A DNA stretch of 37,013 bases, taken from assembly GCA_944375745.1 (NCBI GenBank), contig CALWAV010000028.1:1-37013 (forward strand), written 5' to 3'. Within the stretch, counting starts at the first letter, position 1. Each line of letters starts with the position of its first letter. Below, piece by piece: positions 1-37,013 of this stretch. The position numbers and the translations under genes are program-made. The notes under the pieces are model-generated. The model was not told where the DNA came from. It did not search any database and worked only from the letters and a program-made list of their open reading frames with translations. This DNA comes from an uncultured Merdimonas sp. (GTDB taxonomy: Bacteria > Bacillota > Clostridia > Lachnospirales > Lachnospiraceae).

Positions 1-231
1 GAGGCCATGTGGGTGTGGAACGATTACCTTCTGCCTACGCTGGTTCTGGATATTAAGAAATACAAGACGATTCCCATGCTGATCCAGTATTTCCGGGGAA
101 GTTACGGAAGAGTAGAGATGGGGCCGATGATGGCCTGCATCATGCTGACGGTGATTCCTATTGTCATTGTTTATCTTCTGGGACAGAAGCATATCATCAA
201 GGGAGTGGCAGCAGGAGCAGTAAAGGGGTAA
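1..231 (+). CDS. Carbohydrate ABC transporter permease, C-terminal part (MalG-type)
   Basis: The reading frame is open at the left edge of the window and ends with TAA at 229-231, so only the last 76 residues or so are present. They read like the end of an inner-membrane sugar ABC permease of the MalG class. A W-x-W-N-D/E-Y-L-L-P motif follows the EAA-loop region, then a short cytoplasmic stretch, then a final membrane helix (roughly MACIMLTVIPIVIVYLLG) and a basic tail. The partner genes (binding protein and first permease) would lie to the left. A LacI gene follows after 5 bp, and a MsmK-type ATPase and MalQ lie downstream, so an alpha-glucoside or maltodextrin substrate is likely. That substrate is an inference from neighbours. 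Confidence 0.85.
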   Translation, partial: EAMWVWNDYLLPTLVLDIKKYKTIPMLIQYFRGSYGRVEMGPMMACIMLTVIPIVIVYLLGQKHIIKGVAAGAVKG

Positions 232-236
232 ATTAT

Positions 237-1241
237 ATGACGATAAAAGACATTGCAAGAGAATCCGGGTATGCGGTGGGAACTGTTTCCCGTGTGCTGA
301 ACAACCGGCCGGATGTGTCAGAAAAGGCGCGCAAAAGGGTCATGGAAGTGGTGGAAAAATATAACTTCCGTCTAAACAACAACGCCAAGCATCTGAAGCA
401 GCAGGTAAGCAGCGGAATTGTGATCATTGTAAAGGGTTCCCAGAACATGCTGTTTGCGGCGATTGTGGAAAGACTGCAGCAGCTTATTGAAGAACGGGAT
501 TACGCCTTTCTGATTTACTATATCGGTGAGCAGGAAAATGAGGTGGAGCAGGGCTGGCAGATCTGCCGGGAACGCCATCCCAGCGGAATTCTCTTTCTCG
601 GAAGTGATCTGAAGTTTTTCCGGGAGAGTTTTTCCCAAATTTCCGTTCCCTGTGTGCTCGTGACCAACTCCGGGCAGGAGCTTGGCTTTGAGAATCTGTC
701 CAGTGTCAGCACCGATGACGAGGCGGCTGCCCAGGCGGCAGTGGAGCATCTGATATCTCTGGGACACAGGAAAATCGGAGTCCTGGGCGGCTGGATGGAG
801 AAATCGCGGGCGGCACACACCCGGTACACGGGCTGCGTCCGGGCGTTCGAGAAACATGGACTGCCCTTTTCCATGGAAAAGCAGTATGTGCCGGCTCTGT
901 TTGCAATGTCGGAAGGCTATGAAGCGATGGGACTCCTGCTTGACAGGATGCCGGATCTGACGGCTGTGTTTGCCATGGCAGATGTACTGGCTGTGGGCGC
1001 GATCCGGGCGGCCCGGGACAGAGGACTGCGTGTTCCGGAGGATGTGTCTGTGGTGGGCTTCGACGGAATCGAGCTGGGAAGCTATCTGACGCCCAGCCTC
1101 ACGACGATCCGCCAGGACCGGGAGCAAATCGCGGACCGGAGCGTGGAGCTTCTGCTCTCTCAGATAGAAAACCGGGTAAGTCCGGAGCATGAGCTGGTGC
1201 CCTTCCGGATTATCTCCGGGGAAAGTGTCCGGAAGCTTTAA
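237..1241 (+). CDS. LacI-family transcriptional regulator
   Basis: A 334-residue protein of standard LacI length. The N-terminal helix-turn-helix (residues 1-50) has the family pattern MTIKDIARESGYAVGTVSRV followed by LNNRPDVSEKARKRV. A periplasmic-binding-protein-like sugar-binding domain follows (about 60-330), with the usual HLISLGHRKIGVLGG and VSVVGFDGIELG segments. The ATG at 237 is preceded by AAAGGGG with about 8 nt spacing. It sits 5 bp after an ABC permease and 56 bp before the ATPase gene, so it is probably co-transcribed and controls this sugar-uptake operon. The effector is unknown. The operator is not in the window, because the operon promoter lies to the left. Confidence 0.93.
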   Translation: MTIKDIARESGYAVGTVSRVLNNRPDVSEKARKRVMEVVEKYNFRLNNNAKHLKQQVSSGIVIIVKGSQNMLFAAIVERLQQLIEERDYAFLIYYIGEQENEVEQGWQICRERHPSGILFLGSDLKFFRESFSQISVPCVLVTNSGQELGFENLSSVSTDDEAAAQAAVEHLISLGHRKIGVLGGWMEKSRAAHTRYTGCVRAFEKHGLPFSMEKQYVPALFAMSEGYEAMGLLLDRMPDLTAVFAMADVLAVGAIRAARDRGLRVPEDVSVVGFDGIELGSYLTPSLTTIRQDREQIADRSVELLLSQIENRVSPEHELVPFRIISGESVRKL

Positions 1242-1297
1242 AAAGACAGTTACAGTTTCTGTACGTCTGCGGCGCACAGAATAAGGAGGAAGAAACA

Positions 1298-2395
1298 ATG
1301 GCAAATATCACCTTTAAAAATGTGGTTAAAACATATGGAAATAATAATACGGTGATTCCCGATCTGAATCTGGAAATCAAAGATAAGGAGTTCATCGTGC
1401 TGGTAGGCCCCTCCGGCTGCGGAAAGTCTACGACCCTTCGGATGATCGCGGGACTGGAGGAGGTCACGGCCGGAGATCTGTATATCGGAGACAAACGGGT
1501 CAATGATGTTCCTCCCAAGAACAGGGACATCGCAATGGTATTTCAGAGCTACGCCCTGTATCCGCATATGACCGTTTATAAAAATATGGCTTTTGCGCTG
1601 GAGATGCGGAAAATTCCCAAGGATGAGATTGACAGAAAGGTCCGGGAGGCGGCTCATATACTGGAGCTTGACGAGTACTTGAACCGGAAGCCGAAGGAGC
1701 TGTCCGGCGGACAGAGACAGCGTGTGGCGCTGGGCCGGGCCATGGTCCGTGATCCTGCAGTGTTCCTGCTGGATGAGCCTTTGTCTAACCTGGATGCCAA
1801 GCTGCGTACCGAGATGAGAAGCCAGATTTCGGCTCTTCACAAGAGGCTTCAGACCACCTTTGTCTATGTCACCCATGACCAGACAGAGGCCATGACCATG
1901 GGCGACCGGATTGTGGTCATGAAGGATGGTATCATACAGCAGGTGGATACGCCCCAGAATCTGTACAACTATCCCTGCAATAAGTTTGTGGCAGGCTTTA
2001 TCGGATCGCCGCAGATGAATTTCCTGGAGGCAGTTGTGGAAAAAGAAGACGGCGGCTATGTGTTGGTATTCGGCCAGAACCGGATTCCGCTTGTGAAGCC
2101 GGAGCTTGAACCCTATGTGGGAAAGAAGGTTATCTTCGGCATTCGTCCGGAGGACATCCATGCAGAGGAATCCTTCCTGTCCATTTCCGCAGGCTCCAAT
2201 GTGGAAGCAAAGGTAGACCTGGCGGAAATGATGGGTTCGGAGATTTATCTGTATCTTACCTGCAACGGACAGAAGCTGGTGGCCCGCGTGCCCTCCCGTA
2301 CCGGAATCCGGGCGGACGACGACGCAAGGCTGGCTTTGGACGCCAACAAAATTCATGTATTTGATATGGAGACAGAAAAAATTATCTGCCATTAG
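1298..2395 (+). CDS. Sugar ABC transporter ATP-binding protein (MsmK/UgpC type)
   Basis: A 365-residue ATPase of the MalK/MsmK/UgpC group that powers carbohydrate importers from the cytoplasmic face. Visible motifs are Walker A GPSGCGKST (about residue 38), the Q-loop region FQSYALYPHMT, the signature LSGGQRQRVALGRAMVR, Walker B with DEPLSNLD, and the switch histidine in YVTHDQTEA. Residues about 236-360 form the regulatory OB/TOBE domain typical of this group and absent from minimal ABC ATPases. GGAGG lies about 9 nt before the ATG. Its position between a sugar permease/LacI pair and malQ fits import of alpha-glucosides. In Firmicutes such ATPases are often shared between several importers. 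Confidence 0.93.
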   Translation: MANITFKNVVKTYGNNNTVIPDLNLEIKDKEFIVLVGPSGCGKSTTLRMIAGLEEVTAGDLYIGDKRVNDVPPKNRDIAMVFQSYALYPHMTVYKNMAFALEMRKIPKDEIDRKVREAAHILELDEYLNRKPKELSGGQRQRVALGRAMVRDPAVFLLDEPLSNLDAKLRTEMRSQISALHKRLQTTFVYVTHDQTEAMTMGDRIVVMKDGIIQQVDTPQNLYNYPCNKFVAGFIGSPQMNFLEAVVEKEDGGYVLVFGQNRIPLVKPELEPYVGKKVIFGIRPEDIHAEESFLSISAGSNVEAKVDLAEMMGSEIYLYLTCNGQKLVARVPSRTGIRADDDARLALDANKIHVFDMETEKIICH

Positions 2396-2414
2396 GGGAA
2401 GGGCGTGATACGAT

Positions 2415-3896
2415 TTGAGAAGCAGTGGAATACTGATGCACCTCTCTTCCCTGCCTTCGCCCCACGGGATCGGAAGTATGGGGGAGCCTGCCCGGCGGTT
2501 TGCTGATTTCCTGAAGCAGGCCGGGCAGAGTTACTGGCAGCTGCTTCCGGTCTGCCCCACAAGCTATGGGGATTCTCCCTACCAGTCCTTTTCCACCTAT
2601 GCAGGCAACCCATATTTTATTGATCTGGATGAGCTGGAGGAAGAAGGATATCTGAAGCGGGAAGAGTATGAGAAAACAGACTGGGAGTGCGAGCCGGATA
2701 AAATCAATTACGGCGCGCTTTATGAGAAACGCTATCCGGTGCTGAAAAAGGCGGCAGAGCGCTTCCGGGCGGACTCTCCCGGAGATTATGAGACATTCTG
2801 CCGGGGAAATGCCCGCTGGCTGGATGATTACGCCTGCTTTATGGCCCTGAAGGACGCCCACGGCGGAGCGCCCTGGTACAATTGGGAGCCTCCGCTTCGG
2901 AACCGGGAAGAGCAGGCGCTTAAAGAGGCGGCCGCGCGCTATGGAGATCAGATAGAGTTCTGGAAAATCTGCCAGTATCTGTTCTTCCGCCAGTGGAAGG
3001 CGCTGCGGGAATATGTGAACGGCCGCGGAATACGGATTATCGGAGATCTGCCCATCTATGTGTCTCTGGACAGCGTGGACGTGTGGGCTCATCCGGAGCT
3101 CTTTCAACTGGATGAGAATAAGGTGCCCCGGGAAGTATCGGGATGTCCGCCCGACGGTTTTTCCGCAGACGGACAGCTCTGGGGAAACCCATTGTTTGAC
3201 TGGGAGTACATGGCCGGGGACGGCTATTCCTGGTGGGCGGACCGGATCGGATACCTCTGCCGGGTCTACGACGTGCTGCGGATCGACCATTTCCGGGGCT
3301 TTGATTCCTACTATGCGATTCCCTATGGAAGAAAGGACGCCAGGGAAGGCCGCTGGAGAGAAGGTCCGGGCATCGAGCTGTTCCGGGCGGTGGAAGAAAA
3401 GATCGGACGGCAGCCCATCATCGCGGAGGACCTGGGATATCTGACGGATTCGGTGCGGAAGCTTCTTGCGGACAGCGGATTTCCGGGAATGAAGGTTATG
3501 GAGTTTGCCTTTGACAGCAGAGACGGAAGCGGTTCCGAATATCTGCCCCACAACTTCATCCGCCACTGTGTGGCCTACACGGGAACCCATGACAACGATA
3601 CGATTCTTGGCTGGGCATCAGCTGTCAGCCCGGAAGACTTCAGGCGCGCGGCAGCGTATCTGAGGCTTACGCGGGAGGAAGGATATCACTGGGGCATGAT
3701 GCGGGCTCTCTGGGCCAGCGTCGCGGATCTGACCATCATTCAGGCCCAGGACCTGCTGGGACTTGGAAGCGAGGCGCGGATGAATACTCCGTCCACTGTG
3801 GGAACCAACTGGCTGTGGCGGGCTCTGCCCGGAAGCTTTACGGAAGAGCTGGCCGGAAGGCTGCGGCATGAGATGGAGATTTATGAGAGACTGTAA
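2415..3896 (+). CDS. malQ: 4-alpha-glucanotransferase (amylomaltase)
   Basis: A 493-residue GH77 enzyme that transfers alpha-1,4-glucan segments between maltooligosaccharides, releasing glucose and lengthening chains in the cytoplasm. The N-terminus (GILMHLSSLPSPHGIGSMG) and the motifs PIYVSLDSVDVWAHP, RIDHFRGFDSYYAIP (nucleophile Asp), AEDLG (acid/base Glu) and YTGTHDNDT are all present, so it should be active. The start is TTG: the frame is closed by TGA at 2406-2408, and an AGGGGAAGGG ribosome site precedes it at 2394-2403. It begins 19 bp after the ATPase gene and is almost certainly the last gene of the maltodextrin operon. Confidence 0.95.
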   Translation: MRSSGILMHLSSLPSPHGIGSMGEPARRFADFLKQAGQSYWQLLPVCPTSYGDSPYQSFSTYAGNPYFIDLDELEEEGYLKREEYEKTDWECEPDKINYGALYEKRYPVLKKAAERFRADSPGDYETFCRGNARWLDDYACFMALKDAHGGAPWYNWEPPLRNREEQALKEAAARYGDQIEFWKICQYLFFRQWKALREYVNGRGIRIIGDLPIYVSLDSVDVWAHPELFQLDENKVPREVSGCPPDGFSADGQLWGNPLFDWEYMAGDGYSWWADRIGYLCRVYDVLRIDHFRGFDSYYAIPYGRKDAREGRWREGPGIELFRAVEEKIGRQPIIAEDLGYLTDSVRKLLADSGFPGMKVMEFAFDSRDGSGSEYLPHNFIRHCVAYTGTHDNDTILGWASAVSPEDFRRAAAYLRLTREEGYHWGMMRALWASVADLTIIQAQDLLGLGSEARMNTPSTVGTNWLWRALPGSFTEELAGRLRHEMEIYERL

Positions 3897-3921
3897 ATGA
3901 AGAAACGGGTAACTGTTCAAT

Positions 3922-4003
3922 AGAGACTGCCATTGAGAGACTGTCATTTTGCGGCGCAGAAAGGAATTTGCCGGTCCGCGGAAAAATGGCAGTCTCTTTT
4001 TGT
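3922..4003. terminator. Terminator after malQ with two alternative 5' arms
   Basis: The right arm AATGGCAGTCTCT (3985-3997), followed by TTTTGTG, can pair with a perfect upstream copy, AGAGACTGCCATT (3922-3934), or with a near copy, AGAGACTGTCATTTT (from about 3938), which pairs through one G-U. The T-run follows on the plus strand, so it ends the malQ operon. It may also stop read-through from the convergent membrane-protein gene. Confidence 0.7.
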
Positions 4004-4022
4004 GTGAAGGGAGATTTCAATT

Positions 4023-4973
4023 TCATCCGGCTTTGGCAGCTGAGGACCGGGAAAAGCGGCGGGACAGGAAGCGGGAACATACATGGATGAGCCCCGCGCC
4101 TGTGAGAATCAGGCACAGATAAAGAATTATCTCCGGTCCCCTTCCGAACCGGCCTGCGATGCTGCGGAGTATCACCTGGGTGGACGGCTCCCAGGGGCTG
4201 ATATAAAACATATCGATGGTGCCTCTGGTATGGAGCAGGCAGTTCAGAAGCTCTGCGATGACGGCCAGCAGAAGAAAGAGAAGGGCGGGCGGCACAAAGC
4301 TTTTCAGAGATTTTCCAAAGGAGAAGGAATTCGGCTCTGCCGAAAGTTCAGGCTTCACTGCAGGTTTGTTCGCCGGCGATTTGTTCACCGCAGGTTTGTG
4401 CACCGCCTGTTTGTTCACGGCAGACCTGCGGGAGCTGCCTGAAACAGATTTGCGGGCACTGCCTGAAAAATGCAGGAAAAGCCCCAGAAAGATCATGATA
4501 AAGTGCCAGAGATAGCTGTGCAGCGTCAGCACGGGGAGCGCGTACTGCATGCCTGTCTGGTCCGCGAAGGCAAAGACGCCCGCCAGCAGTCCGAAGTCCG
4601 CAAGGAAGTCTGTGAAGGTCCGGATAATGAGGGCGCGCACCTGAGGGTTCCCGGAGCTGCTGTCCGGGACTGCGCTGTAGATATCTTTGGGGGCTTTCAT
4701 TTTCTGCGCAGCCCTGGGGCGGCTCTGGCCTGCCAGAAGAAGCTGCCGCAGAGGCAGCAGGTAGAGGGGCATGCTGCAGAGCTGGAAAGGAAAATACCAC
4801 CAAAGATAGGAACCGCTGTTTCCGGCGGTCAGCAAAAGCTGCTTCCACGCCTCGGAGAGCGGGAGCAGGACGGCGAGAATATTCAGCAGAAGATTCTGTT
4901 TTGGCTTCGCCAGGCGGCTGGCCGCGAAAGCGGCCAGCGCGGAGAGGAGAAAGCCGGTCAGGAAGATGAGCAT
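4023..4973 (-). CDS. YwaF-like (TIGR02206-type) integral membrane protein
   Basis: A hydrophobic protein of about 316 residues with about six or seven predicted membrane helices. They begin at MLIFLTGFLLSALAAFAASR and include NLLLNILAVLLPL, the YLWWYFPFQLCSMPLYLLPL block and a late FVPPALLFLLLAVIAELLNC helix. The W-Y-F-P-F-x-L-C-S-x-P-L-Y-L-L-P pattern is typical of the YwaF/TIGR02206 family, whose function is not known. I chose the ATG at 4971-4973 because AAGAGGT lies 6 nt before it; the frame extends upstream to 5066 without another good ribosome site. A basic loop around residue 190 holds a Lys-Pro-Ala-Val-Asn 5-residue tandem repeat that looks like an expanded minisatellite. The family call is from pattern memory, not a search. 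Confidence 0.7.
   Translation of the reverse strand: MLIFLTGFLLSALAAFAASRLAKPKQNLLLNILAVLLPLSEAWKQLLLTAGNSGSYLWWYFPFQLCSMPLYLLPLRQLLLAGQSRPRAAQKMKAPKDIYSAVPDSSSGNPQVRALIIRTFTDFLADFGLLAGVFAFADQTGMQYALPVLTLHSYLWHFIMIFLGLFLHFSGSARKSVSGSSRRSAVNKQAVHKPAVNKSPANKPAVKPELSAEPNSFSFGKSLKSFVPPALLFLLLAVIAELLNCLLHTRGTIDMFYISPWEPSTQVILRSIAGRFGRGPEIILYLCLILTGAGLIHVCSRFLSRRFSRSSAAKAG
4357..4431 (-). repeat. Tandem 15-bp repeat inside the YwaF-like gene
   Basis: About five imperfect 15-bp units (plus-strand form close to AGGTTTGTTCACCGC) lie head to tail and encode about five copies of a degenerate (A/S)-V-N-K-x pentapeptide in a cytoplasmic-looking loop. Because 15 is a multiple of three, copy changes would keep the reading frame. 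Confidence 0.75.
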
Positions 4974-5129
4974 GGGATGGACCTCTTTTCGTGCGGTATG
5001 TCCCCCCTCAATTGACAAGAGAGAGGAGTGTATTCTTGTTAACTGAAATCGAATATAGTATAACATATACAGGGAGGCAACAAGAGAGGATTTGAATGCA
5101 TTGGATATGAGAATAGAAAAATAAAACTC

Positions 5130-5558
5130 TTGATATACCTTTTAGTTTGTCTGCCTAATCGAAGCATGGCGGTTTCTGCGCAAATGGAGTTGACGTTTAT
5201 ACCTGCAGATAGTGAAAGTCAATTATCGGAGGAGAAAAGTCAATTATCGAAGGAGAAAAGTCAATTATCAAAAGAAAAAACATTTTCGGAAATTGAAGTT
5301 GAAGATAAAGAGCTGGGAGCTTTTAAAAGATATGTACAGCAAAAGGCGGATAACGAATTCCGTAATAATACGATTGAAAAGGTGCTTAAACTTTTTTCGC
5401 GCTATCGATACGAATATAGCTTCAATCGAAGGAATATTGCGGATTTATTTTCCATATCAGAAAATGGCGCATCTGCTTTCCTGAAAAAGTTTATTGATAA
5501 AGGCATTATCGGTAAAAGGAAGAAAGATGAATATTATTTTATTAATCCTGAAGGATAG
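5130..5558 (+). pseudogene. AT-rich remnant: C-terminal winged-helix part of an AlbA_2/ATP-binding regulator-like protein
   Basis: An open frame of 142 codons (TTG at 5130; the ATG at 5166 is an alternative) with no convincing ribosome site, much more AT-rich than its neighbours. Residues about 30-50 hold a SQLSKEK repeat in three copies, followed by an amphipathic segment. A C-terminal winged-helix-like domain has the shape RNIADLFSISENGASAFLKK, then FIDKGIIGKRKK, then YYFINPEG. This tail resembles the C-terminus of Schlafen AlbA_2/HATPase_c_4 type proteins, from which the ATP-binding and AlbA parts would be missing. I infer a decayed, horizontally acquired gene. It could instead be a small functional DNA-binding protein. 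The upstream frame is open only back to the TAA at 5061. Confidence 0.45.
5217..5279 (+). repeat. Three tandem 21-bp repeats
   Basis: Three consecutive 21-bp units at 5217-5237, 5238-5258 and 5259-5279 begin AGTCAATTATC and differ at only a few positions. The third is the most diverged and A-rich. In frame they encode three SQLS(K/E)EK heptapeptides. Such Ser-Gln-Leu heptads are a hypervariable linker in AlbA_2-type proteins, which supports the assignment of the surrounding remnant. Confidence 0.85.
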
Positions 5559-5602
5559 AATCAGTCAGGTACTTTTTGGAAACCCTCCATAATTTTCATG
5601 GC

Positions 5603-5666
5603 GTATAAAAATCCTCCATTTACAGAATACTATTTCCAGAATTGAAAAAGCACTGTAAATGGAGGA
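5603..5666 (+). promoter_or_regulatory. spoVT promoter region with 14-bp perfect inverted repeat over the Shine-Dalgarno
   Basis: TCCTCCATTTACAG (5612-5625) and CTGTAAATGGAGGA (5653-5666) are exact inverse copies with 27 bp between them, and the right arm contains the spoVT ribosome site GGAGG. A sigma-G-like promoter can be drawn with GTATA at 5603-5607 and AATACTA at 5626-5632 (spacer 18). The left arm would then fall between -35 and -10, making the repeat a DNA operator. If transcription starts further upstream, it would instead be an RNA hairpin hiding the ribosome site. Confidence 0.5.
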
Positions 5667-5674
5667 ATATTTTT

Positions 5675-6223
5675 ATGAAAGCTACAGGAATTGTCAGGAG
5701 GATCGACGACCTTGGCCGCGTCGTGATCCCTAAGGAAATCCGCCGAACGCTCCGTATCCGGGAAGGAGATCCGCTGGAAATCTTTACAGACCGGGAAGGA
5801 GAAATCATCTTAAAAAAATACTCTCCCATCGGAGAGCTGGGAACCTTTGCGAAGCAGTACGCGGAGAGTCTGGTCCAGGTATCCGGGCTGATGGTCTGCA
5901 TCACGGATCGGGACGCGGTAATCGCGGCTGCGGGCGGTGCCAAAAAGGATTACATGGGAAAGGCAGTCAGCCAGGAACTGGAGGATGCCATCCAGGAGCG
6001 GGAGAATATTCAGGCATCAGCTGGAGAAAGAAAGTATGTGCGCCTGATTGACGAGGATCTGGAAGACTGCTTTGCCGAAACCATCTGCCCGATTATATGC
6101 GAGGGCGATGCTATCGGAGCAGTGGCTCTGTTCAGCCGGGATCCGAAGGCAAAAATGGGCGAGACCGAGCAGAAGCTGGCTCTGGCCGCCGCCAACTTTC
6201 TCGGGCGGCAGATGGAGCAGTAA
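5675..6223 (+). CDS. spoVT: Stage V sporulation protein T (AbrB-GAF regulator)
   Basis: A 182-residue protein matching SpoVT in length and layout. Residues 1-45 form the AbrB swapped-hairpin DNA-binding domain (MKATGIVRRIDDLGRVVIPK then EIRRTLRIREGDPLEIF), and residues about 55-180 form a GAF-like domain (AESLVQVSGLMVCITDRDAV ... ICEGDAIGAVALFS). SpoVT tunes forespore sigma-G genes late in sporulation in Bacillus and is widely kept in sporulating Clostridia. The start at 5675 is set by GGAGG at 5661-5665. The longer frame from 5642 lacks a ribosome site and would run through the inverted repeat. It is monocistronic, ending at a strong terminator. B. subtilis SpoVT represses itself, and the inverted repeat at the start fits that. 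Confidence 0.95.
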   Translation: MKATGIVRRIDDLGRVVIPKEIRRTLRIREGDPLEIFTDREGEIILKKYSPIGELGTFAKQYAESLVQVSGLMVCITDRDAVIAAAGGAKKDYMGKAVSQELEDAIQERENIQASAGERKYVRLIDEDLEDCFAETICPIICEGDAIGAVALFSRDPKAKMGETEQKLALAAANFLGRQMEQ

Positions 6224-6235
6224 AAAGAAAAAATG

Positions 6236-6282
6236 ATTCCCTCATTCCGGACAGCCGGCGGAATGGGGGAATTTATTTTTTT
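6236..6282 (+). terminator. Rho-independent terminator after spoVT
   Basis: ATTCCCTCATTCCG (6236-6249) pairs with CGGAATGGGGGAAT (6259-6272), a 14-bp stem with one G-U pair and a 9-nt loop. It is followed directly by TTATTTTTTT. Confidence 0.9.
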
Positions 6283-6366
6283 AGCTGTTTGTGGTACATT
6301 TAAAGAAAGCAGAAAAATGAACCGAAACGAAAACGGGGAATAAAATAAAAGACAGGAGATGCCTGT

Positions 6367-6921
6367 ATGCTTACATGGGAAGAAATCGAGCAGCATGTGA
6401 ATCGCTGCACAGCCTGTCCTCTCTGCCGGACCAGGAAACATCCGGTGATGGGACGGGGCGATCACAAGGGAAAACTGATGCTGGTGGCGGAGGCGCCGGG
6501 CGGCCAGGAGGATCTGGCCGGAGTTACTTTCGTGGGTCCGGCGGGGAAGGTGCTGGACGAGCTTCTTGCTTCTGTGGAAATACGCCGGGAGGATATTTAT
6601 ATTACCAATATTCTGAAATGCCATCCGCCTGGCAACCGGGACCCGCTGGAGCAGGAAAAGGAAGTCTGCATGCCGTATCTGAAATATGAGACGTACCTGA
6701 TGAAGCCCCGGGTTATCGTATGCCTGGGAAGGGTGGCAGCCCAGAGACTGATTGCTCCGGATTACCGGATTACCAGACAGCATGGGACCTGGGTAGAGAG
6801 AAAGAACTGCTTTCTGACTGCTGCATATCATCCGTCAGCTTTGCTTCGGGATCCTTCCAAGATGGAGGATGGGAGACGGGATTTCCAGATAATTCGTCAA
6901 AAGCTGATGGAACTGGGCTGA
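6367..6921 (+). CDS. Uracil-DNA glycosylase, family 4 (4Fe-4S)
   Basis: A 184-residue enzyme that excises uracil from DNA at deaminated cytosines. Four cysteines at 14, 17, 85 and 101 give the C-x2-C ... C-x15-C pattern of the iron-sulfur-bound family 4 enzymes. The active-site motif is AEAPGGQED (residues 41-49, a variant of GEAPG-x-x-E-D) and the second motif is HPSALLRDP (His155). The ribosome site AGGAG lies inside a small ACAGG-agatg-CCTGT palindrome just before the ATG. It stands alone between the spoVT terminator and a convergent hydrolase gene. A few family 4 enzymes have other roles, but the motifs fit plain UDG. Confidence 0.93.
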   Translation: MLTWEEIEQHVNRCTACPLCRTRKHPVMGRGDHKGKLMLVAEAPGGQEDLAGVTFVGPAGKVLDELLASVEIRREDIYITNILKCHPPGNRDPLEQEKEVCMPYLKYETYLMKPRVIVCLGRVAAQRLIAPDYRITRQHGTWVERKNCFLTAAYHPSALLRDPSKMEDGRRDFQIIRQKLMELG

Positions 6922-6990
6922 TAAGGGAAAATGTCTTTAGGGAATGGCGGATATGCCGCCCGGAGAATGAAAATTGAGAAGAGAATTTTG

Positions 6991-7026
6991 AAGGGGCAGC
7001 ACGGAGAATGCGCTGCCCTTTGTGTA
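6991..7026. terminator. Convergent-gene terminator
   Basis: AAGGGGCAGC (6991-7000) pairs with GCTGCCCTTT (7012-7021) around an 11-nt loop, between the ends of the UDG gene and the oppositely oriented hydrolase. The T-run on either side is short, so efficiency is uncertain. Confidence 0.6.
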
Positions 7027-7029
7027 AGC

Positions 7030-8472
7030 TCAGTTTTTGCTGAACACAACCGGATCGACACCGGGAGTGGGCTCCACGGGAACGTGGAGAGAATGAATAT
7101 GCCCGTCGGCGCCGGCTTCGAACCACACGGAAAGTACTGCGCCCATAAAGGGAAGAGCCATATCGTAAGAGTCGTAATGGTAATGGGTAAAAAGAGCGTC
7201 AAAGCCATTCCATTTTCCTGTCAGGGCTCCGTCCTTTTCTTCGATGGTGAAACTGCCGAAGCCGGGACTGCTGAAGGTGCCGCAGTATTCGCTGAGAGGA
7301 TGGGAAGGAACGGTATCCGGGACTTTGGTTTCCGCACGTTGCTTCATGCCTTCCATGGCGCCATTCATCATGCCGGAGAAGATTTCCTGATACCGGGCGT
7401 TCCAGTCGGGAATTTCCCGGACGCCGAGGACTTTATCGGCAAGAAGATTTGAAAGAACATTGACGGAGAAGGAAGAGGTGGCGTTGCTTAAGGCGACCAG
7501 ACCGAAGCCGGATTCCGGAAGAAGGGTGAGCTGTGAGGAAAAACCATTGGTATTGCCTCCATGGCTGACCATTTTCTTTCCGCGGTAAATATCCGTAAAC
7601 CAGCAGAGTCCGTAATCGGCAGACTGAAGTTCTTCAAAAGACCAGAAATAAGGGCTTCCAATCATCTGATGTGTGTGCATCATATCCAGGTTTTCTTTGG
7701 AGATCAGGCGGGTGCTTTCCCATGTACCGTCGCCAAGCTGGAACAGGGCATATCTGGCCATATCAGAGGCGCAGGAGACGATGCCGCCGGCAGGAGCCAG
7801 AGCGCCCAGATGCATGTATTGGGATTCGGCCTGGTCTGTGCCGGTGAACACATAGCCCTTGGAAGTGTCCTCATATTTTGCAAGGGAATCTACCTCAAAA
7901 TCGGTGCGTTCCATCCCGAGCTTATCCAAAATTCGTTCTTTTACAAAGGATTCCCAGCTCTGTCCGGACAGGACCTCCACCAGATGGCCGGCGATAGTTA
8001 CCATTTGATTGGAATACTGCAGCACGGTACGAAAATCAGCGCTTGGCTGCAGATACTGGAAGGTCTCTATCTGAGCTTTTCTGTCCTCCAGAGCGCAGAA
8101 AGCCACCTGCATGTCATAGCGGGGGATTCCGGTCCTGTGGCAGAGCAGATCCCGGGTAGTCACACGTTCGGTTGTAACCGGATCCATGAGCTTCAGCCAG
8201 GGAATATAGTTTCTCACAGGTTTGTCCCAGTCCAGCTTCCCTTCGTCAGCCAGCATGCCAAGGGCCAGGGCGGTGAAGGATTTGGTGACGGAACCGATGG
8301 GCATCATGGTGCTGCCGGTCATGGGAAGATCTTTTTCCAGATCCCGCTTTCCATATCCTTTGGCGGCGAGAAGTCTGCCGTCTTTTACCAGCGCGACGCT
8401 CATGCCGGCCACATTCCATTGTTTCAGCAGATTTTCAAGAATGCCGTCCAGTTCATTTAATAAGGTTTCCAT
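7030..8472 (-). CDS. Serine hydrolase of the class C beta-lactamase/penicillin-binding fold
   Basis: A 480-residue protein with the active-site motifs of the beta-lactamase class C fold: S61-V-T-K64 (nucleophile Ser and Lys), Y153-S-N, and H304-G-G in place of K-T-G. A smaller C-terminal beta-rich domain (about 385-475) follows, as in many esterase/D-aminopeptidase relatives. No signal peptide or membrane segment is visible at the N-terminus, so it is probably cytoplasmic. That argues against a role as a resistance beta-lactamase. Substrate unknown: an ester, D-amino-acid amide or peptide is possible. GGAGG lies 7 nt before the ATG. It is divergent from the XRE-cupin pair, and a perfect palindrome lies between them. 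Confidence 0.88.
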   Translation of the reverse strand: METLLNELDGILENLLKQWNVAGMSVALVKDGRLLAAKGYGKRDLEKDLPMTGSTMMPIGSVTKSFTALALGMLADEGKLDWDKPVRNYIPWLKLMDPVTTERVTTRDLLCHRTGIPRYDMQVAFCALEDRKAQIETFQYLQPSADFRTVLQYSNQMVTIAGHLVEVLSGQSWESFVKERILDKLGMERTDFEVDSLAKYEDTSKGYVFTGTDQAESQYMHLGALAPAGGIVSCASDMARYALFQLGDGTWESTRLISKENLDMMHTHQMIGSPYFWSFEELQSADYGLCWFTDIYRGKKMVSHGGNTNGFSSQLTLLPESGFGLVALSNATSSFSVNVLSNLLADKVLGVREIPDWNARYQEIFSGMMNGAMEGMKQRAETKVPDTVPSHPLSEYCGTFSSPGFGSFTIEEKDGALTGKWNGFDALFTHYHYDSYDMALPFMGAVLSVWFEAGADGHIHSLHVPVEPTPGVDPVVFSKN

Positions 8473-8540
8473 ACAAAGCCTCCTCTTTCTTTTTCCTGCG
8501 GCGGACAGACAGGCTGCCGTTTCGCGGCGCAGGTATCAGG

Positions 8541-8566
8541 CTTTCAGCCGGAACAGCGGCTGAAAG
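8541..8566. promoter_or_regulatory. Perfect palindrome between hydrolase and XRE genes (operator candidate)
   Basis: CTTTCAGCCG (8541-8550) and CGGCTGAAAG (8557-8566) are exact inverse copies with a 6-bp centre. There is no T-run, so it is not a terminator. It lies in the divergent intergenic region, about 70 bp from the hydrolase start and 50 bp upstream of the XRE promoter. Confidence 0.5.
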
Positions 8567-8615
8567 AATTGACAGGTTGCGTAAATATATCATCAGGCTT
8601 CCCGGGTGCCGCCAG

Positions 8616-8645
8616 TTGACAACAGGATGCCGGATTCTGTAAAAT
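8616..8645 (+). promoter_or_regulatory. Promoter of the XRE-cupin pair
   Basis: TTGACA (8616-8621), an 18-bp spacer, then TAAAAT (8640-8645). This is a good sigma-A type match about 35 bp before the start codon of the first regulator gene. Confidence 0.65.
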
Positions 8646-8678
8646 AAAACTGCTATGACAGAGATCGGAGGTAACGAT

Positions 8679-9248
8679 ATGACAGGAGATATCATTCGGC
8701 GTTTCCGTCTGGAGCAGGGGCTTACTCTGCGTCAGCTTGCGGATCAGGTCGATGTGACCGACAGCTATCTTTCGCTGCTGGAGACCAATGGGGAAGAGCC
8801 GTCTCTCTCTGTTTTGAGAAAACTTGCAAAGGTATTTGGCCGTCCGGTTACGGCTTTTTTTGAGGAACCTTTTCCAGAGCCGGCGATCGCCCGGGCCTCG
8901 GAGCGGCGCAGCAGGAGCCTTGAGGGCAGCGGCTTTTCCTGGGAAATACTGACACCGCCGGACTCCGGGGAAGATGTCCGTATCACGCTGATTCAGACGC
9001 GGCTGACACCGGGGACAGTCCTTCGCAGCAGCGGAATGCCGGAGCAGGCCTGTATTTATCTGCAAAGGGGGACTGTCCGGATTCATCTGTCAGACGCGGA
9101 TTATCTGATGAGAGCCGGAGACAGCCTTTATCTGCGGCCTTTTGTTTCGTTTACAGCGGTCTGCGAGGGGACGGAGCCAGGCTCTGCGGTGACGGCTCTT
9201 TCCGGAACTGTCCTTCCCTCTGTGACAGCAGAAAGGAGCAGCCTGTGA
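8679..9248 (+). CDS. XRE-family regulator with C-terminal cupin-like domain (first of tandem pair)
   Basis: A 189-residue protein. Residues 1-60 are a Cro/C1-type helix-turn-helix (RRFRLEQGLTLRQLADQ, then DSYLSLLETNGEEPSLSVLR) and residues about 95-180 are a small beta-barrel (cupin-like) sensor domain. The barrel lacks the His ligands expected of metal-binding cupins, so it probably senses a ligand without a metal. The start at 8679 has GGAGG 7 nt upstream; the frame is open further upstream to 8655, but without a ribosome site. The next gene overlaps it by GTGA and encodes a paralogue. Targets are unknown; the divergent hydrolase or its own operon are the nearest candidates. Confidence 0.88.
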   Translation: MTGDIIRRFRLEQGLTLRQLADQVDVTDSYLSLLETNGEEPSLSVLRKLAKVFGRPVTAFFEEPFPEPAIARASERRSRSLEGSGFSWEILTPPDSGEDVRITLIQTRLTPGTVLRSSGMPEQACIYLQRGTVRIHLSDADYLMRAGDSLYLRPFVSFTAVCEGTEPGSAVTALSGTVLPSVTAERSSL

Positions 9249-9814
9249 TTGGTTCAAAAATCCGCCGGTTCCGGCTGAAAAAAGGGCTTACCCTGCAGGA
9301 ACTGGCAAGAAAAACTACAACGACCGCCGGATACCTGTCTCAGCTGGAGCGGGGACTGACAGAGCCTTCGCTGGCAACTCTGCGGAAGATAGCGTCAGCT
9401 CTTGAAGTTCCGATTTTTACTCTTTTAAATGAAGAAAACCCTGAGGCGTCTTTTGTGTCCGCCAGCCACAGACATCAGATTTCCTTTTCAGACTCCAGTG
9501 TAGTGTACGAGGTGCTGACTCCTCCTTCGGAATCCGCATCCGAGGGACCGGATTTTCTGATGATGACTTTTTTCCTTCCCTCCGGTCGGTTCGGAAGCGA
9601 GGAGCGGGTGTCCCATGACGCGGAAGAATGTCTGTATCTGACTTCCGGTGTTCTGGAAGTGCTGGTGGGAGAGACTGCTTACCGCCTTGAGACAGGAGAC
9701 AGTATCCGGATTCCCGGAAACGCGCCCCATAATCTTTACAATCCTGGAGAAAAGCCGGCAGAAGGCATCTGCTGTCTGAGCCCGGGTATGTTTGTAAGCA
9801 CGGTCCGTCCTTAA
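9245..9814 (+). CDS. XRE-family regulator with cupin domain (second of tandem pair)
   Basis: A 189-residue paralogue of the preceding protein. It has an N-terminal helix-turn-helix (RRFRLKKGLTLQELARK, then GYLSQLERGLTEPSLATLR) and a C-terminal cupin barrel with HDAEECLYLTSGVLEVLVG and GDSIRIPGNAPHNLYNPG. This copy keeps histidines at the expected cupin motif positions. The start is GTG at 9245, overlapping the TGA of the first gene by 4 bp, with GGAG in the end of that gene, so the two are translationally coupled. Cupin-XRE regulators typically control amino-acid, polyamine or peptide catabolism. The next gene is a dipeptide epimerase, which fits, but the link is inferred. Confidence 0.9.
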   Translation: MIGSKIRRFRLKKGLTLQELARKTTTTAGYLSQLERGLTEPSLATLRKIASALEVPIFTLLNEENPEASFVSASHRHQISFSDSSVVYEVLTPPSESASEGPDFLMMTFFLPSGRFGSEERVSHDAEECLYLTSGVLEVLVGETAYRLETGDSIRIPGNAPHNLYNPGEKPAEGICCLSPGMFVSTVRP

Positions 9815-9829
9815 ATTCCGCAGCAGGTC

Positions 9830-10891
9830 TCAGTCAATTGTTACGCCGATACCGGGCGTGTCTGTAAGGACTGCGCGTCCGCCCTCATGTTCAAAACCTC
9901 CATGGGCCTTTTTATCAGACAGAATGTATACGGCGTCCAGATCGACTTCTCTGATATTATCCAGGGCAGCTGCCACGTGCATGCCTGCCACATTGGCCAG
10001 AGCGCTTTCTCCCATACAGCCGATCATGCAGCTGATGCCAAAGGATTCTGCTACCGCGTTGATTTTTATGGCATTGTAGATGCCGCCGCATTTCATAAGC
10101 TTAATGTTGATGAAATCCACTGCCTGCATGGAAGCCAGCCGCGCCGCATCCACAGGGGTGTGGCAGCTTTCGTCTGCCGCGATGGGAAGACGAACTGCCT
10201 GCCTGATTTCCCGCAGTCCCTCGTAGTTCCAGGCGGCGACAGGCTGTTCAATCAGGCCCACATCCAGCTTTTCCAGTTCAGGGATGATTCGGATGGAATC
10301 TTTGACAGTCCAGCCCTGGTTGGCGTCTATACGCAGAGTAATGGTGGGACCGGCAGCCTTCCGCACAGCCTGCATGCGTGCCAGATCCGTTTCGATGTCT
10401 TCTCCCAGTTTGACCTTTAAAATAGTGAACCCTTTTTTTATCCATTCCTGTGCTTTGGCGGCCATTGCATCGGGAGTATCGATACCGATGGTCACGTCAG
10501 AGTGGACTTTTCCGGCTTCCCCGCCCAGATACCGGTACAAAGGCATTCCTGCGGCTTTTGAAGCGATATCGTAGCAGGCCATGTCAATGGCGCACTTGAT
10601 GGCTCCGCAGCCGTTGTAAAGGGCGTCCATTCTGCGGTGGATGCCGCCGATGGCTGCCGGATCACAGCCCAGCAGAGCTTTGCGCAGTTCTTTACCCACG
10701 GCCCAGGCAGAGTCCAGATTGTCTCCTGTCACAAAGGGCATGGGAGCGGCTTCCCCAAAACCGGAGAGCCCTTCGTCTGTGTCGATTTTCACCAGGAGAG
10801 TCTCCATATCTTTGATTTCCGCAAAGGCGACTTTCATGGGCTGTTCAAAACTGAAGGATACTTTTTCAAACTGAATATCTGTGATCTGCAT
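9830..10891 (-). CDS. Dipeptide epimerase (L-Ala-D/L-Glu epimerase type, enolase superfamily)
   Basis: A 353-residue enzyme of the muconate-lactonizing subgroup of the enolase superfamily. Catalytic lysines sit at K159-V-K161 and in the INIKLMKCGG strand (around 264-267). The Mg ligands are D189 (RIDANQGW), E215 (IEQP) and D240 (ADES). The D317-L-D319 motif near the end is the dipeptide-binding DxD hallmark of this family. It epimerises a dipeptide such as L-Ala-D-Glu from murein turnover to the L,L form for peptidase breakdown; the exact dipeptide cannot be read from sequence. AGGAGGG precedes the ATG. It has its own promoter and is convergent with the XRE-cupin pair. Confidence 0.92.
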   Translation of the reverse strand: MQITDIQFEKVSFSFEQPMKVAFAEIKDMETLLVKIDTDEGLSGFGEAAPMPFVTGDNLDSAWAVGKELRKALLGCDPAAIGGIHRRMDALYNGCGAIKCAIDMACYDIASKAAGMPLYRYLGGEAGKVHSDVTIGIDTPDAMAAKAQEWIKKGFTILKVKLGEDIETDLARMQAVRKAAGPTITLRIDANQGWTVKDSIRIIPELEKLDVGLIEQPVAAWNYEGLREIRQAVRLPIAADESCHTPVDAARLASMQAVDFINIKLMKCGGIYNAIKINAVAESFGISCMIGCMGESALANVAGMHVAAALDNIREVDLDAVYILSDKKAHGGFEHEGGRAVLTDTPGIGVTID

Positions 10892-10915
10892 GTTATTCCC
10901 TCCTTTTCTTCTTAA

Positions 10916-10944
10916 ATTTTAGCTCTGTGATTTGTGAAAGTCAA
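10916..10944 (-). promoter_or_regulatory. Promoter of the dipeptide epimerase gene
   Basis: On the minus strand TTGACT (10944-10939), a 17-bp spacer and TAAAAT (10921-10916) form a near-consensus sigma-A promoter, 25 bp before the start codon. Confidence 0.75.
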
Positions 10945-10993
10945 TAAATACTAAAATAATTTTAATATTAATCAATACAATCTGTCTGGAACG

Positions 10994-11067
10994 AAAAAAT
11001 ATCCCTGCCGGAAAGGATTCAAAACTGGCAGAAACAGTATGAAGTCTTTCCGGCAGGGATATTTTTT
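10994..11067. terminator. Strong bidirectional terminator downstream of aspA
   Basis: AAAAAATATCCCTGCCGGAAAG (10994-11015) is matched exactly by its inverse at 11046-11067. This gives a 22-bp perfect stem with a 30-nt loop, with A-run and T-run at the two outer ends, so it can terminate on either strand. It ends the aspA transcript 21 bp after the stop codon and insulates the epimerase gene. Confidence 0.9.
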
Positions 11068-11087
11068 GTTGTATCAGCCCTTTTACA

Positions 11088-12521
11088 TTATAAAATATGT
11101 TTTTTCAAAAGCTCTTTTCCGGAGATGCCGGGCTCAGTCATATGTACCGGATCCAGAATTTCATCCAGATCCTTGGCGTCTATCAGGCCTTCCTCCAGAA
11201 TCAGGGAACGGACGGATTTGCCGGTCTTCAGAGCCTTCTTTGCAATGTCGGCGGCTTTCTGATAGCCCACATGGGGACTGATGGCTGTGATGATTCCAAT
11301 GCTGTTTTCCACCAGATCCCGGCAGTGGTCCTCGTTCGCGGTGATGCCGGTGATGCAGTTGTCTATCAGGGTCCGGACCGCGTAGGTCAGCGTATCGATG
11401 GACTGGAACATGCAGTAGAAAATAATAGGCTCAAAGGCGTTCAGCTCCAGCTGTCCGGCCTCTGTGGCCATGGTGATGGTCAGGTCGTTTCCAATTACAT
11501 AGAAAGCCACCTGATTGACTACCTCCGGAATGACCGGATTTACCTTTCCGGGCATGATGGAAGAACCGTTCTGCTTTGCGGGCAGGTTGATTTCATGGAA
11601 GCCTGCTCTGGGGCCGGAGGACATGAGCCGCAAGTCGTTGGCCATCTTGGAGAGGGTGACGGCGCAGGCCTTGACAGCTCCCGATACAGCCACAAAGGGA
11701 TCCAGATTCTGAGTGGCGTCTATCAGGTCAAAGGATTGGACAAATTCCATTCCGGATACTTCGCAGAGATTGGGGACGATGCGCTGCAGGTAGGTCTCAT
11801 CTGCATTGATGCCGGTCCCAATGGCGGTGCCGCCCAGGTTCAGAAAACGCATTTCATCCATGGCCTTGTCCATACGGTGAATGTCCCGCATGATGGCCGC
11901 GGCGTAGGCGGCGAATTCCTGGCCCAGCCGGATGGGTACGGCATCCTGCATCTGGGTGCGTCCCATTTTGATGACATGGTCAAATTCTTCCGCTTTGCGG
12001 GAGAGAGCGTCATGCAGCCGCATCAGTTCTTTTTTCAGCTTGGTCAGAAGCTTGAGGGAAGTCATTTTTCCGGCGGTGGGAATCACATCGTTGGTGGATT
12101 GGCTGCAGTTCACATGGTCGTTGGGATGTACGATGGAGTAGTCTCCCTTCTTTCCGCCCAGAATCTCGATGGCCCGGTTGGCGATGACCTCGTTGGCGTT
12201 CATATTGATGGAGGTTCCGGCTCCGCCCTGAATGGGATCTACAATAAAGTCCTCAAAATGTTTCCCTTCCAGAATTTCATTGCAGGCTTTTACAATGGCA
12301 TCGGCCCGCTTCTTATCCAGAAGATTGATTTCACAGTTGGTGATGGCGGCAGCCTTCTTGATGCAGGCCAGGCTGTTGATAATCTCCGGATGCATGGTCA
12401 GTCCGGTGATATGGAAATTTTCAGCGGCGCGCAGAGACTGTACGCCATAATATACGTTTTTCGGAACATCTTTTTCACCGATGGAATCTTTTTCTATTCT
12501 GTAATCTGTCTGATTGCTCAT
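11088..12521 (-). CDS. aspA: Aspartate ammonia-lyase
   Basis: A 477-residue enzyme that converts L-aspartate to fumarate and ammonia in the cytoplasm. The fumarase/aspartase signature GSSIMPGKVNPVIPE (about 320-334), the substrate-binding block HVNCSQSTNDVIPTA, and GAGTSINMNANEV are all present at expected spacing. The length is normal. GGGAGG precedes the ATG at 12521. It is monocistronic, with a consensus promoter upstream and a long perfect terminator downstream. A LysR gene diverges from it, with shared repeats between the two, so that regulator is its probable controller. Fumarate from aspartate would feed anaerobic fumarate reduction or succinate/pyruvate formation. Confidence 0.96.
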   Translation of the reverse strand: MSNQTDYRIEKDSIGEKDVPKNVYYGVQSLRAAENFHITGLTMHPEIINSLACIKKAAAITNCEINLLDKKRADAIVKACNEILEGKHFEDFIVDPIQGGAGTSINMNANEVIANRAIEILGGKKGDYSIVHPNDHVNCSQSTNDVIPTAGKMTSLKLLTKLKKELMRLHDALSRKAEEFDHVIKMGRTQMQDAVPIRLGQEFAAYAAAIMRDIHRMDKAMDEMRFLNLGGTAIGTGINADETYLQRIVPNLCEVSGMEFVQSFDLIDATQNLDPFVAVSGAVKACAVTLSKMANDLRLMSSGPRAGFHEINLPAKQNGSSIMPGKVNPVIPEVVNQVAFYVIGNDLTITMATEAGQLELNAFEPIIFYCMFQSIDTLTYAVRTLIDNCITGITANEDHCRDLVENSIGIITAISPHVGYQKAADIAKKALKTGKSVRSLILEEGLIDAKDLDEILDPVHMTEPGISGKELLKKHIL

Positions 12522-12551
12522 GATTTTTACCTCCCTGCTTTTGTTGAGTTT

Positions 12552-12580
12552 ATTATAGCCGTCTGCTATAATATAATCAA
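12552..12580 (-). promoter_or_regulatory. aspA promoter
   Basis: On the minus strand TTGATT (12580-12575), a 17-bp spacer and TATAAT (12557-12552) form a strong sigma-A promoter, about 30 bp before the start codon. It overlaps the inverted repeat described separately. Confidence 0.8.
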
Positions 12581-12629
12581 ATACATATATTTTTATATTT
12601 AATATAATTTAAAAGCTATATTATAGAGG
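12552..12629. promoter_or_regulatory. aspA-lysR intergenic operator repeats
   Basis: ATTATAGC (12552-12559) and GCTATAAT (12565-12572) form an inverted repeat over the aspA -10 box. A further related copy, GCTATATTATAG, lies near the LysR start, at about 12616-12627. The region between is almost pure A/T. Spaced dyads of this kind are typical LysR-family binding sites, so these are likely sites for the divergent regulator. Confidence 0.5.
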
Positions 12630-12645
12630 AAAAGGAGAGCAGCCT

Positions 12646-13590
12646 ATGTTCCAGGGAATGAGGTATGTATATGCGGTTTATCAGGAGAAAAGCATTTCGA
12701 AAGCGGCAGAGCGGCTCTGTATCTCGCAGCCGTCTTTGAGTGCCAATATTAAGAGAACGGAAGAAAAAATAGGCTATCCGCTGTTTGACAGAAGCACAAA
12801 GCCACTGTCTCTGACGGAATGCGGAAAGCAGTATATCCGCGCCGCGGAGCAGATTCTGGAAGCAGAGACGGGATTTGAGAATTATGTCAATGACTGGGGG
12901 ACCTTGAAGACCGGAAATCTGATTCTGGGCGGCAGCAGCCTGTTTGCTTCCTGGGTGCTGCCTGGACTGATGGGTGAGTTTTCCGGGAATTATCCGGGAG
13001 TCCGGGTAGAATTGGTAGAGGAGAACACCCAGACTCTTCAGAACCTGCTTCAGAGAGGGCAGATCGATATTATGCTGGATAACTGCCAGCTGGATCCGAG
13101 GGAGTTTGACCGGCAGACTTACCGGGAAGAGCGGCTTTTTCTGGCAGTGCCGGAGAAGATGGCTGCCGCGGAAATTGTCCGCAGTTATGCTGTTACAAAG
13201 GAAATGATAGAAAAAGACGCGCAGGAAAAGGATGACATTCCGCCGGTTCCTCTTCACTGCTTCGCGGATCGGCCTTTTATTATGCTGAAACCGGAAAATG
13301 ATACGCGGCGGCGCTCTATGGAGATTCTTCACAGGTATCATATGGAGCCTCAGATCATCCTGGAACTGGATCAGCAGCTTACCTCCTATCATGTGGCCTG
13401 TTCCGGCCTTGGCATTGCATTTATCAGCGATACGCTGATCCGGGCGGTGCCTGCCCGCCCGGATATTGTCTATTTTAAGCTGCCGGAGAAGGAAAGCTGC
13501 CGGAAAATCCGGTTTTACTGGAAAGCAGGACGCTACCAGACCAGGGCTATGGAAGAATTTCTGCGGATTGCGGGAAATACAGCCTCATAA
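12646..13590 (+). CDS. LysR-family transcriptional regulator (probable aspA controller)
   Basis: A 314-residue LysR protein. Residues 1-60 hold the winged helix-turn-helix (SISKAAERLCISQPSLSANI), and residues about 90-300 the periplasmic-binding-protein-like effector domain with the LILGGSSLFASWVLPGLM and LVEENTQTLQNLLQRGQIDI segments. GGAGAG lies 9 nt before the ATG. It is divergent from aspA across 124 bp that holds repeated GCTATAAT motifs, the classical layout for a LysR regulator and its target. The effector may be aspartate or a related acid, which is an inference. Its 3' end lies 27 bp from the convergent pncB end, with no clear terminator between. Confidence 0.92.
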   Translation: MFQGMRYVYAVYQEKSISKAAERLCISQPSLSANIKRTEEKIGYPLFDRSTKPLSLTECGKQYIRAAEQILEAETGFENYVNDWGTLKTGNLILGGSSLFASWVLPGLMGEFSGNYPGVRVELVEENTQTLQNLLQRGQIDIMLDNCQLDPREFDRQTYREERLFLAVPEKMAAAEIVRSYAVTKEMIEKDAQEKDDIPPVPLHCFADRPFIMLKPENDTRRRSMEILHRYHMEPQIILELDQQLTSYHVACSGLGIAFISDTLIRAVPARPDIVYFKLPEKESCRKIRFYWKAGRYQTRAMEEFLRIAGNTAS

Positions 13591-13617
13591 AAATAAAGAA
13601 AATCCGGGGACGGTTCC

Positions 13618-15072
13618 TTACAGCTCCTGATTCATCTGATCCAGCAGGCCGGACTTAATCCGGAACAGCTTGTCTGAAAGATCCACATAGACCTCATGGG
13701 GATTCGTGAGACGTCTGGTCTCTTCCCAGAGGGTATCCTGCTCCTGAGTACAGTAATCCCGGATTTCCATGACGCTGGGAGAGGTGTAAACACACTCACC
13801 TTTCTGGAAGACGGGTACCAGCAGCTCCCGCATGTGGTAGGTGCCGCCCTTGAGCTTTGTCTTCTTCCAGGTCTCGATGGAGTCGAAGATCAGAAGATCC
13901 TGGGAGCAGTCGAAGGTTTCATCTGCCAGGGCAATCAGGTCCGCGCGGATCTTGCCGGTCTCGTTGTCATAGATTCGGAAGATGGTCTTGTTGCCCGGAT
14001 TGGTGATCTTCTCCGTGTTCTCGGAAAGCTTGATTTTCGGGACAAACTCTCCTTCCTCATCCTGCACTGCCGCCAGCTTATAGACACCGCCGAAGGCCGG
14101 GCAGTCGCTGGAGGTGATCATGTTTGTTCCTACGCCCCAGGAGGTGATAGCCGCGCCCTGATCCTTCAGGCTGGTGATCAGATATTCGTCCAGGTCGCTG
14201 GAGGCAGAGATAACTGCATCCGGAAAACCGGCTTCATCCAGCATTTTCCGAGCCTTCTTGGACATGTAGGCCAGGTCGCCGCTGTCCAGGCGGATGCCGT
14301 AGAAGGTCAGCGGGATGCCGGCCTCGCGCATCTCTGTGAAGACGCGGATGGCATTGGGAACGCCGGATTTCAGGGTGTCATAGGTGTCTACCAGCAGGAT
14401 GCAGGCATCCGGATACAGCTCAGAGTATTTCTTGAATGCGGTGTATTCATCCGGGAAGCTCATAATCCAGCTGTGGGCATGGGTTCCCTTGACAGGCACG
14501 TCAAAGAGCTGGCCGGCAAGAACATTGGAGGTGCCGATGCAGCCGCCGATCATGGCGGCGCGGGCGCCGTAGATGCCGGCGTCCGGGCCCTGGGCCCGGC
14601 GCAGGCCGAATTCCATGATGCCGTCCCCTTTGGCTGCGTGGACCACCCGGGCCGCCTTAGTGGCGATGAGGCTCTGATGGTTTACGATGGTCAGGATGGC
14701 TGTCTCCACAAGCTGGGCCTCCATAATCGGCGCAATGACCTTGAGCAGAGGCTCTCTGGGAAATACAACCGTGCCTTCCGGTATGGCGTAGATATCGCCG
14801 GAAAACCGGAAGCTGCTTAAGTAGTCCAGAAAATCCTCGTCAAACAGCTTCAGACTTCTCAGATATTCAATATCCTCCTTCTGGAAGGTCAGATTTTTGA
14901 TATAGTCAATGACCTGGTCAAGTCCTGCTGTGATGGCAAAGCCGCTGCCGGAAGGGTTCTTCCGGTAAAAGACATCGAAGACAACAGTTTCGTTGGTGTG
15001 GTTTTTGAAATAGCCCTGCATCATAGTCAGCTCATAGAGGTCTGTCAGCAGAGTCAGTCTCATGGTACTCAT
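13618..15072 (-). CDS. pncB: Nicotinate phosphoribosyltransferase
   Basis: A 484-residue enzyme that couples nicotinate and PRPP to nicotinate mononucleotide, the salvage entry to NAD. The N-terminus RLTLLTDLYELTMMQGYFKN and the strand blocks EFGLRRAQGPDA, GTHAHSWIMSFPDEY (catalytic His region), FYGIRLDSGDLAYMSKKAR and SWGVGTNMITS are typical of this family. The length fits the bacterial NAPRTase group. Two in-frame ATGs (15072 and 15063) are possible, and GGGAGCGG precedes both. It is transcribed alone from its own extended -10 promoter, divergent from the fatty-acid operon. Confidence 0.95.
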   Translation of the reverse strand: MSTMRLTLLTDLYELTMMQGYFKNHTNETVVFDVFYRKNPSGSGFAITAGLDQVIDYIKNLTFQKEDIEYLRSLKLFDEDFLDYLSSFRFSGDIYAIPEGTVVFPREPLLKVIAPIMEAQLVETAILTIVNHQSLIATKAARVVHAAKGDGIMEFGLRRAQGPDAGIYGARAAMIGGCIGTSNVLAGQLFDVPVKGTHAHSWIMSFPDEYTAFKKYSELYPDACILLVDTYDTLKSGVPNAIRVFTEMREAGIPLTFYGIRLDSGDLAYMSKKARKMLDEAGFPDAVISASSDLDEYLITSLKDQGAAITSWGVGTNMITSSDCPAFGGVYKLAAVQDEEGEFVPKIKLSENTEKITNPGNKTIFRIYDNETGKIRADLIALADETFDCSQDLLIFDSIETWKKTKLKGGTYHMRELLVPVFQKGECVYTSPSVMEIRDYCTQEQDTLWEETRRLTNPHEVYVDLSDKLFRIKSGLLDQMNQEL

Positions 15073-15092
15073 ATTTTTCCGCTCCCTTTGAA

Positions 15093-15141
15093 GGACAGAG
15101 AATGAGATGAAATAAAAAAGCTTCTGCCATTCTCCGGTCCG
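15093..15141 (-). promoter_or_regulatory. Hairpin in the pncB leader
   Basis: In the predicted leader of about 80 nt, GGACCGGAGAATG can pair with CATTCTCTGTCC (plus-strand positions 15129-15141 and 15093-15104) around a U-rich loop. The second arm ends about 20 nt before the start codon. It could influence translation. I do not recognise a known riboswitch. Confidence 0.4.
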
Positions 15142-15159
15142 ACATTTTTATTTCTTTAA

Positions 15160-15188
15160 AAGATAGCATATTTACAAAGAAATAACAA
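15160..15188 (-). promoter_or_regulatory. pncB promoter (extended -10)
   Basis: On the minus strand TTGTTA (15188-15183), a 17-bp spacer and TGC-TATCTT (-10 at 15165-15160). The TG one base upstream of the -10 box makes it an extended -10 promoter. Confidence 0.7.
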
Positions 15189-15267
15189 GAAAAACTGCTG
15201 GTTTTGGCGGGGTTTTGGCCTGGTATTTTGGTGGAATGGGAAGAAGTGGTGTTTTTTTCGAGAAACT
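15189..15267. other. Non-coding stretch upstream of the fab promoter, G/T-rich on the plus strand
   Basis: This spacer separates the pncB promoter from the fab promoter and holds no gene. From about 15196 to 15259 the plus strand is almost only G and T, with repeated GG-TTTT-GG units and one GGGG. Two-layer G-quadruplex folding is possible. I see no other signal here. Confidence 0.5.
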
Positions 15268-15320
15268 TGTTGACAAGTCAACATATTGGTGTTATTATCC
15301 AGCATGTTGATAAGTCAACA
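15268..15320 (+). promoter_or_regulatory. Fatty-acid operon promoter with two FabT-like operator palindromes
   Basis: TTGACA (15270-15275), a 17-bp spacer and TATTAT (15293-15298) form a strong sigma-A promoter. Operator 1, TGTTGACAAGTCAACA (15268-15283), has 7-bp perfect arms and covers the -35 box. Operator 2, TGTTGATAAGTCAACA (15305-15320), differs by one base and lies at the expected start site. The centres are 37 bp apart. The TTGA-N4-TCAA core resembles known FabT-type sites. The MarR-family protein at the operon's end is the likely ligand-sensing repressor. Confidence 0.8.
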
Positions 15321-15322
15321 AA

Positions 15323-15383
15323 TCCGCTGTGTGCAGCGGAGAGAAAATCAACAAAATAACTGGTGACCGCCGGGAGGCGGAAA
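15323..15383 (+). promoter_or_regulatory. fab operon leader with two short hairpins
   Basis: After the operators the leader holds TCCGCTG-TGTG-CAGCGGA (15323-15340), a perfect 7-bp hairpin, and CCGCC-GGGA-GGCGG (about 15368-15381). Neither is followed by a T-run. They may protect the 5' end of the mRNA. No known riboswitch pattern was recognised. Confidence 0.4.
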
Positions 15384-15411
15384 CGGAAGAACAAATCTGG
15401 AGGATTTTATC

Positions 15412-15642
15412 ATGGTATTTGAGACAATTGCAAAGCTGCTGGCAGACAGACTGGACTGTGAAGTATCTGAGATCAAGGCAGAGTCCACATTCCACGATCT
15501 GGGAATCGATTCCCTGGACACAGTAGATCTTCTGATGAACCTGGAAGACGAGCTGGGAATCAGCATCGAGCTGGACGAGAAGGTTGAGACTGTAGGAGAG
15601 CTGGCTGAGCTGGTTGAGAAGAAGCAGAAAGAGCAGCAGTAA
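15412..15642 (+). CDS. acpP: Acyl carrier protein
   Basis: A 76-residue acidic carrier protein of standard size. The phosphopantetheine attachment serine is S34 in the motif GIDSLDTVDLLMNLED. It carries the growing acyl chain between the enzymes encoded downstream. CTGGAGG precedes the ATG with 8 nt spacing. It is the first gene of the operon, where many related operons would begin with a MarR regulator and fabH; both are absent at this end. A structured intergenic element separates it from fabK, which could allow ACP to be made in excess. Confidence 0.97.
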   Translation: MVFETIAKLLADRLDCEVSEIKAESTFHDLGIDSLDTVDLLMNLEDELGISIELDEKVETVGELAELVEKKQKEQQ

Positions 15643-15666
15643 TTCCTGAATGACGAAAAGCGTAAG

Positions 15667-15758
15667 AAAGCGCCAGTGTATGGACAGCTTAGACCGGGGA
15701 ATCCCGGCAGCGGTTCCGGTTTCCCGGAGCCTGAATGAGGTCCATATGCCGGCGCTTT
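15667..15758 (+). promoter_or_regulatory. Structured intercistronic RNA element between acpP and fabK
   Basis: Three nested helices can be drawn. The outer stem pairs 15667-15685 with 15740-15758 (19 positions, one mismatch, two G-U). Inside lie CCGGG-GAAT-CCCGG (15694-15707) and GGTTCCGG-TTTC-CCGGAGCC (15712-15731). Only three Ts follow, so it is a poor terminator. Processing, mRNA stabilisation or partial attenuation are possible roles. The same bases also contain a 36-codon frame (ATG at 15650, TAG at 15758-15760) with no convincing ribosome site. Confidence 0.65.
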
Positions 15759-15779
15759 AGAAAGGAAAGGAAAATTGAT

Positions 15780-16724
15780 ATGATCCACACACCGATATGT
15801 GACATGCTGGGAATTCAGTATCCGGTATTTCAGGGCGGAATGGCATGGATAGCAGACGGCCGTCTGGCGGCGGCAGTGTCAAACGGCGGAGGCCTTGGCA
15901 TCGTGGCAGCGGGAAATGCTCCGGCTGACGTGGTGAGAGAAGAGATTCGTATTGCCAAGTCTCTGACTGATAAGCCTTTTGGCGTTAATATCATGCTGAT
16001 GAGTCCTTTTGCGGATGAAATCGCAGCACTTGTATGTGAAGAAAAGGTTGCCGTAGTGACCACAGGAGCCGGCAATCCTTCCAAATATATGAAAGCCTGG
16101 AAAGAGGCGGGAATCCATGTGATTCCGGTCGTTCCCTCCGTGGCCATGGCAAAACTGATGACAAGACTGGGAGCAAGCGCAGTCATTGCTGAGGGCGGTG
16201 AGAGCGGCGGACATGTGGGTGAACTGACTACCATGGTGCTGGTTCCCCTGGTATGTGACGCAACCGATCTTCCTGTTATCGCGGCAGGCGGTATCGCGGA
16301 CGGACGGGGCGTGGCAGCCTCCTTTATGCTGGGAGCCTGCGGCGTGCAGATGGGAACCCGTTTTCTGAGCGCTGAGGAATGCTCCATTCATCCCACCTAT
16401 AAGGATCGGATCCTTCATGCTACAGACCTGTGCACGACTGTGACAGGAAAGCGTCTGGGCCATCCGGTAAGAAGCCTGAGAACACAGTTTGCCCGTGATT
16501 ACACCAAGGCTGAGTACGGCGGAATGCCGGACGATGAGCTGGAGCAGCTTGGCGTAGGAGCCCTGAGAAAGGCCGTGAAGGAAGGCGATATGGAGAAGGG
16601 ATGCTTCCTGGCAGGCCAGGCAGCTGCCTTTGTAAAGAAGGAGCAGCCGGCAGCGGACATCGTCCGTGAGGTTATCGAGGAAGCAGAGCCGATTCTGAAA
16701 GGAGCCTGCAAATGGGTAAAATAG
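15780..16724 (+). CDS. fabK: Enoyl-ACP reductase II (FMN-dependent)
   Basis: A 314-residue TIM-barrel flavoprotein of the nitronate monooxygenase/FabK family that reduces trans-2-enoyl-ACP, the last step of each elongation round, with NAD(P)H. Key segments are YPVFQGGMAWIADGRLAAAV, the FMN phosphate-binding AAGGIADGRG, and AEGGESGGHVG with the family histidine H145. The start at 15780 follows AAAGGAAAGGA; the frame extends to 15735, but the extra residues fall in the hairpin region. FabK replaces FabI, which predicts low sensitivity to triclosan (known for FabK enzymes, not tested here). It overlaps fabD by 13 bp. Confidence 0.95.
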   Translation: MIHTPICDMLGIQYPVFQGGMAWIADGRLAAAVSNGGGLGIVAAGNAPADVVREEIRIAKSLTDKPFGVNIMLMSPFADEIAALVCEEKVAVVTTGAGNPSKYMKAWKEAGIHVIPVVPSVAMAKLMTRLGASAVIAEGGESGGHVGELTTMVLVPLVCDATDLPVIAAGGIADGRGVAASFMLGACGVQMGTRFLSAEECSIHPTYKDRILHATDLCTTVTGKRLGHPVRSLRTQFARDYTKAEYGGMPDDELEQLGVGALRKAVKEGDMEKGCFLAGQAAAFVKKEQPAADIVREVIEEAEPILKGACKWVK

Positions 16725-17641
16725 CATTTGTATTTTCCGGACAGGGAGCCCAGCATACCGGTATGGGCCAGGAGCTGTGTGAACAGGTTCCCGCGTCGGC
16801 TGAGGTTTTCCGGAAAGCGGACGCAGTCCGTCCGGGCACATCAGAACAGTGCTTTCACGGAAGCGATGAGCTCTTGAGCATTACGGAAAACACACAGCCC
16901 TGCCTGTTTTCCATGGAGATGGCAGCGGCAGCGGCTCTTACAGAGGCTGGCGTCCAGGCGGATATGGCTGCAGGATTTTCCCTGGGAGAGCTGAGCGCGC
17001 TGGCTTTCGCCGGAACGGCAGATTTTGATACCATGTTTTCTCTGGTATGCAGACGGGGAGAGCTGATGCAGAAAGCGGCAGAGGAGAATCCCGCATCCAT
17101 GGCAGCTGTGGTCAAGCTGACAGCAGAGCAGGTGGAAGAAGTCTGCGGAGGCTTTTCAGAGGTCTATCCGGTAAATTTCAACTGCCCGGGACAGGTATCC
17201 GTATCCGGAAAGGCGGAGGAGATGAAGTCCTTCGGTGAGGCAGTGAAAAGCGCCGGCGGAAGAATGATTCCCCTGAAGGTAAAGGGTGGGTTCCATTCTC
17301 CGTTTATGAAGACAGCGGCGGAGGCCTTTGAAGCAGAGCTTCAGAAGACAGAGCTTTCGGCGCCGGGACTTCCCGTTTATGCCAACAGAACAGCGCAGCC
17401 CTATCCCGGAAAGGGACAGGAGGCAGAGGTGAAGGAGCTCCTGGGCAGACAGATTGTATCTCCGGTGAAATGGGAGCAGACCATCCGGAATATGATTGCG
17501 GACGGAGCAGACACCTTTGTGGAAATCGGACCGGGAGACACTCTCTGCGGAATGATTAAGAGAATTGATAAGAATGTGAAGACCTTCGCCGTATCGGATA
17601 TGGCAGGTCTGGAAGCCGCGAAAGCCGGCATCCTGTCCTAG
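16712..17641 (+). CDS. fabD: Malonyl-CoA:ACP transacylase
   Basis: A 309-residue enzyme that moves malonyl from CoA to ACP. The N-terminus reads FVFSGQGAQHTGMGQELC. The nucleophile is S90 in AGFSLGELSAL, where the usual GHSxG histidine is replaced by Phe. The catalytic histidine H195 lies in KGGFHSPFMK. Both catalytic residues are present, so it should be active. It starts inside the end of fabK (13-bp overlap), so translation is coupled. After it comes a 62-bp gap with a weak GTCTCGG/CCGGGAC hairpin before fabG. Confidence 0.95.
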   Translation: MGKIAFVFSGQGAQHTGMGQELCEQVPASAEVFRKADAVRPGTSEQCFHGSDELLSITENTQPCLFSMEMAAAAALTEAGVQADMAAGFSLGELSALAFAGTADFDTMFSLVCRRGELMQKAAEENPASMAAVVKLTAEQVEEVCGGFSEVYPVNFNCPGQVSVSGKAEEMKSFGEAVKSAGGRMIPLKVKGGFHSPFMKTAAEAFEAELQKTELSAPGLPVYANRTAQPYPGKGQEAEVKELLGRQIVSPVKWEQTIRNMIADGADTFVEIGPGDTLCGMIKRIDKNVKTFAVSDMAGLEAAKAGILS

Positions 17642-17703
17642 GCTGTAAATAGCAGCGTCTCGGGAGCAGTAAAAACCGGGACGGAAATAATGGAGGAAAC
17701 AGT

Positions 17704-18438
17704 ATGTTAAAAGGAAAGATCGCGATTGTGACGGGAGGTTCCCGGGGAATCGGAGCCGCGGTAGTGAAGGAACTGGCTGCAGGCGGCGCTGATGTGGCAG
17801 TCATCTATGCGGGAAACCGGGAGCTGGCAGAGCAGGTGTGCCAGGAGTGCAGGGATACCTACGGCGTGAGAGCCCAGAGCTACTGCTGCAATGTGGCTGA
17901 TTTTAACGCAGCCAAGGAGACAACCGCAAAAATCAAGGAAGATTTCGGAAAAGTGGATATCCTGGTGAACAACGCGGGAATCACAAGAGATAAGCTGATT
18001 CTCATGATGAAGGAAGAGGATTTCGACGCGGTTCTGGATACAAACCTGAAGGGAGCATTCAACATGATCCGTCATGTGAGCGGTCTTTTCATCCGCAATA
18101 AGGGCGGCAGGATTGTCAATGTGTCTTCCGTGGTAGGACTTCACGGAAACGCGGGCCAGGCTAATTACGCGGCGTCCAAGGCCGGAATCATCGGCCTGAC
18201 AAAATCCGTGGCAAAGGAGCTTGCAGGAAAAAATATTCTCTGCAATGCGGTTGCGCCGGGCTTTATCAGCACTGACATGACAAAGGAGCTGTCTGGAGCG
18301 GAAGAAGCCTGGATGAATATGATTCCGCTGGGACGGGCCGGAGCGCCGGAGGAAGTGGCGAAGGCGGTTGCGTTTCTGGCAGATACAGACTATATCACAG
18401 GTGAAGTGCTGCGCGTAGACGGCGGCATGGGGATGTAA
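17704..18438 (+). CDS. fabG: 3-oxoacyl-ACP reductase
   Basis: A 244-residue short-chain dehydrogenase that reduces 3-ketoacyl-ACP with NADPH. The cofactor loop is TGGSRGIGAAV (residues 10-20), the stabilising NNAG is at 89-92, and the catalytic triad is S142 (VNVSSVVG), Y155 and K159 (YAASK). A conserved C-terminal tail follows (TGEVLRVDGGMGM). GGAGG lies 7 nt before the ATG. It has the normal length and sits between fabD and fabF in the operon. Confidence 0.96.
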   Translation: MLKGKIAIVTGGSRGIGAAVVKELAAGGADVAVIYAGNRELAEQVCQECRDTYGVRAQSYCCNVADFNAAKETTAKIKEDFGKVDILVNNAGITRDKLILMMKEEDFDAVLDTNLKGAFNMIRHVSGLFIRNKGGRIVNVSSVVGLHGNAGQANYAASKAGIIGLTKSVAKELAGKNILCNAVAPGFISTDMTKELSGAEEAWMNMIPLGRAGAPEEVAKAVAFLADTDYITGEVLRVDGGMGM

Positions 18439-18452
18439 AGAGGAGTTAAGTT

Positions 18453-19694
18453 ATGAATCAGATAAATCGCAGAGTGGTAGTCACCGGACTTGGAGCTGTT
18501 TCCCCCGTGGGAAATGATGTGAAAACAAGCTGGGAAAATCTGATTTCCGGCGTACACGGAATCGGACCGATTACCCGTTTTGATACAACAGAATACAAGG
18601 CAAAGCTGGCGGCTGAGGTTAAGGATTTTGACGCCAGACAGTACATGGAAAAGGCAGAAATCTTAAGAAGCGATCTGTATGCTCAGTACGCGCTTGCCTC
18701 TGCCTGCCAGGCAATGGAGGAGAGCGGTATCGAGGGAACTGTGGATCCGGAGCGTTTTGCAGTATATTTTGGTTCCGGAATCGGCGGAATAGGTACCTTT
18801 ACCAGAGAGCACACGAAGCTTCTGGAGCGGGGACCGTCCAGAGTATCCCCGTATTTTATCCCGATGATGATCGCGAATATGGGAGCCGGTATGATCGCAA
18901 TCCGGTTTAACTGCCAGGGAGCAGCTCTTCCCGCAGTGACCGCCTGCGCTTCAGGTTCCAACGCTATCGGCGAGGCAGTCCGGGCAATTCGCCACGGCTA
19001 TGCGGACGCGGTGATTTCCGGCGGAGCTGAGGCGTCCATCAATGAGTGCGGCGTGGCAGGCTTCGTGAATATGAAAGCTCTGTCTGTGGCAGAGGATCCG
19101 GATGCGGCCTCCCTGCCCTTCGATAAGCGGCGCGCGGGCTTCGTCATCGGAGAGGGAGCGGCAGCCCTTGTACTGGAGGAGTATGAGCATGCGGTGAAGC
19201 GCGGCGCGAAGATCTATGGAGAGGTCTGCGGCTACGGTTCCACCTGTGACGCTTACCATATCACAGCGCCTCTTCCGGACGCGGCAGGCGGCGCGAGAGC
19301 CATGAAGCAGGCTCTTGAGGAAGCAGGTTATACCGGAGAGGAGACTCTCTACATCAACGCACACGGCACAGGAACGCCGCTGAACGACTCCGGCGAGACC
19401 ATCGCCATCAAGACCGCCCTGGGCGAGGAGAAGGCTCACGCTTCTTATGTAAGCTCCACCAAGTCCATGACGGGACATATGCTGGGTGCGGCAGGAGCCA
19501 TCGAGGCGATTGTCTGCCTGAAGGTTCTGGAGACGGGCATCATTCCGCCTACCATCAACCTGCTGGAGGCTGACCCGGACTGCGATCTGAACTATGTGCC
19601 GAACAAGGCTGTGAAGGCTGATATTGATCTGTGTCTTTCCAATTCTCTGGGATTTGGCGGACATAATGCGTGCCTTGCGTTTAGGAGGGTATAA
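18453..19694 (+). CDS. fabF: 3-oxoacyl-ACP synthase II
   Basis: A 413-residue elongating condensing enzyme. The catalytic triad is C165 (TACASGSNAIG), H304 (NAHGTGTPLNDSGE) and H342 (STKSMTGHMLGAAGA, with K337). It extends acyl-ACP with malonyl-ACP and is the only condensing enzyme in the window; no FabH is seen. In Clostridia without FabA or FabB, FabF can also support unsaturated fatty acid synthesis (known for a Clostridium FabF, inferred here). It lies 14 bp after fabG and 3 bp before accB. Confidence 0.96.
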   Translation: MNQINRRVVVTGLGAVSPVGNDVKTSWENLISGVHGIGPITRFDTTEYKAKLAAEVKDFDARQYMEKAEILRSDLYAQYALASACQAMEESGIEGTVDPERFAVYFGSGIGGIGTFTREHTKLLERGPSRVSPYFIPMMIANMGAGMIAIRFNCQGAALPAVTACASGSNAIGEAVRAIRHGYADAVISGGAEASINECGVAGFVNMKALSVAEDPDAASLPFDKRRAGFVIGEGAAALVLEEYEHAVKRGAKIYGEVCGYGSTCDAYHITAPLPDAAGGARAMKQALEEAGYTGEETLYINAHGTGTPLNDSGETIAIKTALGEEKAHASYVSSTKSMTGHMLGAAGAIEAIVCLKVLETGIIPPTINLLEADPDCDLNYVPNKAVKADIDLCLSNSLGFGGHNACLAFRRV

Positions 19695-19697
19695 GAG

Positions 19698-20207
19698 ATG
19701 AATGAAGCAGAGATCAGAAAATACGCTTCCCTGATGAGGGAACTGGATCTGACAGGAATAGAGATTGATGAGAGAAACGGAGTCATCCGTCTGGAGAGAG
19801 AGCCTGGCGGCTCTTTCCTTCAGGATACCGGCGCGGCGCCTGCCCCTGCGGCGGCAGCGCCGGCCTATACGGCTCCTAGCCCTGCGCCGGCAGAGGCGGC
19901 AGCGCCGGTTTCCGCAGCGCCGGCCGCAGGCGTGGAAACCGGCCTGGCGGCAGGCGAGATTCTGGAGAGTGTGACCTCTCCCACCGTAGGAATTTTCTAT
20001 GCGGCCCCGGCCGAGAACGCAGAGCCCTATGTAAAGGCCGGCGATACAGTACATAAGGGAGATGTGCTGTGCATCATCGAAGCCATGAAGCTGATGAATG
20101 AAGTTCTGGCGGAAAAGGACGGCGTGATTGAGGCTGTCTGCGTACAGAACGGCCAGGTAGTGGAATACGGAACCGAGCTGTTTAAGATAAAGGAGCTGAG
20201 CGCATGA
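19698..20207 (+). CDS. accB: Biotin carboxyl carrier protein of acetyl-CoA carboxylase
   Basis: A 169-residue protein. Residues 1-35 are a short N-terminal domain, residues about 40-80 an Ala/Pro-rich flexible linker (about half Ala), and residues about 90-168 the biotinyl domain, with the biotin-accepting K131 in IIEAMKLMNE. It carries CO2 from AccC to the AccDA transferase. The linker-coding DNA is very GC-rich and repetitive. The last bases overlap fabZ as ATGA, so the two genes are translationally coupled. Confidence 0.95.
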   Translation: MNEAEIRKYASLMRELDLTGIEIDERNGVIRLEREPGGSFLQDTGAAPAPAAAAPAYTAPSPAPAEAAAPVSAAPAAGVETGLAAGEILESVTSPTVGIFYAAPAENAEPYVKAGDTVHKGDVLCIIEAMKLMNEVLAEKDGVIEAVCVQNGQVVEYGTELFKIKELSA

Positions 20208-20629
20208 CAAAGGAAGAGATTAAGACAATTCTGCCCCACAGAGACGCCATGCTTCTTCTGGATGAGGTAGTTCAGGAAGAGGATACCGCGGTGGGAACCC
20301 TTCACATCAAGGGAGATGAGTGGTTTCTGCAGGGACATTTCCCCGGAAATCCTGTGGTGCCGGGCGTAATCCTCTGCGAGATTCTTGCCCAGTCCTCCTG
20401 CATCCTTCTGAAGGATGAGATGACAAAGGGAAAGCTTCCCATGTATACGGGAATGAACAATATAAAATTCCGTTCTCCGGTAAAGCCTGGAGATACGTTT
20501 ACCACCCGCTGCCGGATCAAACGGTCCAAGGGTCCTTTCTATTTCGCAGAGGGCAGCGGATATGTGGATGGAAAGCTCTGCGTGCAGGGCGAGTTTTCCT
20601 TTGCGATTGTGGCCCAGGAAAAGGCCTGA
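20204..20629 (+). CDS. fabZ: 3-hydroxyacyl-ACP dehydratase
   Basis: A 141-residue hot-dog-fold enzyme that removes water from 3-hydroxyacyl-ACP. The catalytic pair is H45 (GHFPGNPVVPG) and E59 (CEILAQSS). The N-terminal IKTILPHRDAMLLLDEV is typical of FabZ. Length is normal, and it starts in the ATGA overlap with accB. It is the only dehydratase here. No FabA, FabM or FabN is visible in the operon, so the route to unsaturated chains is not explained by this window. Confidence 0.95.
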   Translation: MTKEEIKTILPHRDAMLLLDEVVQEEDTAVGTLHIKGDEWFLQGHFPGNPVVPGVILCEILAQSSCILLKDEMTKGKLPMYTGMNNIKFRSPVKPGDTFTTRCRIKRSKGPFYFAEGSGYVDGKLCVQGEFSFAIVAQEKA

Positions 20630-20684
20630 GAAATATTCGGGTTACTGGGGACGAAGCCCGCGGTAACCATCGGGAGGAGCAGCT

Positions 20685-21992
20685 ATGTTTACAAAGATAT
20701 TGATTGCCAACAGAGGCGAGATCGCCGTCCGGATTATCCGGGCCTGCAAGGAAATGGGCGTGGCGTCGGTGGCGGTGTATTCCGAGGCCGACCGGGAGAC
20801 CCTTCACACAGCCCTTGCGGATGAAAGCATCTGCATCGGTCCGGCGTCCGCGTCGGACAGTTATCTGAACGCGGAGCGAATCATCAGTGCGGCGCTGGCC
20901 ACGGGTGCGGCTGCCATCCACCCGGGCTACGGTTTTCTGTCCGAAAACCGGGATTTTGCGGAGCTTTGCGAGAAAAACGGCATTGCTTTCATCGGTCCCT
21001 CTGCTGAGACCATGAAGGCCTTGAGCGATAAGGCGGAGAGCAAGGCCATGATGAAAAAAGCAGGCCTTCCTGTCATTCCGGGCACAGAGGCCTTAAGCGG
21101 CCTGGAGGAAGCCCTAAAGGAAGCGGAGGCCATCGGCTATCCGGTAATGCTGAAAGCCCGTTCTGGCGGAGGCGGAAGAGGAATCCGTGTCATCCATACG
21201 CCGGAGGAACTGGAAAAGGCTTATGCCACAGCAGAGGCGGAGAGCAAGGCCGCTTTCGGAGACGGAGCCTTGTATCTGGAGAAATATATTTTCCCGGCCC
21301 GCCATATTGAGGTGCAGATTCTGGCGGACGAGGCCGGTCATGTACTCTGTCTCGGAGAGAGAGACTGCTCCGTGCAGAGAAATCATCAGAAGCTGATTGA
21401 GGAATCCCCCTCTCCCGCAGTGGATGAGGAGGCGAGAAAACGGCTGATTGCCCTGGTGCGTGAGGCCGTGCCGAAGATTGGATATACAGGAGCGGGAACG
21501 CTGGAGTTTCTTCTGGATCCCCAGGGAAATTTCTGGTTTATGGAGATGAATCTGAGACTTCAGGTGGAACACGGCGTGACGGAGATGCTCACCAATGTGG
21601 ATCTGGTCAAATGGCAGATCCGCATCGCGGCGGGAATCGAGCTGAAGCAGAAGCAGGAAGAGATTTCCATGAACGGCTCCTGCATCGAGTGCCGCATTAA
21701 TGCCCGTTCCACAGGAAAAATTACAGCCCTTCATGTGCCGGGAGGCCCCTTTGTGCGTTTTGACACCTATCTGGTACGGGGAGTGGAGATTACGCCCTTC
21801 TATGATCCGCTGCTTGGCAAGCTGATTGTCTATGCCGGAACCCGGGAAGAGGCTGTACGGAAGATGAAGGCGGCTCTGTGCGAACTGGTCATCGAGGGAG
21901 TGGATACCAACCTGGAGGAACAGTTTGATTTGGTCAATGATCCGGAGTTTGCTGACGGAACCTATGATTTACGCTTTATGGAAAGCAGGTGA
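20685..21992 (+). CDS. accC: Biotin carboxylase subunit of acetyl-CoA carboxylase (variant)
   Basis: A 435-residue ATP-grasp enzyme that carboxylates the biotin of AccB. The N-terminal KILIANRGEIAVRIIRACKE, the GYGFLSEN block, the glycine-rich ATP loop (KARSGGGGRG, 157-166), EMNLRLQVEHGVTE (287-300) and ECRINA (335-340) are recognisable. It departs from usual AccC at several places. The E-D-P-...-P-S-P-G loop after ECRINA is shortened to ARSTGKI. NTRxQVEHPVTE reads NLRLQVEHGVTE. QRRxQK reads QRNHQK. The acidic, Arg and Gln catalytic positions I can place are kept, so activity is likely but should not be assumed. A good ribosome site (GGGAGGAG) precedes the ATG. Confidence 0.93.
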   Translation: MFTKILIANRGEIAVRIIRACKEMGVASVAVYSEADRETLHTALADESICIGPASASDSYLNAERIISAALATGAAAIHPGYGFLSENRDFAELCEKNGIAFIGPSAETMKALSDKAESKAMMKKAGLPVIPGTEALSGLEEALKEAEAIGYPVMLKARSGGGGRGIRVIHTPEELEKAYATAEAESKAAFGDGALYLEKYIFPARHIEVQILADEAGHVLCLGERDCSVQRNHQKLIEESPSPAVDEEARKRLIALVREAVPKIGYTGAGTLEFLLDPQGNFWFMEMNLRLQVEHGVTEMLTNVDLVKWQIRIAAGIELKQKQEEISMNGSCIECRINARSTGKITALHVPGGPFVRFDTYLVRGVEITPFYDPLLGKLIVYAGTREEAVRKMKAALCELVIEGVDTNLEEQFDLVNDPEFADGTYDLRFMESR

Positions 21993-21996
21993 GTAG

Positions 21997-23757
21997 ATGC
22001 CTATCTTGAATTTCAGACACCGCCCCCAGAATGAGCTGGAGAGAGGGGGACGTTCCAGAGCCCGGGCGGATCAGACCGATCCGGAGACAACCTGTCCCAA
22101 CTGCCACAGATCCATGCCGCTCACCAGCGTCTGGGCTAATTACAACATCTGCCCCAGCTGCGGATACCATTACCGGACCGGAGCGAGACAGAGAATCAGT
22201 TTTGTTATAGATGAGAATTCCTTTCAGGAGATGTTTTCCGACATTGTGTCGGGGGACCCCCTGAAGTTTCCGGGATATACCAAAAAGCTGTCTGTAGTGC
22301 GCTCTGCCAGCAACGAGAAAGAAGCGGTAGTATGCGGGACGGCCTCCATCGGAGGACGGAAGTGCTGTCTCTTTGTGATGGAGCCCCAGTTTATGATGGG
22401 AAGCATGGGAGCTGCCGTAGGTGAGAGAATTACGCGGCTTTTTGAGTATGCCACAGAAAACAGGCTTCCGGTCGTGGGATTTACTGTATCCGGCGGGGCC
22501 AGAATGCAGGAGGGGCTCTTTTCCCTGATGCAGATGGCCAAGACCAGCGGCGCTGTCTTAAGGCACAGTGAAGCGGGCCTTTTGTATATGACGGTGCTCA
22601 CCAGTCCTACCCTGGGCGGCGTGACGGCCAGCTTTGCCATGGAAGGAGATATTATTCTGGCTGAGCCGGGGGCTACCATCGGGTTTGCCGGAGCGAGAGT
22701 GGTGGAGCAGACCACAAGAAAACCGCTTCCCAAGGGCTTTCAGACTGCGGAATCCATGCTGGAGCATGGGTTCGTGGATGCAATCGTGCCCCGGAACCGG
22801 CAGCGGAAGGTGATAGCCCATCTTCTGAAGCTCCACACAGAAGGCGCAAAGCCGGAAACTGTAAAGCGGCTCTCCGGGGAAGAGACAGCAAAGGCGCAGC
22901 AAAACGGCAGCGTGTCGGATGCAGACAGCCCACGGCAGACAGAGGAATCTGCGCGCCTGCAGAGCACACTGTCCGCGAAAACGGTCAGAACAGCCTTTGA
23001 CAGTGTAAAAATTGCCCGGGGCAACGACCGGCCTACGGGACTTGACTATATCAAAGAGATTTTCACCGACTTTTTTGAGATGCACGGAGACCGGCGCTAT
23101 GCGGACGATCCGGCCGTGGTGGGAGGAACCGCCCGCCTTTCGGGAAAGCCTGTGACAGTCATCGCCATTGAAAAAGGACATACGGTAAAAGAGCGCGCGG
23201 CCCGCTATTTCGGAGCGCCGGGGCCTGAAGGATACCGGAAAGCGCTGCGTCTGATGAATCAAGCGGAGAAATTCCACAGGCCGGTCATCTGCTTTGTGGA
23301 TACCTCAGGAGCATACTGCGGCGTCGGAGCAGAGGAGAGAGGACAGGGCCAGGCTATTGCGGAGAATCTGATGACTATGATGAGCCTTTCCGTTCCCGTG
23401 ATTTCCGTTCTGATTGGAGAGGGAGGCAGCGGCGGAGCCCTTGCCCTTGCGGTGGCAAACCGTGTCTGGATGCTGGAGAATGCCATTTATTCAGTAATTT
23501 CTCCGGAGGGCTGCGCAAGCATTCTCTGGAAAGACGCCAAAAAGGCGGGAGAGGCGGCAGCCTGCCTGAAGCTTACCGCCCAGGACGCAAAGCAGTTCGG
23601 ATTTGCGGAGGAAATTATTTCGGAAGAACAGCTTGGACAGCCCGCATTTTATACGGAGCTGCGCAAAAAGCTGGAAAACGAGCTTGGAGAGCTTTTGGAG
23701 CTGCCGGATTTAAGAGAGCAGCGCTATGAAAGATTCCGGGCTTTTGGAAGGAGCTAG
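21997..23757 (+). CDS. accDA: Acetyl-CoA carboxylase carboxyltransferase, fused beta-alpha subunits
   Basis: A 586-residue fusion of AccD and AccA. Residues 1-280 are AccD, with a zinc ribbon at C33-x2-C36 ... C52-x2-C55 and the SGGARMQEG oxyanion-loop segment. Residues about 281-328 are a polar linker rich in Ser, Glu and Gln. Residues about 329-586 are AccA, with [36 protein letters not shown] and [20 protein letters not shown]. AccA's usual N-terminal coiled segment seems reduced to the linker. The enzyme transfers CO2 from biotin to acetyl-CoA, giving malonyl-CoA. It starts 4 bp after accC and ends 3 bp before the synthetase gene. Confidence 0.94.
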
Positions 23758-23760
23758 TTT

Positions 23761-25407
23761 ATGAGTATCATTCAGAACTTTTATAAAGAAACCATTGATG
23801 AGAACGGGTGCCTCACAGACATTGAGACACACTGGCCGGAAAACTTTAATTTCGGTTATGACGTGGTAGACGCCATCGCGGAGGAAGAGCCGGAAAAGCG
23901 CGCTCTTGTATGGTGCAATACGGAAAACGAGGAGCACATTTTCACCTTCGCGGATATCCGGGAGCAGAGCAACCGGGCAGCAAACGCCCTTTTGAAAGCC
24001 GGAATCAAAAAAGGAGACCGGGTCATCCTGGCCCTGAAGCGCCATTATGAATACTGGTTCGTCTCCGTGGCTCTTCACAAAATCGGCGCAATCATGATTC
24101 CGGTGACACATATGCTGACTACAGAGGATTTCATCTACCGGATCCGCAGTGCGAAGGTAAACGCGGTTATCTGCACCCCCATGGACGGAGTGCCGGGGAA
24201 GGTCAGAAAGGCTGTGGAAGAACTGAAGGCAGACTGCAGGCTTTGGACAGTGAAGGAGACCATAGAGGGCTTCGAGAATTTTACGGAGGCCTGTGAAGCG
24301 GCTTCTCCCGAACTGGAGAGACAGGAGACAAAGGCTTCGGATCCCATGGTGATGTATTTTACTTCCGGAACCTCCGGTTATCCCAAAGGAGTCATCCACG
24401 ATTTCACCTATCCGCTGGCGCATTATGTGACGGCGAAATACTGGCAGCAGGCAGAGGATGGAGGCCTTCATTTTACCATCTCTGAGACCGGCTGGGCCAA
24501 GGCTTCCTGGGGTAAGATTTACGGACAGTGGATTGTGGGCGCCGCGGTTATGGTTTATGATTTTGACAACTTTGAGCCCAAGCAGTTGGCGGCTGTCATC
24601 AATAAATATGGCGTGACCTCTTTCTGCGCGCCGCCTACGGTTTACCGTTATCTGACGAGGAAGGACTCTCCGGCGGTTCCAAGCGTGAAGCATGCAGTGA
24701 CGGCCGGCGAGTATTTAAGCCCGGAGGTATTTGAAAAATTCAGGGAGCAGACAGGGCTCACTCTCCGGGAAGGCTATGGCCAGACTGAGACAACCCTTCT
24801 TCTGGCAAATTTCCGGGACGCTGACTCACGGGCCGGCTCTCTTGGAAAGCCCTCTCCCATGTACCACATTGAGCTTCTCGGAAAGGACGGAAAGCCCGTT
24901 CCGGACGGAGAGATCGGAGAGGTCTGCGTGGTGCCGAAAGACGGGAAGCGTCCGCTGGGTGTCTTCTGTGCCTACCTCGACAATGAGGAGCGGTATCAGG
25001 AGGTCTGGAGAGGCGGCGTATACCATACGGGAGACGCGGTCTGGAGAGACGAGGACGGATATTTCTGGTTCCACGGACGTTTCGATGATATCATTAAGAC
25101 AGGCGGCTTCCGTGTGGGCCCCTACGAGGTGGAAAATGTACTGATGAAGCATCCGGCTGTGGCCGAGTGCAGCGTCATCGGTGTTCCCGACAAGCTCCGT
25201 GGCCAGGCTATCAAGGCAGTTATTGTGCTGGCGCCCGGCTATGAGCCGTCCAGGCAGCTGGACAAGGAGATCAGAGAGTTCTGCAATTCGGAGCTGGCTG
25301 AGTATAAATGGGTGCGTCTGATTGAGTTTGTGGATGAGATGCCAAAGACCATCAGCGGAAAGATCAGAAAGGCCAGACTTCGCGAGGAAAGCGCGAAAGC
25401 GGTATGA
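23761..25407 (+). CDS. Acyl-CoA synthetase (AMP-forming, ACSM/medium-chain-like)
   Basis: A 548-residue adenylate-forming ligase. It has the P-loop-like YFTSGTSGYPKG (199-210), the GWAKASWGKIYGQW gate block, YGQTET, HTGDAVWRDEDGYFWFHGR, DDIIKTGGFRVGPYEVE, and the catalytic lysine K534 in KTISGKIRK. The gate block is closest to the medium-chain acyl-CoA synthetase (ACSM/MbcS) group, so a short, branched or medium-chain fatty acid is the likely substrate; this is family inference. It overlaps the MarR gene by ATGA and is the tenth gene of the fatty-acid operon. It may activate exogenous acids for use or priming. It could also supply the acyl-CoA effector sensed by the regulator. Confidence 0.9.
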   Translation: MSIIQNFYKETIDENGCLTDIETHWPENFNFGYDVVDAIAEEEPEKRALVWCNTENEEHIFTFADIREQSNRAANALLKAGIKKGDRVILALKRHYEYWFVSVALHKIGAIMIPVTHMLTTEDFIYRIRSAKVNAVICTPMDGVPGKVRKAVEELKADCRLWTVKETIEGFENFTEACEAASPELERQETKASDPMVMYFTSGTSGYPKGVIHDFTYPLAHYVTAKYWQQAEDGGLHFTISETGWAKASWGKIYGQWIVGAAVMVYDFDNFEPKQLAAVINKYGVTSFCAPPTVYRYLTRKDSPAVPSVKHAVTAGEYLSPEVFEKFREQTGLTLREGYGQTETTLLLANFRDADSRAGSLGKPSPMYHIELLGKDGKPVPDGEIGEVCVVPKDGKRPLGVFCAYLDNEERYQEVWRGGVYHTGDAVWRDEDGYFWFHGRFDDIIKTGGFRVGPYEVENVLMKHPAVAECSVIGVPDKLRGQAIKAVIVLAPGYEPSRQLDKEIREFCNSELAEYKWVRLIEFVDEMPKTISGKIRKARLREESAKAV

Positions 25408-25859
25408 GAGAAAGATTTGAGCTTTTTACAATAGCGGTAACACGCGCGTATAAGTATATTCAGCAAATCAAGAAGCATGAAAGCGTCACCTTCGGGATCA
25501 AGGGCATTCATGTCATGTGTATGGTGGCCCTTGGAAAGAGCCCGGAGGGACTGACAGTGACGGAAATCGCTTCTTACTGCTGCGAGGATAAGGCCGCTGT
25601 TTCAAGAACAGTGGACAGCCTCGCGGAAAAGGGATACGTGGAGTACGAGGAAGCGCAGGGCAGACGGCGGTGGCGGTCCAAGGTAAGACTCACAGAGGAA
25701 GGCCGGAAGGTCACGGAAGGACTGGACGGGCTGATAGATGAGATTGTGGGTCAGATTAAAGGCAGCCTTACCACGGAGCAGGAAGCGTTCTTTTACCGTG
25801 TATTTTCCATTATCAATGACAGACTTGCAGAGTATTGTGAAAAGCTGGAAACGAGATAG
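25404..25859 (+). CDS. MarR-family regulator, FabT-like
   Basis: A 151-residue winged-helix protein with the MarR layout. An N-terminal dimer helix (1-30) is followed by the recognition segment LTVTEIASYCCEDKAAVSRT (about 51-70), the wing EAQGRRRWRSKVRLTEEG and C-terminal dimer helices. Its start overlaps the stop of the acyl-CoA synthetase gene (ATGA). As the last gene of the fatty-acid operon it would be under its own feedback. By analogy with FabT it likely binds the paired palindromes at the fab promoter with acyl-ACP or acyl-CoA as effector. That link is inferred, not shown. In many relatives fabT opens the operon, so the 3'-terminal position is uncommon. Confidence 0.87.
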   Translation: MRERFELFTIAVTRAYKYIQQIKKHESVTFGIKGIHVMCMVALGKSPEGLTVTEIASYCCEDKAAVSRTVDSLAEKGYVEYEEAQGRRRWRSKVRLTEEGRKVTEGLDGLIDEIVGQIKGSLTTEQEAFFYRVFSIINDRLAEYCEKLETR

Positions 25860-25886
25860 AAGATATCCCGTTTCCAGCTTTTTTTG
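25841..25886 (+). terminator. Terminator of the fatty-acid operon
   Basis: AAAGCTGGAAACG (25841-25853) pairs with CGTTTCCAGCTTT (25869-25881), followed by TTTTT. The left arm lies inside the last codons of the MarR gene, so the coding end and the terminator are shared. Confidence 0.92.
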
Positions 25887-25924
25887 TGCGGAATTTTCGG
25901 GAACCTTTTTTCCATCGGAAAGTG

Positions 25925-25966
25925 GAAAGAGTGGTTGTGGAACTTAAAACTCTTTCATGCTAAGAT
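25925..25966 (+). promoter_or_regulatory. PTS operon promoter with inverted repeat
   Basis: GAAAGAGT (25925-25932) and ACTCTTTC (25949-25956) are exact inverse copies with a 16-bp centre. An extended -10 box TGC-TAAGAT ends at 25966, so the right arm abuts it. The -35 is weak. Such a layout suits control by the PRD regulator that follows. Confidence 0.5.
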
Positions 25967-25999
25967 AACACCATCAGGAACAGGAACGACGAAGCAGGA

Positions 26000-26014
26000 C
26001 CTTCCAAAGGAAGG
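26000..26014 (+). promoter_or_regulatory. CCTTCC-AAA-GGAAGG hairpin holding a Shine-Dalgarno
   Basis: A perfect 6-bp palindrome whose right half, GGAAGG, is the ribosome site of the first in-frame ATG (26018). In mRNA it could mask that site and favour the second ATG at 26039. Confidence 0.4.
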
Positions 26015-26017
26015 ACG

Positions 26018-27958
26018 ATGGAAGGGTGGGGGAACAGGATGTTAGGAGAAAGATTGACGAAGCTTTTAAGCCTTCTGACTCAGAATGAACCAAGGCCGCT
26101 CTCTGAACTGGCGGCAAAGATGAATCTGAGTACAAAGACGGTCAGAAATCTTGTAAAAGAACTGGATGAAGCCCTGCGGGACAATGGTGCGCACGTTGTC
26201 TCAAAACGGGGAGAGGGATTTATGCTGGAGGTAACTGATCTGGAAGCCTTTCAGTCCCTGTTTCTCTCCGGGGCCGGACAGACGCCCTCTGATTCCGCCC
26301 AGCGGGTCCGCTTCCTGATAGAGCAGTTCCTGAAAAATGACGATTATATGAAAATGGATGAGCTGTGTGAGCAGCTGTATGTAAGCAGAAAGACGCTGGC
26401 GGCGGACATCCGGAAAGCGGAAGAGTTTTTCGAGGAGTTTCATCTGGAGCTGGAGAGAAAGCCTCATTACGGAATGCGCCTGACAGGCGGCGAATTTTCA
26501 AGAAGACTCTGCATGGCGCAGTATATGCAGAAGCAGAGCGGAAAAGGAGTTGTGCAGGGAGCGGAAATCAAAAACGCTCCGGAGGACATTTCGGAGGAAC
26601 AGCTTATCGCGGATGCACTTCTGGAGGCGCTGGAAAAGGAAGAATACCATATTTCCGACGTGGGTTTCCACAGCCTGGTGCTGCATATCGCCATATCGGT
26701 GAAACGAATCCGGGCCGGCCAGTATGTATCAGTCGGAAATGCGGATTACGCCCAGCTTATCGGAGAGACGGAAGCGCGGATAGCCAGGGAATGTACCGCG
26801 AAGCTGGAACAGCCCATGGAAGTCGTATTTCCCGAAGAAGAAATCCGGTACCTGGCCATTCACCTGGCTGGAAAGGAATCAAACCAGAACCTGGTTATCG
26901 ACAGTGAGATACAGAAGCTGGTACAGGAAATGCTTCAGGAGATCTATGAGGTGTTTCAGATTGATCTGCGGGATGACCTGGAGCTCTTCGCCTCTCTGGG
27001 ACGCCATCTGGTGCCGCTGGTCATCCGGCTGAAATACGGAATGAAGCTCCGCAACCCGCTGCTTCAGGAAGTGAAAAAGCGTTACAGCCTGGCATACACC
27101 ATGGCCATGCAGGCCTGCGCGGTCCTGGAACGCCATTACCAGACGCTGCTGGATTCCAATGAGACTGCTTATATCGCTCTGGCACTGGAGCTTTCGCTGG
27201 AACGGCACAGAAAGCAGATAGAGAAAAAGAGAGTTCTCTTCGTCTGCGCCTCCGGAGCAGGCACGGCAAAACTTATGGCCTACCGGATGCAGGAAGCTTT
27301 CCGGGACTACATAGAAGAAATCGTAACCTGCGATCAGTTCAGCATCGGGAAACAGGATTTTTCCCGGATTGACTATCTGTTTACGACGGTTCCAATCAGG
27401 GAAAAGGTTCCGGTGCCGATCTATGAGGTGCAGAAGATTCTGGAATTCGGTGATATTTCTGGAATCCGGCATTTCCTGGACGGAGCTCAGGAGCGGGATA
27501 TTCTGGAATACTATCCGGAAAAGCTGTTTTTCCCGCATCTGCAGGGAGAGACGAAGGAAGAAATCCTGAAGACGATGACGGAGAAAATCCGGGAAGTGCG
27601 TCCCCTGCCAATGGAATTCTACCAGGCGGTCTTAAAAAGGGAAGAGCTGGCCAGAACCTGTATGGGAAACCAGGTGGCGATGCCTCATCCGTACCGGGTG
27701 ATGACCGAGGATACCTTTGTGAGCGTCGGGATTCTGGAAAAGCCGGTCAAATGGGATGAAAGCCAGTGGGTGCAGGCGGTATTTCTGGTATCCGTGTCCA
27801 GGAAGAAGCAGAAGAAAATCCAGAATTTTTATTCGACTACGGCGCGTCTTCTTCTGGATGAAGAAAAAATAAAAACGCTGATAAAAGAAAGAAATTATGA
27901 GACCCTGAAAAAACTGCTGCTGACAGTAGGAAGGGAGAAGGAGGAAGCAGATGGATGA
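26018..27958 (+). CDS. PRD-containing PTS-regulated transcriptional activator (LicR/ManR type)
   Basis: A 646-residue regulator with N-terminal HTH_11 and second HTH domains (about 10-155), PRD1 (about 195-295, H223 and H282), PRD2 (about 300-400, H330), an EIIB-like domain with C410 in FVCASGAGTAKL, and an EIIA-like domain with H557 in AMPHPY. The PTS phosphorylates such regulators on His and Cys to tie activity to sugar flux. PRD2 lacks its second histidine: the usual IALH reads IALA at residue 389, so PRD2 control may differ. Starts at 26018 and 26039 are both possible. The gene overlaps the IIA gene by 8 bp and opens the cellobiose-type operon, which it probably activates. Confidence 0.93.
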   Translation: MEGWGNRMLGERLTKLLSLLTQNEPRPLSELAAKMNLSTKTVRNLVKELDEALRDNGAHVVSKRGEGFMLEVTDLEAFQSLFLSGAGQTPSDSAQRVRFLIEQFLKNDDYMKMDELCEQLYVSRKTLAADIRKAEEFFEEFHLELERKPHYGMRLTGGEFSRRLCMAQYMQKQSGKGVVQGAEIKNAPEDISEEQLIADALLEALEKEEYHISDVGFHSLVLHIAISVKRIRAGQYVSVGNADYAQLIGETEARIARECTAKLEQPMEVVFPEEEIRYLAIHLAGKESNQNLVIDSEIQKLVQEMLQEIYEVFQIDLRDDLELFASLGRHLVPLVIRLKYGMKLRNPLLQEVKKRYSLAYTMAMQACAVLERHYQTLLDSNETAYIALALELSLERHRKQIEKKRVLFVCASGAGTAKLMAYRMQEAFRDYIEEIVTCDQFSIGKQDFSRIDYLFTTVPIREKVPVPIYEVQKILEFGDISGIRHFLDGAQERDILEYYPEKLFFPHLQGETKEEILKTMTEKIREVRPLPMEFYQAVLKREELARTCMGNQVAMPHPYRVMTEDTFVSVGILEKPVKWDESQWVQAVFLVSVSRKKQKKIQNFYSTTARLLLDEEKIKTLIKERNYETLKKLLLTVGREKEEADG

Positions 27959-28280
27959 CGATAAGTATACGGTAGCCTTTGAGCTGATTACGAAGGCAGG
28001 GGACGCCAAATCCAAAGCCATGATGGCCATTGAGGCGGCCCGGGAGTTCGAATTTGAAGAGGCTGAAAAATATCTGAAGGAAGCGGAGCAGGGACTGAAG
28101 GAAGCTCATGACGCTCAGCTGGATATGATGCAGAAGGAAGCGAGCGGAACACCGGCTGATGTGAACATCATTCTGGTACACGCCCAGGATCATCTGACTA
28201 TGGCGATCATGGCCCATGACAACGCAGAGGAATTTATCAATCTTTACAAACTGATCAGAGAGCTGAAGGAGGAAAAGTAA
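27951..28280 (+). CDS. PTS lactose/cellobiose-family IIA component
   Basis: A 109-residue three-helix IIA protein. The phosphorylated histidine is H77 in VHAQDHLTMAI. It passes phosphate from HPr to IIB. It overlaps the regulator gene by 8 bp and is followed immediately by the IIB gene, so expression is coupled. The substrate is probably cellobiose or another beta-glucoside, judged from the IIC and GH1 genes that follow. Confidence 0.94.
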   Translation: MDDDKYTVAFELITKAGDAKSKAMMAIEAAREFEFEEAEKYLKEAEQGLKEAHDAQLDMMQKEASGTPADVNIILVHAQDHLTMAIMAHDNAEEFINLYKLIRELKEEK

Positions 28281-28589
28281 ATGAGAATCATGTTAGCATG
28301 CAACGCAGGAATGTCCACAAGTCTGGTAGTGGCAAAGATGCAGGACGCCGCAAAGGCCGAAGGAAAGGATTATAAGATCTGGGCCGTAGAGCAGGGCGAG
28401 ATTCAGGATGAGCTTGGAAACTTTGACGTTCTTCTGCTGGGACCCCAGGTGCGCCATATCTTAAGAAGAGTGACAAAGCTGGTGGGCGATCAGGCAGCAG
28501 TGGATGTAATTGAAAGCTCCGCTTACGGACGCTGTGACGGAGCGGCAGTGTTGAAACAGGCAGAAGCACTTTACGAGGGGAGAAAATAA
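28281..28589 (+). CDS. PTS cellobiose-type IIB component
   Basis: A 102-residue IIB protein of the lactose/cellobiose group. The phosphocysteine is C7 in MLACNAGMSTS, in the usual loop right after the first strand. It starts directly after the IIA stop codon. Phosphate moves from IIA His77 to this Cys and then to the incoming sugar in IIC. Confidence 0.94.
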   Translation: MRIMLACNAGMSTSLVVAKMQDAAKAEGKDYKIWAVEQGEIQDELGNFDVLLLGPQVRHILRRVTKLVGDQAAVDVIESSAYGRCDGAAVLKQAEALYEGRK

Positions 28590-28591
28590 AA

Positions 28592-29893
28592 ATGGGATTT
28601 GCAGCAAAATTTGAAGACCGCCTGATGGATATCGCGGACTTTGTGGACAATAATGTATATCTGAGCAGCATAAAAGGAGCGTTTACGGACTATGTGCCGT
28701 TTATCATCGTAGGTTCTTTCGGAACCTTGTTAAGCTCACTGATTTCCAGCACAACCACGGGACTGGCACAGTGGATTCCGGCGCTGGCCAATCTGGCTCC
28801 GGCATTTTCAGCCATGAGCTTTGCGGCCATCTCCTGTATGACCATACCGATTATCTTTCTGATTGCCCTGCATCTGGCAAAGGCAAAGAAGATGCAGCCT
28901 TTTATCACAGCCATTCTCTGTGTGATTTCCTATCTCTGCATGGTTCCGAACGTGGTGACTGTGACTATTGAGGAAGCTGCCGGAAGCACTTCCGGACTTG
29001 GAAGCGGCGTGCTGGGAGCTCAGGGACTGTTCATCGGAATGCTGGTGGCCGTGCTGATCACGAATCTTTTCCAGAAGCTGACCAGCATCGAGAAAATCAA
29101 GATCAAAATGCCGGATTCCGTACCCCAGGGTATCGCGGTATCCTTCAATATTCTGATTCCGGTATTTATCATCATTGTGATTTCGGCTGTGTTTGGAACG
29201 GTATTCCAGATTCTGACCGGAAGCTATATCAATGAGTTTATTTACAATGTAGTGCAGGCTCCGCTGTCCGCAGTGGTACAGACCACGCCGGGTATCGTGA
29301 TTATGGCCATTGTGTGCCAGCTTTTCTGGTTCCTGGGAATCCACGGCGGACTGGTAGTAGAGCCTATCAGAAGCCCGCTGTCCGCGGCGGCTCTGGCAGC
29401 CAATATTGCGGCGGTAGAGGCCGGACTGGAGGCGACTCAGCCTCTGACCAGAGGTCTCTGGACAGTGTTTGTAGTAGTGGGCGGCGCCGGTCTGACATTA
29501 TCTCTGATTTTCGCTATCCTGCTCTTCTCCAAACGGCAGGACCACAGAGCTATCGCGAAACTCTCTCTGCTTCCCGGTATCTGTGGAATCGGAGAGCCGA
29601 TGGTATTCGGACTTCCGCTGGTGCTGAATCCGACCTTTGCGATTCCGTTTATTCTGAATTCCGGTATCGCGGCGGCCATCGCTCTTGGAGCAATCCAGAT
29701 TGGCTTCATAAGCTGCAGCACGGTAGACGCGCCCTTTGGCCTTCCGCTGTTTATCAACGCAGCTCTGTCCTATGGATGGAAGGGAGCGATTGTACAGCTA
29801 GTGATTCTTATAGTCGGCACTCTGACCTACATCCCCTTTGTGCTGATGTCCAACCGGATGGCGCAGAAGGAAGCGGAAAAGAAGGAGGCTTAA
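28592..29893 (+). CDS. PTS cellobiose-type IIC membrane permease
   Basis: A 433-residue membrane protein with about ten helices. It opens with FEDRLMDIADFVDNNVYLSS, and the GIHGG, GEPMVFGLPLVLNP and CSTVDAPFGLPLF segments are characteristic of lactose/cellobiose IIC. It moves a beta-glucoside across the membrane as the sugar is phosphorylated. It sits 2 bp after the IIB gene and 3 bp before the GH1 gene. Confidence 0.94.
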   Translation: MGFAAKFEDRLMDIADFVDNNVYLSSIKGAFTDYVPFIIVGSFGTLLSSLISSTTTGLAQWIPALANLAPAFSAMSFAAISCMTIPIIFLIALHLAKAKKMQPFITAILCVISYLCMVPNVVTVTIEEAAGSTSGLGSGVLGAQGLFIGMLVAVLITNLFQKLTSIEKIKIKMPDSVPQGIAVSFNILIPVFIIIVISAVFGTVFQILTGSYINEFIYNVVQAPLSAVVQTTPGIVIMAIVCQLFWFLGIHGGLVVEPIRSPLSAAALAANIAAVEAGLEATQPLTRGLWTVFVVVGGAGLTLSLIFAILLFSKRQDHRAIAKLSLLPGICGIGEPMVFGLPLVLNPTFAIPFILNSGIAAAIALGAIQIGFISCSTVDAPFGLPLFINAALSYGWKGAIVQLVILIVGTLTYIPFVLMSNRMAQKEAEKKEA

Positions 29894-31399
<1,506 letters not shown>

Positions 31400-31440
31400 A
31401 TACAGCTGCCGCTCATGCTGCAGTTGAGATTTGAGATGTC

Positions 31441-31487
31441 ACAAGTCACACCTGGACCGGTTTGATTCCGGTCCGGGTGTGACTTGT
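31441..31487. repeat. 20-bp inverted repeat downstream of the PTS operon
   Basis: Positions 31441-31460 (starting ACAAGTCACACC) and 31468-31487 pair along all 20 positions with one G-U and a 7-nt loop. No T-run follows on either strand, so it is an atypical terminator. Its job could be transcript end protection or insulation. It lies in the 257-bp gap before the AAA-ATPase gene. Confidence 0.7.
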
Positions 31488-31656
31488 AACGTTTACCGGA
31501 AAAATAACGGAATGTGCCGGAAAAGGCGTCCTTGCGCCTCACGTCCTGACGTAGTAAAATGAAGCTGTAGAAAAAAACGGGCATCTTTGCCTTTTACTAT
31601 AGCCCCTCCGCGGGGTGTATATAGCGGGGGTATATAATGTAAGGGAGGCGCATGGC

Positions 31657-33333
31657 ATGGCATGGAAACCGCTGCCTATAGGAGTGGATAATTTTGAAAC
31701 ATTGATTACGAAAGACTATTACTTTGTAGATAAGACACTGTTTATCCGGGATCTCCTGAATATGAAGGGCGAGGTGAATCTGTTTACCCGGCCCCGCCGT
31801 TTTGGAAAAACGCTGAATATGAGCATGCTCCGGTATTTCTTTGAGATGGATGAGAATAACAGGGAACTGTTCGCGGGCACGAAGATCATGTCTGCCGGGG
31901 AAGAATACCTGAAATGGATGGGACAGTTCCCGGTCATCAGCCTTACGCTGAAATCCATGAAGCAGGCGTCCTATAAAAACGCTTTCTACAGCTTCAAAGA
32001 GGAGATCGCAAGAGAATACAGACGGCATGACAGAATTCTTGCAGATCTGCCTTATACTATGGACAGGGAAAAATATCTGCGCTTCATTGAGAGCAGGGCA
32101 GAGCCGGAAGAGTATCAGGACGCCCTGAAATACCTGTCCGCCTGTCTGTATGCTGTTACGGGCAAAAAATCCATTATCCTGATTGATGAATATGACGTTC
32201 CTCTGGAAAACGCATTTTTTGCAGGATTTTACGATCAGATGATTGCATTGGTACGTTCCCTGTTTGAGTCTGCGCTTAAGACCAATGAGAATCTGGAATT
32301 CGCAGTGGTGACAGGCTGCCTGCGGATCAGCCGGGAATCCATATTTACGGGACTGAATAATCTCAAAATTATGTCCATCACCGCAGATGCCTATGCCGAG
32401 TATTTCGGATTTACACTGGATGAGGTGGAAGCAATGCTGAGGTTCTATGATCTGGAAATGAACTTGAAGACGGTACGGAGGTGGTATGACGGCTATCAGT
32501 TTGGCAGTACAGAGGTGTACAATCCCTGGAGCGTCATCAATTATGTGGACTCCTGCCGAACAAATAAGAACGCCTTTGCCCGTCCCTACTGGTCCAACAC
32601 CAGCTCCAACAGTATCGTCCGCACCCTGGTGGAGAAGGCCGATCTGTCCGTGAAGCAGGAGATCGAAGCCCTGATAGAAGGCAAAACGATTACAAAGCCG
32701 ATTCATGAGGACATCACCTATGAAGACATGGACTCTACCCAGGACAATCTGTGGAATTTCCTGTTATTCCCCGGCTATCTGAAAAAGATCCGGGAGCAGC
32801 AGGAGGGAGAAACCATCTATATGGAGATGGCCATACCAAACAGCGAGGTCCGTTACATCTATAAGAATACAGTTCTGCGCAGGTTCGAGGAAAAGACGGA
32901 CAAAAAAGAGCTGTCGCCGCTTTATGAAAGCGTTCTGAACGGGGACACGGAAAAAATGGCGGAGATTCTCTCAGAGAACCTGATGGAGACTATCAGCTTT
33001 TATGATTATCAGGAAAGCTATTATCATGGCTTTCTTGCAGGAATGCTGAAAAATATCGGAAATTACATCGTCCTGTCCAACCGGGAATCAGGGAACGGAA
33101 GACCGGATATTATCCTGAAATATCCCAGTGTCCGGGGCAAGGCAGTAATTATTGAGATCAAGGTGTCCGGGACTTACCAGGGCCTGGAGAAAAAATGCGA
33201 TGAGGCCCTGCGTCAGATAGAAGAGCAGAAATATGATGAGGCTCTGCGGCAGGAGGGTTATCAGAATATCATGAAATACGGCGTAGCTTTTTACCGGAAG
33301 GAATGTATGGCGAAACTGGGACAGAACGGATGA
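31657..33333 (+). CDS. AAA-ATPase-like protein with C-terminal PD-(D/E)XK nuclease-fold domain
   Basis: A protein of about 558 residues matching the AAA-ATPase_like plus PDDEXK_9 architecture common in gut Firmicutes and Bacteroidetes. Walker A is RPRRFGKT (45-52) and Walker B is SIILIDEYD (about 172-180). The C-terminal GRPDIIL (about 481) and VIIEIKV (about 498) give the PD ... E-x-K signature of a nuclease fold. The cellular role of the family is not established. The ATG at 31657 is chosen because AAGGGAGG lies 8 nt upstream; a GTG at 31615 in the same frame has none. It stands alone, with no mobile-element ends recognised. A role in DNA processing or defence is possible. Confidence 0.88.
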   Translation: MAWKPLPIGVDNFETLITKDYYFVDKTLFIRDLLNMKGEVNLFTRPRRFGKTLNMSMLRYFFEMDENNRELFAGTKIMSAGEEYLKWMGQFPVISLTLKSMKQASYKNAFYSFKEEIAREYRRHDRILADLPYTMDREKYLRFIESRAEPEEYQDALKYLSACLYAVTGKKSIILIDEYDVPLENAFFAGFYDQMIALVRSLFESALKTNENLEFAVVTGCLRISRESIFTGLNNLKIMSITADAYAEYFGFTLDEVEAMLRFYDLEMNLKTVRRWYDGYQFGSTEVYNPWSVINYVDSCRTNKNAFARPYWSNTSSNSIVRTLVEKADLSVKQEIEALIEGKTITKPIHEDITYEDMDSTQDNLWNFLLFPGYLKKIREQQEGETIYMEMAIPNSEVRYIYKNTVLRRFEEKTDKKELSPLYESVLNGDTEKMAEILSENLMETISFYDYQESYYHGFLAGMLKNIGNYIVLSNRESGNGRPDIILKYPSVRGKAVIIEIKVSGTYQGLEKKCDEALRQIEEQKYDEALRQEGYQNIMKYGVAFYRKECMAKLGQNG

Positions 33334-33388
33334 TTACAGCAGCGGAGACAGAGCCTTATCCGGCGGCGGACACGCCGGCGGCTTAATA

Positions 33389-33417
33389 TTGCCAGAAAGT
33401 ACATTTCTGTGTAGAAT
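33389..33417 (+). promoter_or_regulatory. Promoter of the HAD phosphatase gene
   Basis: TTGCCA (33389-33394), a 17-bp spacer and TAGAAT (33412-33417), 30 bp before the start codon. Confidence 0.6.
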
Positions 33418-33447
33418 GAATAGAAAATACATTGGGAGGAAACGTAC

Positions 33448-34095
33448 ATGTACCATACTATCCTGTTTGACCTGGACGGAACCCTGACAGACTCAGGCCC
33501 CGGCATCACAAATTCTGTAGCCTATGCTTTGAAAAAATGGGACATTACAGAAAATGACATCAACATACTGAAGAAATTCGTAGGGCCGCCTCTGGATGCT
33601 TCCTTTACGAAATATTACGGGTTTTCGAAGGAAAAATGCGTGCAGGCAATTCAGTATTACCGGGAATACTATCTTGCAAAGGGTATTTATGAAAACCGGG
33701 TATACGACGGAATCGAAGGTCTGCTGAAATGGATTCGGGATACAGGCCGGCGCGCCATTGTAGCCACTTCCAAGCCGGAGCCTTCTGCCATTCATGTGCT
33801 GGAATACTTTCAGATAGATTCTTATTTTGATATCATTGCCGGAGCCACTATGGACGGCAGCAGGGTGGAGAAAAGCGATGTGATCCGCTATGCTCTGGAA
33901 CGGGCGGGCATCCGGGATTTATCCGGAATCGTGATGGTGGGAGACCGGGAAAATGATATCCAGGGGGCGAAGGTGAACTGCCTGGATTCCATCGGCGTTC
34001 TTTATGGCTATGGAAGCCGTGAGGAGCTTGAGGCGGCCGGAGCCATGCAGATTGCGGAGACAGTGGAGGATCTGCGCGGCTGTATCGAAAAATAA
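33448..34095 (+). CDS. HAD-superfamily phosphatase (phosphoglycolate phosphatase-like)
   Basis: A 215-residue HAD subfamily IA hydrolase. Motif I is FDLDGTLTDSG with the nucleophile Asp, motif II is VATSKPE, and motif III/IV is IVMVGDRENDIQGAK. A helical cap lies at about 15-85. The GPPL in the cap and the overall order match the phosphoglycolate phosphatase-like/PGP group. The substrate cannot be set from sequence; a small phospho-metabolite is likely. GGGAGG precedes the ATG. The gene ends 39 bp before the EAL gene, so the two may be co-transcribed. Confidence 0.93.
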   Translation: MYHTILFDLDGTLTDSGPGITNSVAYALKKWDITENDINILKKFVGPPLDASFTKYYGFSKEKCVQAIQYYREYYLAKGIYENRVYDGIEGLLKWIRDTGRRAIVATSKPEPSAIHVLEYFQIDSYFDIIAGATMDGSRVEKSDVIRYALERAGIRDLSGIVMVGDRENDIQGAKVNCLDSIGVLYGYGSREELEAAGAMQIAETVEDLRGCIEK

Positions 34096-34134
34096 GCCGG
34101 CATTTCAAAGACGGTCTGAAGTCAGGGTGATATT

Positions 34135-36399
34135 ATGCAGGAAGAACGAATGCGCAGACAGCTTTACAGAGCAGTCTGGATGGTCCTGTGTATCGGCGTG
34201 CTGATGGTTGCAGGGGGAATTCTGCTTGCGGCATTCCTGTCCGGCATGATAGATGACGCAATGCAGGAGTATCTGAATACCAGGACAGAAGAATACAGAA
34301 ATAAAATATATGAGAAAATGGACGCGGACTATCAGATTCTGGACACATTTTCCAGTATTGTGGGCGGCGCGGCGCTCATGGAGGATGAAGAGTTTCCAAA
34401 GCTTCTGGATCAGGCCAATTACCAGAACGATTTTCTCACGATGGTCTACATGGACGCCTCGGAAAATATTACGGCGGCCACTCTGGATCATGAGGTGACA
34501 GAGAATGAGACCCTTTCCAATATTCAGCCGGAAGCCAGAGAGGTTTTGGAACGGGCCATGGAAGGGGAGAGAAGTGTTTCCCCGCAGTTTCAGGGAGAGC
34601 TGTCGGAGGAGAATGTGGTTGTGTACGGAACTCCGGTTTATCAGAATGGCGAGATCACAGGGGCTCTGGCGGCCAGCGGAAAGATTGATGTATTTCAGGA
34701 GATTCTGGATGGAGACACGCTTCTGGAAGGTTTCGGCTGTGTCAGCATGATCGATGGGGAAGGAAATTATATTCTGCACTCAGGGAAGGATCAGACTGGG
34801 CAGGAGCTGATAAATGTGTTTGCTGAGCCCTATTTTGCGCCGGAGGAGGCTGCGGAAGCGCGGAAGGAACTGCAGGAAAACGGAAGCTTGGCCTTTTCCT
34901 TCCGGTATGGCGGAGACAGATACAGAGCACTGATACAGTCCATGGGAATCAACGGCTGGTATCTGTTCAGCATGATGAATACCAGAGCGGGCAGCGGCGA
35001 AATCTATCTGATGAACCAGGTGGCCGGAACCGTGTTTATTGGCATCATTCTTCTGGTGCTGTTTCTGATGGCTTATGGCCTCCGGATGGTATGGAAGAAT
35101 GGGAAAAAGCTGAACAGAATTGCCTATTGTGATTCCATTACCGGCGCGTATAATATGCTCCGTTTCCGCCAGATTATGGAGGAACGGACAAAGACAGAGA
35201 AGAACTACAGCATTATCGCGCTGAATGTTCATCAGTTCAAATTTATCAATGAGATTTACGGACGGGAGCAGGGGGACCGGGTCCTGTGCTGCATTAAAGA
35301 GAAAATCGAGCAGAATCTGGAAGACAGGGAGTTCTTCTGCAGGGAAAACGCGGATATCTTTTATCTGTATTCAGGAGACACAGACAGAGACCGTCTGGAG
35401 CGCCGTTTGAAGAAGATTATGGACAGCGTCTCCCAGGCGGGGGAAGGCAGGTACGGGAATTATCAGGTTTTGATGTGCTGCGGAGCTGCCATTGCCCGGG
35501 AGGGCGAGGAGGAGCACACGCTGGATCAGATGATGAGCCATGTAATGCTGGCCCTGGTGCGTGCCAGAGATGTTCACCAGAATAATGTCTGGTTCTTTGA
35601 CAAGGAGCTTCACAGAAAAGAGCTGATGGAAAACTATGTGGAGAGCCATATGAATCAGGCTCTGGAGGACGGAGAATTCTGTCTGTACCTGCAGCCCAAG
35701 GTGGCTCTTGATTCCCGGAAGACAGCCGGAGCCGAGGCTCTGGTCCGCTGGGTCAGGCCGGATGGCAGCATGATTTATCCGGATCAGTTTATTCCTCTTT
35801 TTGAGTCTAACGGTTTCTGCGTGCAGCTGGATATGTATATGGTGGAATCCGTATGCAGACAGCTGAGGGCCTGGATGGATATGGGAACGGAACCGGTCCC
35901 GGTGTCGGTGAACCAGTCCAAGAGAGCGTTTTATGAAAAGGATTATATCAGCAGACTGACAGGTATTCTGGAGAAATACCGGATTCCCGCGGAGCTGATC
36001 ACGCTGGAAATTCTGGAAGGCTTCGCTCTTGAAAACGAAGAAGAGGTAAACAGCAAAATAAGGGAGCTGCAGAAGAAGGGCTTCCGGGTATCCATGGACG
36101 ATTTCGGAAGCGAATATTCTTCCCTGAACACGCTTGGAAAAATAAGAATTAATGAGCTGAAGCTGGACCGCTGGTTTCTGAAAGAGGCAGCGGCAGGAAA
36201 ACGCAGTGTAAAAGTAATCATGGAACAGATTATACAGCTGGCCCATAAGCTGGGGATCTCCACTGTGGTGGAGGGGGTGGAAACCGCGGAAGATGACAGG
36301 ATGATCAGGGAACTGCACTGCGGATATGGGCAGGGCTATTATTACAGCCGCCCCGTGAGCGCTGGGGACTTTTTTGAGCGTTATCTCAAACAGGAATAA
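34135..36399 (+). CDS. Membrane EAL-domain protein with degenerate GGDEF (probable c-di-GMP phosphodiesterase)
   Basis: A 754-residue sensor protein. TM1 lies at about 13-36, an extracellular Cache-like sensory region at about 40-290, and TM2 at about 298-320. A degenerate GGDEF domain spans about 325-480 and a C-terminal EAL domain about 500-745. The GGDEF motif reads N405-A-D-I-F409, so cyclase activity is unlikely; the domain may bind GTP or only regulate. The EAL domain keeps E534-A-L, VNQSKR, LEILEG, DDFG, LKLDRWF, EGVET and GYGQGYYYSRP, so the metal- and substrate-binding residues look intact. It should cleave cyclic di-GMP in response to an external signal. Confidence 0.92.
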   Translation: MQEERMRRQLYRAVWMVLCIGVLMVAGGILLAAFLSGMIDDAMQEYLNTRTEEYRNKIYEKMDADYQILDTFSSIVGGAALMEDEEFPKLLDQANYQNDFLTMVYMDASENITAATLDHEVTENETLSNIQPEAREVLERAMEGERSVSPQFQGELSEENVVVYGTPVYQNGEITGALAASGKIDVFQEILDGDTLLEGFGCVSMIDGEGNYILHSGKDQTGQELINVFAEPYFAPEEAAEARKELQENGSLAFSFRYGGDRYRALIQSMGINGWYLFSMMNTRAGSGEIYLMNQVAGTVFIGIILLVLFLMAYGLRMVWKNGKKLNRIAYCDSITGAYNMLRFRQIMEERTKTEKNYSIIALNVHQFKFINEIYGREQGDRVLCCIKEKIEQNLEDREFFCRENADIFYLYSGDTDRDRLERRLKKIMDSVSQAGEGRYGNYQVLMCCGAAIAREGEEEHTLDQMMSHVMLALVRARDVHQNNVWFFDKELHRKELMENYVESHMNQALEDGEFCLYLQPKVALDSRKTAGAEALVRWVRPDGSMIYPDQFIPLFESNGFCVQLDMYMVESVCRQLRAWMDMGTEPVPVSVNQSKRAFYEKDYISRLTGILEKYRIPAELITLEILEGFALENEEEVNSKIRELQKKGFRVSMDDFGSEYSSLNTLGKIRINELKLDRWFLKEAAAGKRSVKVIMEQIIQLAHKLGISTVVEGVETAEDDRMIRELHCGYGQGYYYSRPVSAGDFFERYLKQE

Positions 36400-36403
36400 A
36401 AGA

Positions 36404-36433
36404 CAGAAGGTCCGGCGTTATGCGGGCCTTCTG
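36404..36433. terminator. Terminator between convergent genes
   Basis: CAGAAGGTCCG (36404-36414) pairs with CGGGCCTTCTG (36423-36433), an 11-bp stem with one G-U and an 8-nt loop, 4 bp after the EAL stop and 1 bp before the end of the oppositely oriented gene. Confidence 0.65.
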
Positions 36434-36434
36434 C

Positions 36435-37013
36435 TTACAGAGCCTGCCGGTAATCTGCCAGCAGGCGTTCAATCTGCAGATTCAGATTCTCAGGCAGGCT
36501 GCTGCCGGATTCAGCGGAAAATCTGATCCAGAGGTGAAGGTGCCGGTATCTGCCGGCATCTTTTTTCTTTCTGCTCCCCTGCGGCTTTCCGGGCCGAGAT
36601 GCTGTCTCCTGTGTCCCGGCAGTCCGGATCTGCACCTGAACGCGCCTCTGCTCAAAAAGGGGAATGATGACATAGTACAGCCTGTCGTCCGGAAAAGAGA
36701 GATAGCCAAGCTCCCGGCCGGAGGCGTCTTTCAGGTAGAGCCGGTGGCGGCTCAGCCGGGCAGGATAAAGAGGAGAGCCATCCTCTGGCGGAAGCAGGCC
36801 AGGGGCGGCTTCCAGCATGGCAGGAAGATAAAAAACCGGATTTCCGCTGCTGTCAGCGGTCTTCTTTTTGGCGAGCTGCTCCAGCAGGCCGGTGCTGTCG
36901 ATAAACTGCTGGGCCAGCAGATAGACCAGATCGGCCAGTACCTGAGAGCGGGGGAGTGTCTGGTTCAGGCGGGCCGGGATTTCCTGGCGGACCAGACGAT
37001 CTTCTGCCTCATC
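36435..37013 (-). CDS. Unrecognised protein, C-terminal part, runs off the window
   Basis: The minus-strand frame is open from the window edge to TAA at 36437-36435, giving at least 192 residues. An internal ATG at 36818 is probably not the start, because coding continues upstream without a stop. I do not recognise the family. There is a Leu/Gln-rich helical part near the edge (with LADLVYLLAQQFIDST) and a beta-rich middle with DRLYYVIIPLFEQRRVQVQI. A Lys/Arg-rich insert (about KPQGSRKKKDAGR) precedes a final strand and helix. No membrane helix or signal peptide is visible in this part. It is convergent with the EAL gene. Confidence 0.65.
   Translation of the reverse strand, partial: DEAEDRLVRQEIPARLNQTLPRSQVLADLVYLLAQQFIDSTGLLEQLAKKKTADSSGNPVFYLPAMLEAAPGLLPPEDGSPLYPARLSRHRLYLKDASGRELGYLSFPDDRLYYVIIPLFEQRRVQVQIRTAGTQETASRPGKPQGSRKKKDAGRYRHLHLWIRFSAESGSSLPENLNLQIERLLADYRQAL

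Follow-up and report, generated by a model that had tools for sequence, protein, structure and literature searches.

How is fatty-acid synthesis controlled in the Lachnospiraceae, which are common gut anaerobes? The top-ranked literature results contained no description of how these bacteria regulate the operon concerned. The window analysed here, a 37-kb stretch of DNA taken as a whole, raises the question in concrete form: two palindromes, O1 and O2, lie on the promoter of a fatty-acid synthesis (fab) operon whose last gene, marR, encodes a MarR-family protein. Our main reading, to which we give a probability of roughly 0.85, is that O1 and O2 are operators of this protein, which would close a feedback loop on its own operon.

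Two palindromes on the promoter of a fab operon

A first-pass annotation had described two near-identical palindromes at the fab promoter, one overlapping the -35 box and the other at the predicted transcription start, and had seen the word nowhere else in the window. These observations were borne out (Table 1). O1 and O2 are 37 bp apart from start to start, with 21 bp intervening, and the core GTTGA-N4-TCAAC occurs in the 37 kb at these two places only. TTGACA and TATTAT, separated by 17 bp, together match 11/12 positions of the sigma-70 consensus, and no promoter-like match inside the operon exceeded 9/12. The best promoter for the genes from acpP to marR is the one that carries O1 and O2. 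Transcription is expected to start 7 nt after a -10 hexamer, and the position obtained in this way, about 15305, is the first base of O2. In the genome to which the window belongs, a 2.64-Mb draft that is 83% complete and could have missed further copies, TGTTGA-N4-TCAACA was found exactly at two places, O1 and O2. Two further places appeared at one mismatch; a reversed control gave one place at up to one mismatch.

The operon comprises 11 co-directional genes, acpP-fabK-fabD-fabG-fabF-accB-fabZ-accC-accDA-acyl-CoA ligase-marR, with intergenic gaps of at most 92 bp. As had been noted at first pass, the MarR gene ends the operon; its first 4 nt are shared with the end of the ligase gene, and behind it lies a terminator-like hairpin. 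The operon contains no fabH, and a sub-cut-off fragment matching the fabH model lies at a contig end elsewhere in the genome.

Table 1. Positions of the promoter elements, genes and terminator-like hairpin of the fab operon in the window.
Feature	Position	Strand	Basis or remark
Putative operator O1, TGTTGACAAGTCAACA	15268..15283	+	TTGACA within it doubles as -35 box; conserved in 8/8 same-genus genomes with near-identical fabK
-35 hexamer TTGACA	15270..15275	+	Inside O1; 11/12 sigma-70 match jointly with -10
-10 hexamer TATTAT, preceded by TG	15293..15298	+	Between O1 and O2; sigma-70 match
Putative operator O2, TGTTGATAAGTCAACA	15305..15320	+	At predicted transcription start
acpP, acyl carrier protein, 76 aa	15412..15642	+	Family profile match
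fabK, enoyl-ACP reductase II	15735..16724	+	TIGR03151 over cut-off
fabD, malonyl-CoA:ACP transacylase	16712..17641	+	TIGR00128 over cut-off
fabG, 3-oxoacyl-ACP reductase	17704..18438	+	TIGR01830 over cut-off
fabF, ketoacyl-ACP synthase II	18453..19694	+	TIGR03150 over cut-off
accB, biotin carboxyl carrier protein	19698..20207	+	TIGR00531 over cut-off
fabZ, 3-hydroxyacyl-ACP dehydratase	20204..20629	+	Family profile match
accC, biotin carboxylase	20685..21992	+	Family profile match
accDA, fused accD-accA carboxyltransferase, 586 aa	21997..23757	+	Pfam ACCA and Carboxyl_trans
Acyl-CoA synthetase (ligase)	23761..25407	+	Best NCBIfam match MbcS, below its cut-off
marR, MarR-family protein, 151 aa, proposed repressor acting at O1/O2	25404..25859	+	Pfam MarR_2; operator association of homologues
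Terminator-like hairpin and U-run after marR	25839..25883	+	Folding -25.8 kcal/mol; absent from the list of a simple terminator scan

An mRNA starting at 15305 would begin with a 6-bp stem and a 4-nt loop, so O2, instead of being an operator, might serve as a 5′ hairpin that guards the long fab mRNA. We consider this highly improbable, since O1, which lies before the start, retains these half-sites as well, the word is preserved in the DNA of other genera at loci with one site only, and no Rfam match was found in the leader (15000-16000). For lack of an Rfam match there, a known RNA element was also rejected.

Two features of the operon deserve mention in their own right. A very stable hairpin (15667-15757) lies between acpP and fabK, where 15640-15770 folds at -57.1 kcal/mol (z -5.95). 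It is single-copy in its own genome and its start is also present in the genus genome G010; the acpP-fabK gap measures 30-45 bp in L086-L090, which come from genus genomes with readable gene ends. Its role may be in processing or stabilisation, with more ACP made as a result. The accDA reading frame may be a genuine fusion or an artefact of assembly: accD and accA are two adjacent genes in the five nearest complete operons (L085-L089), and L100-L102 carry one long accD-accA gene like that of the window.

The putative operator pair in close relatives and in control operons

Among named records, the closest are those of uncultured Merdimonas, Candidatus Merdisoma and Lachnoclostridium sp. An131 and An138. 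A MarR orthologue is present in 7/16 same-genus genomes, counting the window's own. We searched for the operator in 12 of the 16 (all but G007, G012, G013 and G014). All eight genomes with a FabK at least 94% identical, again including the window's own, have both sites, 37 bp apart, in front of acpP and lack the exact 16-mer elsewhere; in the remaining four (G002, G004, G005 and G006) no exact 16-mer was found. In one of the eight, G009, the contig stops in fabD, and its marR is therefore out of view. In an alignment of seven of the promoters, the half-sites of O1 and O2 and much of the -10 region were kept and the DNA upstream of O1 had diverged; the eighth promoter, that of G010, was examined separately.

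Conservation of the palindromes upstream of acpP in close relatives had been named at first pass as one of the points on which the proposal would stand or fall. It held in all seven other genus genomes with near-identical fabK and in the more distant SUG126, and did not extend to G004 and G006, in which a related fab operon (FabK 78-79% identical) lacks both marR and the palindromes. SUG126 was picked solely for its MarR protein (64% identical), from an initial stretch that began inside acpP. The only exact 16-mer of its genome stands directly before acpP, with a one-mismatch copy 37 bp away, and the pair surrounds TTGACA-17-TATAAT. Sites 37 bp apart before acpP are what a repressor-operator relationship predicts, and the SUG126 pair matches this prediction at the level of sequence.

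Twelve other fab operons, from the genus or the family, served as controls, and none had a core with fewer than two mismatches between 500 bp before acpP and the end of acpP. Ten of them belong to genomes without marR (no match at E 1e-10) and two to genomes with a homologue elsewhere (G057 and G080); in L091, L096 and L097 the operon end lies beyond the end of the contig or stretch. In both G057 and G080 the MarR homologue is near a Fe-alcohol dehydrogenase (Fe-ADH) gene, the operator is present there, and the fab operon is without the core. Presence of the regulator thus need not entail control of fab, and its connection with fab seems characteristic of the clade to which the window belongs.

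The genus contains several kinds of fab operon (L100-L102, L085-L094): the window type, the related type with FabK 78-79% identical, and one with FabK only about 57% identical. A genome of another genus, G028, has two fabK genes (78% and 57%). Such variety within the genus suggests replacement of the fatty-acid synthesis operon.

A MarR subfamily travels with the putative operator word

The MarR fold of the window protein is not in doubt: it scores 41.0 bits against PF12802 (cut-off 27) and 25.4 bits against PF01047 (cut-off 24.6). We built a profile (A1) from 26 homologue rows, 15 of which came from loci found via the paired motif. The profile gave one match in each of 40/397 Lachnospiraceae genomes. 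Removal of the case itself (G000 and G011) left 38 loci, all outside the genus, and 29 of these have the exact core GTTGA-N4-TCAAC within 1 kb upstream, at 45 sites. The exact core was absent from the remaining 281 kb of the 38 loci; upstream, none of 29 permuted half-sites and no other spacer between 0 and 9 occurred in any of the 38. Five more loci have the core with one mismatch. The last four have none at up to one mismatch, and all four are among the seven weakest profile matches. When only the 17 loci chosen via the protein profile were counted, nine had the exact core and 14 a core at up to one mismatch (G231, one of these 17, has a paired core elsewhere in its genome). Distant genomes found with the MarR protein P0001 alone carried the motif in 7/8 cases.

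The reverse search gave a consistent picture. Two cores 10-40 bp apart were found in 27/397 Lachnospiraceae genomes, and a reversed control pattern in none. The MarR profile matched in 20 of these 27 genomes versus 20/370 others, an association partly affected by the motif-derived rows of A1. Among the 27 paired-core loci (L058-L084), 17 have a MarR gene by BLAST within a 3-kb stretch, two are fab operons (G011 and the window) and eight are neither; two of the eight are cases in which the pair and the MarR gene are apart (G231 and G032, see below).

These counts bear on whether the palindromes might serve another MarR-family regulator of the cell, for example one of efflux, with the operon's MarR acting elsewhere. 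Seven of the 27 paired-core genomes have no match to the MarR profile, some of their pairs stand before MFS or MATE genes (L058, L064), and the window's own genome has other MarR-like genes, with weak FabT-model matches at seven places. The motif is thus not private to the subfamily, and other MarR proteins could bind it. We nevertheless give this alternative only a slim chance: presence of the subfamily predicts the motif (29/38 loci), the 12 other fab operons lack it, and a second site in the genus stands at the same genes that adjoin MarR in other genera. Taken together, the comparative data strongly support the identity of O1 and O2 as operators, the operon's MarR as their probable cognate regulator and the closed feedback that had been suggested at first pass.

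The pairs before transporter genes are of interest by themselves. Paired GTTGA-N4-TCAAC, 31-37 bp apart, precedes an MFS gene in L058 and a MATE gene in L064 (Pfam assignments); in L065 and L076 a MATE-like transporter follows the paired sites, by reading of the sequence alone.

In a tree of 44 homologues the window's clade grouped with SUG126 (support 100/99), and the fab label required three changes, which means that fab linkage was gained or lost repeatedly; the tree omits L168, a partial match, and long branches leave parts of it uncertain.

The upstream site doubles as the -35 box

Pairs outside the genus (n=17) are spaced at 36 (1), 37 (9), 38 (4), 43 (2) and 46 (1) bp, and 12 of the 29 exact-core loci have a single site only. 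GTTGA is followed by C, which yields TTGAC, in 17/17 upstream sites versus 3/17 downstream sites (Fisher p for the comparison of paired loci takes related loci as independent). A -10-like hexamer (at least 4/6) lies 17 bp downstream of the -35 in 16/17 pairs and 18 bp downstream in one, when the best of spacers 15-19 is taken. The dual use of O1, as putative operator and as -35 box, is visible in this comparison.

A -35 box and its start site lie about 37 bp apart, which accounts for the spacing of O1 and O2 without looping. The first-pass annotation had pointed out that 37 bp corresponds to 3.5 helical turns and had raised the possibility of a loop. Could the spacing itself be functional, with dimers that interact by DNA looping or stacking and repress cooperatively? 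It is 36-38 bp in 14/17 non-genus pairs and 37 bp in eight genus genomes, as such interaction would predict. We consider it unlikely, since 43, 43 and 46 bp in three loci mean an altered helical phase, a good part of the exact-core loci have one site only, and the distance fits that from -35 to start, with the 17-bp promoter spacer nearly constant. A loop of 37 bp is also physically implausible, being far below the bending length of DNA. Looping, or cooperation specific to one DNA face, was rejected as the main account given the range of spacings across lineages and the share of single-site loci.

Neighbouring genes and a probable second target

We assigned the neighbours of marR in the 38 loci by BLAST to examples named by Pfam. 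Probable lipid genes (Fe-ADH, DegV, choloylglycine-hydrolase-family and fab) adjoin MarR in 31/38 loci, and none of these kinds was found in the other seven. The most frequent neighbour is Fe-ADH (19/38), with an aldehyde dehydrogenase behind it in 16 of the 19. A DegV/FakB-type protein is adjacent in eight loci and a choloylglycine-hydrolase-family gene in three, one of which also has Fe-ADH. Fab genes adjoin MarR in two loci, as accC-accDA-fabZ-marR (G429) and marR-fabK-fabD (G290). The promoter of the latter (L166) carries ATTGA-N4-TCAAT with a degenerate partner 43 bp upstream, and by its sequence G290 is a second FabT-like arrangement, similar in layout with a changed word.

The genome scan for the 16-bp word proposed at first pass yielded, besides the two exact copies on the fab promoter, a second candidate target. 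TTTTGA-N4-TCAACA, with one mismatch, stands 71-107 bp before Fe-ADH in 8/8 pair-bearing genus genomes; in the window's own genome this is the one-mismatch place on contig C1, and its conservation speaks against a chance origin. The genus Fe-ADH is 58-61% identical to that of L061, and an aldehyde dehydrogenase follows it in seven of the eight genomes (the eighth contig ends inside Fe-ADH). The other one-mismatch place of the own genome is on C26 and was seen in L004. Across the 12 genus genomes there are many other one-mismatch places, and the reversed control matched in 8/12, so that lone one-mismatch sites mean little. With the Fe-ADH site kept in the genus and MarR beside Fe-ADH in half of the loci outside it, the target seems to have been retained while marR now lies in the fab operon.

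Action in trans is also suggested by two other genomes. G231 has its paired core before Fe-ADH, on another contig than its MarR gene, and G032 has one before a choloylglycine-hydrolase-family gene, likewise on another contig than MarR. The lipid role of Fe-ADH and aldehyde dehydrogenase is a presumed one. Choloylglycine-hydrolase-family proteins are also encoded downstream of a paired operator in L063 and L067; it would be interesting if an N-acyl amide or bile-salt hydrolase were lipid-controlled.

Proposed mechanism

A MarR dimer on O1 would hide the -35 box, itself part of the operator, and a dimer on O2 would cover the start site. Either bound dimer would block RNA polymerase, and both together would give tighter or graded repression; a graded response by two independently bound dimers is possible. 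Because marR is at the end of the mRNA, the circuit would be autoregulated: as the last gene on the transcript it represses, its product would rise and fall together with the enzymes. The Fe-ADH and aldehyde dehydrogenase operon is probably under the control of this MarR too, in trans.

Binding might be tuned by a lipid, be it acyl-ACP, acyl-CoA, a free fatty acid or a fatty aldehyde. The ligand is a guess, for which the neighbouring genes suggest a fatty acyl or fatty aldehyde compound; of the regulators considered below, FapR has malonyl-CoA as its ligand and FabT has acyl-ACP as co-repressor. Instead of acyl thioesters, MarR might sense redox stress or electrophiles such as aldehydes, and turn on fatty-acid genes upon membrane damage. 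A cysteine at position 39 of P0001, which also has C59 and C60, is kept in 19/26 homologues, Fe-ADH and aldehyde dehydrogenase could remove aldehydes, and MexR, whose operator is the most similar, is redox-controlled. Set against this, the cysteine is missing in 4/5 DegV-linked A1 rows (L080 has it) and in L078, L083 and L016, whose loci carry the operator core, and DegV/FakB, fab and acyl-CoA ligase neighbours suit a lipid ligand better. We regard stress sensing as unlikely.

On balance we lean slightly towards a broader interpretation of the comparative data, in which a lipid-sensing MarR subfamily of the Lachnospiraceae uses a GTTGA-N4-TCAAC code whose upstream copy is the -35 box. Its targets would differ between genera and include genes for making fatty acids, for FakB-type fatty-acid binding, for fatty aldehyde/alcohol dehydrogenases and for N-acyl amide hydrolase-like proteins; in the window's clade it would have moved into and taken over the fab operon with its Fe-ADH target kept, a rewiring of the regulon. 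The subfamily would then offer a natural case of regulator recruitment, beside Fe-ADH in many loci and inside the fab operon in this clade, and an operator embedded in the -35 box across many genera. A regulator with so clean and computable an operator allows its targets to be read from genomes.

Comparison with known systems

Among top-ranked results, with subscription literature largely outside their range, we found nothing on this MarR subfamily, on the N4 operator or on how fab is regulated in these genera. FapR is reported to exert feedback control of fatty-acid synthesis in Bacillus and other Gram-positive bacteria (PMC5052256). Feedback on fatty-acid synthesis is the shared trait, but FapR belongs to another protein family.

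MexR of Pseudomonas aeruginosa is a MarR-family repressor with two sites of inverted GTTGA pairs that overlap promoters (PMC9892617). Its half-sites, of those seen in print, are the most similar to ours, and its paired sites likewise lie on promoters. It differs in the spacer, which is 5 in the printed PII oligonucleotide and 4 in the window, and in controlling an efflux operon rather than fatty-acid synthesis. GTTGA-N5-TCAAC was found in 0/38 homologue loci, neither the MexR site nor the efflux target applies to the fab operon, and the MexR structure entry 1lnw matched the subfamily profile with E 2.3e-7, a distant similarity.

A close parallel is FabT of the Lactobacillales (Streptococcus, Enterococcus, Lactococcus), a MarR-family regulator in the fab operon that it controls, with its gene at the operon start (PMC13046290). 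In S. pyogenes the FabT regulon includes the DegV protein FakB4, and the FabT site was probed as ANTTTGATTATCAAATT, that is TTTGA-N3-TCAAA (PMC10138225). The window has in common with FabT a marR gene inside the fab operon, palindromic operators at the promoter and DegV links, with control by MarR deduced here. On the other hand, fabT is the first gene and the window's marR the last, and TTTGA-N3-TCAAA differs from GTTGA-N4-TCAAC; GTTGA with a spacer of 3 was found in 0/38 homologue loci. Filing the window protein under FabT was rejected on account of the operator.

Protein models gave a less decisive answer. The FabT model NF050133 (cut-off 200 bits) was not among the eight matches of the window MarR at E 0.001, but 14 control genomes including Lactococcus lactis also fell below the cut-off, which makes the model too strict to rule out a FabT-like protein; scores were 22.7-25.0 bits for the orthologues of three genus genomes and 55.4 for the best protein of eight genomes. 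When the subfamily profile was compared with solved structures, 6jbx, which we take to be pneumococcal FabT, ranked 53 among the best 60 of 71 matches, behind SlyA, MepR and TcaR entries. On present sequence comparisons, the system in the window is best described as control in the manner of FabT, exerted by a different branch of MarR proteins through an operator code of its own.
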